Positions 1-64,000 of a stretch of DNA of 64,000 nt are shown one piece after another (position 1 is the first letter of the stretch; each line of letters starts with the position of its first letter). Source of the DNA: an uncultured Bacteroidota bacterium (lineage in GTDB: Bacteria; Bacteroidota; Bacteroidia; Flavobacteriales; Flavobacteriaceae). Below the pieces are notes generated by a model that did not search any database, was not told the DNA's origin, and saw only the letters and a program-made list of their open reading frames with translations. The translations under genes and the position numbers were made by a program. The DNA is taken from contig CACHSA010000004.1 of the NCBI GenBank assembly GCA_902582405.1, positions 1-64,000 on the forward strand, given 5' to 3'.

Positions 1-258
1 GCTTTGATTGATAAAAACATTTATGCTTTTTCTAAAAGAAAAGCTTTTAAAATTAGTATGAGTAATGGACTACAAAGTGAAACACAACTACCCAAAGGTC
101 TAGATAATAAATCCATATCTGCTATGGTAGATGAATTTCAAATAAATATTAATACTTTTTCGTCAAGTTCTTCAGGAGATTCAGCTTTTATTGCAGGTGA
201 CGCGGGAAGCGGAGATGCGGGAGGTGGAGATGCAGGTGGAGGTGATGGTGGAGGTTAA
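1..258 (+). CDS. C-terminal end of an unknown protein with a Gly/Asp-rich tail (partial)
   Basis: The reading frame is open from the first base, so this is most likely the 3' end of a gene that begins outside the window; the TTG at position 4 is not a convincing start. About 60 ordinary residues are followed by a Ser-rich stretch (SSSSSGDSAF) and then roughly 20 residues made almost only of Gly, Asp and Ala, up to the TAA at 256. Such flexible acidic glycine tails occur at the ends of many Bacteroidota membrane or surface proteins, but the visible part carries no recognisable domain. Function unknown. Confidence 0.55.
   Translation, partial: ALIDKNIYAFSKRKAFKISMSNGLQSETQLPKGLDNKSISAMVDEFQININTFSSSSSGDSAFIAGDAGSGDAGGGDAGGGDGGG
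196..255 (+). repeat. Imperfect short tandem repeats coding Gly/Asp
   Basis: Degenerate copies of a GGAGATGC(A/G)GG-like unit encode the Gly-Asp-Ala-Gly-Gly tail of the preceding frame. Units differ in length and in third bases, so this is a low-complexity coding repeat and not a recent expansion. Confidence 0.5.
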
Positions 259-405
259 TTTTAAAAATCAATATTTGGTTTCTATTATTTTGTAATTGAA
301 AGGAGCTAATGACATTTTCTTCATTTTGCCTGTTCTAGAGTCAGATGATTTGAAATTCAAGGTATTCTAAAAGGAATATATGTTTTGCTTGGGGTATAAA
401 ATTAA

Positions 406-1209
406 TTATTTGTCATACCTACCTGGCGCCATTGCTTTACTAGCAATAGAGAAAATGGAATTTGGCAATATTTTTATTAAAAAGACAACTATTTTCCAGG
501 TAATGGTTGGTACACAAACTTTCTTTCCTTTTAGTGTTGCATCTACTGCCTGTTCTGCAATAGTTTTTGCATCTTTTTTTAAAAATTTAGGTACTCTATC
601 CATTTCATCTTGAACACCACTTGCAGTGTGAAAATTTGTCACTGTATAACCGGGACAAACAGCAGTTGAAGTAATTCCTTTATAATTATAAGATCTATTT
701 AAAGATTCACTAAACCTATTCATAAATGTTTTAATTGGTCCATAAAGAGATTGAATTACAGAAGTTGGAGCAAAAGCAGCAACCGATGAAACTATCATGA
801 TTCTTCCATATCTTTTATCTAACATCTCATTTAAAAACAATTTTGTTAGTGCAATTACTGAAGTTCCCAAAACTCTTATAAATCTCTCTTCATCCTCCAT
901 TGAGGTTCTATGAAATTTGTCTGGATTAGCAAATCCAGCATTGTTAACCAAGACAGAAACATTATACTTATTTAACTCACAAAATTTAAATATTTTATCC
1001 GGAGCCTTTTTATCACTAAGGTCACATGGGTATACAGAGGTTTTGACTTTAAAATTGTCAGATATTTCTTTAGCTAAAGCTTTTAATTTATCCTTGGATC
1101 TGGCTGTAAGAATTATATTATATCCTCGTCTTGCTAAAGATCTTGCAATTTCTAAACCTATCCCTGAGGATGCTCCTGTAACTAATGCAAAAGCATTTGT
1201 TGTTTTCAT
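406..1209 (-). CDS. Short-chain dehydrogenase/reductase (SDR), DltE-like
   Basis: Classical SDR of about 267 residues that should oxidise or reduce a hydroxyl/carbonyl group with NAD(P)(H). The N-terminus has the Rossmann motif TGASSGIG, followed by a basic patch (TARSKDKL) that suggests NADP(H). NNAG and the catalytic Ser (SSVAAF) and Tyr-x-x-x-Lys (YGPIK) are present. The C-terminal 30 residues are unusually hydrophobic, so it may touch the membrane. I place the start at the ATG at 1209 (MKTTNAFALVTG). The longer frame to 1257 would begin inside the loop of the terminator hairpin that follows tRNA-Asp, so it is unlikely. Substrate unknown. Confidence 0.88.
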   Translation of the reverse strand: MKTTNAFALVTGASSGIGLEIARSLARRGYNIILTARSKDKLKALAKEISDNFKVKTSVYPCDLSDKKAPDKIFKFCELNKYNVSVLVNNAGFANPDKFHRTSMEDEERFIRVLGTSVIALTKLFLNEMLDKRYGRIMIVSSVAAFAPTSVIQSLYGPIKTFMNRFSESLNRSYNYKGITSTAVCPGYTVTNFHTASGVQDEMDRVPKFLKKDAKTIAEQAVDATLKGKKVCVPTITWKIVVFLIKILPNSIFSIASKAMAPGRYDK

Positions 1210-1234
1210 AATTATTTTTTCAATAGGAAAAACA

Positions 1235-1265
1235 AAACCCCTAAAGCGTTGAACCATAGGGGTTT
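1235..1265 (-). terminator. Rho-independent terminator after tRNA-Asp
   Basis: On the minus strand AAACCCCT pairs with AGGGGTTT across a 15-base loop and is followed by a T-rich run (TTTTGTTTTT). It sits about 15 bases downstream of tRNA-Asp and upstream of the SDR start, so it should stop transcription of the tRNA and any read-through from trxA. Confidence 0.75.
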
Positions 1266-1279
1266 AATCTTTATTTTAG

Positions 1280-1353
1280 CGGTCTGGACGGGACTCGAAC
1301 CCGCGACCCCATGCGTGACAGGCATGTATTCTAACCAACTGAACTACCAGACC
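1280..1353 (-). tRNA. tRNA-Asp (GTC)
   Basis: The complement folds as a 74-nt cloverleaf. The acceptor arm GGTCTGG pairs with CCAGACC, the discriminator base is G, the D-arm is AGTTCAGTTGGTTAGA, the anticodon stem is CATGC/GCATG around loop CTGTCAC (anticodon GTC), and the T-arm carries GGTTCGAGTCC. CCA is not encoded. Outside the acceptor and anticodon stems the sequence closely matches the well-known bacterial tRNA-Asp. Confidence 0.97.
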
Positions 1354-1405
1354 AATAATGACTAAATATGTAAAAAATTACATTTTAGCATTTTAAATTT
1401 CTAAT

Positions 1406-1723
1406 CTAAACGTGTTGTTCAAGAGCTTGGGCATATGTTGATTTTGGAGCTACTCCAACTTGCTTACCAACAACTTCGCCGTTTTTGAAAAAAAGAACTG
1501 TAGGTATATTTCTAACACCATATTTAGCAGCAAACTCTTGATTCGCGTCAACATCTAATTTTCCAACGACTGCTCGCCCTTCAAAATCAGCACTGAGTTC
1601 CTCTATAATTGGACCTACCATCCTGCATGGTCCACACCAAGCAGCCCAAAAGTCAACCACAACGGGTTTATCTGATTTTAAAACAACATCCTCAAAACTT
1701 TCATCTGTTATTTCTAAAGCCAT
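1406..1723 (-). CDS. trxA: Thioredoxin
   Basis: A 105-residue single-domain thioredoxin, a general cytoplasmic disulfide reductase that supplies electrons to ribonucleotide reductase, peroxiredoxins and similar enzymes. The active site WCGPC lies in FWAAWCGPCR near residues 29-33, and the cis-proline loop is present as NIPT. Length is normal for the family. It lies 65 bases downstream of dnaE on the same strand and just upstream of tRNA-Asp, so the three may share transcripts ending at the hairpin at 1235-1265. Confidence 0.97.
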   Translation of the reverse strand: MALEITDESFEDVVLKSDKPVVVDFWAAWCGPCRMVGPIIEELSADFEGRAVVGKLDVDANQEFAAKYGVRNIPTVLFFKNGEVVGKQVGVAPKSTYAQALEQHV

Positions 1724-1788
1724 TTTATAAAATTTAAATTAAGTTAAAAAAATTAATATCGTTAACACGGAAAATAAACATATTAGAT

Positions 1789-4700
1789 TTAGTTTATTAA
1801 ATATGGCAAATCTACGGAATCTAACTTATTTAATAACTCTTTTGAAACATCAATTTTATATTTTCTACTTACTAAAGGCAAATTCACTTTTTCCTTTTCA
1901 TGATAAACTTGAATAATAAGAGATTTTTCCCCTTTGAATTTATTAATAATTTCAGATATCTCTAAAACTCTATTTTCATCTAAAGTGGTCAAGTCTAACT
2001 GAATTTGTAACTTTTTAGAGTTATTTTTTATTACATCTTGAAGACTTTCAAAGTTGTTGAATTTTATTCTTGGTTCTGTTATTCTTCCTGACTCCCTGTT
2101 AACCCATCCTTGTTGAATTTTAATTTTAATTCTAATAAATTGATCTGTTAAAATAAAGTGTCTAAATCTTAAATATTCTTCTCCAAATATTTTAAATTCA
2201 AATACATCCCTGAAATCCTCTAGTTGAAATACTGCCCAGCCTTTACCTGTCCTAGACACTTTATGTTCTACAGTACTTACTATTCCGCAAAAGCTTAATT
2301 CTTTATTCACAATCTTATCCAAATCTGATAACAGTTTTAATGAATTTGGGGAAAATAATTTCATTTCTCTTGTAAAATCATCTAGTGGGTGGCCCGAAAG
2401 ATATATACCTACAACTTCTTTTTCTTTTTTTAACCTTTCAAGATTTCTCCATTCTTCACACTCAGGAATTTTAATTTCGTCTGACAAAACATCTTTGTCA
2501 TCTTCAAAAAGATTAATTTGAGATGAATTTAAAGAGTCTTGATATTTTCCGCCTCGGCGTATTGCTTTTTCTAAAAAAATAATTCCATCTCCGTCCGGAT
2601 TAAAAAATTGTGCTCTATGAGATTCCCCTAACGAATCTAATCCCCCAGCCAAGGCAAGATTTTCAAGCGCCTTTTTATTTGCAAGTCTTAAATCAATTTT
2701 CTGAGTTAAATCAAAAATTGAGAAATAGTTAGATCCTTTTCTATTTTCAATAATGGTCTCTACAGCACCCTGTCCGACACCCTTTATAGCCCCCATCCCA
2801 AAACGAATTTGTTTCTTTTCGTTGACCGTAAATTTAAAATCTGATTCATTCACACAGGGTCCTAAAACCGTCAAACCCATCCTTCTACACTCTTCCATGA
2901 AAAAACTCACCTGTTTTATATCGTTCATATTATTTGAAAGAACCGCAGCCATATATTCTTCCGGATAATGTGTTTTTAAATACGCAGTTTGAAATCCAAT
3001 TAATGCATAACAAGTTGAGTGTGATTTATTAAAAGCGTAAGCAGCAAAAGCCTCCCAATCTTTCCAAATTTTTTCTAAAATTTCTTGATCATGTCCATTT
3101 GACTTACCACCATTAATAAATTGAGGTTTCAATTTTTGGAGCAATGAAAAATCTTTCTTCCCCATTGCTTTTCTTAAAATATCAGCTTCACCTTTGCTAA
3201 AATTTGAAAGCACCTGCGAAAGCTGCATTACTTGCTCTTGATAAACTGTGATTCCATATGTTTCTTCTAAATATAATTTCATTTCTGGAAGATCATAGGA
3301 TATAGACTCCTGACCATTTTTACGTTTCACAAAGCTTGGTATGTATTCTAATGGACCTGGTCTGTAAAGAGCATTCATTGCAATTAAGTCTGCAAAAACA
3401 GTAGGCTTAAGATCCTTAAGATATTTTTGCATTCCTAAAGACTCATATTGAAAAATACCAACAGTTTCACCTCTTTGAAATAATTCATATGTTTTTATAT
3501 CATCGAGTGGAAAGTTATCAGGATTTAAATATTTGTTATATCTTTTTTTTACAAGATTGACTGTGTCTCTTATTAATGACAAAGTTTTTAAGCCAAGAAA
3601 ATCCATTTTTAACAATCCTGCACTTTCAACTACTGAATTATCAAATTGAGTCACATATAAATCACTGTCTTTAGCTGTAGAAATAGGAACAAATTGAGTT
3701 ATATCATCGGGAGTAATAATTACTCCACATGCATGGGTCCCAACATTTCTTAGAGAACCTTCCAAAACTTTCGCTTGATTAATAGTCTGTCCTGTTAGTG
3801 AATTTTCCTTTGATAGTTTTTTAATTTCATTAATCTTGACTATTTCATCACCCCTAAAATTGTCATTAAGCTCTTTATCAGTTAATGAAAAAATTTGATT
3901 TAATTTTATGTTAGGTACTAGTTTAGCAATTCTATCAGCATCGGCAAGGGGTAAATCCAAAACACGAGCGGTATCTCTAATGGATGATTTAGCCGCCATT
4001 GTTCCATAAGTTATTATTTGAGCAACTTGCTTATCACCATATTTTTGAATCACATAATCAATTACTTTAGATCTACCTTCATCGTCAAAATCTATGTCTA
4101 TGTCTGGCATAGATATTCTTTCGGGATTTAGAAAACGCTCAAATAGAAGATCATATTTGATTGGATCTATATTTGTGATTCCTAAACAATAGGCAACAAC
4201 TGAACCTGCTGCAGAGCCTCTCCCTGGCCCTACCGAAACTCCCATTTTTTTTGCACTACTTATTAAGTCTTGCACAATTAAAAAGTATCCTGGATAACCT
4301 GTGTTTGCAATGACTTTTAGTTCGAAATCAATTCTCTCTTTGGTCTCTGGATTTAATTTCTCATATCTTTTTTTAGCTCCTTCTAATGTTAAATATCTTA
4401 GGTATTTATTTTCTCCTATTTTCGGATCTTCTGAATTCAAAACCATAAACTCTTTTGGAATTTCAAATCTTGGTAATTGAATGTCATTAGACAAAGTATA
4501 GCATTCAATTTTATCGACCAACTGTTTAATATTTGTTATTGCCTCAGGGAAATCGTTAAACAGTACCTTCATCTCATCGCTTGACTTAAAATAATAATCC
4601 TTGTTATTGAGTCCATATCTAAATCCCCTTCCCTTTCCTATCGGAGTACTTTGTTTTTCTCCGTCTTTTAAACATAAAAGTATATCATGCGCGTTAGCCT

Positions 4701-6102
4701 CTTCTTGATTTACGTAATAAGTATTATTTGTAGCGACCGTTTTTATTTGGTGTTTTTTTGAAAAATTTATCAATACTTCATTAACTATATTTTCTCTTTC
4801 CTCGCCATGTCTCATGAGTTCAATATAAAAGTCATTATTAAAAGTATTTACCCACCATTTTAGCGCCGTTTCAGCTTGATCTTCTCCAATCCTTAAAATT
4901 TTTGATGGTATTTCACCATAAGTGTTTCCCGATAGTACAATTAAATTATCTTTATGATTTTCTATAATTTCTTTATCAATTCTAGGAACATAATAAAACC
5001 CATCTGTGTGTGCTATTGAACTCATTTTTGCCAAATTGTGATAGCCCTTTTTGTTCTTAGCAAGGAAAACAATTTGATATCCATCGTCTCTATGACTTTT
5101 ATCTTTGTGGTCTTCACATACAAAAAACTCACATCCAATTATTGGTTTTATTTTTTGATCCTCATCTAAATCTTTATTTCTTCTTTCAGTATAGTTTATA
5201 AAATGAAACGCTCCCATTAGGTTTGCATGATCAGTTATAGCAACTGCAGTCATATTGTGTCTAATAGTAGCATCAACCAATTGACTAATTCTTGTGGTAG
5301 ATTGTAAAACAGAAAATTGAGTATGATTATGCAGGTGAACATACGAATGATCTTTAAGTGAATTTAGTCGCTTTGAAATTGGTTGTTTTTTATCTGTAGA
5401 CGGACTTTTTAATTTTTGAGATTCTAATCTTAAGTTTTTATGCTTAATTCCATAAAGTGAAATCTTATTTTGGATTTCCGTTATTTTATCAGTTTGGGAA
5501 TTTTGATCTTCAAAAGCAGCTGGGTTAATCAATTTTCTCCTTATCAATTCAAAAAATACTCTTGCCGTAGCTTCAACATCAGCAGTTGCATTGTGAGCCT
5601 CTTGGAATTTGTCATTAAAAAGAAAAAAGTACAATTCAGTAAGAGTAGGAAGTTTATATCTTCCTCTTGGACCTCCTTTTATTTGGCATATATTTGCTGT
5701 CTCCTCTGTACATGTGTCAATAATTTTCTGAGACTGGAACGGGTCGTCTAGGGCTTTTCTTAAAAATTCAGCTCCTAGAATATTTCTATCAAATTTAACA
5801 TTGTGCCCTATTATAAACTGAACTTTTTCTAAATCTTCTTGAAAAAAATTCAAAACATTATTTATATCTTCCCCGTCTTGAACCGCAAGTTCAGTAGAAA
5901 TACCATGTATCTTTTCAGATTCATACGGAATATTGTACCCATCTGGTTTTATTAGATAGTCCCTATTCGACATCAATCCTCCTCCTTTGTCATGAATTTG
6001 CCAAGAAATTTGCACGCATCTTGGCCAATTATCACTGTCTGTTAAAGGAGCATTCCATTTTTTTGGTAATCCTGTAGTTTCTGTATCAAAAATTAGGTAC
6101 AT
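1789..6102 (-). CDS. dnaE: DNA polymerase III alpha subunit with N-terminal proofreading exonuclease
   Basis: Replicative polymerase of 1437 residues. Residues 1-190 form a DEDDh 3'-5' exonuclease: FDTETTG (D6, E8), GHNVKFD (about 99-105) and HNATADVEA (about 170-178). A PHP domain starts near 253 (HLHNH at 256-260). The polymerase core has PDIDIDFDD near 665 with two catalytic aspartates and KMDFLGLKTL near 835 with the third. A helix-hairpin-helix region and an OB fold (from about 1265) follow. QINLF near 1195 fits a sliding-clamp-binding pentapeptide. An alpha subunit with its own proofreader is, to my knowledge, normal in Flavobacteria, where it replaces a separate DnaQ. Confidence 0.97.
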   Translation of the reverse strand: MYLIFDTETTGLPKKWNAPLTDSDNWPRCVQISWQIHDKGGGLMSNRDYLIKPDGYNIPYESEKIHGISTELAVQDGEDINNVLNFFQEDLEKVQFIIGHNVKFDRNILGAEFLRKALDDPFQSQKIIDTCTEETANICQIKGGPRGRYKLPTLTELYFFLFNDKFQEAHNATADVEATARVFFELIRRKLINPAAFEDQNSQTDKITEIQNKISLYGIKHKNLRLESQKLKSPSTDKKQPISKRLNSLKDHSYVHLHNHTQFSVLQSTTRISQLVDATIRHNMTAVAITDHANLMGAFHFINYTERRNKDLDEDQKIKPIIGCEFFVCEDHKDKSHRDDGYQIVFLAKNKKGYHNLAKMSSIAHTDGFYYVPRIDKEIIENHKDNLIVLSGNTYGEIPSKILRIGEDQAETALKWWVNTFNNDFYIELMRHGEERENIVNEVLINFSKKHQIKTVATNNTYYVNQEEANAHDILLCLKDGEKQSTPIGKGRGFRYGLNNKDYYFKSSDEMKVLFNDFPEAITNIKQLVDKIECYTLSNDIQLPRFEIPKEFMVLNSEDPKIGENKYLRYLTLEGAKKRYEKLNPETKERIDFELKVIANTGYPGYFLIVQDLISSAKKMGVSVGPGRGSAAGSVVAYCLGITNIDPIKYDLLFERFLNPERISMPDIDIDFDDEGRSKVIDYVIQKYGDKQVAQIITYGTMAAKSSIRDTARVLDLPLADADRIAKLVPNIKLNQIFSLTDKELNDNFRGDEIVKINEIKKLSKENSLTGQTINQAKVLEGSLRNVGTHACGVIITPDDITQFVPISTAKDSDLYVTQFDNSVVESAGLLKMDFLGLKTLSLIRDTVNLVKKRYNKYLNPDNFPLDDIKTYELFQRGETVGIFQYESLGMQKYLKDLKPTVFADLIAMNALYRPGPLEYIPSFVKRKNGQESISYDLPEMKLYLEETYGITVYQEQVMQLSQVLSNFSKGEADILRKAMGKKDFSLLQKLKPQFINGGKSNGHDQEILEKIWKDWEAFAAYAFNKSHSTCYALIGFQTAYLKTHYPEEYMAAVLSNNMNDIKQVSFFMEECRRMGLTVLGPCVNESDFKFTVNEKKQIRFGMGAIKGVGQGAVETIIENRKGSNYFSIFDLTQKIDLRLANKKALENLALAGGLDSLGESHRAQFFNPDGDGIIFLEKAIRRGGKYQDSLNSSQINLFEDDKDVLSDEIKIPECEEWRNLERLKKEKEVVGIYLSGHPLDDFTREMKLFSPNSLKLLSDLDKIVNKELSFCGIVSTVEHKVSRTGKGWAVFQLEDFRDVFEFKIFGEEYLRFRHFILTDQFIRIKIKIQQGWVNRESGRITEPRIKFNNFESLQDVIKNNSKKLQIQLDLTTLDENRVLEISEIINKFKGEKSLIIQVYHEKEKVNLPLVSRKYKIDVSKELLNKLDSVDLPYLIN

Positions 6103-6107
6103 ATTAT

Positions 6108-6115
6108 CAAAAATA
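6108..6115 (-). promoter_or_regulatory. Possible -7 element for dnaE
   Basis: The minus strand reads TATTTTTG, an exact match to the Bacteroidota -7 consensus TAnnTTTG, ending only 5 bases before the dnaE ATG. If used, the transcript would have almost no leader. No clear -33 TTG is visible and such octamers arise by chance in AT-rich DNA. Confidence 0.3.
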
Positions 6116-6140
6116 AATAAATGCTTAATTTGATATATAC

Positions 6141-6148
6141 TATTTTTG
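6141..6148 (+). promoter_or_regulatory. Possible -7 element for mfd
   Basis: TATTTTTG matches the Bacteroidota TAnnTTTG -7 consensus on the plus strand, 65 bases before the proposed mfd start. A TTTG at 6129-6132 is too close to be the -33 box, so only the -7 half is supported. Confidence 0.35.
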
Positions 6149-6213
6149 TTCCAAGTTATTAACTTGAATTAATTTTTTAGTATTTCTTAAAAATAAACTA
6201 CTACAGGAATAAG

Positions 6214-9200
6214 TTGAAAGATATTTTCAAAAGTCTTAAGATTGATAAATCACAAAAAATTATTAACAATTTTTTTAATGAAGTAAAAAGTACTATTAAT
6301 ATTAAAGGACTCGTCGGTTCTGGTTTAACGTTTAGATTAGCATGGTCATATAGGTTAAATCCTAGAAACATTCTATTTATCGCTGAAAGTATAGAATTAG
6401 CTCAATTTTATTTAAACGACCTTGTAAACTTTATCCCTGAAAATAATATTAATTTTTTTCCGTCCAGTTTCAATTCAATTAAAAATGTTGAAGATATTAA
6501 TAATGACAACTTACTAATTAGAAATGAAGTCCTTTCAGAAAAAAAAGATAAAAAAAGAATAATAATAACATATCCTGAGGCAGTTTCAGAAAAGGTGATT
6601 TCGAAAAAAGTTATTGTAAATAAAACTCAAAAAATTAGCATCGGAGAAAAATTGTCTATTGAATTTATTAATGAGGTTTTGTTCGAATATGAGTTTGAAA
6701 GAGTTGATTACGTAGCAAAGCCTGGAGAATTTTCAGTTAGAGGAGGGATAATTGATGTTTTCTCATTTTCAAATCAATATCCCTACAGAATAGAATTTTA
6801 TGATGACATTATTGAGAGTTTGAGAACATTTAATGTTGAAAATCAATTGTCGATTAAGAACTATGAAACAATTTCTATTTCCCCAAATATTAGTAAATTA
6901 TTTTTCAATAATTATCATTCAAATAGTTTAATTAAATCACTTCCAAATGATAATATTTGTGTAGTTGAAAACCTTGACAATTTAATCTATCTCATAGATA
7001 AAAATCATACTAATTTTAAAACCAAAGAACTTAATTTTAAAACAAACAATGTTTTTGTTTCCAAAGATGAAATAATAGAAGATATAAATACAAATTCTTT
7101 TATTAGTTTATCAAACAACGATTTACTAAAAACCAGCTTAAGTCTAAAAATTCAACAAAGTCCCCAACCGTCGTTTAATAAAAAATTTGATTTAATTATC
7201 AATTATCTAAAGATAAATTCTAAAAATAATATTAAAAATATAATATGTGCATCAACGGAGGAACAAGGTAAACGCATAGAAAATGTCTTTGACCAATACA
7301 AAGAAAAACTAAATTATAATATTATTTATTATCCAATTTATCAAGGGTTTGAAGACCAAAAACTTAAAATCTCCATTTTAACCGATCATCAGATTTTTGA
7401 CAGATACTTCAAGTACAGAAGTAGATCAAAATTTAATAAAAATGAAGCCCTCACATTAAGGGAAATTTCTGATTTAAAAAAAGGTGACTTTATAACTCAC
7501 ATTGACCATGGCATTGGAATTTTTTCTGGTTTGCAAAAAATTAATAATGATGGAATAATTCAAGAAGTAATTAAATTAACATATGCAGATAAAGATATTT
7601 TATACGTTAGTATCCATTCTCTTCACAAAATTTCAAAATTTAAATCAAAAGATGATTTAAATCCTAAACTTAACAAATTAGGGTCGAGAAGCTGGAAAAT
7701 ATTGAAGGATAAAACAAAAAAAAGATTAAAAGAAATAGCTTTTGATCTTATTTCTTTATACGCAAAAAGAAGAAAAAAAATTGGTTTTTCTTGTAATCAA
7801 GATAGTAGTTTACAAAGTGAGTTGGAAGCGTCTTTCTTTTTTGAAGACACAAAAGATCAAGTTGAAGCTACTCAAGCTGTTAAAAAAGACATGGAAAGTG
7901 ATATTCCCATGGATAGACTTATATGTGGGGATGTTGGGTTTGGAAAAACTGAAATAGCAATCAGAGCAGCCTTTAAAGCAGTTGACAACGGCCTTCAAGT
8001 TGTATTTCTTGTGCCAACAACAATTTTAGCTTTTCAACATTTTAAAAACTTAGAAAAAAGACTAAAGGATTTCCCATTAAAAATTGAATATATCAATAGG
8101 TTTAGATCTCAAAAAGATAGAACCAAAATTTTTAAACAAACTGAAGAAGGTGAAATTGATATTTTGATTGGGACTCACCAAGTTGTTAATAGAAAAATAA
8201 ATTTTAAAAATTTAGGTCTTTTAATAGTTGACGAAGAACAAAAATTTGGAGTTTCTATCAAAGAAAAGCTTAGAGCATTTAAACCCAATGTTGATGTTCT
8301 TGCTCTTACCGCAACGCCAATTCCAAGAACATTACAATTTAGTTTAATGTCTGCTAGGGATATGTCAATCATATCTACCCCTCCTCCAAATAGATTTCCA
8401 ATTCAAACGGAGGTTATTAGATTTGACGAAAACTATATAAGGGAAGCCATTGAATTTGAAGTTCAAAGAGGAGGACAAATTTATTTTATACATAATCGAA
8501 TAGATAATATTCATGAGTTTGAAAATAAATTACAACGGTTATTACCAAATATCAAAATTAGAGTCGGACACGGAAGAATGGACGGAAAAAAATTCGAAAA
8601 AAACCTCCTTGATTTTATGGAAGTAAAATATGATCTTCTGTTAGCAACCACAATTGTAGAAAATGGACTTGACATACCAAATGCAAATACAATTTTTATT
8701 TATAATGCTCAAAATTTTGGCCTTAGTGACCTGCACCAAATGAGAGGTAGAGTTGGTAGAAGTAATAAAAAGGCATTTTGTTACTTTATTACTCCACCTT
8801 TAACTTCAATATCTGATGATTCGAGAAAAAGGATAAAAGCTATAGAAGAATATTCTGAGTTAGGCTCAGGTATTAAAATAGCTATGAAAGATTTGGAAAT
8901 TAGAGGTGCAGGTAATTTACTCGGAGCTGAACAAAGTGGGTTTATAAATAATATTGGATTTGAAACATATCAGAAAATTCTAAAAGAAGCTATAAGTGAA
9001 TTATCAAATAAAGAATTTAAAAATTTAAATATTGAGTCTAATTCATTGCTTGATAATTTAAATGATACAAACATTGAAACTGACTTCTCAGCTATGATTC
9101 CAGACGATTATGTAAATGCCATTTCTGAAAGAATGAATCTTTATAAAAGGATTAGTCTTTTAAAAAATGAATTAGAATTAAATGAATTTAAAGGAGAAAT

Positions 9201-9531
9201 CAGAGATAGATTTGGTAAAATTCCTGAAGAGGTAAAAAATCTTTTTGAACTTATACAAATCAAATGGATAGCCAAAAAATTTTGTATTGAAAAGTTGATT
9301 ATCAAAAAGGGAGTTATGATAGGGGTTTTTATTGATGATAAATCAAACTCTTTTTTCAAAAAAAATATTTTTACTTCAATTTTAAATTGGGCGCTTTCTA
9401 ATCCAGAAAAGGTAAATATTAAAGAGAAAAAAAATCATGCTGGTTTAAAACTTCATATTATTTTCAAAAATATATCTTCAATATCGAAAGCTCTAGATAC
9501 TTTAAAACTTATAAATTTTTCAAATTCTTAA
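6214..9531 (+). CDS. mfd: Transcription-repair coupling factor
   Basis: ATP-dependent translocase of 1105 residues that removes RNA polymerase stalled at DNA damage and recruits the UvrABC machinery. The N-terminal UvrB-homology part is followed by the RNA-polymerase-interacting domain (GDFITHIDHGIGIF, about 425). The RecG-like motor has Walker A GDVGFGKTE (about 571-579), DEEQ near 673, TATPIPRTL and motif VI QMRGRVGR (about 842-849). The C-terminal TRCF domain occupies roughly 960-1100. The start is TTG: an in-frame stop lies at 6178 and the first internal Met is hundreds of residues in, so no ATG can serve. It diverges from dnaE, and its end overlaps the convergent next gene by 23 bases. 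Confidence 0.96.
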   Translation: MKDIFKSLKIDKSQKIINNFFNEVKSTINIKGLVGSGLTFRLAWSYRLNPRNILFIAESIELAQFYLNDLVNFIPENNINFFPSSFNSIKNVEDINNDNLLIRNEVLSEKKDKKRIIITYPEAVSEKVISKKVIVNKTQKISIGEKLSIEFINEVLFEYEFERVDYVAKPGEFSVRGGIIDVFSFSNQYPYRIEFYDDIIESLRTFNVENQLSIKNYETISISPNISKLFFNNYHSNSLIKSLPNDNICVVENLDNLIYLIDKNHTNFKTKELNFKTNNVFVSKDEIIEDINTNSFISLSNNDLLKTSLSLKIQQSPQPSFNKKFDLIINYLKINSKNNIKNIICASTEEQGKRIENVFDQYKEKLNYNIIYYPIYQGFEDQKLKISILTDHQIFDRYFKYRSRSKFNKNEALTLREISDLKKGDFITHIDHGIGIFSGLQKINNDGIIQEVIKLTYADKDILYVSIHSLHKISKFKSKDDLNPKLNKLGSRSWKILKDKTKKRLKEIAFDLISLYAKRRKKIGFSCNQDSSLQSELEASFFFEDTKDQVEATQAVKKDMESDIPMDRLICGDVGFGKTEIAIRAAFKAVDNGLQVVFLVPTTILAFQHFKNLEKRLKDFPLKIEYINRFRSQKDRTKIFKQTEEGEIDILIGTHQVVNRKINFKNLGLLIVDEEQKFGVSIKEKLRAFKPNVDVLALTATPIPRTLQFSLMSARDMSIISTPPPNRFPIQTEVIRFDENYIREAIEFEVQRGGQIYFIHNRIDNIHEFENKLQRLLPNIKIRVGHGRMDGKKFEKNLLDFMEVKYDLLLATTIVENGLDIPNANTIFIYNAQNFGLSDLHQMRGRVGRSNKKAFCYFITPPLTSISDDSRKRIKAIEEYSELGSGIKIAMKDLEIRGAGNLLGAEQSGFINNIGFETYQKILKEAISELSNKEFKNLNIESNSLLDNLNDTNIETDFSAMIPDDYVNAISERMNLYKRISLLKNELELNEFKGEIRDRFGKIPEEVKNLFELIQIKWIAKKFCIEKLIIKKGVMIGVFIDDKSNSFFKKNIFTSILNWALSNPEKVNIKEKKNHAGLKLHIIFKNISSISKALDTLKLINFSNS

Positions 9532-10168
9532 TTATTTTGAATGCGTCATTTACATTTTGGTCATCTAGTACAATTGTAAATTCGTTAGATGTTGATATCA
9601 CTTCAATTATATTTATACCCTCCCATGACATTTTTTGAAATATATAATAATATATTCCTGGTATCGAAATATTCTCAACTGGTAACTTAATTGAAATTGA
9701 GGACAAGTTGTCTGTTTTTTCAATTAAAGTTTCTTTTTCAAAATAAACCTCCATCTTTTCTTTCATTTCATTACTAATAATGATATTTGACTCAGTAACT
9801 CCTCTAGAGGAAGTGTAAAAAAATAATTGAGGGTTTTCAATTTTAGACAAAAATTTTGCTTGGCAAGACAACAGAGAATCTGAAACTTTAAAACTATAAT
9901 CTATCAAATTGGACCTTACGGTAATATCTCCTATATTTTTTAATACTTTTAAAATTTTATAAGTTGAAACAAATTCTAGACTATATGAAATTCTCTTTAA
10001 AGCCATTACTATTGCCCCACTTCTTATTTGCTTTTTAAGTACTAACTCAATTTCAGGTTTTATCCTTCTTGATAAAGAGGTAAGATTTATAATTCCTTCA
10101 GATAAAGCAGTTGAAAGAAATGGTTTATTTTTAACGTAGTTTTCTACCACGGAAGAAATAGTTTTCAT
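9509..10168 (-). CDS. ACT-domain protein (stand-alone, aspartokinase-like regulatory fold)
   Basis: A 219-residue protein with no catalytic motif that I recognise. The C-terminal half resembles an ACT domain: a beta strand with IPGIYYYIFQ, then INIIEVISTSNEFTIVLDD followed by a helix (VNDAFKIIKNL). This is the pattern of the ACT modules in aspartate kinases (their ...ISTSE.. strand). The N-terminal 60 residues are helical and basic. Similar stand-alone proteins are known to me from other Flavobacteria, with no established role; small-molecule sensing is only an inference. Its 3' end overlaps mfd tail to tail. Confidence 0.65.
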   Translation of the reverse strand: MKTISSVVENYVKNKPFLSTALSEGIINLTSLSRRIKPEIELVLKKQIRSGAIVMALKRISYSLEFVSTYKILKVLKNIGDITVRSNLIDYSFKVSDSLLSCQAKFLSKIENPQLFFYTSSRGVTESNIIISNEMKEKMEVYFEKETLIEKTDNLSSISIKLPVENISIPGIYYYIFQKMSWEGINIIEVISTSNEFTIVLDDQNVNDAFKIIKNLKNL

Positions 10169-10225
10169 TTTTTTTCACAATATGTTACAAAAATAACATT
10201 TTCTAAAAATAATTAATACTTCAAA

Positions 10226-10260
10226 TTTGAAGAAAATTGGGTATTTAAATCCTATTTTTG
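10226..10260 (+). promoter_or_regulatory. Putative metG promoter
   Basis: TTTG at 10226-10229 and TATTTTTG at 10253-10260 are separated by 23 bases, at the upper limit reported for flavobacterial promoters (TTG, 17-23 bases, TAnnTTTG). The -7 element ends 17 bases before the metG ATG. Confidence 0.45.
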
Positions 10261-10277
10261 TGTAAATCAAATCTTAA

Positions 10278-11957
10278 ATGAAGCGCTACTTAATAACGGC
10301 AGCTTTACCTTACACTAATGGGCCTATTCACATTGGTCATCTGTCAGGAGTTTATATTCCTGCCGATATATACTCAAGATACTTAAGGCTGTGTGGTAGA
10401 GAAGTAGTTTTTATTTGTGGAAGTGACGAACATGGCGTTGCTATTTCGATTAAAGCATCCAAGGAAAAAACAACACCGAAATCTATTATAGATAAATATG
10501 ATAAAGTTATCAGAAAATCGTTCGAAACTTTTGGAATTTCCTTTGATAATTACTCTAGAACATCAAGACAAATCCACTATGACACCGCTTCAGAATTTTT
10601 CCAAAAATTAAATTCAAGTAAGAAATTTATTGAAATGACCTCCGATCAACTCTATGATAATTCCTCTAAAAAATTTCTTGCGGACAGATTTGTTTCAGGA
10701 ACTTGTCCATTATGCTCTAACAAAGAGGCCTACGGTGACCAATGTGAGAAATGTGGAAGTTCGCTAAACGCCACCGATTTAGTTAATCCTAAATCAACCT
10801 TATCTGGTGATAAACCAATTTTAAAAAAAACTAAACATTGGTATTTACCTCTCAATAAGTATGAAAATTTTATAAAAGACTGGATATTGGTCAAACACAA
10901 AGATGATTGGAAAATAAATGTTTACGGACAGGTGAAATCATGGATTGAGCAGGGTCTTAAGCCAAGAGCTGTGACTAGAGATTTGGATTGGGGCATCCCA
11001 GTTCCAACTAAAGAAGCAGAGGGGAAAGTTTTATATGTATGGTTTGATGCTCCAATTGGCTATATTTCGTCTACAAAAGAGTGGGCACTACAAAATAAAA
11101 AAAAATGGGAAGATTATTGGAAAAATGATGAAACTGAACTAGTACACTTTATCGGAAAAGATAATATTGTTTTTCACTGCATTATTTTTCCATCAATGCT
11201 TAAAGCTCACGGAGAATATATCCTACCAAAAAATGTTCCTGCTAACGAATTTCTGAATCTTGAGGGTGATAAGATCTCTACGTCTAAAAATTGGGCAGTC
11301 TGGATTCATGAATATTTGAAAGATTTTCCTGACAAACAAGATGTAATGAGGTATGTATTAACCGCTAATATGCCTGAAACTAAAGACAGTGACTTTAGTT
11401 GGAAAGATTTTCAGGCTAAAAATAATAATGAACTTGTGGCTATTTACGGTAATTATGTAAACAGGGTAGTTGTACTTATAAATAAATATTATGAGGGTAA
11501 GGTACCAGCGCCAAAATTTTATACAAATAAGGATAAAGAAATAATAAATTCTGTTAAGCTTTTAAGAGATAAAATTGGCTTTGCTATTGAAAAATTTAGG
11601 TTTAGAGAGTCCAATTCGGAGATGATAAATATCGCAAGAATTGGCAACAAATATCTTGCCGACAATGAACCTTGGAAACTAATTAATATTGACCCAGGTA
11701 GAACGAAAACAATACTTTTCATATCAATTCAAATAGTATCGGCTCTTGCTTTTTTAAGTGAACCTTTCCTTCCTTTTACTTCATCGAAGCTTAAAGAAAT
11801 TCTTAAAATTAAAAAACAAATTATATGGAACGATATATTAAATTTTAATATAATAAAACCAGGACAGAAAATAAGCAAAGAATCTTTCCTTTTTGAAAAG
11901 GTTGAAGACAAAGCAATTTCTAACCAATATCAAAAATTAGAAAGGAATAAAAAATAA
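10278..11957 (+). CDS. metG: Methionyl-tRNA synthetase, short form without C-terminal tRNA-binding domain
   Basis: Class I synthetase of 559 residues that charges tRNA-Met. HIGH appears intact at residues 18-21 ([10 protein letters not shown]). The zinc knuckle with four cysteines (CPLC..CEKC) lies near 143-159. The KMSKS loop is KISTS near 332-336. The catalytic and anticodon-binding domains look complete up to [12 protein letters not shown]. Flavobacterial MetG is usually about 690 residues, with a Trbp111/EMAPII-like tRNA-binding domain at the C-terminus; here a natural stop comes before that domain and it is not encoded just downstream. The enzyme should still work, as minimal MetG forms exist in other bacteria. 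Confidence 0.96.
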
Positions 11958-11994
11958 AATTTTCATTATTTACAGTGATCTTTAATCAATAAAT

Positions 11995-12900
11995 ATGATT
12001 TTCATTGCATATCATCCATGTTATGAATTAAAACTCCCGAAAGGCCACCGTTTCCCAATGGATAAATATCCATTAATTAGGAAGCAACTTACTTATGAAG
12101 GAATTTTTTCGAATGAAAATTTTTTTTCACCAAATAAATTAGATTTAAAAATTATACAAAAGGTTCACGACAAAAATTATATTCAAAAATTATTAAATCT
12201 TTCTTTAAGCAAGAGTGAGATTAGAAAAATTGGTTTTCCTTTCAACAATGAATTAATCAAAAGAGAAATTACAATAGCTGGAGGTACTGTTGAGTGCGCT
12301 GTTAAAGCGCTTTCTAACGGTGTATCTTTAAATATAGCTGGAGGAACTCATCATGCATTTAGCAATAGGGCAGAGGCATTTTGTTTACTGAATGATCAGG
12401 CTATTGCAGCTCAATATCTTATAAATAAATTTAAGATAAAGAAAATTTTAATAATTGATTTAGATGTCCATCAAGGTAATGGCACAGCAGAAATATTTAA
12501 AAAAAATAAAAAAGTATTCACTTTCTCCATGCATGGGAAAAAAAATTACCCATTTATAAAAGCAAAGAGTGATTTAGATATTGAACTTTCAGATGGAACT
12601 GAGGATAAACAATATCTTGATATTCTAAATACAGAATTGGATACGATTTTTGCTAGAATTAAACCTGATTTTGTTTTTTATTTGTCGGGAGTTGACATTT
12701 TAAAAACAGACAAACTTGGAAGACTAAATATTACAATAGAAGGATGTAAAATGAGAGATGAAATTGTCTTTAAAAAATGTTTTGAAAATCAGATACCTGT
12801 TCAATGCAGTATGGGTGGCGGATATTCTGCAGACTTAAAAATTATTTTAAATGCTCACTCAAACACCTTTAGAATTGCATCTAAAATTTTTAACTACTAA
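11995..12900 (+). CDS. Histone deacetylase family (acetoin utilisation/acetylpolyamine amidohydrolase-like)
   Basis: A zinc-dependent deacylase of 301 residues of the arginase/deacetylase fold. The paired catalytic histidines are in GGTHHAF (about 118-119). Zinc ligands are Asp157 and His159 in DLDVHQGN plus an Asp in LSGVDIL near 234, and the oxyanion Tyr is in GGGY near the C-terminus. The N-terminal KLPKGHRFPMDKY pattern is typical of bacterial members. The natural substrate (acetyl-lysine, acetylpolyamine or another amide) cannot be told from sequence. It follows metG by 37 bases and may be cotranscribed with it. Confidence 0.9.
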   Translation: MIFIAYHPCYELKLPKGHRFPMDKYPLIRKQLTYEGIFSNENFFSPNKLDLKIIQKVHDKNYIQKLLNLSLSKSEIRKIGFPFNNELIKREITIAGGTVECAVKALSNGVSLNIAGGTHHAFSNRAEAFCLLNDQAIAAQYLINKFKIKKILIIDLDVHQGNGTAEIFKKNKKVFTFSMHGKKNYPFIKAKSDLDIELSDGTEDKQYLDILNTELDTIFARIKPDFVFYLSGVDILKTDKLGRLNITIEGCKMRDEIVFKKCFENQIPVQCSMGGGYSADLKIILNAHSNTFRIASKIFNY

Positions 12901-12974
12901 AAAAGTTGAAAACTTGTTTATATAAATTTTTACAATCACCAAAAAATCTTTTTAAGATAACGTAAATTAGGGAT

Positions 12975-13430
12975 ATGTACATTAATAAAAATGCACGCTT
13001 TTTATTGGAAAAGCTTCTTAATAGTTACAGAGAGAGTAAAATATTATATTTAAATTCAGCAGATAGCCATTATCACCCCTCTTTTAATAGATTTTTTAAT
13101 CATCAGGCTATTATTCGTAATAATATGTTTTTTAATATTTCCAACATTTTATCTGAAATTGGAATTCAAGTTGAAGATGTAATTCTTCAAAGACCTGATA
13201 TAAACAATCTTATGTCAACAAAAATTGAAAGAGGAAATGAAGATTTATTTAGCAAAAACTTAAAAAAAGATATTGAATTAAAAGACATTTTGTTGAAGCT
13301 TTGCAGGACTGATGATAAAGAAAACAGAATATCGGTATACAAAAATCACTTGAAAAAATTATCTCAAAGTATAAATGAAAATAAATCTTACAGACTTGAG
13401 ATAAAAGAAAAAATATATTTTAATAGCTGA
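12975..13430 (+). CDS. Unknown small helical protein, possibly DUF2383/ferritin-like
   Basis: A 151-residue soluble, charged protein predicted to be almost all helical. The spacing of four helices with acidic/His positions (NSADSHYHPSFNRFFNHQAIIR, ERGNEDLFSKNLKK) recalls the PA2169/DUF2383 four-helix bundle proteins. I would not assign a metal site, because the usual Glu-x-x-His pairs are not obvious. No signal peptide or membrane segment. It starts 74 bases after the deacetylase-like gene on the same strand and converges with the lipoprotein at 13447. Confidence 0.6.
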   Translation: MYINKNARFLLEKLLNSYRESKILYLNSADSHYHPSFNRFFNHQAIIRNNMFFNISNILSEIGIQVEDVILQRPDINNLMSTKIERGNEDLFSKNLKKDIELKDILLKLCRTDDKENRISVYKNHLKKLSQSINENKSYRLEIKEKIYFNS

Positions 13431-13446
13431 ATAGAACATTCACTTT

Positions 13447-13911
13447 CTAAAACCCCTCCAAAGTTTCGAATAAAATTTCATAGCTTAAAAATAACTTTTT
13501 AAGATTTTTATTTAGATTTTTTAGATCGTCTCTGTGATTATCAAATTTACATTTCAAAATATTTGTTTTCAAAACTTTTAATCTTCCCCTGACTTCAGGC
13601 CTAGAAATAAGATTACTTTTTTTATTATTAAGTAATTTATTGCACTTAATTAAGGATTCATCTAAAAATGTTTCAATTTCATTTGGATTGACTTTTGTTA
13701 GATCTTCGATTGCTATTTTTAAATCTTTCCATTCAGAAATTGAGTTGACTATTGAATCCCCAGAAGAGTTTTTTTCCGGAATATATACTTGAAAATTATT
13801 ATCCAATAACTTTTTTTCAACAATTATAATGCTTTTTTCCTTTTTTTTAGAACCCGATTTATAGCAACTTAAAAATATTATCGATATAAAAAAAAAATAT
13901 ATAAACCTCAA
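13447..13911 (-). CDS. Small lipoprotein at the end of the carotenoid operon
   Basis: A 154-residue protein with an N-terminal hydrophobic segment ending in a lipobox (FLSC, Cys16), so it should be lipidated and envelope-bound. The rest is charged and helical, with two further cysteines near 90 and 120. No known domain recognised. The only in-frame start that keeps the signal peptide is TTG at 13911, 5 bases after the cruF stop, which makes it the last gene of the crtA-crtD-cruF unit. A link with carotenoids rests only on this position. Confidence 0.75.
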   Translation of the reverse strand: MRFIYFFFISIIFLSCYKSGSKKKEKSIIIVEKKLLDNNFQVYIPEKNSSGDSIVNSISEWKDLKIAIEDLTKVNPNEIETFLDESLIKCNKLLNNKKSNLISRPEVRGRLKVLKTNILKCKFDNHRDDLKNLNKNLKKLFLSYEILFETLEGF

Positions 13912-13916
13912 TTTGA

Positions 13917-14579
13917 TTAAATTAAATTTTTTAGTGTGTTTAGTTGGAGTAAAAGTATTAAAAAAAATAAGATAATAAGAAAATATAAATGGTGAGTAAA
14001 ATTTCCATTTACTTTTATTTTAAAAATTTGGTAAAAACAATTCAATGGAAAAGCTACAATAACCCACCCCAAATAGTTTTTTAATGGCGCTTTACCACCA
14101 CTAAATTCCCAAAAGTCTAATACTGGAGCAATGGGTTCAATTACAGCATCAAGCATAACCATAAAAAAAACTCCCATAATTATTTTAGTAAATACTGAGT
14201 CAAATAAAGTTGCAGACAAAGCACAGCAAGAAACAGTCAATATTGCCCAATTTATCCCAATCAATACAGGGACACCAAAAATCTTGTAACCCAAAGCATT
14301 GCCATATTTATAATCCCCAAAAATCACTCCAAAGTTTACACCTAAAATTTCAGAAACCATGCCTATTAAAAAACAACAACAAACAAAAATAATTGTTTTA
14401 AAATATTTTTTATTAACGTATAATAAAAGGAAAAAAGAGACATAGATATTCAAAGGAGTTAAATTAATAAACCACTCAGAATTTCCATATAAAATTCCTA
14501 AAATACCAGAAAGATGAAAAATCCAAATAATGATTATACAGATTAAATTACTGGCTATACCGTATTTTGTTAAGTTCAA
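13917..14579 (-). CDS. cruF: Carotenoid 1',2'-hydratase family membrane protein (CruF-like, DUF422)
   Basis: A 220-residue integral membrane protein with about six or seven hydrophobic segments. The conserved DUF422 stretch is visible: GVIFGDYKYGNALGYKIFGVPVLIGINWA, then DAVIEPIAPVLDFWEF and a GGKAPLKNYLGW loop. In Bacteroidota this family hydrates the psi end of gamma-carotene or lycopene, giving a 1'-hydroxy group during saproxanthin/myxol synthesis. It begins with TTG in a TTGA overlap with the stop of crtD, so translation is probably coupled. No ATG is available before residue 70. Confidence 0.85.
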   Translation of the reverse strand: MNLTKYGIASNLICIIIIWIFHLSGILGILYGNSEWFINLTPLNIYVSFFLLLYVNKKYFKTIIFVCCCFLIGMVSEILGVNFGVIFGDYKYGNALGYKIFGVPVLIGINWAILTVSCCALSATLFDSVFTKIIMGVFFMVMLDAVIEPIAPVLDFWEFSGGKAPLKNYLGWVIVAFPLNCFYQIFKIKVNGNFTHHLYFLIILFFLILLLQLNTLKNLI

Positions 14580-16045
14580 TTTTTATTTATTAATTCAGTC
14601 GTAATCTTAGCGGATAGGAGACAAAGCGGAATACCTCCACCCGGGTGCACACTTCCTCCACAAAAATATAGATTTTTAATTTTTCTTGAGAAATTTGGAT
14701 GTCTTAAAAAAGCAGAAAAAAGCCCATTACTGGAAGATCCATACAAAGAACCCTTATAAGAGTTGGTCCTCTGCTCTATTGTTTTTGGTGTAAAGATTTT
14801 TTCCTCCTCGATAAAAGGAGATATCGGCTCGCCTAATATAGCTTCTAATCTTTTAATCACAATTTTTCTTAATTTTTTTACTTCTAAATCCCAATTTTGC
14901 CCACTATCCCCACAAGTATTAATCATAACAAACCAATTTTCACAATTTACAGGAGAGTCAGTTGGGATTTCTTTCGATGTTACATTTACATATATAGTAG
15001 GGTCATTATATATGTCTTTTTTATTAAAAATTGAATCAAACTCTTTGCGATAGTCTTTTGAGAAAAAAACATTGTGTAGATCTAAATTATCAAAAACTTT
15101 AGATACACCCCAATAAAATATGATAGCTGAACTTGATCTTTGTTGATATTTTATATTTCTCGGAAGTTTCCTTTTAGAGAGTAATTTTTTGTATGTTGGA
15201 TAGATATCCATATTAGATATTACAGAATCGAAAAATAATTTTTTACCGTCTACAATCAATCCTACAGCACTACCTTCTTTTAAAATTATTTCAGTTACAA
15301 GATTACTAAAGTTAAAAATAACGCCCTTCCTCTTGGCTAATTCATACAAACTTTTTGTTATACTATGCATACCATTCTCGGGTATGTATGTTCCGTAATG
15401 AGACTCCAAGTGCTGAATTACAGTCATAATACCAGGAGTGGAATACGGAGAAGAACCGTTATAAGTAGCATATCTGTTATAAAATTGAACTAGATGTGGT
15501 TCTTTGAGATTCGTTTCGTTTACTTCAGATAAAGTTTTTCCAATTTCAAAAATTGACAATTTTGACAAAGCCTTTATAGTTTTAACTGACAAAAATGTTC
15601 CTAATTTATGAAGCGACTTATTTAAAAATAAGTCAGAAGTTAGATCATATTTCTCTTTTGCTTTTTTTAAATAATTTTCAAGTACCTTTCTGTCAACACC
15701 TAATTGTGAGTATACTTCATCAAAGAATTTTTCTTTATCTGCATAAGCAGTAAGTTTTTTTCCGTCTTGCCAAAAATATTTACAAATAATTTCTTTCTTG
15801 TAGTAATTAAAGAAATGTCGTGGATTTTCATTAGCTAAATGAAATAATTCGTCAACATAATGAGGCATTGTAAAAAGAGGTGGGCCAGCATCAAATCTAT
15901 AATTTCCTAATTTAAAAGATGTTAATTTCCCGCCAGGATAACTATTTGCTTCAAAAACATGTACCTTGTGACCCATACATGACAATCTTATCGATGCCGA
16001 CAAACCAGAAATTCCTGAACCTATAATACCAATTGTTTTTTTCAT
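14576..16045 (-). CDS. crtD: Hydroxycarotenoid 3',4'-desaturase (CrtD-type)
   Basis: FAD-dependent desaturase of 489 residues in the CrtI/CrtD family. The N-terminal dinucleotide motif is GIIGSGISGLSASIRL, followed by the acidic ribose-binding FEAN and PGGKLTSF. FDAGPPLFTMP, with a Phe-Thr instead of the Trp-Tyr of the CrtI protein in this window, and the C-terminal FCGGSVHPGGGIPLC are characteristic of the family. The sister sequence at 17847 fits phytoene desaturase better, and the overlap with cruF points to CrtD, which adds the 3',4' double bond next to a 1'-hydroxy group. It overlaps crtA by 4 bases. Confidence 0.88.
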   Translation of the reverse strand: MKKTIGIIGSGISGLSASIRLSCMGHKVHVFEANSYPGGKLTSFKLGNYRFDAGPPLFTMPHYVDELFHLANENPRHFFNYYKKEIICKYFWQDGKKLTAYADKEKFFDEVYSQLGVDRKVLENYLKKAKEKYDLTSDLFLNKSLHKLGTFLSVKTIKALSKLSIFEIGKTLSEVNETNLKEPHLVQFYNRYATYNGSSPYSTPGIMTVIQHLESHYGTYIPENGMHSITKSLYELAKRKGVIFNFSNLVTEIILKEGSAVGLIVDGKKLFFDSVISNMDIYPTYKKLLSKRKLPRNIKYQQRSSSAIIFYWGVSKVFDNLDLHNVFFSKDYRKEFDSIFNKKDIYNDPTIYVNVTSKEIPTDSPVNCENWFVMINTCGDSGQNWDLEVKKLRKIVIKRLEAILGEPISPFIEEEKIFTPKTIEQRTNSYKGSLYGSSSNGLFSAFLRHPNFSRKIKNLYFCGGSVHPGGGIPLCLLSAKITTELINKN

Positions 16046-16728
16046 ACCTTCAAATAAAAATCTTTATTTATATAAAAACGACAAAATAATTCTTCCAAAT
16101 ACCATTTTTCATTTTTTGTTTTTCTTATAATACTTTTATGAACACTACTATTATATGCGAATTCCTTTACATCTTCGATATTATTCCATAAGCTAATTGT
16201 AGCTTGCTCTAGAAATGGGATTTCTCCAATTCCCTTAAAAAAATAAACACCCTTTGCTTTTGAAATTTCAAAACTTGCTTTTGGAATACTCATCCAGAAT
16301 CTAAATAATTTAGTTGAAGATATCCTTGCCCTAGTTAAAATGGCAACCTTTTTATCTTTGTTTTTTGAAATATTATTATCAACATGGAATGGATTTGTAC
16401 CAGACCATCTACCAATGGTCTGGAAAGGGGTTAAAGATAGCACACGTATTGTTTTTGCTTTTTCTAAATATTTTGAGAAAAAATTGTTTTTATTAACGAA
16501 ATGGTCAGCAGCAGTTCTGTTTTCCCAAACTGATAAAAAACAATATGTATTAAAGTCAGGATACAGGCCGAATCCAGTTTTCCCACCAGTACCGAGTAAT
16601 CTAAAGAATTTAAGCCCTTTTACATCTCTTAGTTGTTTTTTATAAATACCCATCTGAGAGAAAGCCCAAAATTTGTTTTTTTTAAAATTAAAAACAAAAA
16701 ATTCAACTACGCAGCTCACAATAATCAA
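16042..16728 (-). CDS. crtA: Spheroidene monooxygenase-like protein (CrtA family)
   Basis: A 228-residue protein of the CrtA family. Diagnostic parts are KFFRLLGTGGKTGFGLYPDFNTYCFLSVWEN, the repeat-like second half RARISSTKLFRFWMSIPKAS, and GIGEIPFLEQATISLWNN. Known CrtA enzymes introduce a keto group at C-2 of 1-methoxy or 1-hydroxy acyclic carotenoid ends. Next to crtD and cruF, it would 2'-ketolate the same end group. No ATG is in frame: the start is TTG at 16728 or GTG at 16719. An ATG at 16732 is in another frame. First gene of a four-gene overlapping operon. Confidence 0.83.
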   Translation of the reverse strand: MIIVSCVVEFFVFNFKKNKFWAFSQMGIYKKQLRDVKGLKFFRLLGTGGKTGFGLYPDFNTYCFLSVWENRTAADHFVNKNNFFSKYLEKAKTIRVLSLTPFQTIGRWSGTNPFHVDNNISKNKDKKVAILTRARISSTKLFRFWMSIPKASFEISKAKGVYFFKGIGEIPFLEQATISLWNNIEDVKEFAYNSSVHKSIIRKTKNEKWYLEELFCRFYINKDFYLKV

Positions 16729-16807
16729 ACATAATTTAAAAAGGCAAGCTTCATTGCTGTTAATAATAAGTTTAAATTATAATTGTGAGAAAAAAAACTA
16801 TAGAGTA

Positions 16808-16864
16808 AAACGCCTTCAATTTACAATTTTAAGTTCTTGACTTTAATTGAAAACAAAGGCGTTT
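16808..16864. other. Long imperfect hairpin between crtA and the K+ channel unit
   Basis: AAACGCCTT (16808-16816) pairs perfectly with AAGGCGTTT (16856-16864), and CAATT/AATTG continue the stem after a bulge, with a loop of about 23 bases. It lies 80 bases upstream of crtA. On the minus strand an eight-T run follows about 14 bases after the stem, so a leader terminator/attenuator or a small RNA is possible. The GC-rich stem is conspicuous in AT-rich surroundings. Role unknown. Confidence 0.5.
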
Positions 16865-16944
16865 GAAATCAAATTGAATTAAACTGTTTAAATATATCAA
16901 AAAAAAATTAAACAAAATGGTTTTTCCAATATGATTGTTTCAAA

Positions 16945-17004
16945 AAATCTATTCACTAATTGAGTATACTCAATTGCCTAATTTTATACTTATTAAATAG
17001 ATTT
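16945..17004. promoter_or_regulatory. Nested palindrome, probable operator
   Basis: AATTGAGTATACTCAATT (16958-16975) is a perfect 18-base palindrome. Around it AAATCTATT (16945-16953) and AATAGATTT (16996-17004) form an outer 9-base inverted repeat. The inner palindrome is centred about 45 bases upstream of a TATTTTTG -7 element, a sensible place for a dimeric activator or repressor. No regulator gene is adjacent. Confidence 0.5.
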
Positions 17005-17007
17005 GAT

Positions 17008-17015
17008 TATTTTTG
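17008..17015 (+). promoter_or_regulatory. Putative -7 element for the microprotein-K+ channel-crtI unit
   Basis: TATTTTTG (TAnnTTTG consensus) ends 14 bases before the ATG of the 28-residue reading frame. No -33 TTG at the proper distance was found; the upstream palindrome may bind an activator that makes up for it. Confidence 0.4.
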
Positions 17016-17029
17016 CTAAAAATTTCCCT

Positions 17030-17116
17030 ATGTCACCAGGATTTGTAGCATATTTTGTTTTATTCACTACCATTGTAGTTTGTTTTTTCATCATTAGAGA
17101 TATGATTAAAAAATAA
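17030..17116 (+). CDS. 28-residue single-TM microprotein upstream of the K+ channel
   Basis: ATG at 17030 opens a short frame ending in TAA at 17116, three bases before the ATG of the channel gene. The product starts MSPGFVAYFV, continues as one hydrophobic helix of about 20 residues and ends with the charged tail IRDMIKK. The positive C-terminal end suggests an N-out/C-in helix. A -7-like octamer sits just upstream, and the tight spacing suggests translational coupling with the channel. It is too short for homology to be judged by eye. It could be a small channel partner or only a leader peptide. Confidence 0.5.
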   Translation: MSPGFVAYFVLFTTIVVCFFIIRDMIKK

Positions 17117-17119
17117 AAC

Positions 17120-17833
17120 ATGAAAAAAACCCATCTATTTATTGATAGACTCATTTACATTTTGATTTTCTTAAATGTAACTGCCATGATTTTTGAATCT
17201 CATGAAAGTATAAGAGAATCATATGGAGATTTTTTTCATTTTTTTGAACTTTTATCAATTGGCATTTTTTCTTTGGAATACCTTTATAGAATTTCCTACT
17301 CATTTGCTAATTCTGGATCAAAAGGTGCAATAAATTATATTTTTAGCTTCTTTGGTTTAATTGATTTAATTTCAATTATACCTTTTTATTTAAACCAATT
17401 TGTAAGTTTAGATGGAAGATTTTTAAGAATTTTAAGACTTTTTAGGTTAACAAGAATATTTAAGTTTGGAAGGGACAGCAACTCCTTAAAACTTTTTACA
17501 AAAGCTCTAATTTCTGTAAAAGAGCAACTTTTATTCACTCTTTTTTTGTCTGCTCTTACAATTCTTTTTTCAGCCTCTGCAATATACTACTTGGAAAATG
17601 AAGCTCAACCAGACAAATTTTCAAGTATTACTGAGTCTGTTTGGTGGGCGACAATATCACTAGCAACTGTTGGTTATGGAGATGTGTATCCTATAACTGT
17701 GGGAGGTAAAATTTTTGCTACCATAATATCACTTGTAGGGATTGGGGTGGTCGCGATCCCAACTGGAGTTATAAGTGCATCTTTCGTTGAAGAAATTTAT
17801 AAAGAAAGACTTAAAAGAAAAGATGATCAATAA
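17120..17833 (+). CDS. Voltage-gated potassium channel (6-TM, Kv/KvAP type)
   Basis: A 237-residue ion channel subunit, expected to form tetramers in the inner membrane. Six hydrophobic segments are visible. The S4 segment carries regularly spaced arginines (RFLRILRLFRLTRIFKFGR, about 93-111). The pore loop has the potassium selectivity filter TVGYGD (about 183-188) after WWATISL, and S6 follows (FATIISLVGIGVVAIPTG). There is no RCK/TrkA domain; the tail after S6 is only about 20 residues. It stands between a 28-residue membrane peptide and crtI, 13 bases before crtI, so membrane potential genes and pigment genes share an operon here. Confidence 0.95.
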   Translation: MKKTHLFIDRLIYILIFLNVTAMIFESHESIRESYGDFFHFFELLSIGIFSLEYLYRISYSFANSGSKGAINYIFSFFGLIDLISIIPFYLNQFVSLDGRFLRILRLFRLTRIFKFGRDSNSLKLFTKALISVKEQLLFTLFLSALTILFSASAIYYLENEAQPDKFSSITESVWWATISLATVGYGDVYPITVGGKIFATIISLVGIGVVAIPTGVISASFVEEIYKERLKRKDDQ

Positions 17834-17846
17834 TTAGATTTTTTTT

Positions 17847-19292
17847 ATGAAAAGTATTTTTATAATTGGATCTGGATTTTCGTCTATTTCTGCATCAACC
17901 TACCTTGCCAAAAAGGGTTATAATGTTACAGTTTTTGAAAAAAACTCAACTATTGGAGGTAGAGCTAGACAATTTAAAAAGAATGGTTTTACTTTTGATA
18001 TCGGCCCATCTTGGTATTGGATGCCAGATGTTTTTGAAAGATATTTTAATGACTTTGGTAAAAAAGTAAAAGATTATTATAAGTTAGAAAAATTAAATCC
18101 TGCTTATGAGGTTTATTTCAGTACGCTTGATTCAGTGAAAATTGGTGATTCACTAGAAAAAATATGTGAAGAATTTGAAAGCATCGAACCGGGTAGTGGC
18201 GATATTTTGAAAAATTATATGAAAAAAGCCGAGAAGCACTATGAAATTGCCGTTAAAGATATGGTTTACAAACCCGGGATTTCGCCCCTCGAGTTAGTTA
18301 ATTCAAAAACCGTAGTAAGATTAAAGTATTTTTTGACTAGTGTGAAAAAGGAAGTAGAGAGGTATTTTAAGAACGAAAAACTATCTCAAATTTTGCAATT
18401 TCCTGTTCTTTTTTTAGGTGCGAAACCCTCCAATACCCCAGCCTTTTATAATTTTATGAATCAAGCAGATTTTGGTCTTGGAACCTGGCACCCCAAAAAA
18501 GGAATGTATAGCGTGATTAAAGGAATGCAAAGGTTAGCAGAAGAGACTGGCGTAACCTTTAAAACAAATCAAAAAGTAGAAAAAATTATCGTAAAAGGAA
18601 ATTCTGTTTCTGGGATAGTTGTTAACGGAGAAGAAAAGTACTGCGAGGTCTTAATCAGCGGTGCTGATTATCATCATACCGAAAGCCTTTTAGAAGCAAA
18701 GTTTAGATCTTATGACCAGAATTATTGGGAAAGAAAAACATTTGCTCCATCTAGTTTGCTATTTTTTGTTGGGCTTGACAAGAAAATAAAGAACGTATCA
18801 CACCATACACTTTTCTTTGATGTTGACTTTGATCTTCATGCTAGTGAAATATACGATAATCCAAAGTGGCCCTCAAAACCACTTTTTTATGGAAATTTTC
18901 CGTCCATTACTGACCACTCAATGGCACCAAATGGTAAAGAGGCATGTTTTTTTCTAATACCAATAGCTCCTGGAATTAGTGACTCTGAAAAAACGAGAGA
19001 AAAATATTTTAATATTATAATTGACAGATTAGAAAAACTTACAAATCAATCTTTAAGAGATCAAATTCTTTTCAAAGAATCTTTTTGTGTAAATGACTTC
19101 GAAAAAGAATACAACTCGTACAAAGGGAATGCTTATGGTCTTGCAAATACGTTAAAACAAACCGCTTTTCTACGACCAAAAATGATAAGTAAAAAGGTTA
19201 AAAATCTTTATTTCACTGGTCAGCTTACAGTACCTGGACCGGGTGTACCTCCATCGATAATATCTGGTAAAATTGTTTCAAATTTAGTTTGA
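17847..19292 (+). CDS. crtI: Phytoene desaturase
   Basis: A 481-residue FAD enzyme that converts phytoene to lycopene in repeated desaturation steps. It has the N-terminal dinucleotide motif IIGSGFSSISASTYL, then FEKNSTIGGRARQF and FDIGPSWYWMPDVFERYF, the pattern of Bacteroidota CrtI. The C-terminal FAD site is FTGQLTVPGPGVPPSIISG. Length is normal. Usually crtI is followed by crtB (phytoene synthase); here an unrelated convergent gene begins 4 bases after the stop, so the pathway is split over the genome. The other desaturase at 14576 is assigned to CrtD. Confidence 0.93.
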   Translation: MKSIFIIGSGFSSISASTYLAKKGYNVTVFEKNSTIGGRARQFKKNGFTFDIGPSWYWMPDVFERYFNDFGKKVKDYYKLEKLNPAYEVYFSTLDSVKIGDSLEKICEEFESIEPGSGDILKNYMKKAEKHYEIAVKDMVYKPGISPLELVNSKTVVRLKYFLTSVKKEVERYFKNEKLSQILQFPVLFLGAKPSNTPAFYNFMNQADFGLGTWHPKKGMYSVIKGMQRLAEETGVTFKTNQKVEKIIVKGNSVSGIVVNGEEKYCEVLISGADYHHTESLLEAKFRSYDQNYWERKTFAPSSLLFFVGLDKKIKNVSHHTLFFDVDFDLHASEIYDNPKWPSKPLFYGNFPSITDHSMAPNGKEACFFLIPIAPGISDSEKTREKYFNIIIDRLEKLTNQSLRDQILFKESFCVNDFEKEYNSYKGNAYGLANTLKQTAFLRPKMISKKVKNLYFTGQLTVPGPGVPPSIISGKIVSNLV

Positions 19293-19295
19293 ACC

Positions 19296-20171
19296 TTATG
19301 TCTGAGGATTAAGAACCCAATAAATAATTTTGTATTCTCTTTCTCTAGCTGCAATAACTGAATCTAGCATTCTATAACTTCCATCAAGAAACTCTTTATA
19401 CAAGTCAACTTGAACTTTTACCTCGAGTTCCCACATTTCAACTCTCTTGAACAGATTGTATCTTATAAATTTATCTGATTGAATATATTTTCTGTTTTTA
19501 ATCCAAAATCGATTATCATTAAGATCAAAAGGAGGAAGATCATAAACCCATTTTGATGCAACTCTGTCAATAAATTGATTTACATATCTATGTTCGATTC
19601 CGTTTTTCCCAGTATTTTCAATAAGATAATTTATATCTTGTCCATCATATGCATCGGTCATTCTTCTTCCAACTATGTCTGGTAAAAGTCTAAATGTTCC
19701 ATCAAGTTTTATTGCCTCAAAAGTAGTTCGAGGAGGACTAAAGGGATTTCTCTGCACATATTGTGCCATAGGCGCAAAATAAAACCCACCGTATTCTTCA
19801 TCTTCCGGATCATCCCACCAATCTATAAATACCGAATCATTATCTTTCTCCCATTTTTTAAATTGTTTAGTAAACATAGCTGTTACCCAATCAAGTTCTT
19901 CTGCATATACTTCAGTATATTCAATCATTTCTTCTATTTCATCTCTCAACTTATATAGATTTTCGATTCCATCGTCTCTCTCGTCATCTCTCATACCTTT
20001 TTGCTCAACCCCAAATGAAAGTAATACTCCAAAAAATACGATGGAAAAGTCAACAATACCTTTTTTTAGCCTATCATAGAAATCACGCCAAGAAAACCTG
20101 TCTCCTAAAGTAATTAATTGCAGAAACCAACTTACTTTTTCTTTCTTTACTCCTTTTTCTTTGTCCGACAT
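19296..20171 (-). CDS. Unknown protein with one membrane segment and a large charged domain
   Basis: A 291-residue protein. After a charged N-terminus (about 40 residues) comes one transmembrane helix (VDFSIVFFGVLLSFGVEQ, about 39-57). Then follows an acidic, Glu/Tyr/Trp-rich helical domain (RDDERDDGIENLYKLRDEIEEMIEYTE, WDDPEDEEYGG, RTTFEAIKLDGTFRLL). The layout resembles the one-TM DUF6090-type proteins common in Bacteroidota, but I cannot confirm membership. It is transcribed in the same direction as addB, 27 bases upstream of... its stop faces crtI, and its start lies 27 bases from the addB stop. No function assigned. Confidence 0.7.
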   Translation of the reverse strand: MSDKEKGVKKEKVSWFLQLITLGDRFSWRDFYDRLKKGIVDFSIVFFGVLLSFGVEQKGMRDDERDDGIENLYKLRDEIEEMIEYTEVYAEELDWVTAMFTKQFKKWEKDNDSVFIDWWDDPEDEEYGGFYFAPMAQYVQRNPFSPPRTTFEAIKLDGTFRLLPDIVGRRMTDAYDGQDINYLIENTGKNGIEHRYVNQFIDRVASKWVYDLPPFDLNDNRFWIKNRKYIQSDKFIRYNLFKRVEMWELEVKVQVDLYKEFLDGSYRMLDSVIAAREREYKIIYWVLNPQT

Positions 20172-20198
20172 TTATTTACAATATTGAATTAATATGTT

Positions 20199-22886
20199 CT
20201 ATAAAGATACAAAAGACTTTTTTTTGTCAAATATTTCCTCAATAACTGACTTTAAAAATTCATGAAATTTGTCAAATGAATAAGGATCTAATAAACTGTC
20301 ACTTTTACTTTTTGAAGATGATTTATTCTTTAATGGTATAATATTTTTAAAAGGAGATTTCAATGAAATGACCCCTGCTTGAAAGTGTTCAGCTTTTTGT
20401 CCTTCAATTTTTAAAGCCAACAGATATAGCAAGAGTTGAAATTGGTTATTTAGTTTATAATCTCCTTTAAAATGTTCAAAATTGGGTTTAAATATTAAAT
20501 ATTTAGGGTCAATATATCCTGTTTTATAGTCCAAGATTCTGACTCTATCATTAAATTTATCTATTCTATCAATTTTCCCCTTTAAAAACACCTCATTTTC
20601 TAAATTTACTTTAAACTCCTTTTCAATATCTAAAATGACAATTCGATTATTATCATTTACTAGCTTTTTTTCTTTATTCACAAAAACTGCAATCGCTCTC
20701 GCATATGCTGAAATAATTAAAAAGTTCTCACCAGCTAATTCATACTTATCTCCGTAGTATTTTTTGAAATAATGTAATAGCGTGGATTTAATTTTTTTTA
20801 GAATCTCATCATAATATGAAATTTTCATTTCCTTTTTTAAATATGGAGTGTAGAGTTCTTCCAAAGCTTTATGAACAAGAATTCCTCTTTCCAAATTATT
20901 CAGAGTGTTAGTTTCAGGAGTATCATCAAGAATTTCTAATATATACTTGTAATAGAAGTCAATTGGATTATTTAAATATGTTGAAAGTGAAGTGGCTGAA
21001 AAACCATTTTTTGAAATATATTTTAATTTTTTAATTATTTCAGTCGATTTATCAATACTTGGGTCTTTGATAACTGTATTTTTAATATTTTGATTTAAGA
21101 TTACTTCCTGAAAATTATGAGATGGTATTTTTGAAAATGAAATTTGTCTTATGTATCTACTTTTTTCACCAGTTAAAAGTCCAACTCCAGTAGATCCATT
21201 ATTTAGAAGAAAAATATTTTTAGCCCTTTGAAGAATTCTAAAAAAATGATAGGAATTTATTGCATCTTTCTCTAGAAAAGTTGGAATTCCATATGCTTTT
21301 CTTATACTAAAAGGCAAAAAACTGTCATCACGTTTGCTTTGAGGAAAAGTCCCCTCATTGACATGAGTGATTATTACATTTTCAAAGTCAAGTCCTCTAG
21401 TTTGTAAAATTCCCATAATTTGAATACCATTCATTTTATCTCCTTTGAAGTCAAGTTTTTTGGTTTTAAGCAACTCATTAATTATATAATACCATGCATC
21501 TTTTGGAATTTTGAAATGATTGACGTTAGAGTCAATCATCATTTCTTCAAATGTGTCTAACAATATCTCTGATACTGAAATATTGAATTTATCTAAATTT
21601 TTATTTTTTGTAATATATTTTAAAATTGAAATTGAGTCTTGAAGACATAAATGCATATCTTCTTTAGGACAAAAAACTTTAAGTAATATTTCTGTGCTAA
21701 AAAAACTCTCAATTTTTTTATAACTAATTTCCTCGGGCTTGGAAAATGTGAGCCTATTTAAGCCTTCTATTTTGTCGATTTCATTATTAAAAATAAAACT
21801 TTTTGAAAATGTATTATTAATTATTTGAGACAAATAAGTGGTTTTAAAATTATTGTTTTGCAAGCTAGAATGCAAATTAAAATATGTCATAAAAAACCTT
21901 GTGATTGGAAGCTGGGTTAATTTGTACCCCATAGTAACATTCCACTTTTTATCCTTAATGTTTAAATTGGATAAAAGTGGAGATAAAATTCCTTCATTAC
22001 CTAAAACTATTAAAGTATTATCAGATAGATTCCTCGTTATTTCAGAAACTTTTAAAGCTTGTTCGTAGTCTGTACTAGTAGATATAACTTTAATTCTCTT
22101 ATTCTGAATGTAATTGTTAGAATGAAAAAAGAAAGGTTTTTTTTTGTAATAATTCCATTCTCTTTGATATTCTTTTATAAACTTGGCAGTTGAATGTGAA
22201 TCTTTATCAAAAAAGTATTTGTCAAGATCCCATAAAACAGTTCCTTTTTTAGTATTTAAAAATGTTTGAAAAATCAGTTTTTCTGAATTATTGAGAGCAT
22301 TAAAACCAATCATATAATAAAAATGATTTTCACTTTTTATATGTTTTTTAAAATTTTTTACAGCTTCACGATGCAAAATTCCAGTAGTGCCTTTTCTTTT
22401 AGCTAGCAAAATTTTTGAAAACTCTTGATGAAGCTTGTGAATTAAATTCCAAAAACTTAAATCATTTCCATTTGAATTATTTTCAAACAGATTCTCCATC
22501 TTTTGATACTCATAGAGATCTTTAAAAATCAATTTAGAGTCAATGATGTTATTGTCAATTTTATTAAAATCGGAAATTAATGTAGGTGCCCATTTTATGA
22601 AATTTTCAAAATCTTGCTGTAAATCATTTTTAAAAACCTCCAAGTAGATTTTGTATAGGTATAAGTACTCTTCGGTTTTAGAAGCCTTACTTAAGTTAGA
22701 CAACTTAGCTATAAAGTCCTTTATAGAGTATACATTTGGAGAAAATTGTGGGGAATTTATTTCTTTAATTAATAAGCTAATAAAAATAGAACATAATCTT
22801 TGAGTAGGAAGTATAACTGTAATTTTACTTAAGTCTTTCTTCTCCTTTAAGATTCTTGTAATTGATTCACTTAAAAATGTTTTCAA
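20199..22886 (-). CDS. addB: AddB-like helicase-nuclease subunit with PD-(D/E)XK nuclease
   Basis: An 895-residue partner of the helicase-nuclease encoded just upstream. Together they should process double-strand ends for RecA recombination (AddAB/RexAB role). A UvrD-like fold is visible (GILQTRGLDFENVIITHVNEGTFP, about 490), but the N-terminal ATP loop is degenerate (VILPTQRL instead of GxxGxGKT), so this subunit is probably not an ATPase. The C-terminal nuclease has GKIDRIDKF and RILDYKTGYID near 790. I do not see the four-cysteine Fe-S pattern of Firmicutes AddB. It follows addA by 16 bases. Confidence 0.85.
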   Translation of the reverse strand: MKTFLSESITRILKEKKDLSKITVILPTQRLCSIFISLLIKEINSPQFSPNVYSIKDFIAKLSNLSKASKTEEYLYLYKIYLEVFKNDLQQDFENFIKWAPTLISDFNKIDNNIIDSKLIFKDLYEYQKMENLFENNSNGNDLSFWNLIHKLHQEFSKILLAKRKGTTGILHREAVKNFKKHIKSENHFYYMIGFNALNNSEKLIFQTFLNTKKGTVLWDLDKYFFDKDSHSTAKFIKEYQREWNYYKKKPFFFHSNNYIQNKRIKVISTSTDYEQALKVSEITRNLSDNTLIVLGNEGILSPLLSNLNIKDKKWNVTMGYKLTQLPITRFFMTYFNLHSSLQNNNFKTTYLSQIINNTFSKSFIFNNEIDKIEGLNRLTFSKPEEISYKKIESFFSTEILLKVFCPKEDMHLCLQDSISILKYITKNKNLDKFNISVSEILLDTFEEMMIDSNVNHFKIPKDAWYYIINELLKTKKLDFKGDKMNGIQIMGILQTRGLDFENVIITHVNEGTFPQSKRDDSFLPFSIRKAYGIPTFLEKDAINSYHFFRILQRAKNIFLLNNGSTGVGLLTGEKSRYIRQISFSKIPSHNFQEVILNQNIKNTVIKDPSIDKSTEIIKKLKYISKNGFSATSLSTYLNNPIDFYYKYILEILDDTPETNTLNNLERGILVHKALEELYTPYLKKEMKISYYDEILKKIKSTLLHYFKKYYGDKYELAGENFLIISAYARAIAVFVNKEKKLVNDNNRIVILDIEKEFKVNLENEVFLKGKIDRIDKFNDRVRILDYKTGYIDPKYLIFKPNFEHFKGDYKLNNQFQLLLYLLALKIEGQKAEHFQAGVISLKSPFKNIIPLKNKSSSKSKSDSLLDPYSFDKFHEFLKSVIEEIFDKKKSFVSL

Positions 22887-22902
22887 AATATTTTAATTTA
22901 AA

Positions 22903-25900
22903 TTAGTTTGAAAATTCAATTTGCTCAACTGTCAACTTATTCTGTTGTATGTAAACAATAAAACCTAGAGTTTGTTTTCTTAAAATTTTTTTCACAATTT
23001 TCATATAGTTAACCAATTGAAAATTATCTTTTTCGTTTTTTAAACCTGTTTTATAATCTATTACAACGCATGTTTTATCATTATAAGAAATACGATCTGG
23101 CCTCATAATATTTTTACCTGGCAGAAGTATATTTTTCTCGTTAATCGATATATAACTTTTTGAAAAATATTTTTTTATCATAGGATGGAGATGAATTTTT
23201 TTGAAAATTTTTATAAAATATTCTTTTTCTTTTTTTTCAATTTTCTCTTCTAAAAAATACCTTTCCACAACCCTTTGAATGTCTTCCTTGTAGTAAATAT
23301 CAGACAACAATTCATGAATCAAATCTCCTCTTTTTCTGGGCTCATTTTTACTATTTTTGTTAGAGCTGCTAGAATAAAAAAGTTTTTCTTCAAAACTACT
23401 CCTCCCTATATCATATTTTAATTCCTCAGTTGCAATTTTAATTTCATCCCTTTTTAATTTTTTTTTATTCTCTAATTTACCCCATTCAAATATTCCCTCA
23501 TCAATAGATTTTTTTGACAGTAATATGTTTTCCAATACCTTGGAATAAGAGTATGCATTTTTATTTTTATTACTCGAAATTATAAACAGTTGACTAACAG
23601 CTCTGGTTGTTGCTACATAAAAAACATTCCAAGAATCAGTTTCCTGATCAGCATTTGTTTTTTCATGGATAGACTTCCAATAATTTCCAAATTCAGATAT
23701 TTTTTTGGTAAAGTTTATCCTCGCATACCCGACATCGGTTCCCAAAAATTCTGAGGTATTAAACCAAACTTTTTTCGATGGATGAGTATATATTTTTTTA
23801 TCTGCGAAAGGGACAATAACTACAGGAAATTCTAACCCTTTTGCTTTGTGGACGGTGGTGATTTTAACTCCATTTACTTCATCATTCAAAGGGACAGACC
23901 ATTTTGAAAAATTTGCTTGCCAAACTTTTAAAAAATCAAGGGGATTTGAAATTTGTTGCGAGTTTTCTAATTCTAGAATTTTATCCAAAAGACTATTTAC
24001 AAAGGTGTTTTTTAAATTTATCCACGGAAAGTCAAAACAAGCCTTTTCAATACAAGTAAATAATGAATATTTATTGAAATCGGATAAGTTAAATTTTAGA
24101 TTATTTTCATTGAAAATTTGATCTAAAGGTTTATTCAAATTGCTTGTGAAAAAGCAATGAATTTCTTCAACTTTATTTAGAAAATGATACAAAAATTTTA
24201 AATGTTGGATTTTAATAGATAAAACATCCGGATTTAAAAATAACTCTATCAGGTTTATTAGGAATTTAACTTGGGTAGAGTCCTTTAATAATAGAGCATC
24301 CGAAACAAAATGTGGAATATGTTCCTCTTGGAATTTAACACTGATTTCTCTAGCCTCATCATTTTTTCTTACCAAAATAGCTATATCATTATAATCAAAT
24401 CCTGATTTCAAACTAATTTTAATTTTTTCAATTATTTTGTTTAGATAAAGTAAAACTAAATCTTCATTTTCATTTAAGAATTCTATTTGTACATAACCCC
24501 CTTCTTTATTTTTTGGATCTTGAATCAAGCTTTTGTTGTAAACTTTTTTTGATTGCTCATGTTCTAAGTGATTCATCAAATTTGCATAGAAAAAATTATT
24601 AAACTCAACGATTTCCTTCTGACTTCGGTAATTAGTTTTTAAGTTTTCAATCTTAGGTTTTAAAAAAAGTAAATCTCTAGATTTCTCTATCTCAACAAAT
24701 TGTTCAGGTTTAGCTCCTCTCCATCTATAAATGGATTGTTTGTAATCTCCAACTAAAGTTAAAGTACCATAACTTTTTTTTTCACCGATGTTTTGTACAC
24801 AGTCTTGTATTAAAGATTTTAAAATTGACCACTGAGACTCCGATGTATCCTGAAATTCATCAATAAAAAAATTATGATATTTATTTCCTAATTTTTCAAA
24901 AATAATATTGTGATTCGGGTTAATTGAAAGTTGTTTTAGTATCCTATTGCTAAAGGTTGATATAAGTAATTTATTTTTTTCAGACTGAATTTTATCAATT
25001 ACTAAAGATACATTTGACAAAAGACTAATAGGAACCCAGTTTCGAAGCATATTTTGAATTATGTCTATCAGAATTAGATTATTTGTAGTATTGGTAACTT
25101 CTGATTTAAGGTATGATAGAATTTGATTATATTTCTCAACTAAATCATCTGTTACGCTGGCTTTTAGCAAAGGTTTCTTTTCATTAAGTTTATCATTTAA
25201 TTTTGAAAACTTTTCAAATAAATGTTTTTCATTATTTAAAAGACTGTTTATTTCCTTAAACACATATTTGTAGCTAAATAAATCGGCGTCAAACCCTTCT
25301 GATTTAAGTTTTTTTAAAAGCTCTATCGAAATTTCCTCATTTTTTTTCTTTAAAAGATCTAATTCATTATTTAAATACTTTTCATGTAAATCTCTTTTTT
25401 TAAGATCAATTTTTCTTAGTTGACTAGCATAAAATTGATCGTTTTCATTTAATATTAATTTACCTGTGTCTATTAGGTCTTCTTTCAATCTCCAGTTATT
25501 TTCTTCATCACTTATCTTTTGATAGGTAAATCTTTCCAATAGATTAGAAATCTTTTTGTCTTTTCCTACCTGATTAATGAAGTAATCTGCTGACTCATTT
25601 AAAATAATTTCAGGTTCAATTTCAACATCAAAGTTGTAACTCAACTCCAGTTCTTTTGAAAAACTTCTAATTATTCTGTGAAATAAACTATCTATGGTTA
25701 TTATATCAAATGTTCCATAATTATTTAAAATTTTGTCCAAAATGATTTCTGATTTTTTGGCCAATTCATCTTTATCAAAATCAAGTTGTTTGATTATATT
25801 TTGGGCCATATTATCAAACTTATGATTAGAAAATTTGTAAAGCTGTTCTAAAATTCTTGATTTCATCTCCAAAACAGCAGCATTTGTAAAAGTTATTCCT

Positions 25901-26037
25901 AACATTTTTGCGAAAGCTTCAACACTTTTATCCTTAAAAAGATGAAGCAGGTAGTGCTGAACTAGTGAAAAAGTTTTTCCTGAACCAGCCGAAGCGTTGA
26001 ATATTAGAAATGAATTTAAATTATTTACAGTTGACAT
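22903..26037 (-). CDS. addA: UvrD-family helicase-nuclease (AddA-like)
   Basis: A 1044-residue superfamily 1 helicase with a C-terminal nuclease. Walker A is ASAGSGKT (Lys21), Walker B and neighbour FIDEFQDTSESQW lie near 400, the Q/R motif is GDYKQSIYRWRGA, motif V is TTVHKAKGLEFPVVI, and motif VI is FYVATTRA. The PD-(D/E)XK nuclease core appears near the end as RPDRISY and CVVIDYKTG. It is the motor of the end-resection complex with AddB downstream. It is divergent from the superoxide dismutase gene, with 57 bases between the starts. Confidence 0.9.
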   Translation of the reverse strand: MSTVNNLNSFLIFNASAGSGKTFSLVQHYLLHLFKDKSVEAFAKMLGITFTNAAVLEMKSRILEQLYKFSNHKFDNMAQNIIKQLDFDKDELAKKSEIILDKILNNYGTFDIITIDSLFHRIIRSFSKELELSYNFDVEIEPEIILNESADYFINQVGKDKKISNLLERFTYQKISDEENNWRLKEDLIDTGKLILNENDQFYASQLRKIDLKKRDLHEKYLNNELDLLKKKNEEISIELLKKLKSEGFDADLFSYKYVFKEINSLLNNEKHLFEKFSKLNDKLNEKKPLLKASVTDDLVEKYNQILSYLKSEVTNTTNNLILIDIIQNMLRNWVPISLLSNVSLVIDKIQSEKNKLLISTFSNRILKQLSINPNHNIIFEKLGNKYHNFFIDEFQDTSESQWSILKSLIQDCVQNIGEKKSYGTLTLVGDYKQSIYRWRGAKPEQFVEIEKSRDLLFLKPKIENLKTNYRSQKEIVEFNNFFYANLMNHLEHEQSKKVYNKSLIQDPKNKEGGYVQIEFLNENEDLVLLYLNKIIEKIKISLKSGFDYNDIAILVRKNDEAREISVKFQEEHIPHFVSDALLLKDSTQVKFLINLIELFLNPDVLSIKIQHLKFLYHFLNKVEEIHCFFTSNLNKPLDQIFNENNLKFNLSDFNKYSLFTCIEKACFDFPWINLKNTFVNSLLDKILELENSQQISNPLDFLKVWQANFSKWSVPLNDEVNGVKITTVHKAKGLEFPVVIVPFADKKIYTHPSKKVWFNTSEFLGTDVGYARINFTKKISEFGNYWKSIHEKTNADQETDSWNVFYVATTRAVSQLFIISSNKNKNAYSYSKVLENILLSKKSIDEGIFEWGKLENKKKLKRDEIKIATEELKYDIGRSSFEEKLFYSSSSNKNSKNEPRKRGDLIHELLSDIYYKEDIQRVVERYFLEEKIEKKEKEYFIKIFKKIHLHPMIKKYFSKSYISINEKNILLPGKNIMRPDRISYNDKTCVVIDYKTGLKNEKDNFQLVNYMKIVKKILRKQTLGFIVYIQQNKLTVEQIEFSN

Positions 26038-26094
26038 TACTAAATAAATGTAATTAATCTTTAGCTTTACATTATAAATTATAAATAAAAAAAA

Positions 26095-26706
26095 ATGGCT
26101 TTTAAATTACCAGACTTAAATTATGGATATAATGAACTTGAACCCTTTATTGATGCTAAAACAATGGAAATTCATCATTCAAAACATCATGCGGGTTACA
26201 CAAATAATTTAAATAACGCAATTCAAGGGACAGATTTTGAAAATATGGACATAATTGATTTACTAAAATCAATGGATATGAATAATGCTGCTCTTAGGAA
26301 CAACGGAGGTGGATTTTACAACCATTCACTTTTTTGGTCTGTAATTGGACCTAATAAGGGAGGTACACCTGTAGGAAAACTTTCAGATGAAATCATTAAA
26401 TATTTCGGTTCTTTTGATTCTTTTAAAGAAATATTTTCTAAAGCTGCTGCATCAAGATTTGGTTCTGGTTGGGCATGGCTATGTGTTAAAAATGATGGAG
26501 TTTTGGAGGTTTGTTCATCTGCAAATCAAGACAACCCGCTCATGCCAAATATAGGTTGTGGAGGGACTCCAATTTTAGGCATTGATGTTTGGGAACATGC
26601 CTACTATTTAAATTATCAGAATAGAAGGCCAGAATACATATCAGCATTTTTTAACATTATAGATTGGGAATCAGTTAACAAAATCTATAATGAAGCTTCT
26701 AATTAA
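26095..26706 (+). CDS. Superoxide dismutase (Fe/Mn type)
   Basis: A 203-residue cytoplasmic enzyme that dismutates superoxide. Metal ligands are His27 (IHHSKHH), His77 (FYNHSLFW), Asp164 and His168 (DVWEHAYYLNYQNRR). The second-shell GSGWAW is present. Whether it uses Fe or Mn cannot be decided safely by eye. No signal peptide. It stands alone on its strand between addA and purF. Confidence 0.97.
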   Translation: MAFKLPDLNYGYNELEPFIDAKTMEIHHSKHHAGYTNNLNNAIQGTDFENMDIIDLLKSMDMNNAALRNNGGGFYNHSLFWSVIGPNKGGTPVGKLSDEIIKYFGSFDSFKEIFSKAAASRFGSGWAWLCVKNDGVLEVCSSANQDNPLMPNIGCGGTPILGIDVWEHAYYLNYQNRRPEYISAFFNIIDWESVNKIYNEASN

Positions 26707-26718
26707 CTTATAGAGAAT

Positions 26719-26743
26719 AAAGGAGCAGAAAATTATCCTTTTT
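26719..26743 (+). terminator. Weak possible terminator after superoxide dismutase
   Basis: AAAGGA (26719-26724) can pair with TCCTTT (26736-26741), followed by a short T run, 12 bases after the stop codon. The stem is only six pairs long with an 11-base loop, so termination efficiency is doubtful. Confidence 0.3.
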
Positions 26744-26794
26744 AAATATTGATAATTAGAAATTATTTTAAGTTTATTTAAAAATTAATTTAAA

Positions 26795-28687
26795 CTAGTA
26801 TGCTCTCGAAGATTTTCCTTCAAAAAAGTTTATGAAGGACTTGTTAACAACTCTGTTCCCTCCAGGAGTAGGGTAATTACCTGTAAAATACCAATCGCCT
26901 TTGTGATTGGGACATGCCTCATGCAGTCCCTCGATTTTCTGAAAAATTATTTTTAAAGGAATATTATTTAATTTGGTAGTTAAAATATCGGACATCTTAT
27001 TTGATATTTCATCATCTGTAAAATTTTTGTATATATCTTTTACGTGATTTTTAGCTTCTGCTTCTTTGTTTTTAAAAGAATTGACACACAAATCGTAAAC
27101 ATTCTTGACTATACCAGATGTGCCATTTTCCTCGTGAAGTTTAATAGCTGCTTGGAAGGCAATGAAATCTTCAAGTTTAGCCATATCTATGCCGTAACAG
27201 TCGGGGTATCTAATCTGGGGTGCACTAGAAACAATTATAATCTTTTTAGGATTTAATCTATTTAACATTGTCAAAATACTTTCTCTAAGAGTTGTACCCC
27301 TTACGATACTATCATCCAAAATCACTAAATTATCAGAAGGCTTTACTATACCATAAGTAACATCATAAACATGATTTACCAACTCATTTCTAGAGTTATC
27401 TTCGGTTATGAAAGTCCTTAATTTTACATCTTTTATTGCAATTTTTTCAATTCTAGGCCTCAATTCTAAAATCTTTTTAACCTCAACTAAATCCAAATTT
27501 AATTCCTTTAACTTATCACTTACCTTACTTCTTACATAATCTTGAACCGAACTTATAAGGCCATAAAAGGAGGTTTCAGCAGTGTTAGGAATATATGAAA
27601 ACACAGTGTTTTTCAAATCATCTTTTATAGATTTCATAATCTGACCAAAAAGAAGATATCCTAATTTTTTTCTCTCTTTATAAATGTCAGCATCACTACC
27701 TCTAGAAAAATAGATTCTTTCAAAAGAGCATTGTTTTTTTTCAGTTTCACTAAATATTTGAGCTATGGATATCTTACCAGATTTTTTTAAAATCATTGCA
27801 TTCCCTGGAGGTATTTCTTTTATTGAGTTTAATTTGACATCAAAAACTGTTTGAATTACTGGTCTTTCGGAGGCAACAACAGTAAATTCATCGTTGTCAA
27901 AATAAAAAGCTGGTCTAATCCCACAAGGATCGCGAAGAACAAAAGCATCGCCATGACCAATCATACCAGCGATAGTAAATCCACCGTCCCAGTCTTTAGA
28001 GGCTTTTTTTAAAATTTTAGAAATATCCAATCTTTCTGCAATTAGAGGTGATGAATCCAATTTACTAAATCCTTCTTTTTTTAAATTTTTATAAATTTTG
28101 GCAACCGCATCATCCAAAAAGTGACCAATGTTTTCCATCACAGTTATTGTGTCAGAATTTTCCTTAGGGTGCTGCCCAAGTTGAACTAAATTTGAAAACA
28201 GTTTTCCTACATTGGTCATATTAAAATTACCGGCTAAGATTAAATTTCTGTGCATCCAGTTGTTTTGTCGAAGAAACGGATGCACACTCTCAATACTGTT
28301 TTTCCCAAACGTACCATATCTTACATGTCCCAACATTAACTCTCCTAGAAAGGGAACACTTTTTTTTAATAATTTTAGATTTTTAGATAGTCTTGGATTT
28401 TTATTTGTTTCATTTGATATGGTGGTATTGATTTTTTTAAAAATGTCATAAATAGGTTGTTGCTCACTTGATCTAATTCTACTCATAAATCTTTCTCCGG
28501 GGTCCATATCAAACTTTATGCTGGCAAAACCCGCACCATCTTGTCCACGATTGTGCTGTTTTTCCATCATCAGATACATTTTATTTATCCCGAAAAGTGC
28601 AGAACCATATTTTTTTTGATAATATTCAAGAGGTTTTTTAAGTTTCAAAAGAGCTATTCCACACTCGTGCTTAATAAAATCACTCAT
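26795..28687 (-). CDS. purF: Amidophosphoribosyltransferase-type enzyme (PurF, long Bacteroidota form)
   Basis: A 630-residue class II glutamine amidotransferase fused to a phosphoribosyltransferase. It should make 5-phosphoribosylamine from PRPP and glutamine, the first step of purine synthesis. The catalytic Cys is residue 9 (HECGIA), so an eight-residue propeptide must be removed. QHNRGQDGAG and LMLGHVRYGTFG belong to the glutaminase domain, and the PRPP loop is VILDDSIVRGTTLRE (near 460). The protein is longer than the roughly 500-residue E. coli enzyme, as in the long form of other Flavobacteria. Start overlaps the stop of the PfkB kinase gene by 4 bases. Confidence 0.9.
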   Translation of the reverse strand: MSDFIKHECGIALLKLKKPLEYYQKKYGSALFGINKMYLMMEKQHNRGQDGAGFASIKFDMDPGERFMSRIRSSEQQPIYDIFKKINTTISNETNKNPRLSKNLKLLKKSVPFLGELMLGHVRYGTFGKNSIESVHPFLRQNNWMHRNLILAGNFNMTNVGKLFSNLVQLGQHPKENSDTITVMENIGHFLDDAVAKIYKNLKKEGFSKLDSSPLIAERLDISKILKKASKDWDGGFTIAGMIGHGDAFVLRDPCGIRPAFYFDNDEFTVVASERPVIQTVFDVKLNSIKEIPPGNAMILKKSGKISIAQIFSETEKKQCSFERIYFSRGSDADIYKERKKLGYLLFGQIMKSIKDDLKNTVFSYIPNTAETSFYGLISSVQDYVRSKVSDKLKELNLDLVEVKKILELRPRIEKIAIKDVKLRTFITEDNSRNELVNHVYDVTYGIVKPSDNLVILDDSIVRGTTLRESILTMLNRLNPKKIIIVSSAPQIRYPDCYGIDMAKLEDFIAFQAAIKLHEENGTSGIVKNVYDLCVNSFKNKEAEAKNHVKDIYKNFTDDEISNKMSDILTTKLNNIPLKIIFQKIEGLHEACPNHKGDWYFTGNYPTPGGNRVVNKSFINFFEGKSSRAY

Positions 28688-29613
28688 ATCGACAAATTTA
28701 GGTCAATTTTATTTTTATTTATAAATATTTCCAATCTCTCTAAAATATTTTTTTTGACAACTCTTTCTATGCAACTAATACCCAAACCCTCTACCGTGAA
28801 AGAAGCTAAAATTGTTCCCAAAATAAGTCCTTTTTTCAGACTGTTGAAATCTATTTTCTTATTTTTTGACAAGTAAGCAGCCAACCCTCCCGCAAAAGTA
28901 TCACCAGCACCGGTTGGATCAATTGCTTTAACTCTGAATGAGGGTAAAGAAAATTTTTCGTCTTTACTATATAATTCTGCACCCAACTCTCCTTTTTTAA
29001 TAATCACATATTGAGGACCTTTCTTAATGATTTTGGAGGCACAATTTTCTAAAGATTTTTCTTTTGTCAATAAACAAGCCTCTTCATCATTTATAGATAT
29101 TAAATTTACCTTTGAAATAACTTTATTTAGATCTTCTAAATTGTTGTCCATCCAAAAATTCATAGTATCCAATATCAAAAATTGATTTTTACCCAATAAT
29201 TGGTTGATACTTTTATTTTGGACAGAAGGGTGCAAATTTCCTAAAACAACAATATTGCTGTCTGTAAATTTTTTCGGAATAATAGGATTAAAGTTTTCCA
29301 AAACTCCAAGTTTAGTGTCTATTGTTGTCCTTTTATTTATGTCCACATGATATCTTCCACTCCAAAAAAAACTTTGTTTATTTTTAATAATCTCAACTCC
29401 TGAAATGTCAGCACCCGTTGATTTTATTCTATTCAAATACTCTAAAGGGAAATCACCTCCAACGACAGAGACAATTCCAAATTTATTTGAAATTTTAGAA
29501 ATTGCGAAAGAAATATATGTGGCAGCTCCGCCCAAAATTAACCCAGAATCAAGAGAAGGAGTTTGGATTGAATCTAAAGCTAAAGTGCCAATTACTAAAA
29601 TATTTTTGTTCAT
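28684..29613 (-). CDS. PfkB-family sugar/nucleoside kinase
   Basis: About 309 residues of the ribokinase fold. It has the N-terminal glycine pair in GGAATYISFAISK, the ATP-binding/catalytic motif DPTGAGDTFAGGLAAYL with the catalytic Asp, and an N[ED]EEA-like INDEEACLL. Substrate unknown: ribose, adenosine or another purine-related compound would fit the neighbours purF, rnhA and purN. I prefer the ATG at 29613 (MNKNILVIGTLALD), where the first beta strand begins at once; the frame extends to an ATG at 29625. It overlaps purF by 4 bases. Confidence 0.88.
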   Translation of the reverse strand: MNKNILVIGTLALDSIQTPSLDSGLILGGAATYISFAISKISNKFGIVSVVGGDFPLEYLNRIKSTGADISGVEIIKNKQSFFWSGRYHVDINKRTTIDTKLGVLENFNPIIPKKFTDSNIVVLGNLHPSVQNKSINQLLGKNQFLILDTMNFWMDNNLEDLNKVISKVNLISINDEEACLLTKEKSLENCASKIIKKGPQYVIIKKGELGAELYSKDEKFSLPSFRVKAIDPTGAGDTFAGGLAAYLSKNKKIDFNSLKKGLILGTILASFTVEGLGISCIERVVKKNILERLEIFINKNKIDLNLSI

Positions 29614-29646
29614 GATTGGAATCATTTTTTTTAAATACTTTTCATT

Positions 29647-30126
29647 TTAATTTACATTTTTATTGAGTTTTTCATAATAAAAGTCGTTCTCAGTAGAGTT
29701 GTTTTTTGCTGCTTTTACCGCAAGCTCGTCACACCTTTCATTTTGTGGATGATTATTATGTCCTTTAATCCAATAAAATGTAATATTATGCTTTTCATTC
29801 ATTTTTAAAAAACGAATCCACAAATCCGGATTTTTGATTTTTTTAAAATTATTATTTTTCCATTTAAATATTCTTTTAAGTTCAACCGAATCAACAATAT
29901 ATTTTGAATCAGTAAAAATCTTAACATTCCCTCTTTCTATCTTTAACTTTTCAAGGGCTACAACTACCGCCAGTAGTTCCATTCTATTGTTAGTAGTATA
30001 TTTATATCCTTTTGAGTATTCTTTGATGTAATTTTTCTTTTTCCACTCTAAAATTATCCCGTATCCTCCAGGACCAGGGTTCCCAAGTGAAGAACCATCT
30101 GTATAAATATTAATGATTTCTTCCAT
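29647..30126 (-). CDS. rnhA: Ribonuclease HI
   Basis: A 159-residue enzyme that cuts the RNA strand of RNA-DNA hybrids. Catalytic carboxylates are Asp10 (YTDGSSLGNPG), Glu50 (NRMELLAV) and Asp73 (FTDSKYIVDS), with the later Asp in NERCDELA. Length is typical. The start overlaps the end of purN by 17 bases, and the gene sits between purN and the PfkB kinase. Confidence 0.96.
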   Translation of the reverse strand: MEEIINIYTDGSSLGNPGPGGYGIILEWKKKNYIKEYSKGYKYTTNNRMELLAVVVALEKLKIERGNVKIFTDSKYIVDSVELKRIFKWKNNNFKKIKNPDLWIRFLKMNEKHNITFYWIKGHNNHPQNERCDELAVKAAKNNSTENDFYYEKLNKNVN

Positions 30127-30676
30127 ACAGTAGCTGATATATTATTATTGGAAAGTATTTCATTTCCAAACTTTTGATTTTTGTTTTGATTGTACTTAAA
30201 GTTTCATCTTTATTTAAAAAAACTTTTTTTTGAAAAATAATTTCTCCTTTGTCATACTTTTCATTAACATAATGAATGGTTATTCCTGTTTCTGTTTCAT
30301 TATTAATTAAAACTTGATTGTGAATATTATCACCATACATTCCTTTACCCCCGTACTTAGGCAAAAGCGAAGGATGAATATTTATAATTCTTTTTTTAAA
30401 AAGATCAATTAGCTCCTTAGGGATTTTTTTTAAATACCCTGCCAATATTATTAAGTCAGGTTGGTAATTAATACATTCGTTAAGCAAAGACAAATTATTA
30501 CTGATTTGAATCAGAATACAAGGAATTTTTATTTTTTTCATTTTTTCAAAAACGCCAGCTTTTTCTGTGTTACATAAAACTTTTATCTCATTTTTTAAAT
30601 CAGTTTGTTTTAGAAATTTACATATATTTTCAGCATTTGAACCATTGCCTGATGCTAATATCAATACCTTTTTCAT
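30110..30676 (-). CDS. purN: Phosphoribosylglycinamide formyltransferase
   Basis: A 188-residue enzyme of purine synthesis that transfers a formyl group from 10-formyl-tetrahydrofolate to GAR. The N-terminal SGNGSNAENI loop binds phosphate. The catalytic Asn-His pair is in IINIHPSLLPKYGG, and the folate-site Asp is in the ETGITIHYVNEKYDKGEII region. Length is typical. It diverges from acpP, an arrangement common in Bacteroidota. Confidence 0.95.
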   Translation of the reverse strand: MKKVLILASGNGSNAENICKFLKQTDLKNEIKVLCNTEKAGVFEKMKKIKIPCILIQISNNLSLLNECINYQPDLIILAGYLKKIPKELIDLFKKRIINIHPSLLPKYGGKGMYGDNIHNQVLINNETETGITIHYVNEKYDKGEIIFQKKVFLNKDETLSTIKTKIKSLEMKYFPIIIYQLLYGRNH

Positions 30677-30806
30677 TATATATTAGATATCAAATTTTAA
30701 ATAAAATCACACTAATATAAATGGTTTAGTAAGTTTTTGGTGCAGATTTTTGAAATTAAAATTACATTTTAATCATTTTATCATTAGAAATCGTCCAAAG
30801 ATTTGT

Positions 30807-30814
30807 TATTTTTG
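30807..30814 (+). promoter_or_regulatory. Putative -7 element of the acpP-fabF promoter
   Basis: TATTTTTG matches TAnnTTTG and ends 28 bases before the acpP ATG. TTAG at 30784-30787, 19 bases upstream, is a near match to the -33 TTTG. This is the best-spaced promoter in the window and precedes a highly expressed gene. Confidence 0.55.
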
Positions 30815-30842
30815 ACAAACAAAAATTTAAAACCAAAATAAT

Positions 30843-31076
30843 ATGTCTGACATAAATTCAAGAGTAAAAGCAATTATTGTAGATAAATTAGGTGTTGACG
30901 AAGGTGAAGTTGTTGCTGATGCTAGCTTTACTAATGACCTTGGTGCCGATTCACTTGACACTGTTGAACTTATAATGGAGTTTGAAAAAGAATTCGACAT
31001 TCAAATTCCAGATGACCAAGCTGAAAATATTTCAACTGTAGGCCAAGCAATCCAATACATAGAACAAGCTAGTTAA
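30843..31076 (+). CDS. acpP: Acyl carrier protein
   Basis: A 77-residue acidic four-helix protein that carries growing acyl chains on a phosphopantetheine arm. The attachment serine is Ser37 in [10 protein letters not shown]. The sequence is typical over its whole length. fabF follows after 7 bases. The upstream region has a TAnnTTTG promoter element. Confidence 0.98.
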
Positions 31077-31083
31077 TTTTTAA

Positions 31084-32331
31084 ATGAATCCAAGACGAGT
31101 AGTTGTTACCGGATTGGGAGCATTAACACCAATTGGTAACTCTGTCGAAAATTATTGGCAGGGACTTATGGGTGGTAAAAGTGGATCTGCTCCAATTACT
31201 TACTTTGACACCTCAGATTTTAAAACCAAATTTGCTTGTGAGCTAAAGAGTTTTGATCCACTCGATTATATTGATAAAAAAGAAATACGAAGACAGGACA
31301 GATTTTCACAATATGCAACTATATGTTCTGATGAGGCAATTAATGACTCAAATCTTTTAAATTCAAAAATAGATTTTGATAGAGTAGGGGTAATTTGGGG
31401 AGCAGGAATTGGAGGTATTGAAACATTTCAAAACGAGTTGGAGTATTTTTTTTCAAATAAAAAACCAAGATTTAATCCATTTTTTATTCCAAAACTAATT
31501 GCTGACATTGCACCTGGTCTTATATCAATCAAACATGGATTTAAGGGACCTAATTTCACAACTGTCTCTGCATGTGCTTCATCTTCAAATGCAATCATAG
31601 ATGGACTAAATTATATTCGGTTAGGTTACGCAGATGTTGTAATTACTGGAGGTTCTGAAGCGGCAGTTACGTGTGCAGGAATTGGAGGGTTTAATGCAAT
31701 GCACGCTTTGTCTACGAGAAATCACGAGCCTGAAAAAGCATCAAGACCGTTCGATGGTGAAAGAGATGGTTTTGTTTTAGGTGAGGGAGGAGGATGCTTG
31801 ATTTTAGAAGATTTAAATCATGCAATAAAAAGAAATGCGAAAATTTATTGTGAGCTGGCTGGAGGTGGACTATCAGCAGATGCTTATCATATGACAGCAC
31901 CGCATCCCGATGGTAGTGGGGCTAAAAAAGTAATGGAGAATTGTCTTCAAGACGCTAAATTAAGGATCGATGAAGTTGATCATATAAATATGCATGGAAC
32001 TTCAACTCCACTTGGAGATATTGCAGAAACAAGGGCTGTTCTGGATGTTTTTAAAAGTCATGCTTATTCTATAAATATTAATTCTACAAAATCAATGACT
32101 GGGCACCTTTTAGGTGCTGCTGGAGCAGTTGAAGCGATTTCATGTGTTTTATCAGTAAAAAATAACAAAATACCTCCCACAATTAATCACTCTTGTAAAG
32201 ATGAAAAAATAGATTCCAAATTAAATTTTACATTCAATAAATTTCAAGAACGAAATGTTAGAGTTGCTCTTTCAAATACTTTTGGTTTTGGTGGTCACAA
32301 TGCATGTCTAGTTTTTAAAAAATTTGATTGA
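31084..32331 (+). CDS. fabF: 3-oxoacyl-[acyl-carrier-protein] synthase II
   Basis: A 415-residue condensing enzyme that elongates acyl-ACP with malonyl-ACP. The catalytic Cys164 is in TVSACASSSNAI, and the two histidines are in MHGTSTPLGD and TKSMTGHLLGAAGAVEA. The C-terminus NTFGFGGHNACLVF is conserved. It is cotranscribed with acpP. Only 15 bases separate it from the next gene, with no room for the rnc gene that usually follows in Flavobacteria. Confidence 0.97.
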   Translation: MNPRRVVVTGLGALTPIGNSVENYWQGLMGGKSGSAPITYFDTSDFKTKFACELKSFDPLDYIDKKEIRRQDRFSQYATICSDEAINDSNLLNSKIDFDRVGVIWGAGIGGIETFQNELEYFFSNKKPRFNPFFIPKLIADIAPGLISIKHGFKGPNFTTVSACASSSNAIIDGLNYIRLGYADVVITGGSEAAVTCAGIGGFNAMHALSTRNHEPEKASRPFDGERDGFVLGEGGGCLILEDLNHAIKRNAKIYCELAGGGLSADAYHMTAPHPDGSGAKKVMENCLQDAKLRIDEVDHINMHGTSTPLGDIAETRAVLDVFKSHAYSININSTKSMTGHLLGAAGAVEAISCVLSVKNNKIPPTINHSCKDEKIDSKLNFTFNKFQERNVRVALSNTFGFGGHNACLVFKKFD

Positions 32332-32345
32332 AAATATTGATGTAA

Positions 32346-32804
32346 ATGAAAGTTAAAAAAGTTTTTTTAAGTATCGAGCCAGGAGATATAGACGATTTTT
32401 CTGTAGTAGCTATTCACGCGAATTTAGAACCATATTTGTTAGCTTATAGATTAAACCAAAATCTTGATTGCCTACTCTATAACTCGAAAAAAAAATCCAT
32501 CAATGATTTTTACACTAGATTTAAATACGTTTCAAAAATTTCTAATGATACTTGGGAGTTAATTTCAAATCATTATGAGAACGACGAAAGTCTTCAAAAA
32601 AGAAATTTGCTTTTTAATATAGAAAAAACAAATAAGAAAAGTTTAATTCCTAACTTACAACCAGTTGATTTTTTTTTCAAAATTCCAAAATCTAAAGTTA
32701 TTGCTGAATTAGTATATAAAATTAGAAAAATAGAAGGAATCCAGCTGGCTTACGAAATTGATAAAAAATCACTAAGCAACCTTCAAAATTTAATTTTTGA
32801 TTGA
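32346..32804 (+). CDS. IPExxxVDY-family protein with degenerate motif
   Basis: A 152-residue protein identified mainly by position (between fabF and pyk) and by its C-terminal pattern. The family-naming motif I-P-E-x-x-x-V-D-Y appears here as IPNLQPVDFFFKI, with Glu changed to Asn and Tyr to Phe. FLSIEPGDIDDFSVVAIHANLEPYLLAYRLN fits the N-terminal part of the family. The function of the family is unknown. Its stop codon overlaps the pyk start by one base (TGATG). Confidence 0.75.
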   Translation: MKVKKVFLSIEPGDIDDFSVVAIHANLEPYLLAYRLNQNLDCLLYNSKKKSINDFYTRFKYVSKISNDTWELISNHYENDESLQKRNLLFNIEKTNKKSLIPNLQPVDFFFKIPKSKVIAELVYKIRKIEGIQLAYEIDKKSLSNLQNLIFD

Positions 32805-34231
32805 TGAAAATTATAAGAAAAACAAAAATTATAGCTACTGTAGGGCCATCTTGTTCTTCCTCTAGGACCATTGAACAAATGATGATTAGTGGGGTTGATG
32901 TGTTTAGAATAAATTTTTCTCACGCTAATCATTCAGAAATTGAAAAAATAATTTCAATAATTAGATCTCTAAACAAAAAGAATAATTGTTATACTTCTAT
33001 TTTAGCTGATTTACAAGGCCCCAAACTGAGAATTGGTAACATGATTGAAAACACTAGGATTAATGATGGTGATATTATAGAATTTTGCTCTGAAAAAAAA
33101 TTTATTGGAAACAATAAAAGGGTATTTGTCAAATATAAAAGATTCGCACAAGATGTAAAAATTGGAGAAAAGCTTTTAATTGACGACGGAAAACTCATTT
33201 TAGAAATATTAGAAACTGATAATAAATTTAATGTTAAAGCAATGGTTATTCAGGGAGGCCCTTTACTCTCGAAAAAAGGAATTAACTTGCCTAAAACGAA
33301 AATTTCATTACCTGCGCTAACTGAAAAAGATTTTGAAGACGCTATTTTTTCAATAAACCAGAAAGTTGACTGGATTGCGCTTTCTTTTGTTAGAAATGAG
33401 AATGACCTTGATGAATTAAAAAAAATAATTAGTGAAAGGTCTAGTCATAAGATTCCGATTATTTCAAAAATAGAAAAACCTGAAGCCCTTGGTAATATCG
33501 ACAAAATTATTTCAAATTCAGATGGAATTATGGTTGCAAGAGGAGACCTAGGGGTCGAAGTATCGGCTGCAAAAGTCCCATTAATTCAAAAGCAGTTGGT
33601 TAATAAGGCAAAAAAAGCTAGAATTCCAGTTATTATTGCCACACAAATGATGGAAAGTATGATTAATAGTCTAACTCCAACGAGAGCTGAAGTTAACGAT
33701 GTTGCAAATTCAGTTATGGATGGAACCGATGCTGTTATGTTGTCTGGGGAAACCTCCGTTGGCGAGTATCCTGTAAAGGTAGTAGACAAAATGTCTTCAA
33801 TATTAAAAACAGTTGAAAATTCCCCTCTAATAAAAGTTCCGCATTCGCCCCCATCTGTGAGAAGCAAGAGGTATATTACAAAGTCAATTTGTTATCATGC
33901 AGCAAACATGGCAAATGAGATAGATGCCACAGCTATATGTACACTCACAAACAGCGGATATACGGCATTCCAAATATCAGCTTGGAGACCAAATGCAAAT
34001 ATTTTAGTTTTTACATCTAATAAATTAATATTAACTCAATTAAATCTTCTATGGGGAGTCAAGGCCTTTTACTATGACAAATTTGAAAGCACAGATAAGA
34101 CAGTTGAACAAGTAAACAACATGGCTCTTAAAAATAATTTTGTTAAGGAAGGGGATATGTTGGTAAATCTTGCAGCTATGCCTGTAAAGAAAAAAGGGAT
34201 GGTAAATACATTAAGAATCTCAATGATTTAA
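32804..34231 (+). CDS. pyk: Pyruvate kinase
   Basis: A 475-residue glycolytic enzyme that converts phosphoenolpyruvate and ADP to pyruvate and ATP. Visible motifs are KIIATVGPSC at the N-terminus, RINFSHANH, the metal/substrate site IMVARGDLGVEV, and the signature IPVIIATQMMESM. ESGE-like DAVMLSGETSVGEYP follows. I start at the ATG at 32804, overlapping the previous stop (TGATG); a TTG one codon earlier is less likely. The 3' end overlaps dinB by 4 bases in tail-to-tail orientation. Confidence 0.97.
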   Translation: MKIIRKTKIIATVGPSCSSSRTIEQMMISGVDVFRINFSHANHSEIEKIISIIRSLNKKNNCYTSILADLQGPKLRIGNMIENTRINDGDIIEFCSEKKFIGNNKRVFVKYKRFAQDVKIGEKLLIDDGKLILEILETDNKFNVKAMVIQGGPLLSKKGINLPKTKISLPALTEKDFEDAIFSINQKVDWIALSFVRNENDLDELKKIISERSSHKIPIISKIEKPEALGNIDKIISNSDGIMVARGDLGVEVSAAKVPLIQKQLVNKAKKARIPVIIATQMMESMINSLTPTRAEVNDVANSVMDGTDAVMLSGETSVGEYPVKVVDKMSSILKTVENSPLIKVPHSPPSVRSKRYITKSICYHAANMANEIDATAICTLTNSGYTAFQISAWRPNANILVFTSNKLILTQLNLLWGVKAFYYDKFESTDKTVEQVNNMALKNNFVKEGDMLVNLAAMPVKKKGMVNTLRISMI

Positions 34232-35316
34232 AAATCAATTTTGAGTTGTACATTTATTGAGTTATTATTATTTTTTTTGTTTTTTGCTTGTTTAAAGTTC
34301 GATACTGTTATTCCAATTAATCTTACTGAATCTCTAAGTTTTTCTTTGTACAAAAGTTTTTCACAATATTTACTAATTAAACTTTTATCACAAACATAGA
34401 TTTTCTTCGTAACTGACCTGGTCTGAGTTACAAAATCACTATATTTTATTTTTAATGTAATTGTTTTACCTGAAATACCAAGTTTTTTTAATCTGCTTGA
34501 CAATTTATCTGAGATAATATTAATTTTTTCTAACAAAAAAAATTCACTAGATATATTTTTTGAAAATGTTTGTTCGCTACCTACTGACTTTGCTATTCTG
34601 TTTGGAGAAACAGGACTCAAATTTATTCCTTTAGCTGAGTTAAAATAATAACTCCCAGATTTACCAAATCTTCTAATTAGGAAATCTTCTCCCTTTTTTT
34701 TTAAATCTATACCCTTAAAGATTCCTATTTGATACATTTTTTGAGCGGTTGCCTTTCCGATGCCATGGTATTTTCTAATATCTAAATTCTCCATAAATTT
34801 AGTAATCTCCTCAGGAGGAACAGTTTTTTGACCATTTGGCTTATTGTAATCACTAGCAATTTTGGCTATCAATTTGTTTACAGAAATACCTGCTGATGAA
34901 GTTAGGCCAGTTTTTGCATAAATATCTTCTCTAATTAATCTTGCTATTTTTGAAGCCGAAATAATTCCTCTTTTATTATTCGTAACATCTAGATATGCTT
35001 CGTCAAGTGATAAAGTTTCTACTAAATCAGTGTACGAGAAAAAAATTTCTGATATTATTTTTGAAAGCTCTTTATATCTCCCAAATCTTGGTTTAGCAAA
35101 TATTAATTCTGGACATAGCTCTTTAGCAAACTTACTGCTCATAGCACTTCTTACTCCAAAACCCCTTGCTTCATAACTAGCAGCAGCAACAACTCCACGT
35201 AAGTCGGAGCTTCCTACTGCAACAGGCTTATTTCTAATTGAAGGGTTGTCAAGTTGTTCAACCGATGCGTAAAAAGCATCCATATCAATATGAATGATTT
35301 TTCTAGTTATAGCCAT
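34228..35316 (-). CDS. dinB: DNA polymerase IV (Y family)
   Basis: A 362-residue translesion polymerase. Catalytic residues are in HIDMDAFYASVEQ (residues about 9-21) and SLDEAYLDVT (about 103-112). The helix-hairpin-helix thumb has KYHGIGKATAQKMYQIGI, and a little-finger domain follows. The last six residues, QLKIDF, fit the QxxLxF-type sliding-clamp-binding motif found at the C-terminus of this family. It is divergent from the CYTH gene with about 40 bases between starts. No LexA-like box was recognised there. Confidence 0.95.
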   Translation of the reverse strand: MAITRKIIHIDMDAFYASVEQLDNPSIRNKPVAVGSSDLRGVVAAASYEARGFGVRSAMSSKFAKELCPELIFAKPRFGRYKELSKIISEIFFSYTDLVETLSLDEAYLDVTNNKRGIISASKIARLIREDIYAKTGLTSSAGISVNKLIAKIASDYNKPNGQKTVPPEEITKFMENLDIRKYHGIGKATAQKMYQIGIFKGIDLKKKGEDFLIRRFGKSGSYYFNSAKGINLSPVSPNRIAKSVGSEQTFSKNISSEFFLLEKINIISDKLSSRLKKLGISGKTITLKIKYSDFVTQTRSVTKKIYVCDKSLISKYCEKLLYKEKLRDSVRLIGITVSNFKQAKNKKNNNNSINVQLKIDF

Positions 35317-35355
35317 TTTATAAATTTACATATATGAAAAACTTAAAATTAATAT

Positions 35356-35844
35356 ATGATTGAAAAAGAAAGAAAATTTAAGGTAAAATCTAAAAAATTT
35401 ATTCCTTTGTCTCACAAAGTAATTAATATAAAGCAAGGTTATATTACTAGGGATAATAATAAATCAGTTAGAATCAGAATTTCTGACAAAAACGCTTATT
35501 TATGCATAAAGGGCCCTACTTCTAAAAACGGAATTAGTAGATTTGAATTTGAGAAAAAAATAAGTTTAATTGAAGGAAGTAAGCTTTTAAAATTATGTTT
35601 ACCGAGAATCATTTTCAAAAAAAGATATTTAACAGAATATAAAAAACAACTTTTTGAAGTTGATGTTTTCGAGGGATTTTTAAAAGGTCTAGTACTAGCT
35701 GAAATTGAATTAAATTCAGAATCTCAAAAAGTTTATTTACCAGAATGGGTGGGCGAGGAAGTAACTGGAGTTAAAAGTTTTTATAACTCTCAACTTTCAA
35801 AATTAACTGACAGTGAAGCATATGATTTGATTAGTGTATATTAA
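35356..35844 (+). CDS. CYTH-domain protein (inorganic triphosphatase-like)
   Basis: A 162-residue protein of the CYTH/triphosphate tunnel family. The diagnostic ExExK is at the N-terminus (IEKERKFKV), followed by paired basic strands (RIRISDKNAYLCIKGP, FEFEKKI). The acidic metal-binding strand FEVDVFEG and LAEIELNSES complete the tunnel. Members hydrolyse triphosphates such as tripolyphosphate or thiamine triphosphate; which one here is unknown. Its 3' end overlaps the convergent asparaginase-like gene by 4 bases. Confidence 0.9.
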   Translation: MIEKERKFKVKSKKFIPLSHKVINIKQGYITRDNNKSVRIRISDKNAYLCIKGPTSKNGISRFEFEKKISLIEGSKLLKLCLPRIIFKKRYLTEYKKQLFEVDVFEGFLKGLVLAEIELNSESQKVYLPEWVGEEVTGVKSFYNSQLSKLTDSEAYDLISVY

Positions 35845-36845
35845 TCGTTTTTGAAAATCGAAACCTGAAAATTACCTTTACTGTCTCTTATGCCTCTATA
35901 CATTCCCTTTGTGTTAAATTCCATCGCATAGTTTCCAAATTTGTCAAGAGCAATTACACCTCCACGGCCTCCTAATTTTTTCACTTTTTCTAAGCTTACT
36001 TTTGCTGCCTGACTAATATCCAACTTTTTATATTCTAATAGAGAGGAAATATCATGGGCGACAACATTTCTAATAAAAAACTCACCCCAACCGGTTGCCG
36101 AAATTGCACAAGTTTTATTGTTAGCATAATTACCTGCCCCAATAATTGGAACATCACCAACTCTACCCCACTTTTTATTAGACCTACCTCCAGTTGAGGT
36201 ACCTGCAGACAAATTCCCGTTTTTATCTAAAGCCACACAACCAACAGTACCAAACTTAGAAATTGGTGATGATGAATCTTTTTTATCTTTTAGTTGAACA
36301 GATTTTTTATTTTTGAGTAATTGAGCCTTTCTTCTTTCAGTAATGAAATAAGAATTATCTACCAAATTAAGCCCTTGTTCTTTTGCAAATTGGTCTGCAC
36401 CTTCTGATATAAGAAACACCTGTGGAGTGTTTTTCATGACAGAATATGCAGCAGTTATTGGATTTTTAATTTTTTTAACCCCTGCAACAGCTCCAGCGTT
36501 TAAATTCTTACCGCTCATGAAAGAGGCATCTAGAGAAGCCTCACCCTTCTCATCAAGAACTGCTCCTTTTCCTGCATTAAATAATGGTGAATCCTCCATT
36601 ACTTTTATTGCCTCTATTACCGCTAATTCACTGCTGCCGTTGTTTTCTAAAATTTCATATCCCTTGTTTAGTGCTTCTTCCAACTTTTTTTTGTACTCTA
36701 GCTCTTTCTCCATTGACATTTTTTCTCTTTCCATAGTTCCGGCACCTCCATGAATTAGGATTGAGAAATCAGGACTTTGTTTTTTATTTTCAGAACATGA
36801 AATCAGAAAACATAATACTATAATTAGAACGTTATTTTTTTTCAT
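35841..36845 (-). CDS. Isoaspartyl peptidase/L-asparaginase family, lipoprotein form
   Basis: A 334-residue N-terminal nucleophile hydrolase. A lipoprotein signal ends at Cys17 (CFLISCSEN), so it acts in the periplasm or at the outer membrane. The mature protein begins with ILIHGGAGTMER. Thr200, at the start of TVGCVALDKNGNLSAGTSTGG, is the expected self-cleavage site and nucleophile. It likely removes beta-aspartyl residues or hydrolyses asparagine in peptides taken from outside. Bacteroidota often export this enzyme. Confidence 0.92.
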   Translation of the reverse strand: MKKNNVLIIVLCFLISCSENKKQSPDFSILIHGGAGTMEREKMSMEKELEYKKKLEEALNKGYEILENNGSSELAVIEAIKVMEDSPLFNAGKGAVLDEKGEASLDASFMSGKNLNAGAVAGVKKIKNPITAAYSVMKNTPQVFLISEGADQFAKEQGLNLVDNSYFITERRKAQLLKNKKSVQLKDKKDSSSPISKFGTVGCVALDKNGNLSAGTSTGGRSNKKWGRVGDVPIIGAGNYANNKTCAISATGWGEFFIRNVVAHDISSLLEYKKLDISQAAKVSLEKVKKLGGRGGVIALDKFGNYAMEFNTKGMYRGIRDSKGNFQVSIFKND

Positions 36846-36873
36846 AAGTTGTTATTTTAAAATTAATATTGGA

Positions 36874-37887
36874 TTAATTTATTTTTGAGAATTGCTTTAA
36901 GAATCTTAGATCATTATGGAAAAAATGTCTAATGTCGCTAATTTGATACATCAACATCGCAATTCGCTCAATTCCCATTCCAAAGGCAAAACCAGAGTAT
37001 TTTTCTGAATCAATATTACAGTTATTAAGAACGTTTGGATCAACCATCCCACAACCCATGATTTCTAACCACCCCGTGCCCTTAGTTATTCTATAATCAG
37101 TCTCAGATTTTAGACCCCAGTAAATATCTACTTCAGCACTCGGTTCAGTGAAAGGGAAATAAGAAGGTCTTAATCTGATTTGAGATTTTCCAAACATGGA
37201 TTTGCAAAAATATTCTATGGTATGCTTTAAATTCGCAAAGGATACATCCTTATCAATATATAAACCTTCAACTTGGTGAAAAAGACAATGCGAACGTGCA
37301 GATATGTCCTCGTTTCTGTAAACCCTGCCAGGAGATATGGTTTTTATAGGTGGGGAGTGTTTTTCCATGTACCTAATCTGAACAGATGATGTGTGAGTAC
37401 GTAATAAAATATCAGGATCCCGTTTAATGAAAAAAGTATCCTGCATATCCCTCGCGGGATGATGTTTAGGTAAATTTAATGCAGTAAAATTATGCCAATC
37501 ATCCTCTATTTCAGGTCCTTCTGAAATACAGTACCCGATTTTCTCAAAAATTCCAATAATGTTTTTTCTTACAATATTTAAAGGGTGCTCGGAACCAAAC
37601 TCTATAGGAAAACCTGGTTTGTATAAGTCTTCATTTGCTTTATTCTCTTCCTCCTTTTTTTCTGATTGAAATTCAAGTACTTTTTTCTTTACTTTTGTTT
37701 TAAGAATATTTATCTCCTTCCCTATTATTTTCCTTTCATTGGCGTCAATATCTTTAAATTTTTTAAAAAGCTGATTAAGTATTCCTTTCTTACCAAGATA
37801 TTTTATTCTAAAAGACTCAGAATTTTCTTTACTTTCTGAGGTAAAATTTTCTACTTCTTTAATGTGTTCTTTTATAATTTCAATCAT
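36874..37887 (-). CDS. pheS: Phenylalanyl-tRNA synthetase alpha subunit
   Basis: A 337-residue class II synthetase subunit. An N-terminal coiled-coil arm (about 1-85) precedes the catalytic core, which has HPLNIVRK, the Phe-pocket loop [10 protein letters not shown], motif 2 [22 protein letters not shown] and motif 3 [13 protein letters not shown]. The beta subunit gene (pheT) is not in this window. It is divergent from cvpA, with 133 bases between the starts. Confidence 0.97.
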
Positions 37888-38020
37888 AATTTTTAAAATT
37901 AGTAAATATATTTAAATGATTTCCCAACATTTAATTTGGTAGAAACTATTGTTATTAAATATAGATTTTTTGAAAACAAAAATTTCATTTTAGTGAAATG
38001 AAATTATTTATCTTTAATCC

Positions 38021-38530
38021 ATGAATTATCTTGATATAATCATAAGTTTAATTTTTTTTTATGGTTTATTTAATGGTTTCACCAGAGGTTTAATTATCGA
38101 GGCAGCATCTTTACTATCTATAATTATAGGAATTTTAGGTGCACTTACTTTTACACCTGTCATAGAAAGTTTATTATCGTATTTTCTTTCAGATGAAAAA
38201 TTACCTTCATCAATAATAATATTCACAGCCTCATTAATCTTAATAGTCCTTAGTGTTAAAATTTTTGCAAGAAATTTAACGAAATTCATAAAATTGGTTT
38301 CTCTTGGAGGAATCAATAAGGTTTTGGGAGGAATTTTTGGAGTTTCAAAGTATATTCTTTCGATTAGTATTTTGTTCGTTTTTGTGGATCAATTTTCATT
38401 TATGTTTGAGTTTTTTGAATCAAACTTTCTAGATGAATCTGTAATGTTCGAATCTTTAAAAAAGATAGGGTATTATATTATACATTTGTTAGAAAGTAAT
38501 GATGTAAACATTCCGGAAAAATTAGTTTAG
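38021..38530 (+). CDS. CvpA family membrane protein
   Basis: A 169-residue inner-membrane protein with four hydrophobic segments and the family pattern of an N-terminal LDIIISLIFFYGLFNGFTRGLI followed by GGINKVLGGIFG. E. coli CvpA is linked to colicin V export and the purF region, but its exact job is not clear. The neighbour pheS is usual in Flavobacteria. Its last bases overlap batE (tail to tail, 9 bases). Confidence 0.85.
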   Translation: MNYLDIIISLIFFYGLFNGFTRGLIIEAASLLSIIIGILGALTFTPVIESLLSYFLSDEKLPSSIIIFTASLILIVLSVKIFARNLTKFIKLVSLGGINKVLGGIFGVSKYILSISILFVFVDQFSFMFEFFESNFLDESVMFESLKKIGYYIIHLLESNDVNIPEKLV

Positions 38531-39280
38531 TAATCTAATTGAATTGCTTTCTATCCATCCCTCAGATCCATTTGAAATTAAAATTTTTGACCATCCTTCT
38601 AGCTCATCTATAATTTGGAATTTTGTCCCCTCATGAAGAAAAAATAAAACTTCAGTTCTTTGGTTGGGTTCAGTCCAAACACCAATTTCTTTACTGAAAA
38701 TAATTCCTTTCTTAGTATTTTCTTGTTCTTGTTTTGAAAAAGTTATAAAGATAAATAATACAAAAATCAAAAATGATAGAACCCCTGAAGAAAAAAATAT
38801 CCTTTTTATGACAATGGATTTACTAAAACTGTAGATTAAAAAAAGAATGCAACCCACCCAAATTATTAGAATAGAAAAAATACTCCAACTATCAGTAGTC
38901 ATAAATGCTAGTAGGTCGTTAAAAAATAAATTTATTTGAGTTTGAGGAAGGGTTTCAATTGAATCCATTGTCATGTTTTTTGCAAACCCCAAATTGTTCA
39001 TTATCATTTTATCATTTGGAGATAGCATGTTTGCTTTTTCAAAATAAAAATTTGCCTCAGCTACATTCCCAATTTTATAATTTGCATTACCTAGGTTGTA
39101 ATAGACCTCTGAGCTGTGATAGCCGTTTTCAATTATTCCCAAATAACTTTCGATTGCATTTTGATAATCTCCTTTGTTGTAAAAAGTATTACCTTTTTCA
39201 AAAAGTGAATTAGGAGGTTTATCAAAAGCAAATAAACTTGTATGAGAAAAAAACAGTAGTATTATAATTTTATTTTTCAT
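38522..39280 (-). CDS. batE: BatE: TPR protein with membrane helices and a C-terminal SH3-like domain
   Basis: A 252-residue last gene of the Bat operon. A signal-like N-terminus (IIILLFFSHTSLFA) is followed by about three tetratricopeptide repeats (residues 30-110: GNTFYNKGDYQNAIESY, YYNLGNANYKIGNVAEANFYFEKA). Two transmembrane helices follow near 135-185, then a bacterial SH3-like domain (about 200-252, VLFFLHEGTKFQIIDELEGWSKI). Its start overlaps the batD stop by 4 bases. A scaffolding role in the envelope VWA complex is inferred. Confidence 0.88.
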   Translation of the reverse strand: MKNKIIILLFFSHTSLFAFDKPPNSLFEKGNTFYNKGDYQNAIESYLGIIENGYHSSEVYYNLGNANYKIGNVAEANFYFEKANMLSPNDKMIMNNLGFAKNMTMDSIETLPQTQINLFFNDLLAFMTTDSWSIFSILIIWVGCILFLIYSFSKSIVIKRIFFSSGVLSFLIFVLFIFITFSKQEQENTKKGIIFSKEIGVWTEPNQRTEVLFFLHEGTKFQIIDELEGWSKILISNGSEGWIESNSIRLLN

Positions 39281-41043
39281 ATTTGCTTATCAATAATGGT
39301 TATAGTTTCGATTGCCTTTTCATAATGCTGACCCATGTTTTCTTGTGAAATAGGTGAATACCTAGCTTCTTCGCATTTTTTTAACATAGATATAAAACTC
39401 TCTACACTAGAAGTTTCACATTTTTTTTCATTCAATAATTTAGAAATTACATCCTTTGACAAATCTGTAGTTTCAACATTAAGTTTGGATTTCATATAGT
39501 TGTGAAGAGCCTTTTCTAGTGAACTGTAAAACTCTTCTTTTTGACCAATCAGTTTTTTTGCTTCGGAGAAATATTTTTTTGCTAAAAAATTAGCTTTCTT
39601 TTTCCTCTCATCAATAGGATTAGTTACTTTGCTTTCAATTTTTTTCTTTATTAAAATTAGAGTTATAAGGATCAAAATTGGTAGAATTAGTAAAATCCAG
39701 TAAAGATTTGAATTAAAAAATAATTTTGAATTTATCTTCTTTAAATCTGTTTTAGTCTTAATAAAATTAAAATAAGATTCACTATTTTTTAAGATATTAT
39801 TTCTTGAGTTAGATGTCTGGTTTTCAGATATTAAGTTTGTTGGCCCCTCGTTTACATTTATAAGTGTCTCATCCGACTTTAAAGTGACATATCTTTCTTT
39901 AATAGGATCAAAAAAAGAAAAGTCTATTGATGGAATTGGATAGTTTCCTTTTAATTGAGGAACTACCGTATATATGTCCTCAATGCTACCTCTCATCCCC
40001 GAAAGGTTTGTTTTAATATTTTCCTTATGCTCCGGATCATAAATTTCCAAGGAACTAGGAGCTGTCAATTTAGGTAAAGAGAATAATTTAAGATTGCCAT
40101 TACCACTCACTTTTAAGGTTGCTTGAAAAGATTCAGAGGATTTTAATTTATTTTTATTAAAATCAACAGAGAAATCGAATTGCCCAACTGCACCTGTAAA
40201 GTTTTTTGGCTTATTAGCAATTGGAAGTTGTTTGACATTTAATATTCTTTTACCAGCAGTAACTACTTTTGGAGTTTTTTGATATACTCTATTGCCAAAG
40301 AAATCTCTTCTATTTGTAGGAACATCTACAGACACATTTAAAGTAAGGGGCTCTATTAAAAGTTTACCTGTTTTTTGTGGGTATAACACAGCCTTGCGCC
40401 ACACAACATAATTATATGGTTGCCCTTTGTATTCTCCTCTTTTGATTTCTAATTTAGGAATTGGAAGTAGAGTACTCCAAAAATCAGAGTACTTTGGCAT
40501 TTCAACCTCATTTACATTTGAAATACTAATTTCAGAAGAAAAATAAAGTTTATAAATAATATTTACAGATTGGTTTAGATAAGGCCTTTGGTTAGAAATC
40601 TCGGCTACTAAGTGTAAATTTTGGTCAGCAATGGCATTTGCCTTCGATTCAGGACTATTTGGTTTACTAACGGCCTCCGTCACTTCCACCCTTTTTGGAG
40701 ATGTTTTGAAGACTTCTCCATCAATCTCAATAGTTGCTTGACCTATTTCAATACTCCCTTTCCTGTTAGGAGTTAAAAAATAAGTATAGGACTTTGAAAA
40801 ACTTCTAACTCCATTTACGTAACTGTTACTAACCGACTGATTGGGACCTCCTACCAAAGTAAATCCAGAGAAAGAAGGGGGCTGAAAATTATCTCCATTT
40901 TTATTCATTATAAAAGAAACACGCAATCTCTCGTTTAATCCAAGTCTATTTTTACTTAACTCTGCCTCAAACTGAACTTGCCCAAAAATAAATGTAGATT
41001 GGGTGGTAAAAAATAAAATCAATATGTAGAATAAATTTTTCAT
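39277..41043 (-). CDS. batD: BatD: exported beta-sandwich protein with a C-terminal membrane anchor
   Basis: A 588-residue protein with a signal peptide (LFYILILFFTTQSTFIFG, mature from about residue 22) and an extended beta-rich periplasmic region. That region contains FEAELSKNRLGLNERLRVSFIMN, typical of the BatD oxygen-tolerance family. One transmembrane helix lies near 450-470 (LYWILLILPILILITLILI), followed by a cytoplasmic helical tail with an ALHNYMKSKL motif. It follows batC by 9 bases. In the Bat system it likely contacts the VWA proteins at the membrane. Confidence 0.9.
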   Translation of the reverse strand: MKNLFYILILFFTTQSTFIFGQVQFEAELSKNRLGLNERLRVSFIMNKNGDNFQPPSFSGFTLVGGPNQSVSNSYVNGVRSFSKSYTYFLTPNRKGSIEIGQATIEIDGEVFKTSPKRVEVTEAVSKPNSPESKANAIADQNLHLVAEISNQRPYLNQSVNIIYKLYFSSEISISNVNEVEMPKYSDFWSTLLPIPKLEIKRGEYKGQPYNYVVWRKAVLYPQKTGKLLIEPLTLNVSVDVPTNRRDFFGNRVYQKTPKVVTAGKRILNVKQLPIANKPKNFTGAVGQFDFSVDFNKNKLKSSESFQATLKVSGNGNLKLFSLPKLTAPSSLEIYDPEHKENIKTNLSGMRGSIEDIYTVVPQLKGNYPIPSIDFSFFDPIKERYVTLKSDETLINVNEGPTNLISENQTSNSRNNILKNSESYFNFIKTKTDLKKINSKLFFNSNLYWILLILPILILITLILIKKKIESKVTNPIDERKKKANFLAKKYFSEAKKLIGQKEEFYSSLEKALHNYMKSKLNVETTDLSKDVISKLLNEKKCETSSVESFISMLKKCEEARYSPISQENMGQHYEKAIETITIIDKQI

Positions 41044-41052
41044 GTCAAATCT

Positions 41053-41847
41053 CTACCAATCCTTTTTCTTTTTTATCGGTATACCTTTTTGTTTTTTTGC
41101 ATTTACCTTATCCTGTACATTTTTTTCCTGTTGATTCATTGCCTCTAATAAGCTCTTAATTTGTTCTTTGGAAAGTTGTCCAGGATTTCTTTTGGGTTGT
41201 GATTTCTTTGTATTATCCCTGCTATCCTCTTTTTCGTTTTCTTTGTCAGATTTATTTTTTTTATTATCTCCTTTGTTTTCTTTATCACCTTTTGAGTTAT
41301 TCTTTTCCTCATTCTCATTAGGTTTATTTTCATTATTTTTATTTTGATCTTTATTTTGATCTTTATTTTGATCTTTATTTTGATCTTTATTTTGATCTTT
41401 ATCGTTCTTATCCTCTTTTTTTTCTTTCTCTAACATTTCTTTAGCAAGTGCATAGTTATACCTGGTTTCATCATCCTTAGGATTATTCCTTAAAGCATTT
41501 TTATAAGCTTCAACCGCCTTTGGATAATCCTTCTTTTTCATGAATACATTGCCCATATTATGAAAGGCTAAATGTTTTTGGCTTTTATCTAGATTATCCT
41601 TTTGAGACCTAAAAAATCTTTGGTTTGCCTGATCATAATCTTCAGACCTATAAAGAGTGTTCCCAAGATTTTGATTTGCTATTGGATTATCTTGATTTAT
41701 AGAAAGTGCTTTTCTAAACTCGGCTTCCGCATCTACATATGATTTATTTTCATGTAGTCCATTTCCCTTTGATATATAATTATTTTCTTTCTCTGCCTGG
41801 GCCTTTAAGGAGAAACTAATAATAATAAAAATGTATTTCCAATTCAT
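41053..41847 (-). CDS. batC: BatC: TPR protein with Lys/Asp/Gln/Asn repeats
   Basis: A 264-residue exported protein. After an N-terminal hydrophobic segment come three TPR units (about 25-140: ISKGNGLHENKSYVDAEAEFRKAL, NLGNTLYRSEDYDQANQRF, HNMGNVFMKKKDYPKAVEAY). A low-complexity, highly charged linker (about 150-225) contains five KDQN repeats. A conserved tail (LSKEQIKSLLEAMNQQEKNVQDKV) precedes a basic end rich in lysine. Such charged linkers are usual in BatC. It lies between batB and batD with gaps of 3 and 9 bases. Confidence 0.9.
   Translation of the reverse strand: MNWKYIFIIISFSLKAQAEKENNYISKGNGLHENKSYVDAEAEFRKALSINQDNPIANQNLGNTLYRSEDYDQANQRFFRSQKDNLDKSQKHLAFHNMGNVFMKKKDYPKAVEAYKNALRNNPKDDETRYNYALAKEMLEKEKKEDKNDKDQNKDQNKDQNKDQNKDQNKNNENKPNENEEKNNSKGDKENKGDNKKNKSDKENEKEDSRDNTKKSQPKRNPGQLSKEQIKSLLEAMNQQEKNVQDKVNAKKQKGIPIKKKKDW
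41341..41400 (-). repeat. 12-base tandem repeat, about 5 copies, in batC
   Basis: On the minus strand AAAGATCAAAAT is repeated five times without change, each copy coding Lys-Asp-Gln-Asn. Identity at silent positions suggests recent slippage expansion, so copy number probably differs between strains. It keeps the frame because the unit is 12 bases. Confidence 0.9.
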
Positions 41848-41850
41848 ATG

Positions 41851-42888
41851 TTAATTTTCGTTAAAAAGGTTTAACCTTGCAACCCATTTGGTTTTGGTTT
41901 CTAGAATGATTTGATCAATAAATATTAAAATAAATCCAAGTATGAGAAAAATTTGAAATCTATCCTTATAACTAACAAATTTTTTCGCCTCAAATTCCTT
42001 TTTTTCAATTTTTTGAAGCTCATCCTTTACTTTATCAATAACGTAATTTGTGTCATTACCGTCTATATACACACCATCTGTTGATTCCGAAATTGAAGTC
42101 AAAATTATATCGCTTCTTTTTGAAATAACAACTTCTCCGTTTTCATCTTTTTTGTAACTTTCTACAACACCATTAGATCTAATAGGTATAGGTCCACCTT
42201 TTTCTGTACCTACTCCAATTGAAAAAATTTTAATCCCCTTTGCATTTGCCAGTTGTGCCACATTGATGGTGTTTTCACCGGCATGGTCCTCCCCGTCAGA
42301 TAGGATAAAAAGTATCCTATTTGTTTGCATTTCATCATCAAAAAAATTAATACCTAACTTTATTGCGTCATCTATTGCTGTGCCTTGAGATGATAACATG
42401 TCTGTGTTTATTGATTGTAAAAACATTTTTGTTGCACCATAATCAGTGGTTATGGGAAGTTGCGGAACTGCACTAGCCGCATATACTATAATTCCAACCC
42501 TGTCACTAACCAATTGGTTTAATAAAGCGGAAACCAATCTTTTTGCCTTTTCAATTCTGTTTGGAGCTATATCTTCAGTAAGCATACTTTTTGAAACATC
42601 TATTGCGAACACTATGTCGACCCCTTCTCTTTTTACCGTCTCTAATTTAGTTCCTATTTTAGGGTTGACAAGTCCAAATGAAATTGAAATAATTCCCAAT
42701 GACATTATAATTAATTTTAAAAAACCTTTAAAATTGGACTTTTCAGGACTAAGTTTTTCTAACATTATGCTTGAAATAAATTGTTTTTGTGTTTTCTTTT
42801 TCCATAAAGACAAAAAGAAGAAAATCGTCCAAATAAAGGGGATTGAGAAGAGTATATAAAAATAAATTGGCTCGTCTAATTGATACAT
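41851..42888 (-). CDS. batB: BatB: VWA-domain membrane protein
   Basis: A 345-residue protein with two N-terminal membrane helices, a von Willebrand factor A domain (about 90-290) and a C-terminal helix (FQIFLILGFILIFIDQII). The metal ion-dependent adhesion site is intact as AIDVSKSM (DxSxS), with the later Thr in the TAIDDAIKLG/SDGEDHAGE region. It is paralogous to BatA. Stop-to-start gap to batC is 3 bases and to batA one base. Confidence 0.93.
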   Translation of the reverse strand: MYQLDEPIYFYILFSIPFIWTIFFFLSLWKKKTQKQFISSIMLEKLSPEKSNFKGFLKLIIMSLGIISISFGLVNPKIGTKLETVKREGVDIVFAIDVSKSMLTEDIAPNRIEKAKRLVSALLNQLVSDRVGIIVYAASAVPQLPITTDYGATKMFLQSINTDMLSSQGTAIDDAIKLGINFFDDEMQTNRILFILSDGEDHAGENTINVAQLANAKGIKIFSIGVGTEKGGPIPIRSNGVVESYKKDENGEVVISKRSDIILTSISESTDGVYIDGNDTNYVIDKVKDELQKIEKKEFEAKKFVSYKDRFQIFLILGFILIFIDQIILETKTKWVARLNLFNEN

Positions 42889-42889
42889 T

Positions 42890-43891
42890 TTAAATAAAGC
42901 TTTTATATAATGAGTTTTTCAATAACCATTCAGTAAATATTATAATTAAAGCTATCAAAACAAAAATCCTATACTTTTCATTATAATTGTAATATTTAAA
43001 TTCATTTATTTCAGTTTTCTCAAGTTTATTAATCTCATTGTATATCGATTCCAAACTTGAATTATCGGTTGCTCTAAAATAAAGACCTCCTGTTTTGTCG
43101 GCAATCGCCTTCAGCAATTTTTCATCTATTTCAACTTTGGTAATTCCGTATTGAAATTTTCCGTTTGCCAAAATTCCAACTGGAGCTCTAGCGTTTCCAT
43201 TACTACCAATTCCAATGGTATAGGTTTTAATATTAAATTCCGATGCCAATTCAGCAGCAATTTTTGGATCAATAAAACCAGAGTTGTTTACACCATCTGT
43301 CAATAATATAATTACTTTGCTTTTTGCCCTGCTGTCCTTTAATCTGTTAACCGCAGTAGCAAGACCCATACCAATTGCAGTACCATCATCAATAACGCCA
43401 TCAAAATTAATTTTGTTCATAGTGTTTTTTACCATTTGTTTATCGCTCGTTATTGGAGTCTTAGTGTAGCTCTCGCCAGCATAAACAATCAGTCCTATTC
43501 TATCATTCGTGCGTTGATTAATAAAGTCACTTGCAACATTTTTTAAGGCGGTTAATCTATTTGGTTTTAGATCTTGAGCCAACATACTTGACGATACATC
43601 AATGGCCATAACAATATCAATTCCTCGATTTGTTTTAGTTTTAGAAGAAACATCGACAGTTTGCGGTCTTGATATTGCTAGAATTAGTAGCGATAATGAA
43701 ATTAATCTAAAAATAAATAAAATGGGGTGTAGCTTTTCTATAAGTGAAGGTACACTTTCGAAAGCTTTAAGTGTAGGAATACTAAGTTTAGCTTTTACTT
43801 TTCCTTTGTTGTAATAATGCCACAAAGATAATAGAGGAATAAGTATTAAAAGCCACAAAAATTCGGGATTAGCAAAATATATATCTTCCAT
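42890..43891 (-). CDS. batA: BatA: VWA-domain membrane protein
   Basis: A 333-residue protein with N-terminal helices (FLWLLILIPLLSLWHYY and FRLISLSLLILAIS), a VWA domain (about 90-290) and a C-terminal helix. The MIDAS is AIDVSSSM with GVIDDGTAIGMGL and LLTDGVNNSG. VWA domains bind protein partners through a metal ion. In this operon the MoxR ATPase is thought to act on them, in a role tied to stress or envelope function. It is one base away from its neighbours on each side. Confidence 0.93.
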   Translation of the reverse strand: MEDIYFANPEFLWLLILIPLLSLWHYYNKGKVKAKLSIPTLKAFESVPSLIEKLHPILFIFRLISLSLLILAISRPQTVDVSSKTKTNRGIDIVMAIDVSSSMLAQDLKPNRLTALKNVASDFINQRTNDRIGLIVYAGESYTKTPITSDKQMVKNTMNKINFDGVIDDGTAIGMGLATAVNRLKDSRAKSKVIILLTDGVNNSGFIDPKIAAELASEFNIKTYTIGIGSNGNARAPVGILANGKFQYGITKVEIDEKLLKAIADKTGGLYFRATDNSSLESIYNEINKLEKTEINEFKYYNYNEKYRIFVLIALIIIFTEWLLKNSLYKSFI

Positions 43892-43892
43892 T

Positions 43893-45491
43893 TTAAATCT
43901 TTCTAATTATTTCCAGAGAATCAAAAATTCTCTTTTCAATCTTTTCACCATAAATATCGTTTTGTAAAAAAATGATTTGCAGTGATATTTTTACTTCGTC
44001 TAAAGGAAATAAAACCGAAACAAAACGATATCTGTCAAAAGAGTTTCCATTTTTCAAGTCCATAGAACCGAACAATCGAAGGGTTTCGGTTCCATCTAAG
44101 GTTTTAAATGTATCATTTTGCACTAGTAAATTTTTAGCTCCTTTTTCTTCGAGTGATTTTACTTCAAAATCCATTATCTTTCTTAGTAAGGCCTCTTGCT
44201 CTTCTTTTGATTTTTTTTCATCAGTTTGTTTCTCAACTTCTAAAAAAGTTAGATTTATTCTGAAATCATCATAGTTTTTACCATAAAAATAGACAATGGA
44301 TTCTTTATTTGTAGATTTGTCCCTTAGAAGAACATTCGGAGTTTCTATAGAAATTGGCGGTGTGCCATATTGGCTTTTTATCCAGTTGCCATCCAATAAT
44401 AATTTAGTTGGTTTTCTAAGTATAGTATCTTTAATTGGAGTATATCCAAAGTATAAAATACTGCCAATTGAAATTGACACCAACACAATCAAAGATCCCA
44501 GACCTACTAATTGAAATCTTTTTTTTCTTCTTTTTTTTAGTTGCTCTCTTTTAAATGCAGCGGTTGCTTCTATTTCTTCTTGAGTTGGTTCAGGGATAGC
44601 TTCTTTGGTGTCGTAAACAACTTTTTCTATTAATTTCCTATCGTTAATTGCAATTTCACTTTTGGGTTGAGATAAAGCGAATTTTGCTAAATCAGCATTT
44701 TCAAGAACATGTTTTAAGGTCTCAAGTGTCTCAGGTTTCAATTCTAATTTTCCTTCTTTTTTTTGCTGTCTCAAACTATTTATTAGTTCACCCGTTGTAC
44801 TTTCCAAAGCAGATACTTTTGCATCTTCCTCTAAATATTTCCTTAGTACTTCTGTTATTTTGGAATAATAAATCTTAAATTCTTTTTGCTTTACAAGGTC
44901 TTCTTTTTCAATATCTTTTAATGCATTAATTGCTTTTTCAAAAGGAGGCTGTTCATCAATAATTTCTTCCATTTTTTTCTGGAATTTTATATATAACAAA
45001 TAGAGTACAAGAATTAACGCAATAAGACACATGATTAAAAATATATTTTCAATTAAACCTTTATAAGATTTTTTCACTTCTACAATTGGCTTAATATCAA
45101 ATAATGGCTGCTTGAGTGTATCTACTTTGACATTGGCTATTTGTACCTGAAGAGAATCTGAAAAAAAAGACTTACCATCAACAAAAACTTTTTGAGGAGG
45201 AATCCAATATCTTCCGGAATCAAAGTTTATAAGTGAATATTCCTTAGTTAAAATAAATTTATTTTTGAGCTTTAAGGTATCAATTGGCTTTTCTTCAATA
45301 ATTTCAAAAGGGGTGAAAAAAGGTTTAGCAGGAAATTCAACAAAGAATAGTGAATCAGATTTTATTTTTATACCATATTTAATTTCTTCTCCAATTTTAA
45401 CCTTTGTGGAATCAATAGTTGTTAAAATTTCTTTTCTCTGCTGAGCAAATAGAATATTTGATATTAAAAGTAAAACGATTTTAATTTTCAT
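43893..45491 (-). CDS. Bat-operon membrane protein (BatD-like N-terminus, two TM segments)
   Basis: A 532-residue protein of the Bat operon. It has a signal peptide (IKIVLLLISNILFAQ), a beta-rich periplasmic part (TTIDSTKVKIGEEIKYGIKIKSDS) and a transmembrane helix near 150-172. A cytoplasmic region like DUF4381 follows (YYSKITEVLRKYLEEDAKVSALESTTGEL), then a second helix near 330-350 (VGLGSLIVLVSISIGSILYFG) and a C-terminal domain of about 170 residues. The first half is equivalent to the DUF4381 protein found after DUF58 in other Bat operons. The C-terminal domain is unknown to me. Confidence 0.8.
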   Translation of the reverse strand: MKIKIVLLLISNILFAQQRKEILTTIDSTKVKIGEEIKYGIKIKSDSLFFVEFPAKPFFTPFEIIEEKPIDTLKLKNKFILTKEYSLINFDSGRYWIPPQKVFVDGKSFFSDSLQVQIANVKVDTLKQPLFDIKPIVEVKKSYKGLIENIFLIMCLIALILVLYLLYIKFQKKMEEIIDEQPPFEKAINALKDIEKEDLVKQKEFKIYYSKITEVLRKYLEEDAKVSALESTTGELINSLRQQKKEGKLELKPETLETLKHVLENADLAKFALSQPKSEIAINDRKLIEKVVYDTKEAIPEPTQEEIEATAAFKREQLKKRRKKRFQLVGLGSLIVLVSISIGSILYFGYTPIKDTILRKPTKLLLDGNWIKSQYGTPPISIETPNVLLRDKSTNKESIVYFYGKNYDDFRINLTFLEVEKQTDEKKSKEEQEALLRKIMDFEVKSLEEKGAKNLLVQNDTFKTLDGTETLRLFGSMDLKNGNSFDRYRFVSVLFPLDEVKISLQIIFLQNDIYGEKIEKRIFDSLEIIRKI

Positions 45492-45492
45492 T

Positions 45493-46359
45493 TTATGCTC
45501 TAGCTTTAAAGTATGCTAAAAGTTTTTTTACATAGCTTTCATCAACACAGCAATTAATTGTACCGGCTCCATTCATTTTAAAAATATTTAGAAATTCAGA
45601 CTGCTTTTCATAGAAATAGCTCGAAAAAGCACCACGTACTTTTTTAGAACTGGTATTAATAAATCTATTTTTGCCTGACTCTATATCAAAAAAAGAAACA
45701 AATCCCAAGTTTATAATACTTTCTTCAGATTTGTCAAAAACTCTAATACCAGTTAAATCATGCTTATTTGATGCGATCCTCAAATTTTTTTCATACTTAT
45801 CATCCAAAAAATCAGATAACAAAAATACTATCGCCTTTTTTTTAAGTATACTGGATATAAACTCTAAAGGAACAGAAATATTTGTAGATTTATTTAAAGG
45901 CTTAAACTCAAGCAGTTCTCGAATTATTCTCAATATATGGGATCTGCCTTTTTTGGGTGGAATAAATAATTCTATTTGATTAGAAAAGAGAATTAGACCT
46001 ACTTTATCATTATTTTGAAGAGCTGAAAACGATAAAGTAGCTGCAATTTCTGTGATAAAATCTCTTTTAAATTGAATGTTTGTTCCAAAAAATTCAGAAC
46101 CACTTACATCAACTAAAAGCATGAGAGTTAACTCACGTTCTTCTTCGAAAATCTTTACGTAGGGTTCATTATATCTAGCCGTAACATTCCAATCTATTGA
46201 GCGAACATCATCGCCGTATTGATATTGGCGAACTTCACTAAAAGTCATACCTCTCCCTTTGAAAGTACTATGGTATTCTCCACCAAAGACATTGTCACTT
46301 AAACGTCTAGTTTTAATTTCAATTTTTCTAACTTTTTTAAGTAGTTCTTTGGTATCCAT
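45493..46359 (-). CDS. DUF58 protein of the Bat operon
   Basis: A 288-residue protein of the DUF58 family, related to VWA domains. The signature FGGEYHSTFKGRGMTFSEVRQYQYGDDVRSIDWNVTAR (about residues 25-63) is intact, and a MIDAS-like DVSGS follows (LMLLVDVSGSEFF). No membrane segment is seen. It is always linked with MoxR ATPases and probably bridges MoxR and the VWA proteins. It begins 20 bases after moxR and ends one base before the next gene. Confidence 0.92.
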   Translation of the reverse strand: MDTKELLKKVRKIEIKTRRLSDNVFGGEYHSTFKGRGMTFSEVRQYQYGDDVRSIDWNVTARYNEPYVKIFEEERELTLMLLVDVSGSEFFGTNIQFKRDFITEIAATLSFSALQNNDKVGLILFSNQIELFIPPKKGRSHILRIIRELLEFKPLNKSTNISVPLEFISSILKKKAIVFLLSDFLDDKYEKNLRIASNKHDLTGIRVFDKSEESIINLGFVSFFDIESGKNRFINTSSKKVRGAFSSYFYEKQSEFLNIFKMNGAGTINCCVDESYVKKLLAYFKARA

Positions 46360-46379
46360 AAATTTTAAAAAAATATTTA

Positions 46380-47381
46380 CTAAGGAACTTCAACTTCATT
46401 AATTATATCTGAAATTATGTCCTCGGAAGAAATATTTTCAGCCTCAGCCTCATAAGTAAGTCCTATTCTATGTCGAAATATATCGTAAACAACTGATCTT
46501 ACATCTTCAGGGATTACATATCCTCTGTGCTTTAAAAAAGCATAACATTTTGATGCAACAGCTAAGTTAATACTTCCTCTAGGAGATGCTCCAAAGTTAA
46601 TTAATGGTTTTAATTTTTCTAGATTGTACTTTTCAGGAAACCTGGTAGCAAAAACTAGGTCTAAAATATAACGCTCTATTTTTTCATCCATATAAACTTC
46701 TCTAACGGTTTGTTGAGCAGTAATTATTTGCTTTGTTGTAGCTACAGGCTTGATAGAAATTGGTTTTAAATCCAAATTTTGTTTTACTATATCTTGTTCG
46801 TCTTTAATATCCGGATAATCTATTACAGTTTTTAACATAAACCTGTCTACTTGTGCTTCTGGTAGCGGATACGTTCCCTCTTGCTCCACGGGGTTTTGAG
46901 TCGCCATAACTAAAAAAGGTTGCTGCAGCTTGAACGTGGTGTCACCAATGGTAACCTGCTTTTCTTGCATTGCCTCTAAGAGAGCAGATTGAACTTTTGC
47001 TGGAGCACGGTTAATTTCATCTGCTAGAACAAAATTGGCAAAAATTGGTCCTTTCTTTATTGTAAAATCATTTTCTTTAATATTGTAAATCATTGTGCCT
47101 ACAACATCAGCAGGTAACAGATCAGGAGTAAATTGAATTCTACTAAAATCGGCTTTAACAGCTTTGCTTAGTGTATTAATAGCCAATGTTTTTGCAAGAC
47201 CCGGAACCCCTTCAAGTAAAATATGACCCTGCCCCAGCAGACCAATTAATAATCTCTCTATCATATTATTTTGACCAACAATTGATTTATTAATTTCTAG
47301 AACTAACAAGTCGATAAAAGCACTATCCTTTTCTATTTTTTCATTTATTTTTTTAATATCGATATCTTTCTTTGAAACCAT
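46380..47381 (-). CDS. moxR: MoxR-type AAA+ ATPase
   Basis: A 333-residue ATPase and first gene of the Bat operon. Walker A is GVPGLAKT (about 76-83) and Walker B is FVLADEINRA (about 135). Sensor and arginine-finger regions are ATQNPVEQEGTYPLPEAQVDRFM and SPRGSINLA. MoxR proteins act as chaperone-like remodelers of VWA-domain partners. It is divergent from the aldo/keto reductase gene; the 136-base gap shows no clear promoter by eye. Confidence 0.95.
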   Translation of the reverse strand: MVSKKDIDIKKINEKIEKDSAFIDLLVLEINKSIVGQNNMIERLLIGLLGQGHILLEGVPGLAKTLAINTLSKAVKADFSRIQFTPDLLPADVVGTMIYNIKENDFTIKKGPIFANFVLADEINRAPAKVQSALLEAMQEKQVTIGDTTFKLQQPFLVMATQNPVEQEGTYPLPEAQVDRFMLKTVIDYPDIKDEQDIVKQNLDLKPISIKPVATTKQIITAQQTVREVYMDEKIERYILDLVFATRFPEKYNLEKLKPLINFGASPRGSINLAVASKCYAFLKHRGYVIPEDVRSVVYDIFRHRIGLTYEAEAENISSEDIISDIINEVEVP

Positions 47382-47517
47382 AATTTATTTTTAGCGGAAC
47401 AAAATTCTTGTTTTTTTTAAGTATATCTTGTTAATAATTGGTTAAAAGTTGTAATCACATAAAAATTAAAAATGTTTATTTTGATAAAAATCAATAACTA
47501 AAACAGTATTAAATATC

Positions 47518-48375
47518 ATGAATAGAATTATTATTGGAACTATGAATTGGGGGAAGTGGGGGAAAAATTTTTCAATAAAAGAAATGTCAGATAAAATTAA
47601 ATTTTGTTTTGATCACACGCTAAACACATTTGATCATGCAGATATATATGGTGGCTACACGACAGAAAGTGAGTTTGGCAGATCTTTCAAATTATCAGGT
47701 ATCAACAGAAAAGATCTTTTTTTTATAAGTAAATGTGGTATACAATACCCCTGTGATTCAAAGAATTATGTTATTAAACATTATAATTACTCAAAGCAGC
47801 ACATAATTAATTCTGTGAACAATTCATTATCTAATTTAAAAACCGATTATTTAGACTTATTATTACTACATCGTCCTAGTCCGTTGATGAATACGGATGT
47901 GATTTCAGACGCCGTTGATGAATTAATCAAAAAAGGGAAAATAAAGGATTTTGGAGTTTCTAATTTCAAACCATCACATATTGAATTACTTTCAAAAAAT
48001 GTTAAAATTTCTTGGAATCAAATTGAATTTTCAATTTCAAATTCATCTCCAATGCTTGACGGTACAATTGACTTTCACCAAGTCAATGATATAGGTACTA
48101 TGGCATGGAGCCCACTTGGTAATTTTTTTAAAATAGATAGTCCAAAAAATCAAAGATTAAAAAAAATATTCAAAACATTAAATAAAAAATATAATACAAA
48201 TTCTGAAAATCTTCTTCTGGCATGGATTTTAAAACATCCATCAAAAATTCATCCAATAATTGGAACTACAATCAATGAGAGGATTGAAAATGCATGTGAT
48301 TCATTGAAGATTAATTTAGATATTGAAGACTGGTTTAGTATTTTTGAAGCTCAAAAAGGAGAAAGAGTACCCTAG
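47518..48375 (+). CDS. Aldo/keto reductase
   Basis: A 285-residue NADPH-dependent TIM-barrel oxidoreductase. The catalytic tetrad is Asp39 and Tyr44 (FDHADIYGGY), Lys72 (ISKCG) and His118 (LLLLHRPSP). GVSNFKPSHIELL and AWSPLG are typical, and a C-terminal IIGTTINERIENA holds the cofactor phosphate. It is closest to the YdhF-like group by its short C-terminus. Substrate unknown. The next SDR gene starts 5 bases later, so the two probably act on related carbonyls. Confidence 0.92.
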   Translation: MNRIIIGTMNWGKWGKNFSIKEMSDKIKFCFDHTLNTFDHADIYGGYTTESEFGRSFKLSGINRKDLFFISKCGIQYPCDSKNYVIKHYNYSKQHIINSVNNSLSNLKTDYLDLLLLHRPSPLMNTDVISDAVDELIKKGKIKDFGVSNFKPSHIELLSKNVKISWNQIEFSISNSSPMLDGTIDFHQVNDIGTMAWSPLGNFFKIDSPKNQRLKKIFKTLNKKYNTNSENLLLAWILKHPSKIHPIIGTTINERIENACDSLKINLDIEDWFSIFEAQKGERVP

Positions 48376-48380
48376 AAGAA

Positions 48381-49130
48381 ATGGAAGGAAAAATTATTTT
48401 AATTACAGGCGCAAGTAGCGGAATTGGTAAAGCCACAGCAGAAGTCCTTGGGGATGATAAAAACAAGCTTATAATTTGTGGAAGAAGAAAAGATCGTCTT
48501 GAAAAATTAAGATCTCAAATTAATGGTGAAGTCCACATTTTAACTTTTGACGTGAGAGATAAAAAATCAGTATTTGACTCTATATCTTCAATTCCCAACA
48601 AATTAAAAAATATTGATGTATTGATAAACAATGCTGGTAATGCACATGGTATGGATTTATCACATGAAGCAAATCTTGACGATTGGGATGCTATGATTGA
48701 TTCAAATGTAAAGGGTCTCATTTATGTTACCAAAGCAATACTCCCTATAATGACAAAAAGAAATCAAGGGCAAATAATAAATATGGGTTCAATTGCGGGA
48801 TTTGAGGTCTATCCAATGGGTAATGTCTATTGTGCGAGTAAATTTGCAGTTGATGCATTCACAAAAGGTTTGAGAATTGATTTGAATAAATTTAATATTC
48901 GAGTTTGTGCAATACACCCTGGACTAGTAGAAACAGAATTTTCAATGGTAAGATTCAAAGGGGATTTGCAAAAATCGAAAAAAGTTTACAAAGACATTAA
49001 CCCATTAAATCCATTTGATGTAGCAAATGCTATCAAATATATGATAAATGTTCCTTTAAGAGTTACCATTTCTGATCTTACAATTTTAGCTACAGATCAA
49101 GCAAATGCAACAATAATTAACAGAAAATAA
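48381..49130 (+). CDS. Short-chain dehydrogenase (YdfG-like)
   Basis: A 249-residue SDR. TGASSGIG (about 9-16) and GRRKDRL fit NADP binding, with NNAG at 83-86. The catalytic Ser137 (NMGSIAG) and Tyr150/Lys154 (YCASK) are all present. The best match in pattern is the YdfG/serine or 3-hydroxy acid dehydrogenase group (VETEFSMVRFKGD). Cotranscribed with the aldo/keto reductase, and it ends 3 bases before the convergent esterase. Confidence 0.92.
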   Translation: MEGKIILITGASSGIGKATAEVLGDDKNKLIICGRRKDRLEKLRSQINGEVHILTFDVRDKKSVFDSISSIPNKLKNIDVLINNAGNAHGMDLSHEANLDDWDAMIDSNVKGLIYVTKAILPIMTKRNQGQIINMGSIAGFEVYPMGNVYCASKFAVDAFTKGLRIDLNKFNIRVCAIHPGLVETEFSMVRFKGDLQKSKKVYKDINPLNPFDVANAIKYMINVPLRVTISDLTILATDQANATIINRK

Positions 49131-49133
49131 CTT

Positions 49134-50102
49134 TTACTCAGCACCAAGCATTCTTAAAGCAAAGCTCTCCGGGCTTTCTTGATAAATTCCCGAGAAATTT
49201 AAATTTGCATCAATTGCGTTTTTTCTAAGGTAGTCCGCATGTAAAAAACTATGATAAAGTATATCAAAATCTATCTCATTATTCATATTTATGAGATCTT
49301 TTCCTGCCCTATTTGAAATGTAAAAAGGTGGGTCCATTTTGTCCATCATCGATGAATAATCAAGTTTTTCTAATAACTTTCCATCTGGCTCGCCTTTATA
49401 AAAATTTAAATAAATTTCATCTAGTTCTGAATATAATTTTCTCATTTCATCAATATTGAATCCCTTAAAAACTTTTTCCCATTTGTAAACATTATAGGAG
49501 GACTGAGCTTCTATAGCTAGAATACCCGAGATTCTTTCAAATTTGTTATCTTTGAGTCCGTTCCAAAGGGAAATTCCAGCCCCTGCTGAAACACCGGAGA
49601 GAACTACATCTTCGTCTTTTAAGTTCAATAATTTTCTTTTTTGTTCTAAAAATGAAATTACTTTCTCACCGTCTTCTAGCGAGGTTAGCACCCCCTTTGA
49701 ACCCTCAGAGTCCAGAAAAGAATAATTAGCACTTACTATAATTATTCCTTTTTTTATAATTTTTAAAAAAATGCTTGATAAATATTCTTCAAAAATATCT
49801 GATTTGTCTCCTCCAACAAATGCACCTCCATGGAAGAAAATTATAAGACCTTTGGGGCTTACTAAATCTGGTATGTGAATATCTAATTTATTCCTAGCTT
49901 TTTCACCATATATAACATTTTCAAAAAAGATAGAATTATCGTCAATTCTCGAAACCGAAGCCTTTACACCAAAATTCAACTCTAAATCTTTTAAATCATA
50001 ATTATTTTCCTCATTTGTACAGCTTATATTGCTTATTATTATAAAAACCAAGAGATATTGTGGATTCATTATGGATATCAAGAATTTATATATTTTATTC
50101 AC
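49134..50102 (-). CDS. Exported alpha/beta hydrolase (BD-FAE/carboxylesterase-like)
   Basis: A 322-residue alpha/beta hydrolase. The oxyanion-hole motif is FFHGGAFVGGDKSD, the nucleophile elbow is SGVSAGAGISLW, and the C-terminal His lies in HSFLHADYL. The N-terminus carries a hydrophobic signal ending in a possible lipobox (SNISCTN), so it is likely a lipoprotein. GTG at 50102, 4 bases after the hflX stop, gives the usual basic residues before the hydrophobic stretch; an ATG at 50069 (MNPQYLLVF) is the alternative. Substrate not known. Confidence 0.85.
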   Translation of the reverse strand: MNKIYKFLISIMNPQYLLVFIIISNISCTNEENNYDLKDLELNFGVKASVSRIDDNSIFFENVIYGEKARNKLDIHIPDLVSPKGLIIFFHGGAFVGGDKSDIFEEYLSSIFLKIIKKGIIIVSANYSFLDSEGSKGVLTSLEDGEKVISFLEQKRKLLNLKDEDVVLSGVSAGAGISLWNGLKDNKFERISGILAIEAQSSYNVYKWEKVFKGFNIDEMRKLYSELDEIYLNFYKGEPDGKLLEKLDYSSMMDKMDPPFYISNRAGKDLINMNNEIDFDILYHSFLHADYLRKNAIDANLNFSGIYQESPESFALRMLGAE

Positions 50103-50106
50103 TTTT

Positions 50107-51300
50107 TTAATTTAAAAAACGATTATTGAATGGATATCTTGTGACATGAATTTTTTTAATCTCTTTGAAAATGTTTTTTTTCAAATCATCAATTTTTTCC
50201 TTTTTTAATGCAGATATAAAATAGGCTTTACCATTTATCCTAGACATCCATGTTTTTTCCCATTCTTTAATTGTATAATGCTTTGAGGTCTTATTTGTGA
50301 CTAAATCGTCTTTTTCAATTATTTCTGGCACATATGCATCAATTTTATTAAAAACTAAAACAATTTTTTTATCACCACATCCAATTTCTTTAAGAATTAA
50401 ATTAACCGAGTTTATATGATTTTCAAAACAATCATGAGAAATATCCACAATGTGTAATAACAAATCCGCTTCATGTATTTCGTCTAAAGTACTTTTAAAA
50501 GACTCGATTAGTTGAGTCGGTAGTTTACGGATAAATCCGACGGTATCACTTAATAAAAAAGGTATATCTTCTATAACAACTTTTCTAACCGTGGTGTCAA
50601 GAGTGGCAAACAATTTATTTTCAGCAAATACATTACTTTTTGATAATATGTTCATTAAAGTTGATTTTCCAACATTCGTATAGCCAACCAATGCAACCCT
50701 AACTATACTTCCTCGATTATTCCTCTGAGTCTTCATTTGCTTGTCAATACTGATTAGTTTTTTTTTAAGTAAAGAGATTTTATCTCTAACTATTCTTCTA
50801 TCAGTCTCTATTTCAGTTTCTCCAGGGCCTCGCATACCAATTCCTCCTCTTTGTCTTTCAAGGTGAGTCCAAAGCCCTTTTAATCTGGGTAAAAAATATT
50901 CGTATTGTGCAAGCTCTACCTGAGTTCTTGCATAACTTGTTTTTGCTCTTTGTGCAAAAATATCTAAAATTAAAGCAGTTCTATCCATAATTTTAGATTT
51001 TAATAATTTTTCCAAATTAAATTGTTGAGTGGCTGAAAGCTCGTCATCAAAAACAACACTTGAAACCTCATTTAGTTTAACTAAACTTTTGATGTGATGC
51101 AATTTACCACTTCCAATAAATGTTCTTGGATTAGGAACTCTCATTTTTTGTATTATTCTTTTTACAACTATTCCTCCAGCTGTCCTAACTAAAAATTCAA
51201 GTTCATCAAGGTATTCGATTGATTGATTAAAGTTATCTGCTTTTTTAATTAATCCTACTATAATTACCTTTTCTAGTGATTTTTTATTGATGTCAAGCAT
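50107..51300 (-). CDS. hflX: Ribosome-associated GTPase HflX
   Basis: A 397-residue GTPase that binds the large ribosomal subunit and can split stalled or heat-damaged ribosomes. The N-terminal domain and the glycine-rich hinge are clear (ERQRGGIGMRGPGETEIETDRR, about 150-171). The G domain has G1 GYTNVGKST, G3 DTVGF and G4 NKID. Its C-terminal part is short. It is followed by the esterase gene with a gap of 4 bases and preceded by lpxH with one base. Confidence 0.95.
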   Translation of the reverse strand: MLDINKKSLEKVIIVGLIKKADNFNQSIEYLDELEFLVRTAGGIVVKRIIQKMRVPNPRTFIGSGKLHHIKSLVKLNEVSSVVFDDELSATQQFNLEKLLKSKIMDRTALILDIFAQRAKTSYARTQVELAQYEYFLPRLKGLWTHLERQRGGIGMRGPGETEIETDRRIVRDKISLLKKKLISIDKQMKTQRNNRGSIVRVALVGYTNVGKSTLMNILSKSNVFAENKLFATLDTTVRKVVIEDIPFLLSDTVGFIRKLPTQLIESFKSTLDEIHEADLLLHIVDISHDCFENHINSVNLILKEIGCGDKKIVLVFNKIDAYVPEIIEKDDLVTNKTSKHYTIKEWEKTWMSRINGKAYFISALKKEKIDDLKKNIFKEIKKIHVTRYPFNNRFLN

Positions 51301-51301
51301 C

Positions 51302-52072
51302 TTAGATATCCCAGTATTTTAATTTTAATTCATCACCATCAAATTCAGCATAAGAATAGTGATCAATCCAATCTCCTAAATTAATGTACCTAGACTCTTT
51401 ATCAATTTTTATATCACATGGATAGTGCTGATGTCCAAAAAGAAAAAAATCTCTTTTTTTTACTTTATTTTTCATTTTTGCATAATCAATTAACCAGTTG
51501 TTCTCTTCTTTTTGAAGTTTTTCATTTCTCTTCCCCGATATGATTTTATTTTTAACCGAAAAATAATGTCCTAATTTCATGCCTATATCTGGATGTACCC
51601 ATCTAAACATTGTTTGAAAAAACGAATTCCTAAAAATTTTTTTCATGATTTTGTAACCAATATCGTTAGGACCTAACCCATCTCCATGACCAATGAAAAA
51701 AGTCTTTCCTTCAATTTGAAATTCTCTGGTTTGATAATATACTTTGATTCCTAATTCTTCTTCAAAATAATTGATCATCCATTGATCATGATTCCCAACA
51801 AAAAAATATACAGGGATTCCTCTATCAGAAATCTCAGCAATTTTACCAAGTACTCTTACAAAACCTTTTGGAACAACTGTCTTGTATTCATACCAAAAGT
51901 CAAATAAGTCACCAAGTAAAAAAAGAGCCCCAACTTCTTTGTCAACATAATTTAACCATTTTAAAAAATGTGATTCCCTAATTTTACTTTCATTCATATT
52001 TGGAGCGCCCAAGTGGTTATCAGAGGCGAAAAAAACTTTCTTTCCTTTTGGTATTGCAATTTTACTTTCCAT
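51302..52072 (-). CDS. lpxH: UDP-2,3-diacylglucosamine diphosphatase
   Basis: A 256-residue calcineurin-like metallophosphoesterase of lipid A synthesis that releases UMP from UDP-diacylglucosamine. The metal-binding motifs are SDNHLG (Asp18, His20), GDLFDFW, GNHD, GHGDGLG and GHQHYP. The FWYEY and the region around SGKR are typical of LpxH. It implies a lipid A-containing outer membrane. It is the upstream partner of hflX in the same unit. Confidence 0.92.
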   Translation of the reverse strand: MESKIAIPKGKKVFFASDNHLGAPNMNESKIRESHFLKWLNYVDKEVGALFLLGDLFDFWYEYKTVVPKGFVRVLGKIAEISDRGIPVYFFVGNHDQWMINYFEEELGIKVYYQTREFQIEGKTFFIGHGDGLGPNDIGYKIMKKIFRNSFFQTMFRWVHPDIGMKLGHYFSVKNKIISGKRNEKLQKEENNWLIDYAKMKNKVKKRDFFLFGHQHYPCDIKIDKESRYINLGDWIDHYSYAEFDGDELKLKYWDI

Positions 52073-52087
52073 TGTTTTTCTAGAAAA

Positions 52088-53239
52088 TTAATTTAGTGCA
52101 CCATCTAGATCATCAATAAGATCATCAATGTCTTCAATTCCAACACTGAGCCTTATTAGAGAATCTAATAATCCACTTCTTTCTCTCTCTTTTTTTGGAA
52201 TAGAAGCATGAGTCATGCTTGCAGGATGACCAACTAAACTTTCAACACCTCCTAAAGACTCTGCTAAGGTGAAAACATTCATTTTCTTTATGATTTTTTC
52301 AGCCGTTTGATAATTTGCTCCTTTAGGAATAAATGAAAGCATTCCTCCAAAATCTTTCATTTGCTTTTTCGCAACATTAAAGAACCTGCTGTTTTTAAAC
52401 CCTGGCCAATAAACCTTATCAATTTTTTTGTGTTTCTGTAAAAATTCTGCAATTTCTCTACAATTTTCGCAATGCCTTTGCATCCTAATATGGAGAGTTT
52501 TTATTCCTCTTAGAGTCAAAAAACAATCCATAGGTCCAGGAACAGCACCTGAGGCATTTTGAATAAATGAAAGCTTTTCTGCTATTTCATCATTGTTTGT
52601 AACGATTGATCCCAAAATTAGATCACTGTGTCCTGCAAGATATTTAGTGGCTGAATGCATTACTACATCAGCACCTAAATCAAGAGGCTGTTGAATATAT
52701 GGTGAGGCAAAAGTATTATCAACGGCTGTTAAAATATTTTTACTTTTGGCTAGTTTACAAACTGTTTGAATATCAATTATATTCATCATTGGATTTGTTG
52801 GGGTTTCAATCCAAATTAACTTGGTCTTAGAATTGATTTTATTTTTTAAATTTTCTACTCTACTTAAATCCTCGAAATGAAATTTTAATCCAAATCTGGA
52901 AAATATTTTTTGAAACAGCCTGTATGAACCACCATATAAATCGTATGTAGATATAATTTCATCACCAGGTTTAAGAAGCTTCATTATTGCATCAATTGCA
53001 GCCAACCCTGAAGAAAACGCAAGTCCATACTTGCCGTTTTCAATTGATGCTAATGAGTTTTGTAATGCTTCTCTAGTTGGATTGTGAGTTCTACTATACT
53101 CAAACCCCATATGAACCCCAGGAGATTCTTGTTTATATGTTGAGGTTTGATAAATTGGTGGCATAACAGCTCCATATCCTTTTTCAAATATCTGCCCTCC
53201 GTGAATCGTTTTTGAATTAAACTTTAGTTTTTTTTTCAC
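52088..53239 (-). CDS. Cystathionine gamma-synthase/lyase (PLP enzyme)
   Basis: About 383 residues of the Cys/Met metabolism PLP family. The PLP lysine is in HSATKYLAGHSDLI. SRTHNPTREALQ, SSGLAAIDAI and the C-terminal ESLGGVESLVGHPASMTHASI are conserved. Synthase and lyase cannot be separated by eye. No ATG lies before the conserved KTIHGG segment. I chose GTG at 53239 (KKKLKFNSKTIHGG), because homologs start just before this segment; a TTG at 53257 adds six residues. Confidence 0.92.
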   Translation of the reverse strand: MKKKLKFNSKTIHGGQIFEKGYGAVMPPIYQTSTYKQESPGVHMGFEYSRTHNPTREALQNSLASIENGKYGLAFSSGLAAIDAIMKLLKPGDEIISTYDLYGGSYRLFQKIFSRFGLKFHFEDLSRVENLKNKINSKTKLIWIETPTNPMMNIIDIQTVCKLAKSKNILTAVDNTFASPYIQQPLDLGADVVMHSATKYLAGHSDLILGSIVTNNDEIAEKLSFIQNASGAVPGPMDCFLTLRGIKTLHIRMQRHCENCREIAEFLQKHKKIDKVYWPGFKNSRFFNVAKKQMKDFGGMLSFIPKGANYQTAEKIIKKMNVFTLAESLGGVESLVGHPASMTHASIPKKERERSGLLDSLIRLSVGIEDIDDLIDDLDGALN

Positions 53240-53328
53240 AATTATATTAATATACAAAGTTAATACAATCCCTTAATTATTGTTTGATTTAAATAAAATT
53301 GATTTAATTTGCTGATTCAAAAAAAAGA

Positions 53329-53670
53329 ATGAATCAATTCATATATCTAAGTAGTTGTGACACTTGCAAGCGTATTTTAAAAGAAGTTAATCTTCCAAAT
53401 GATATAATACTTAGAGATATAAAGAAAACCCCTCTTAATCCAAATGAGTTAAAATCATTTAAGAACATTACTGGAACTTTTCGTTCACTTTTAAATAATC
53501 GAGCACAAAAACTTAAAAATATTGATAAATCAATTTTAAGTGAAGAAAAAATTTTTTTATTATTAAATGAACATTACACTTATTTAAAAAGACCTATTCT
53601 TTATTTCAATGGTCAACTTTTTATTGGTAATAGTAAAAAAAATATAGAGGAAATTAAAAATATTTTTTAA
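53329..53670 (+). CDS. ArsC/Spx-family thioredoxin-fold protein
   Basis: A 113-residue protein of the arsenate reductase/Spx fold. The N-terminal CxxC is in SSCDTCKRI (Cys10, Cys13), and LKRPILYFNGQLFIG matches the RP(I/L) loop of the family. It is more like the uncharacterised YffB group than a true arsenate reductase. Its stop TAA overlaps the start of the next gene (TAATG), so the two are coupled. Confidence 0.88.
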   Translation: MNQFIYLSSCDTCKRILKEVNLPNDIILRDIKKTPLNPNELKSFKNITGTFRSLLNNRAQKLKNIDKSILSEEKIFLLLNEHYTYLKRPILYFNGQLFIGNSKKNIEEIKNIF

Positions 53671-54581
53671 TGGATATGAGGGGGGTTGCTTTTTTAGCTG
53701 CACTTGGAGCAACTACGATTTACGCGCTAAACCACACTATTGCAAAAGTTATCATGCCATATTACATTGGAGCTTTTGGACTGGTTTTGCTTCGCGTAAT
53801 TGGAGCTACCATTCTATTTTGGATTGCAAGTTTATTTATAAAAAGTGAAAAAATAGAATTTAGCGATTACCCTAGACTTTTAATAGCTTCTATCTTCGGG
53901 ATGTGTGTTAATATGCTAGCGTTTATTAAAGGGCTTAGTTTATCCACACCTATTAACGGGGCTGTTATAGTTACTTTAACCCCTCTTTTTGTATTAATTA
54001 TTTCTACAATCTTAATTAAAGAGAAAATAACATTTACAAAATTTGGAGGAATTATATTAGGATTTTCTGGAGCTGTAACTCTAATTGCATATGGAAACTC
54101 TTTCACATTAAATGCTCCAAATATTCCCTTGGGAAATACATTGATGGTTTGTAACGCATTGAGTTTTGGAACTTATTTGGTTATATCTAAACCTCTTGTT
54201 AAAAAATATTCTACTATTACTTTAATGAAGTGGATGTTTCCTCTAGGTGTTTTATATAATCTCCCCTTTACTTTAAATGAATTTATTTTGGTTGATTGGT
54301 TCAATCTGCCTTTTCACGCAATTTGGAGAATGGGTTTTGTTGTAATTTGTACTACTTTTCTAGCCTATCTCTTTAACATGTTTGCCCTTCAATACCTTAA
54401 ACCAACTACCATCAGTTCGTTTACTTACTTTCAGCCAATCATTGCTGTTACCTATGCTTCCATTACTGGTAATGATGAACTAGACTGGATAAAATTTTTG
54501 TCATGTTTGATGGTTTTTTGTGGTGTCTATTTAGTAACAAAAAGAAAAAAAAAGAAAAAATTTACAACTAATAATTCATAA
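53670..54581 (+). CDS. EamA/DMT-family permease
   Basis: A 303-residue inner-membrane transporter with about ten transmembrane helices arranged as two EamA repeats. The first is around GATTIYALNHTIAKVIMP, the second around LGNTLMVCNALSFGTYLVISKPL. The C-terminus is very basic (KRKKKKKF). Members export amino acids, purines or other metabolites; the substrate cannot be told. It is translationally coupled to the ArsC-like gene and lies 19 bases before the azurin start. Confidence 0.9.
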   Translation: MDMRGVAFLAALGATTIYALNHTIAKVIMPYYIGAFGLVLLRVIGATILFWIASLFIKSEKIEFSDYPRLLIASIFGMCVNMLAFIKGLSLSTPINGAVIVTLTPLFVLIISTILIKEKITFTKFGGIILGFSGAVTLIAYGNSFTLNAPNIPLGNTLMVCNALSFGTYLVISKPLVKKYSTITLMKWMFPLGVLYNLPFTLNEFILVDWFNLPFHAIWRMGFVVICTTFLAYLFNMFALQYLKPTTISSFTYFQPIIAVTYASITGNDELDWIKFLSCLMVFCGVYLVTKRKKKKKFTTNNS

Positions 54582-54600
54582 ATTGCAGATTATGATTTTT

Positions 54601-55104
54601 ATGAAAAAAATAAATATTCTCATATTACTACTAACTATTGTCATCTCATGCGGTGGGAACCCAGACAATAACAAAAACAAATTTGAATACAAAAAAATAG
54701 AAAAAAAGGATGATTTTTTAGATAAAAAATCTGAAGAAGCCGTCATCATATTAAATTCAAATGATCTAATGAAATTTGATAAAAATGAATTGAGAGTTTT
54801 AGAAGGACAGAAAATTACTTTAACTCTTAACCATACTGGTAAAATGAGCAAGGAAATCATGGGACACAATTTTGTTCTTTTAAAAAAAGAAACTAATCTG
54901 AATGATTTTGCTCAAAGAGCTATGCTTGCTAGAGAAAATGAATATATCCCTGATGGAGACGAAACAATTGTTTATACTAAACTTATTGGTGGTGGTGAAA
55001 GTGACACCATTACTTTTACTGCTCCTGAAAGAGGCTCATACGTCTACATATGCACATTCCCAGGACATTATGGCTTGATGCGGGGGAAATTTATAGTTAT
55101 TTAA
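54601..55104 (+). CDS. Azurin-type copper lipoprotein
   Basis: A 167-residue type I copper protein anchored as a lipoprotein (MKKINILILLLTIVISC, Cys17). The expected ligands are His89 (IMGHNFVLL), Cys151, His156 and Met160 (YICTFPGHYGLM), with the azurin spacing of Cys-5-His-4-Met. A linker of about 35 charged residues separates the anchor from the cupredoxin domain. It shuttles electrons in the periplasm. I start at the ATG at 54601; earlier in-frame TTG/ATG codons (54583, 54592) add residues before the basic MKK. It converges with the GMC dehydrogenase operon, with a gap of 16 bases. Confidence 0.93.
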   Translation: MKKINILILLLTIVISCGGNPDNNKNKFEYKKIEKKDDFLDKKSEEAVIILNSNDLMKFDKNELRVLEGQKITLTLNHTGKMSKEIMGHNFVLLKKETNLNDFAQRAMLARENEYIPDGDETIVYTKLIGGGESDTITFTAPERGSYVYICTFPGHYGLMRGKFIVI

Positions 55105-55120
55105 TTAACTTTTTTTAAAA

Positions 55121-55756
55121 TTACCGATTAATTGCCCATATTTTGCCTTTTGTAGCTTCATTTAAATCTAAACATCCTTTTTGTTGTCCTGGAACTGGAC
55201 TGTAAGACATGTGTTTTTTGGCTACTACTTCATTTCTAAAAAATCCAAAAAGTGCAATATCTTTTAATTTTGACAAAAACCCATAAATCATAACTTCATC
55301 AGATCTGATAAAATAGTTCTCACCTTTGGTTGAAATTGAATCAATATACATATCAATTTCTTCGTCTTGAGCTTCCTGCTGTTTTACAGGAACTCGTAAT
55401 GAATTTTCAATTAATTTAATTAATTCGAAGCCTTTTTTTTGAGCTAATAATTTATTTTTAAATATTCCAATTGATTTAAGAAAAAAAGAACGGTCTTCGT
55501 CAGTAGCAATTTTGTCAAAAAAAATATCTACAAAACTACTTAGGTTTAATGTTGAAGCCCCAGGAGAATCATTTGTCTCGGGTAAGTATATTTCCAAAAT
55601 TTTGGAAATGAGAGTAAAATCATTTTTATCAAAAAAATTTGGGATGTATTCATTTGTTTCATTTGAACATGATTGCAAAACACCGGTAATGGACGGTGAT
55701 AGTGTTACTATCCCAAAACCCTTTGTGATATTTATAAGTGCGCTTCTTCTTTTCAT
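55121..55756 (-). CDS. Gluconate 2-dehydrogenase subunit 3 family protein
   Basis: A 211-residue small subunit of a membrane-bound GMC-type dehydrogenase. The N-terminus has a twin-arginine pattern (MKRRSALINITKGFGI) and then VLQSC, a possible lipobox, so a folded complex would leave via Tat. ISKILEIYLPETNDSPGA is the family signature. It should help export and anchor the FAD subunit encoded 4 bases upstream, which has no signal of its own. The same pair occurs in glucoside 3-dehydrogenases. Confidence 0.88.
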   Translation of the reverse strand: MKRRSALINITKGFGIVTLSPSITGVLQSCSNETNEYIPNFFDKNDFTLISKILEIYLPETNDSPGASTLNLSSFVDIFFDKIATDEDRSFFLKSIGIFKNKLLAQKKGFELIKLIENSLRVPVKQQEAQDEEIDMYIDSISTKGENYFIRSDEVMIYGFLSKLKDIALFGFFRNEVVAKKHMSYSPVPGQQKGCLDLNEATKGKIWAINR

Positions 55757-55760
55757 ACCC

Positions 55761-57467
55761 TTATATATTCATTTTTTTCAGTTCTTGAACTGCATAATCT
55801 ACAGCTCTTGCTGTAATTGCCATGTAAGTAAGCGAGGGGTTTTGATTACCTGCTGAAGTCATGCAAGATCCATCTGTTACAAAAACGTTTTTGACATCAT
55901 GAAGTTGGTTAAATTTATTTAGGACGGATGTTTTAGGATCTTTACCCATTCTTGCAGTTCCCATCTCATGAATTCCATTGCCAATAGTATATAAATCGTT
56001 CATTTGTTTGATGTTTTTAAACCCAGCATTGTCCAGCATTTCGTATGCTTGAGCAATCATATCTTTTCTCATTTCGTGCTCATTTTCCCTAAGCTCAGCA
56101 CTGAAAGTTACAGTAGGTAAACCCCATTGATCAGTATTTTGATAATCTAAAAGCATTTTATTATCATGATAGGGCAGAATTTCACCAAATCCAGTTAATC
56201 CCATTGTCCACATACCTGGTCTTAAAATTTCTTGTTTAAACTCCGCTCCAAATGCCATTTCTTTCACATTTTTTTTCCAAGAATGATTCCCTCTTGAACC
56301 TCCTCCTTGATAACCGTAACCTCTCAAAAAGTTTTTTTGGTTTGTATCACCTCCTATATTTCTAAATCTTGGAATATAAATTCCATTTGGCCTTCTACCT
56401 GTAAAATATTTATCTTCAAACCCTTCAAACTCCGCGTTAGCTCCAACCTTAAAATGATGGTCCATTATGTTGTGTCCTAATTCTCCAGAAGAATTTCCCA
56501 TTCCTTCTGGAAAATATCTAGACTTAGATTGTAATAAAATAGATGTGGATGGAACAGTAGACGCACATAAAAAAATTATTTTGCTTTTGAATTCATAAGT
56601 TTTTTTTGAAACAGAATCAATAACACTAACTCCAGTGGCTTTTTTAGTATTTGCATCATATGTAATCTTATGGACAATGGAATTGGGTCTTAATGTCATA
56701 TTACCTGTAGCTTCAGCCATTGGAAGTGTTGATGAGTTACTACTGAAATATGCACCATATGGGCACCCTCTTCTACATCTGTTTCTAAACTGACAGTTTA
56801 CTCTTCCAAGTCCAGGCTTAGTACCTTCAGTAATATGAGCTACCCTCCCAATAGTTAACAATCTATCGTTATAGTTTTTAGCAATCGACTTTTTTAAGTA
56901 CTCTTCTACGCAATACAACTCCATTGGTTTTAAAAACTCACTATCTGGTAACTGAATAAGTCCCAACTTTTCTCCAGAAACACCTATGTGTTTTTCAACA
57001 TATGAATACCATCTAGCTAAATCATTGTACCTTATTGGCCAATCAACAGCAACTCCTTCCTTTGCATTGGCCTCAAAATCTATATCACTCCACCTGTATA
57101 CCTGTCTACCCCATGTAATTGATCGACCCCCAACATGATAACTTCTTATCCAGTCAAATGGTTTATCCTCATTGTAAGGATGTTTTTTATCATCAACAAA
57201 TAAGTGTGAGGAAGCTTCTGTTGTAGTATAATTTGTTCTGCTCTGTTTATTTTGATTTTCCCTTACTTTTCGAGTAATTGTGTTTTTTGCTGGAAAGTCC
57301 CAGGGGTCCATATTAGCAGTTTTATAATCTTTAGGGTGAGATATCATCCTCCCTCTTTCTAATACTAAAGTTTTAAGTCCTTTTTCAGTAAGCTCTTTAG
57401 CAGCCCAACCACCACTTATGCCGGTTCCAACAACTATTGCGTCGTATTTACTTTCAATATTCTCCAT
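55761..57467 (-). CDS. GMC oxidoreductase (FAD-dependent sugar/glycoside dehydrogenase, catalytic subunit)
   Basis: A 568-residue FAD enzyme. The dinucleotide motif is VVGTGISGG (about 12-20), and YHVGGRSITWGRQV (110-123) contacts the flavin. The C-terminal catalytic pair is His500 (IHEMGTARMG) and Asn543 (NQNPSL). Cys225, Cys231 and Cys235 in CQFRNRCRRGC have the C-x5-C-x3-C spacing of the [3Fe-4S] site known from bacterial FAD glucose dehydrogenase. Expected reaction: oxidation of a sugar hydroxyl (C-3 in glucoside 3-dehydrogenases), passing electrons to a cytochrome or cupredoxin. No signal peptide; it probably travels with the Tat-tagged subunit 3. Substrate is inferred only from neighbours. 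Confidence 0.92.
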   Translation of the reverse strand: MENIESKYDAIVVGTGISGGWAAKELTEKGLKTLVLERGRMISHPKDYKTANMDPWDFPAKNTITRKVRENQNKQSRTNYTTTEASSHLFVDDKKHPYNEDKPFDWIRSYHVGGRSITWGRQVYRWSDIDFEANAKEGVAVDWPIRYNDLARWYSYVEKHIGVSGEKLGLIQLPDSEFLKPMELYCVEEYLKKSIAKNYNDRLLTIGRVAHITEGTKPGLGRVNCQFRNRCRRGCPYGAYFSSNSSTLPMAEATGNMTLRPNSIVHKITYDANTKKATGVSVIDSVSKKTYEFKSKIIFLCASTVPSTSILLQSKSRYFPEGMGNSSGELGHNIMDHHFKVGANAEFEGFEDKYFTGRRPNGIYIPRFRNIGGDTNQKNFLRGYGYQGGGSRGNHSWKKNVKEMAFGAEFKQEILRPGMWTMGLTGFGEILPYHDNKMLLDYQNTDQWGLPTVTFSAELRENEHEMRKDMIAQAYEMLDNAGFKNIKQMNDLYTIGNGIHEMGTARMGKDPKTSVLNKFNQLHDVKNVFVTDGSCMTSAGNQNPSLTYMAITARAVDYAVQELKKMNI

Positions 57468-57609
57468 AAACCTTTAAAATTCTAACGCTTTGTCGTTTAA
57501 AATTAAATATTAATTATATAATGTGTATTTTTAAATAGTATATATTTTAATTTTAACAATATAATACAATATTTTTTAAAAGGTTTGTAAGTTTTAATCA
57601 TTTTTAATT
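57468..57609. promoter_or_regulatory. Divergent promoter region of the sugar-oxidation island
   Basis: A 142-base, extremely AT-rich gap between the starts of the GMC gene and the exported TIM-barrel gene. Promoters for both directions must lie here or nearby. I found only a 7-of-8 match to TAnnTTTG (TAAGTTTT, near 57587) on the plus strand, none on the minus strand, and no convincing operator palindrome. Confidence 0.35.
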
Positions 57610-58587
57610 ATGATAAGAAGAAGAGAATTTATCAATAGACAACTCAAATTGGGTGTAGGCTTTGCACTATTGTCAATATCCAGGAAAGGGTTTGGTTTTG
57701 ATGTAAATAATGAAATTAACCGTAAGTTATTTTTCAAACTTTCACTTGCCCAGTGGTCACTCAATAAGGGCATTCATTCCGGTGAATTTGATCCTTACGA
57801 TTTTGCTAAAACTGCTAAAGAACTTGGCTTTAGTGGTTTAGAATACGTCAATGCCCTTTACAGTGATGTGATGGATTCTAGAAATAAACAGCTAGCAATT
57901 AAAAAATTTATTAAAAAAAGCAATGATGCAGCTAAACGTAACAATATTCAAAACTTATTGATTATGATAGATAGTGAGGGTGATCTCGCTGCAGCCAGTG
58001 TTAGAAAAAGAAATACCGCTATAGAAAATCATAAAAAATGGATTGATGCTGCATCTCAAATGGGATGCCATTCTGTGAGGGTTAATTTATATGGTGTAGA
58101 ACAAAAAAGCAAGTGGATGGAATATTCCTCTTACAGCCTTTTAAGGCTTTCTGAATTTTCAAAAGATTTTAATATAAATGTGATTGTCGAAAATCATGGA
58201 AGCTTGTCCTCAAATGCTGAACTTTTGATGCAAGTAATTAATAATGTCAATCTCAAAAATTGTGGGACATTACCGGACTTTGGAAACTTTTGTATCAAAA
58301 GAGTTGAAGGTGACCTTTATGAATCTGAATGCGTTAAAGAATATGACAGGTATAGGGGAATTAAGGAAATGATGCCAAAAGCTTTTGCTGTTAGTGCAAA
58401 ATCAAATAGTTTTAATAATAAGGGGGATGAGGTATATACAGATTATTTAAAAATGCTTAAAATTGTAAAAGAATCTGGATATGATGGTTATATAGGAGTA
58501 GAATACGAGGGAACTGGATTATCAGAAATTGAAGGTATACTGGCTACAAAGAACTTGCTCATAAATAAAGGTAAATTGGTTACATAA
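57610..58587 (+). CDS. Exported sugar phosphate isomerase/epimerase-like TIM-barrel protein
   Basis: A 325-residue xylose-isomerase-like TIM barrel. The N-terminus MIRRREFINRQLKLGVGFALL is a Tat-like signal, so the protein should be periplasmic, unlike classical isomerases. Likely metal ligands are Glu194 (IVENHGS), Asp223 (LPDFGNF) and Glu298 (GVEYEG). The usual His of the HAKS loop appears as VSAKS. Members of this fold in 3-keto-sugar pathways carry out beta-elimination or hydration and not isomerisation. First gene of the plus-strand half of the island; the transporter follows after 5 bases. Confidence 0.85.
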   Translation: MIRRREFINRQLKLGVGFALLSISRKGFGFDVNNEINRKLFFKLSLAQWSLNKGIHSGEFDPYDFAKTAKELGFSGLEYVNALYSDVMDSRNKQLAIKKFIKKSNDAAKRNNIQNLLIMIDSEGDLAAASVRKRNTAIENHKKWIDAASQMGCHSVRVNLYGVEQKSKWMEYSSYSLLRLSEFSKDFNINVIVENHGSLSSNAELLMQVINNVNLKNCGTLPDFGNFCIKRVEGDLYESECVKEYDRYRGIKEMMPKAFAVSAKSNSFNNKGDEVYTDYLKMLKIVKESGYDGYIGVEYEGTGLSEIEGILATKNLLINKGKLVT

Positions 58588-58592
58588 AACAT

Positions 58593-59801
58593 ATGAATTC
58601 CAAAATTAAAATACAACTCTCTTTTATGATGTTCCTTGAATTTTTTATTTGGGGGGGATGGTTTGTGACTATGGGAACATTTTTGTCTCAAAATTTTAGT
58701 GCTAGTGGATCGCAACTTGCTCAAGCCTATGAAACGCAATCCATTGGGGCCATAATTGCACCTTTTATTATTGGGCTAGTGGCCGATCGTTACTTTTCCG
58801 CACAAAAAATTCTTGGATTTCTACATATAATTGGAGCATTTCTATTATTCCAGGCAGGGATTCAAAATGATTTTTTATCCTTTTATCCCTTTATTTTTCT
58901 TTATATGGTATTGTATATGCCCACATTAGCTTTGGTTAACTCAGTAGCATTTAGGCAAATGAAAGATCCTTCAAAAGAATTTCCACCTATAAGAGTTTTT
59001 GGGACTGTCGGATGGATTATCGCGGGTCTTACAATTGGATTTCTAGGGTGGGAATCACAAAGAATTTTAGAAAACACTTTTTTTCTAACAGCGGCCGCTT
59101 CGCTCATTTTAGGAATTTTCAGTTTTACTTTGCCCCACACTCCACCAACAGCTGATAAAGAGAATCTAAGTATAAGTAAAATATTAGGATTAGATGCTCT
59201 TTCACTTTTGAAAAATAAAAAGTATTTGATCTTTTTTGTATCGTCAATACTAATATGCATACCGCTAGCTTTTTATTATCAACACGCCAATCAGTTTTTA
59301 AATGAAATTGGTATGTCAAAAGCTGCAGCAGTTATGAGCCTAGGTCAAATTTCAGAAGCCTTATTTATTCTATTATTACCAGTTTTTTTAAAAAGATATG
59401 GAATCAAAACTACCCTTGTTGTCGGAATGATTGCTTGGGTTTCAAGGTATATCCTTTTTGCTTACGGAGATGTTGGAGGGGGAATTTGGATGTTGATTTT
59501 AGGTGTGATTTTACACGGGATATGTTATGATTTCTTTTTTGTTTCCGGTCAGATTTATACCGATTTTAAGGCTGGAAGTCAATTTAAAAGCTCGGCACAA
59601 GGACTTATAACTCTTGCCACGTATGGTCTTGGTATGCTTGTTGGTTTCAGAATAGCTGGAAAAATTACCGATCTTTACTCAATAGGTTCATCTCATGATT
59701 GGACTCAAATTTGGTTAATTCCCTCTGGATTTGCATTTATTGTGTTGATTTTTTTTATTCTAACTTTTAAAGACGAAAAAATAAAATTAGAAAATGAGTA
59801 A
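58593..59801 (+). CDS. MFS transporter, NupG/nucleoside:H+ symporter-like
   Basis: A 402-residue inner-membrane carrier with twelve transmembrane helices. The N-terminal QLSFMMFLEFFIWGGWFVTMGTFL and FVSGQIYTDFKAGSQFKSSAQGL near the C-terminus match the nucleoside:H+ symporter family. In Bacteroidota such carriers often sit with Gfo/Idh/MocA genes and probably import oxidised sugars or glycosides. The 3' end overlaps the next gene by 8 bases. Confidence 0.87.
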   Translation: MNSKIKIQLSFMMFLEFFIWGGWFVTMGTFLSQNFSASGSQLAQAYETQSIGAIIAPFIIGLVADRYFSAQKILGFLHIIGAFLLFQAGIQNDFLSFYPFIFLYMVLYMPTLALVNSVAFRQMKDPSKEFPPIRVFGTVGWIIAGLTIGFLGWESQRILENTFFLTAAASLILGIFSFTLPHTPPTADKENLSISKILGLDALSLLKNKKYLIFFVSSILICIPLAFYYQHANQFLNEIGMSKAAAVMSLGQISEALFILLLPVFLKRYGIKTTLVVGMIAWVSRYILFAYGDVGGGIWMLILGVILHGICYDFFFVSGQIYTDFKAGSQFKSSAQGLITLATYGLGMLVGFRIAGKITDLYSIGSSHDWTQIWLIPSGFAFIVLIFFILTFKDEKIKLENE

Positions 59802-60936
59802 AATGCGTCTAGGTATACTTGGAGGTGGCGGGGATTCACTTATCGGGATTGTTCATAGAATTGCATCTGGAATGTTCGATGAATTTGAATTAGTAGGTGG
59901 TTGTTTTAATCCAGACCCAATTGAAAACAAGGCTTTTGGTAAAAAAATAGGAATCAAGGAGAAAAGAGTCTACGAAAATCTTGAATCTTTGATAGAGACT
60001 GAACTTTCTCTATCAAAAAGCGAGAGAATTCAAGTTGTTTCTGTGTTAACACCGAACTTTCTACATTATCCTATGGCTAAAAAACTGATTCAAAATAACT
60101 TCAACGTAATATGTGAAAAACCATTAACAACTACTTATTCTGAAGCCCAGGAATTAGAATTAGAGGTGAAAAAGAAAGACCTTGTTTTTGCAGTAACCTA
60201 CACCTATACGGGATATCCAATTGTTAGAGAAATGAAGCAAATGATCAAAGATGGAGCGATTGGAAAAATCCAAAAAATTGATTTGCAATATTATCAAGGG
60301 TGGATTAATCCAATAATTAAAGATCCTGAACTTAGAAAAACAGTTTGGAGACTAGATCCCAACAAAGGAGGGCTAAGTTGCTGCATCGGTGACATTGGAA
60401 CTCACGCCTTTAATATGGCGGAGTTTCTAACAGGTATGAGAATTGATAAAATTCTTGCTGACTTGAATTATCTTTACCCCGATAATGAAATGGATGTTGA
60501 CGGTACGATACTTGTCCGTTTTTCAGAATATTGCAAAGGAGTAATAAGAGCATCCCAAATTGCTACTGCAGAGGAAAATAGTTTTACAGTTCAAATTTAT
60601 GGAGAAAATGGTTGTTTTAAATGGAACCAAGAAAACCCTAATTATCTTTACCACCTTATGGAGGGGAAACCAATACAAATTTTAAAACCTGGGAATCCAT
60701 ATTTATCTACGTTCTCATTAAAATCTTCGAAATTACCACCCGGACATCCAGAGGGGTTTTTCGATGCTATGGGGAACATATACAACGGAGTGGCAAAAGC
60801 TTTAAACGAGGGTGAAATAAGTGATGGATCGTATCCATCAATTAATGAAGGAGTGAGAGGGATGATGTTTATTGAAAAAGTTTTGGAGTCAAATAAGAAT
60901 GGAAATAAGTGGATTAAACTAGATCAAAATTTATGA
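59794..60936 (+). CDS. Gfo/Idh/MocA-family NAD(P)-dependent oxidoreductase
   Basis: A 380-residue cytoplasmic enzyme. The N-terminal Rossmann motif is LGILGGGGDSLIG, the lysine motif is CEKPL (Glu108, Lys109, Pro110), and the catalytic Asp200/His204 are in CCIGDIGTHAFN. These are the residues for hydride transfer at a sugar hydroxyl or keto carbon. In this operon it could reduce a 3-keto sugar back to the normal sugar. The ATG at 59794 overlaps the transporter gene; the ATG at 59803 (MRLGILGGGG) right after the stop is an alternative start. Confidence 0.92.
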   Translation: MSKMRLGILGGGGDSLIGIVHRIASGMFDEFELVGGCFNPDPIENKAFGKKIGIKEKRVYENLESLIETELSLSKSERIQVVSVLTPNFLHYPMAKKLIQNNFNVICEKPLTTTYSEAQELELEVKKKDLVFAVTYTYTGYPIVREMKQMIKDGAIGKIQKIDLQYYQGWINPIIKDPELRKTVWRLDPNKGGLSCCIGDIGTHAFNMAEFLTGMRIDKILADLNYLYPDNEMDVDGTILVRFSEYCKGVIRASQIATAEENSFTVQIYGENGCFKWNQENPNYLYHLMEGKPIQILKPGNPYLSTFSLKSSKLPPGHPEGFFDAMGNIYNGVAKALNEGEISDGSYPSINEGVRGMMFIEKVLESNKNGNKWIKLDQNL

Positions 60937-61985
60937 AAACAATTAAAGGTCCAGCTATTTTTTTAGCCCAATTTATAGATAACAAACCACCATTCAATTC
61001 TCTTGACGGATTATGTGAGTGGGCATCCAGTCTAGGTTACAAAGGGATACAAATTCCAACTTTAGATAAATGGCTCTTCGATTTAGATAAAGCTTCTTCT
61101 AGTAAAACCTATTGTGATGAGTATAAAGCAAGGATAAATTCCTTTGGCCTTGAGATTACTGAACTATCAACACATCTACAAGGGCAACTTGTAGCAGTAC
61201 ATCCAGCTTATGATTTAATGTTTGATAATTTTGCACCCAAAGAGTTGAGAAATAAGCCTAAAGAAAGAACTAAATGGGCAATTGAACAAGTCAAAAAAGC
61301 CGCAATAGCTAGTTCAAATCTTGGAATCAAATCTCATGCAACCTTTAGTGGTGCGCTTCTGTGGCCTTATTGGCATCCATGGCCTCAACAACCTAAAGGA
61401 CTTATTAAAGCTGGATTTGAAGAATTAGCAAAAAGATGGGTTCCAATATTAGACGTATTTGAAGATAATGGTGTGAATGCTTGCTTTGAAGTTCATCCTG
61501 GTGAAGACATTCACGATGGAGAAACATTTGAAATGTTTTTAAAAGCTTCAAATAACCACAAAAGAGCTAACATCCTTTATGACCCAAGCCATTTTGTTTT
61601 ACAACAACTTGATTACATCACCTATATTGATCATTATCATGAATTTATTAAAGCTTTTCATGTTAAAGACTCTGAGTTTAAACCTAATGGAAAAAAAGGG
61701 GCATATGGTGGTTATGGAACATGGAAAGATAGAGCTGGAAGATACAGATCACCTGGTGACGGTCAAATTGATTTCAAAACAATATTTACCAAGCTTACTG
61801 AATACGGATGTGATGTTTGGGCTGTGATGGAATGGGAATGTTGCGTTAAAAGCCCTGAACAAGGTGCGAGAGAAGGAGTAAAATTTATAGAAAACCACAT
61901 TATTGACGCTACCCAGAAAGTATTTGATGATTTTGCAGGAGGTCATACAGACAAAAAACAAATTAATAAAATATTAAATATTTAA
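60933..61985 (+). CDS. Cytoplasmic sugar phosphate isomerase/epimerase-like TIM-barrel protein
   Basis: A 350-residue xylose-isomerase-like TIM barrel with no signal peptide. Metal-site candidates are in CFEVHPGEDIHDG, YDPSHFVLQQ, FHVKDSEF and MEWECC. The aromatic loops (WPYWHPWPQQPKG) suggest a sugar-binding pocket. It overlaps the Gfo/Idh/MocA gene by 4 bases (ATGA). This pairing recurs in bacterial keto-sugar pathways, where the barrel enzyme eliminates or hydrates the oxidised sugar. Confidence 0.9.
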   Translation: MKTIKGPAIFLAQFIDNKPPFNSLDGLCEWASSLGYKGIQIPTLDKWLFDLDKASSSKTYCDEYKARINSFGLEITELSTHLQGQLVAVHPAYDLMFDNFAPKELRNKPKERTKWAIEQVKKAAIASSNLGIKSHATFSGALLWPYWHPWPQQPKGLIKAGFEELAKRWVPILDVFEDNGVNACFEVHPGEDIHDGETFEMFLKASNNHKRANILYDPSHFVLQQLDYITYIDHYHEFIKAFHVKDSEFKPNGKKGAYGGYGTWKDRAGRYRSPGDGQIDFKTIFTKLTEYGCDVWAVMEWECCVKSPEQGAREGVKFIENHIIDATQKVFDDFAGGHTDKKQINKILNI

Positions 61986-61986
61986 A

Positions 61987-62739
61987 ATGAATAAATTAAT
62001 TTATATAATAGTCTTGAACTTTGTAATATGCTCATGCTCGGGACAAACTAAAAAAGAAGAAAAAAAATCAGTAGATTCTCAAAAAGATGAATGGATTTCA
62101 CTCTTTGATGGAAAAACAACGAATGGATGGCACTACTATAATGGAGGTAAAATAGGAGACGAATGGCAGGTTAAAGACGGTACAATGACTTTTGACCCAA
62201 GGAATAAAAAAGAAGGTCAGTATTCAGATATAGTTACAGACGAAAGTTTTACTAATTTCATTTTATCTATTGAGTGGAAAATTGCAGAATGTGGAAATAG
62301 TGGTCTTTTTTGGGGTGTTCAAGAAGATAAGAAATTTAGTTCTCCATACCTCACTGGTCCAGAAATACAAATTCTTGATAATGAGAGGCATTCCGATGCC
62401 TTCATGAAACCAAAATATCATCAGGCAGGAGCATTATATGACATAGTTCAGCCCTCAAAGGATGTATGTAACCCAGCTGGCGAATGGAATCACTTTCTTC
62501 TCACTGTTAATCACGAAATCAATAATGCTAATGTTAAGCTGAATGGAACTGAGATTATTTCATTTCCAATAAATGGACCAGAATGGGAACAACTTATTTC
62601 CACATGCAAATTTAGAGATAAAAGTACATACAATTATACAGAGGCTCCTGAATTTGGAAAGTTTAAAACCGGAAAAATTGGACTACAGGATCACAGTGAT
62701 AGAGTTTCATTTAGAAATATTAAAATAAAAAGACTTTAG
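61987..62739 (+). CDS. DUF1080 lipoprotein (3-keto-disaccharide hydrolase family)
   Basis: A 250-residue lipoprotein: the signal ends near FVICSCSG, with Cys16 or Cys18 as the lipidated residue. The mature part is a single concanavalin-like DUF1080 domain, with the opening WISLFDGKTTNGWH, GDEWQVKDGTM, FILSIEWKIAECGNSGLFWGV, GPEIQILDN and the final GKIGLQDHSDRVSFRNIKIK. DUF1080 proteins are reported to cleave 3-keto-glycosides, which agrees with the dehydrogenase of the same island. It follows the TIM-barrel gene by one base. Confidence 0.92.
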   Translation: MNKLIYIIVLNFVICSCSGQTKKEEKKSVDSQKDEWISLFDGKTTNGWHYYNGGKIGDEWQVKDGTMTFDPRNKKEGQYSDIVTDESFTNFILSIEWKIAECGNSGLFWGVQEDKKFSSPYLTGPEIQILDNERHSDAFMKPKYHQAGALYDIVQPSKDVCNPAGEWNHFLLTVNHEINNANVKLNGTEIISFPINGPEWEQLISTCKFRDKSTYNYTEAPEFGKFKTGKIGLQDHSDRVSFRNIKIKRL

Positions 62740-62748
62740 AATAAAGAT

Positions 62749-63606
62749 ATGATTGTCTCTATGACGGGATTTGGCAAATCAGAGACCAAATTCCAGAGAA
62801 AAAAAATAATTGGAGAAATAAGATCGTTAAATAGTAAAAATATTGATCTTAATTTACGCATACCAAACAGGTACAGAGAAGTTGAATCTAAAATTAGAAC
62901 AAAAATTAATGGAGAATTATCAAGAGGGAAAATTGATTTACTAATAAGCATTGACCTCCAAGATGAAGACAAAATATCATCTCTTAATTTCACTGTTATA
63001 AAAAAGTACATTAATGAATTAAAAAAAATATCCGATACCTCTGAATCGGATCTTCTTAAAATGGCAATTAGACTACCTGATTCTATCAAAATTGAAAAAG
63101 AGAATATATCAAAAGAAGAAAAAAAAGTACTATTTAAAATTATTGATAATGCGATTATAAAATTAAATCAGTACAGAATTTCTGAAGGAAAGTCAATGGA
63201 GAAAGATTTCAAAAGTAGGATTAGTATTATTAATAACTTGATCAAGAGTGTGGATAAGTTGGCACCAAAAAGAAAACAAAAAATTAGAAAGAAGATTGAA
63301 GATCTATCTAAACAAAATTTGAAAGAAATCGACAATAAAAGAATGGAACAGGAAATTTTTTACTTCATTGAAAAACTCGACATAAACGAGGAAATAGTTC
63401 GACTAAAAAGCAACTTGAAATATTTTGAGAAAATAATGAATAAAAAGAGTCCAAACGGGAAAAAACTAACTTTTATTTCGCAGGAAATTGGAAGAGAAAT
63501 TAATACTCTGGGCTCAAAAGCCAATGACGAAAAACTTCAAAAAATAGTTGTGGAAATGAAAGATGAGTTGGAAAAGATAAAAGAACAACTTTTAAATGTA
63601 CTTTAA
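62749..63606 (+). CDS. yicC: YicC-family endoribonuclease
   Basis: A 285-residue protein with the conserved start MIVSMTGFGKSE and the end KLTFISQEIGREINTLGSKANDEK. The E. coli member is an endoribonuclease. The middle part is helical and charged. The gene order yicC-gmk is standard in Bacteroidota. It begins 9 bases after the DUF1080 gene, so the sugar island may run straight into this housekeeping pair. Confidence 0.93.
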   Translation: MIVSMTGFGKSETKFQRKKIIGEIRSLNSKNIDLNLRIPNRYREVESKIRTKINGELSRGKIDLLISIDLQDEDKISSLNFTVIKKYINELKKISDTSESDLLKMAIRLPDSIKIEKENISKEEKKVLFKIIDNAIIKLNQYRISEGKSMEKDFKSRISIINNLIKSVDKLAPKRKQKIRKKIEDLSKQNLKEIDNKRMEQEIFYFIEKLDINEEIVRLKSNLKYFEKIMNKKSPNGKKLTFISQEIGREINTLGSKANDEKLQKIVVEMKDELEKIKEQLLNVL

Positions 63607-63609
63607 AAA

Positions 63610-64000
63610 ATGGAAGGGAAACTCGTTATTTTTTCTGCACCATCTGGAGCTGGAAAAACTTCAATAATTAAATATTTGTTGGATAAAATTTTATCTACTG
63701 AGTTTTCAATATCAGCAACTTCAAGAAAACCAAGAGAGAACGAAAAAAATGGTGTAGATTACTATTTTATGTCAGTTGATTCATTTAAAAAAAAAATTAG
63801 AAACAATGATTTTATTGAATTTGAAGAAGTTTATGCTAATGTATTTTATGGAACATTAAATTCTGAGGTAAACAGAATATTGAAAAAAAATAAAACCGTT
63901 ATATTGGATATGGATGTAAAAGGTGGGCTTAAAATTAAGTCTATTTTTAAGGAAAAAGCTCTATCAATATTTGTTAAACCTCCCTCTATAGAATCACTAG
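63610..64000 (+). CDS. gmk: Guanylate kinase (5' part, cut by the window end)
   Basis: The ATG at 63610 opens a frame that runs to the last base. The first 130 residues are clear guanylate kinase: P-loop [11 protein letters not shown], the GMP-binding [19 protein letters not shown], and [25 protein letters not shown] matches the second conserved segment of the family. It should phosphorylate GMP to GDP. The C-terminal third lies outside the window. It begins 3 bases after yicC. Confidence 0.95.

Follow-up and report, generated by a model that had tools for sequence, protein, structure and literature searches.

A predicted single-span membrane microprotein precedes a Kv-type channel gene, and other genes, in marine Flavobacteriaceae

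Does a 28-residue peptide encoded immediately before a Kv-type potassium channel belong to the channel, or does it only adjoin it? The question is raised by the window, the whole 64,000-nucleotide stretch of flavobacterial DNA that we analyzed. The original prediction offered two roles for the peptide, as an accessory subunit of the channel or as a leader for translational coupling.

Results

The locus encodes a single-helix peptide and a Kv-type channel

We confirmed that a 28-residue peptide with one helix (MSPGFVAYFVLFTTIVVCFFIIRDMIKK) ends 3 bases before a Kv-type channel (Table 1). The channel matches PF00520 in Pfam (E=1.3e-33) and has an S1–S4 voltage sensor with a repeated basic S4 (S4-like run DGRFLRILRLFRLTRIFKFGR) and a TVGYGD filter. 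In a structure-database comparison the closest solved proteins are Kv4.2 and Kv1.2. Residues R100, R103, R106, R109, R112, K115, and R118, together with T183 to D188, are invariant in A3. The same unit continues with a crtI-type gene that starts 13 nt past the end of the channel.

Table 1. Features around the microprotein gene, in window coordinates.
Feature	Position	Strand	Basis or remark
PF04240 gene	13917–14579		after second crtI-type gene of divergent carotenoid operon
Divergent carotenoid operon	14576–16728	−	second crtI-type gene and DUF3291-like gene
Second crtI-type gene	14576–16045	−	in divergent carotenoid operon
DUF3291-like gene, 228 aa	16042–16728	−	in divergent carotenoid operon
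Conserved inverted-repeat element, AAACGCCT...AGGCGTTT plus AAATTGAATTAAACTGTTTAAA	16807–16897	.	between divergent carotenoid operons
Candidate −7 promoter element TAGATTTG (TAnnTTTG)	16998–17005	+	motif scan; third-position G disfavored by the PMC6847099 consensus
Candidate −7 promoter element TATTTTTG	17008–17015	+	closer than TAGATTTG to TAHHTTTG
Microprotein gene, 28 aa, one predicted transmembrane helix	17030–17116 (stop 17114–17116)	+	ORF, conservation, pN/pS, charge
Gap from microprotein stop to channel start, 3 nt (AAC)	17117–17119	+	coupling distance
Kv-type K+ channel, 237 aa, S1–S6, TVGYGD filter	17120–17833 (ATG at 17120)	+	PF00520, alignment, solved relatives
crtI-type phytoene desaturase-like FAD oxidoreductase, next gene of unit	17847–19292	+	

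The short ORF is conserved as a protein

All seven genomes of the window's genus (7/7), and several further genera, carry a short ORF in the same place. We scanned for channel-ortholog loci using one genome per species and found 80, and in 51 of these 80 species a short ORF lies directly upstream of the channel. The 51 channel-side ORFs encode 27 to 34 aa, begin with ATG in all but one case, and mostly fall within a syntenic carotenoid island. Among 17 pairs of channel-side microproteins, picked as apparent sisters, there were 133 synonymous differences over 333 sites and 63 nonsynonymous differences over 1053 sites (pS 0.40, pN 0.06, pN/pS 0.15). Because the pairs were picked in this way, a Fisher value for these counts is only approximate. 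By codon position the differences were distributed 37/15/144 in the microprotein frame, and the other two reading frames of the ORF showed no such pattern in these pairs. The conserved short frame, with silent changes dominant and no frameshifts, by which the original prediction proposed to judge the peptide was thus clearly found. We conclude from this conservation that the 28-codon ORF is a real protein-coding gene under purifying selection. A chance ORF or a mis-called extension of the channel has a probability close to nil: the ORF happens to share the channel's frame in the window's genus, but the frame relation varies among genera while the sequence stays, and the purifying selection on the ORF also speaks against it; conservation already refutes this reading. 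The shared frame also prompted us to consider a fusion or an S0 helix, which we rule out because the frame relation between ORF and channel differs among genera.

The motif TAnnTTTG occurs within 80 nt upstream of the microprotein in 39 of 52 cases, compared to 4.5 in shuffled sequences, and mostly lies 21 to 34 nt before the start codon. It corresponds to the −7 element of the flavobacterial phylum, whose consensus is TAHHTTTG with G disfavored at the third position (PMC6847099). This enrichment shows that the microprotein gene usually has a −7 promoter element of its own, and the promoter-like element originally noted at this locus is real by the same measure. Use of the candidate TATTTTTG would give the microprotein transcript a 5′ leader of about 10 nt. 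A generic sigma-70 promoter and terminator scan returned nothing useful there because its generic consensus is not the one that this phylum uses (PMC6847099).

The microprotein is predicted to span the membrane once

Members of the family (27–34 aa) have a best 18-residue hydropathy that averages 2.9 and a positively charged C-terminus. By these features the microprotein is a member of the class of small single-span membrane proteins (shorter than about 50 aa, with a single hydrophobic helix and conservation at the protein level). The N-terminus of the single helix is neutral and its C-terminus positive, and thus an N-out/C-in topology is predicted by charge. The conserved positions V6, V10, T13, V17, I21, and D24 lie on one face of the helix, and the conservation moment peaks at 100 degrees (p 0.004, or 0.015 allowing for the choice of angle). 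A single conserved face suggests that the helix packs against a partner or against itself.

No Pfam or NCBIfam model matched the microprotein above chance, and the best score in the PDB was E=1.3 (PsbT). Beyond chance-level partial matches, we found none outside the group in 296 genomes of the order; other sampled Flavobacteriaceae gave only weak matches, and our literature searches returned no report of this family. Our best reading of these comparisons is that the microprotein represents a new family of single-span membrane proteins that is specific to its clade, found only in one small-genome marine group of Flavobacteriaceae (Candidatus Arcticimaribacter, TMED96, and relatives).

The spacing to the next gene fits translational coupling

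In 51 of 51 channel-side pairs the channel starts −14 to +7 nt from the microprotein stop, and many of the channel starts are weak GTG or TTG codons. Channel starts were taken as the in-frame codon nearest the microprotein stop, and the count therefore favors short gaps. Coupling by re-initiation requires a short gap or an overlap of a few nucleotides (PMC10666635). The observed spacing thus fits translational coupling of the microprotein to the next gene, which these sequences support. Known termination–reinitiation gene pairs share the overlap or gap of a few nucleotides (PMC10666635), but here, judged by gene order, a single first cistron has three unrelated close partners, depending on the lineage.

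The microprotein gene also occurs without, or away from, the channel

In genus g211 the microprotein gene is present in 18 of 25 genomes, where it stands directly before crtI (phytoene desaturase). In 17 of the 18, the microprotein stop and the start of crtI share 8 nt (AATGACTAA-type; L143, L282–L297); the remaining locus, L298, was left out of the overlap count because its crtI match begins only at residue 63. The overlap is a fixed arrangement in g211 genomes of about 1 Mb. None of the 25 g211 genomes contains a channel ortholog (most are incomplete, and the absence is uniform), their Kv matches being a distant paralog at about 118 bits and one match at 184 bits. In Candidatus Arcticimaribacter forsetii, of which there is an isolate (PMC9122927), the microprotein also precedes crtI, and the channel lies elsewhere with no adjacent copy. 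G143 has both arrangements, one copy before crtI and one with the relocated channel (G143:C6: gene before crtI, channel elsewhere).

The channel lacks an adjacent microprotein in 29 of the 80 species, and most genomes with such an ORF-less channel hold one copy elsewhere (copies INDEPENDENCE from the channel). These genomes are mostly the group in which a ThuA-family gene lies between channel and crtI. Relocated copies of type B have various neighbors: some precede a lipoprotein gene or an arsR-like cluster, and others adjoin an alkB-like gene or stand at further sites. The arsR-like and alkB-like names denote sequence resemblance only; the weakest copies (E about 1e-3 to 1e-2 per genome) were accepted on position-consistent sets rather than on single scores. 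In all eight lipoprotein-linked copies (8/8) the gap is −4 to +6 nt, and a TAnnTTTG motif lies 18 to 30 nt upstream. Selection on channel-free copies is similar to that on channel-side copies (pN/pS 0.19 and 0.20 compared to 0.15). A quick crtI gene tree clusters the contexts and is not suited to dating events; its rows L193, L197, L208, and L224 wrongly carry the second crtI.

These copies bear on the proposed leader. If the ORF were purely a leader, the peptide itself would be irrelevant and only its translation would matter for expressing the next gene, which would explain why three unrelated genes follow it at such very short distances. However, the amino acids are strongly constrained (pN/pS 0.15–0.20) and one helix face is conserved; the constraint also holds where the next gene is at least 50 nt away, and 40 to 86 nt separate the microprotein from crtI in Ca. 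A. forsetii and G143. The coupling half of the leader proposal therefore agrees with the spacing, whereas a pure cis leader is very unlikely because the amino-acid sequence is kept where the gene stands elsewhere.

The microprotein is unlikely to be a dedicated channel subunit

Presence of the microprotein is not confined to genomes with the channel: g211 has the gene in 18 of 25 genomes and the channel ortholog in none. An accessory subunit would dock its helix on the Kv voltage sensor or pore and tune gating or assembly in a KCNE-like manner. The closely spaced adjacent pairs (51/51, in many genera) argue for such a role, as do the copy that the relocated G143 channel carried along and the enrichment of short coupled pairs for subunits of one complex (PMC10666635). 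Nevertheless, g211 keeps the gene with no channel ortholog, and its distant Kv paralog is common, too, among Flavobacteriaceae with no microprotein. The channel stands with no microprotein next door in both Ca. A. forsetii and L211, an adjacent copy is missing in 29 of the 80 species, and the channel-side copy is the lower-scoring of the two in G143. We consider this explanation unlikely. The dedicated subunit that the original prediction envisaged thus found no support, since g211 maintains the gene under similar selection without a channel ortholog and since, in Ca. A. forsetii and most type B genomes, gene and channel are at separate loci; from this distribution, exclusive service to the channel is unlikely. 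Non-exclusive binding to the channel, or a channel role in some lineages, is possible because about 50 species keep the gene with the channel and the G143 copy moved with it.

A partnership with the carotenoid enzyme is, in our estimate, quite improbable. Here the microprotein would anchor or organize CrtI at the membrane, and the channel would be a later insertion between them. The gene does stand directly before crtI in g211 (with the 8-nt overlap), Ca. A. forsetii, and G143, and the type A unit runs microprotein–channel–crtI, but type B genomes retain the crt island with the microprotein elsewhere, and crtI is present in nearly all Flavobacteriaceae, from which the microprotein is absent.

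Discussion

We favor the reading, with a probability of roughly two in three (0.68), that the microprotein is the product of an independent gene for a single-span inner-membrane protein, which serves as first cistron of several short operons (the gene behind it being the Kv channel, crtI, or one for a lipoprotein), is not a dedicated part of the channel, and combines a partner in trans with coupling in cis. The helix would insert N-out/C-in in the inner membrane, and its conserved face would pack against a membrane protein common to all these genomes. Relocation of the gene points to the role in trans, and this shared partner need not be the channel. In the window, ribosomes that finish the microprotein would re-initiate at the channel ATG, 3 nt farther on, which would tie channel output to microprotein translation.

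A more speculative idea, to which we give little credence, is that the gene is a portable membrane-leader cistron: translation of the short transmembrane peptide would draw the ribosome to the membrane, where the next protein, whether channel, peripheral CrtI, or lipoprotein, would then be made by coupled re-initiation. This would explain why one conserved peptide adjoins three unrelated genes that all encode proteins linked to the membrane or exported, and if true would be a new way of directing gene products to the membrane.

Several known small proteins resemble the microprotein. KdpF is 29 aa long, has one helix, and is encoded by a small first cistron before a K+ transport gene, which parallels the size (about 28–30 aa), helix, and position seen here. 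It is a subunit of the K+ pump KdpFABC (PMC8385062). KdpF is followed by kdpA, whereas the gene after the microprotein is the Kv channel, crtI, a lipoprotein gene, or others; identity with KdpF was rejected, as none of 30 members matched the KdpF model at E up to 10. The KCNE/MinK subunits of animal Kv channels are about 100 aa or more. They share with the microprotein one transmembrane helix and an association with Kv channels (here by gene order), but the latter has 28 aa, shows no sequence match to them, and persists in a genus that has no channel ortholog. CydX, CtaJ, and PsbT are small single-helix subunits that act in trans, and their genes can sit outside the main operon. The microprotein is like them in size, in its single helix, and in a proposed trans action from a gene possibly off the main operon; scores are at chance level (PsbT E=1.3 in the PDB), and no respiratory or photosystem operon lies near it.

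For abundant marine flavobacteria, these results add a microprotein family that is well supported and had not been modelled before, and they separate two ideas that gene order had blurred, adjoining a channel and belonging to it. Because the microprotein is found with the channel, with crtI, and alone, it offers clean natural experiments that make its role testable.

Other features of the locus

The inverted repeat of Table 1 occurs also at L142 (1245–1339) and about 44 further loci. Its loop GGATTTTAGAATTTGACTTATGGAAGTAAT is conserved, AAATTGAATTTAAAC(T)TGTTTAAA is near-invariant, and 7 of 9 stem pairs are changed on both sides with almost no G-U pairs, so that an RNA structure and a DNA operator are both possible interpretations of the alignment. 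Rfam over 16600–17900 gave a chance snoRNA match only, the repeat not being in Rfam, and the motif occurs nowhere else in the window's own genome. L142 keeps the repeat upstream of crtI and has neither channel nor microprotein; by this conservation we assign the element to the crt locus and not to the microprotein.

We also observed a ThuA-family gene (PF06283, assigned by a Pfam run on one type B locus) between channel and crtI at L194 (6753–7472) and about 22 other type B loci. In typical Flavobacteriaceae (L094–L118) a MerR-type regulator stands directly before crtI; the group with the microprotein lacks it there. Finally, S-adenosylmethionine decarboxylase genes (PF02675, Pfam-confirmed in L010, L011, and L018) precede related Kv channels by about 50 to 80 nt in several genera (L010, L011, L012, L018), and these channels are 42 to 46% identical. 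Polyamines block K+ channels, and this gene link may therefore be functional.
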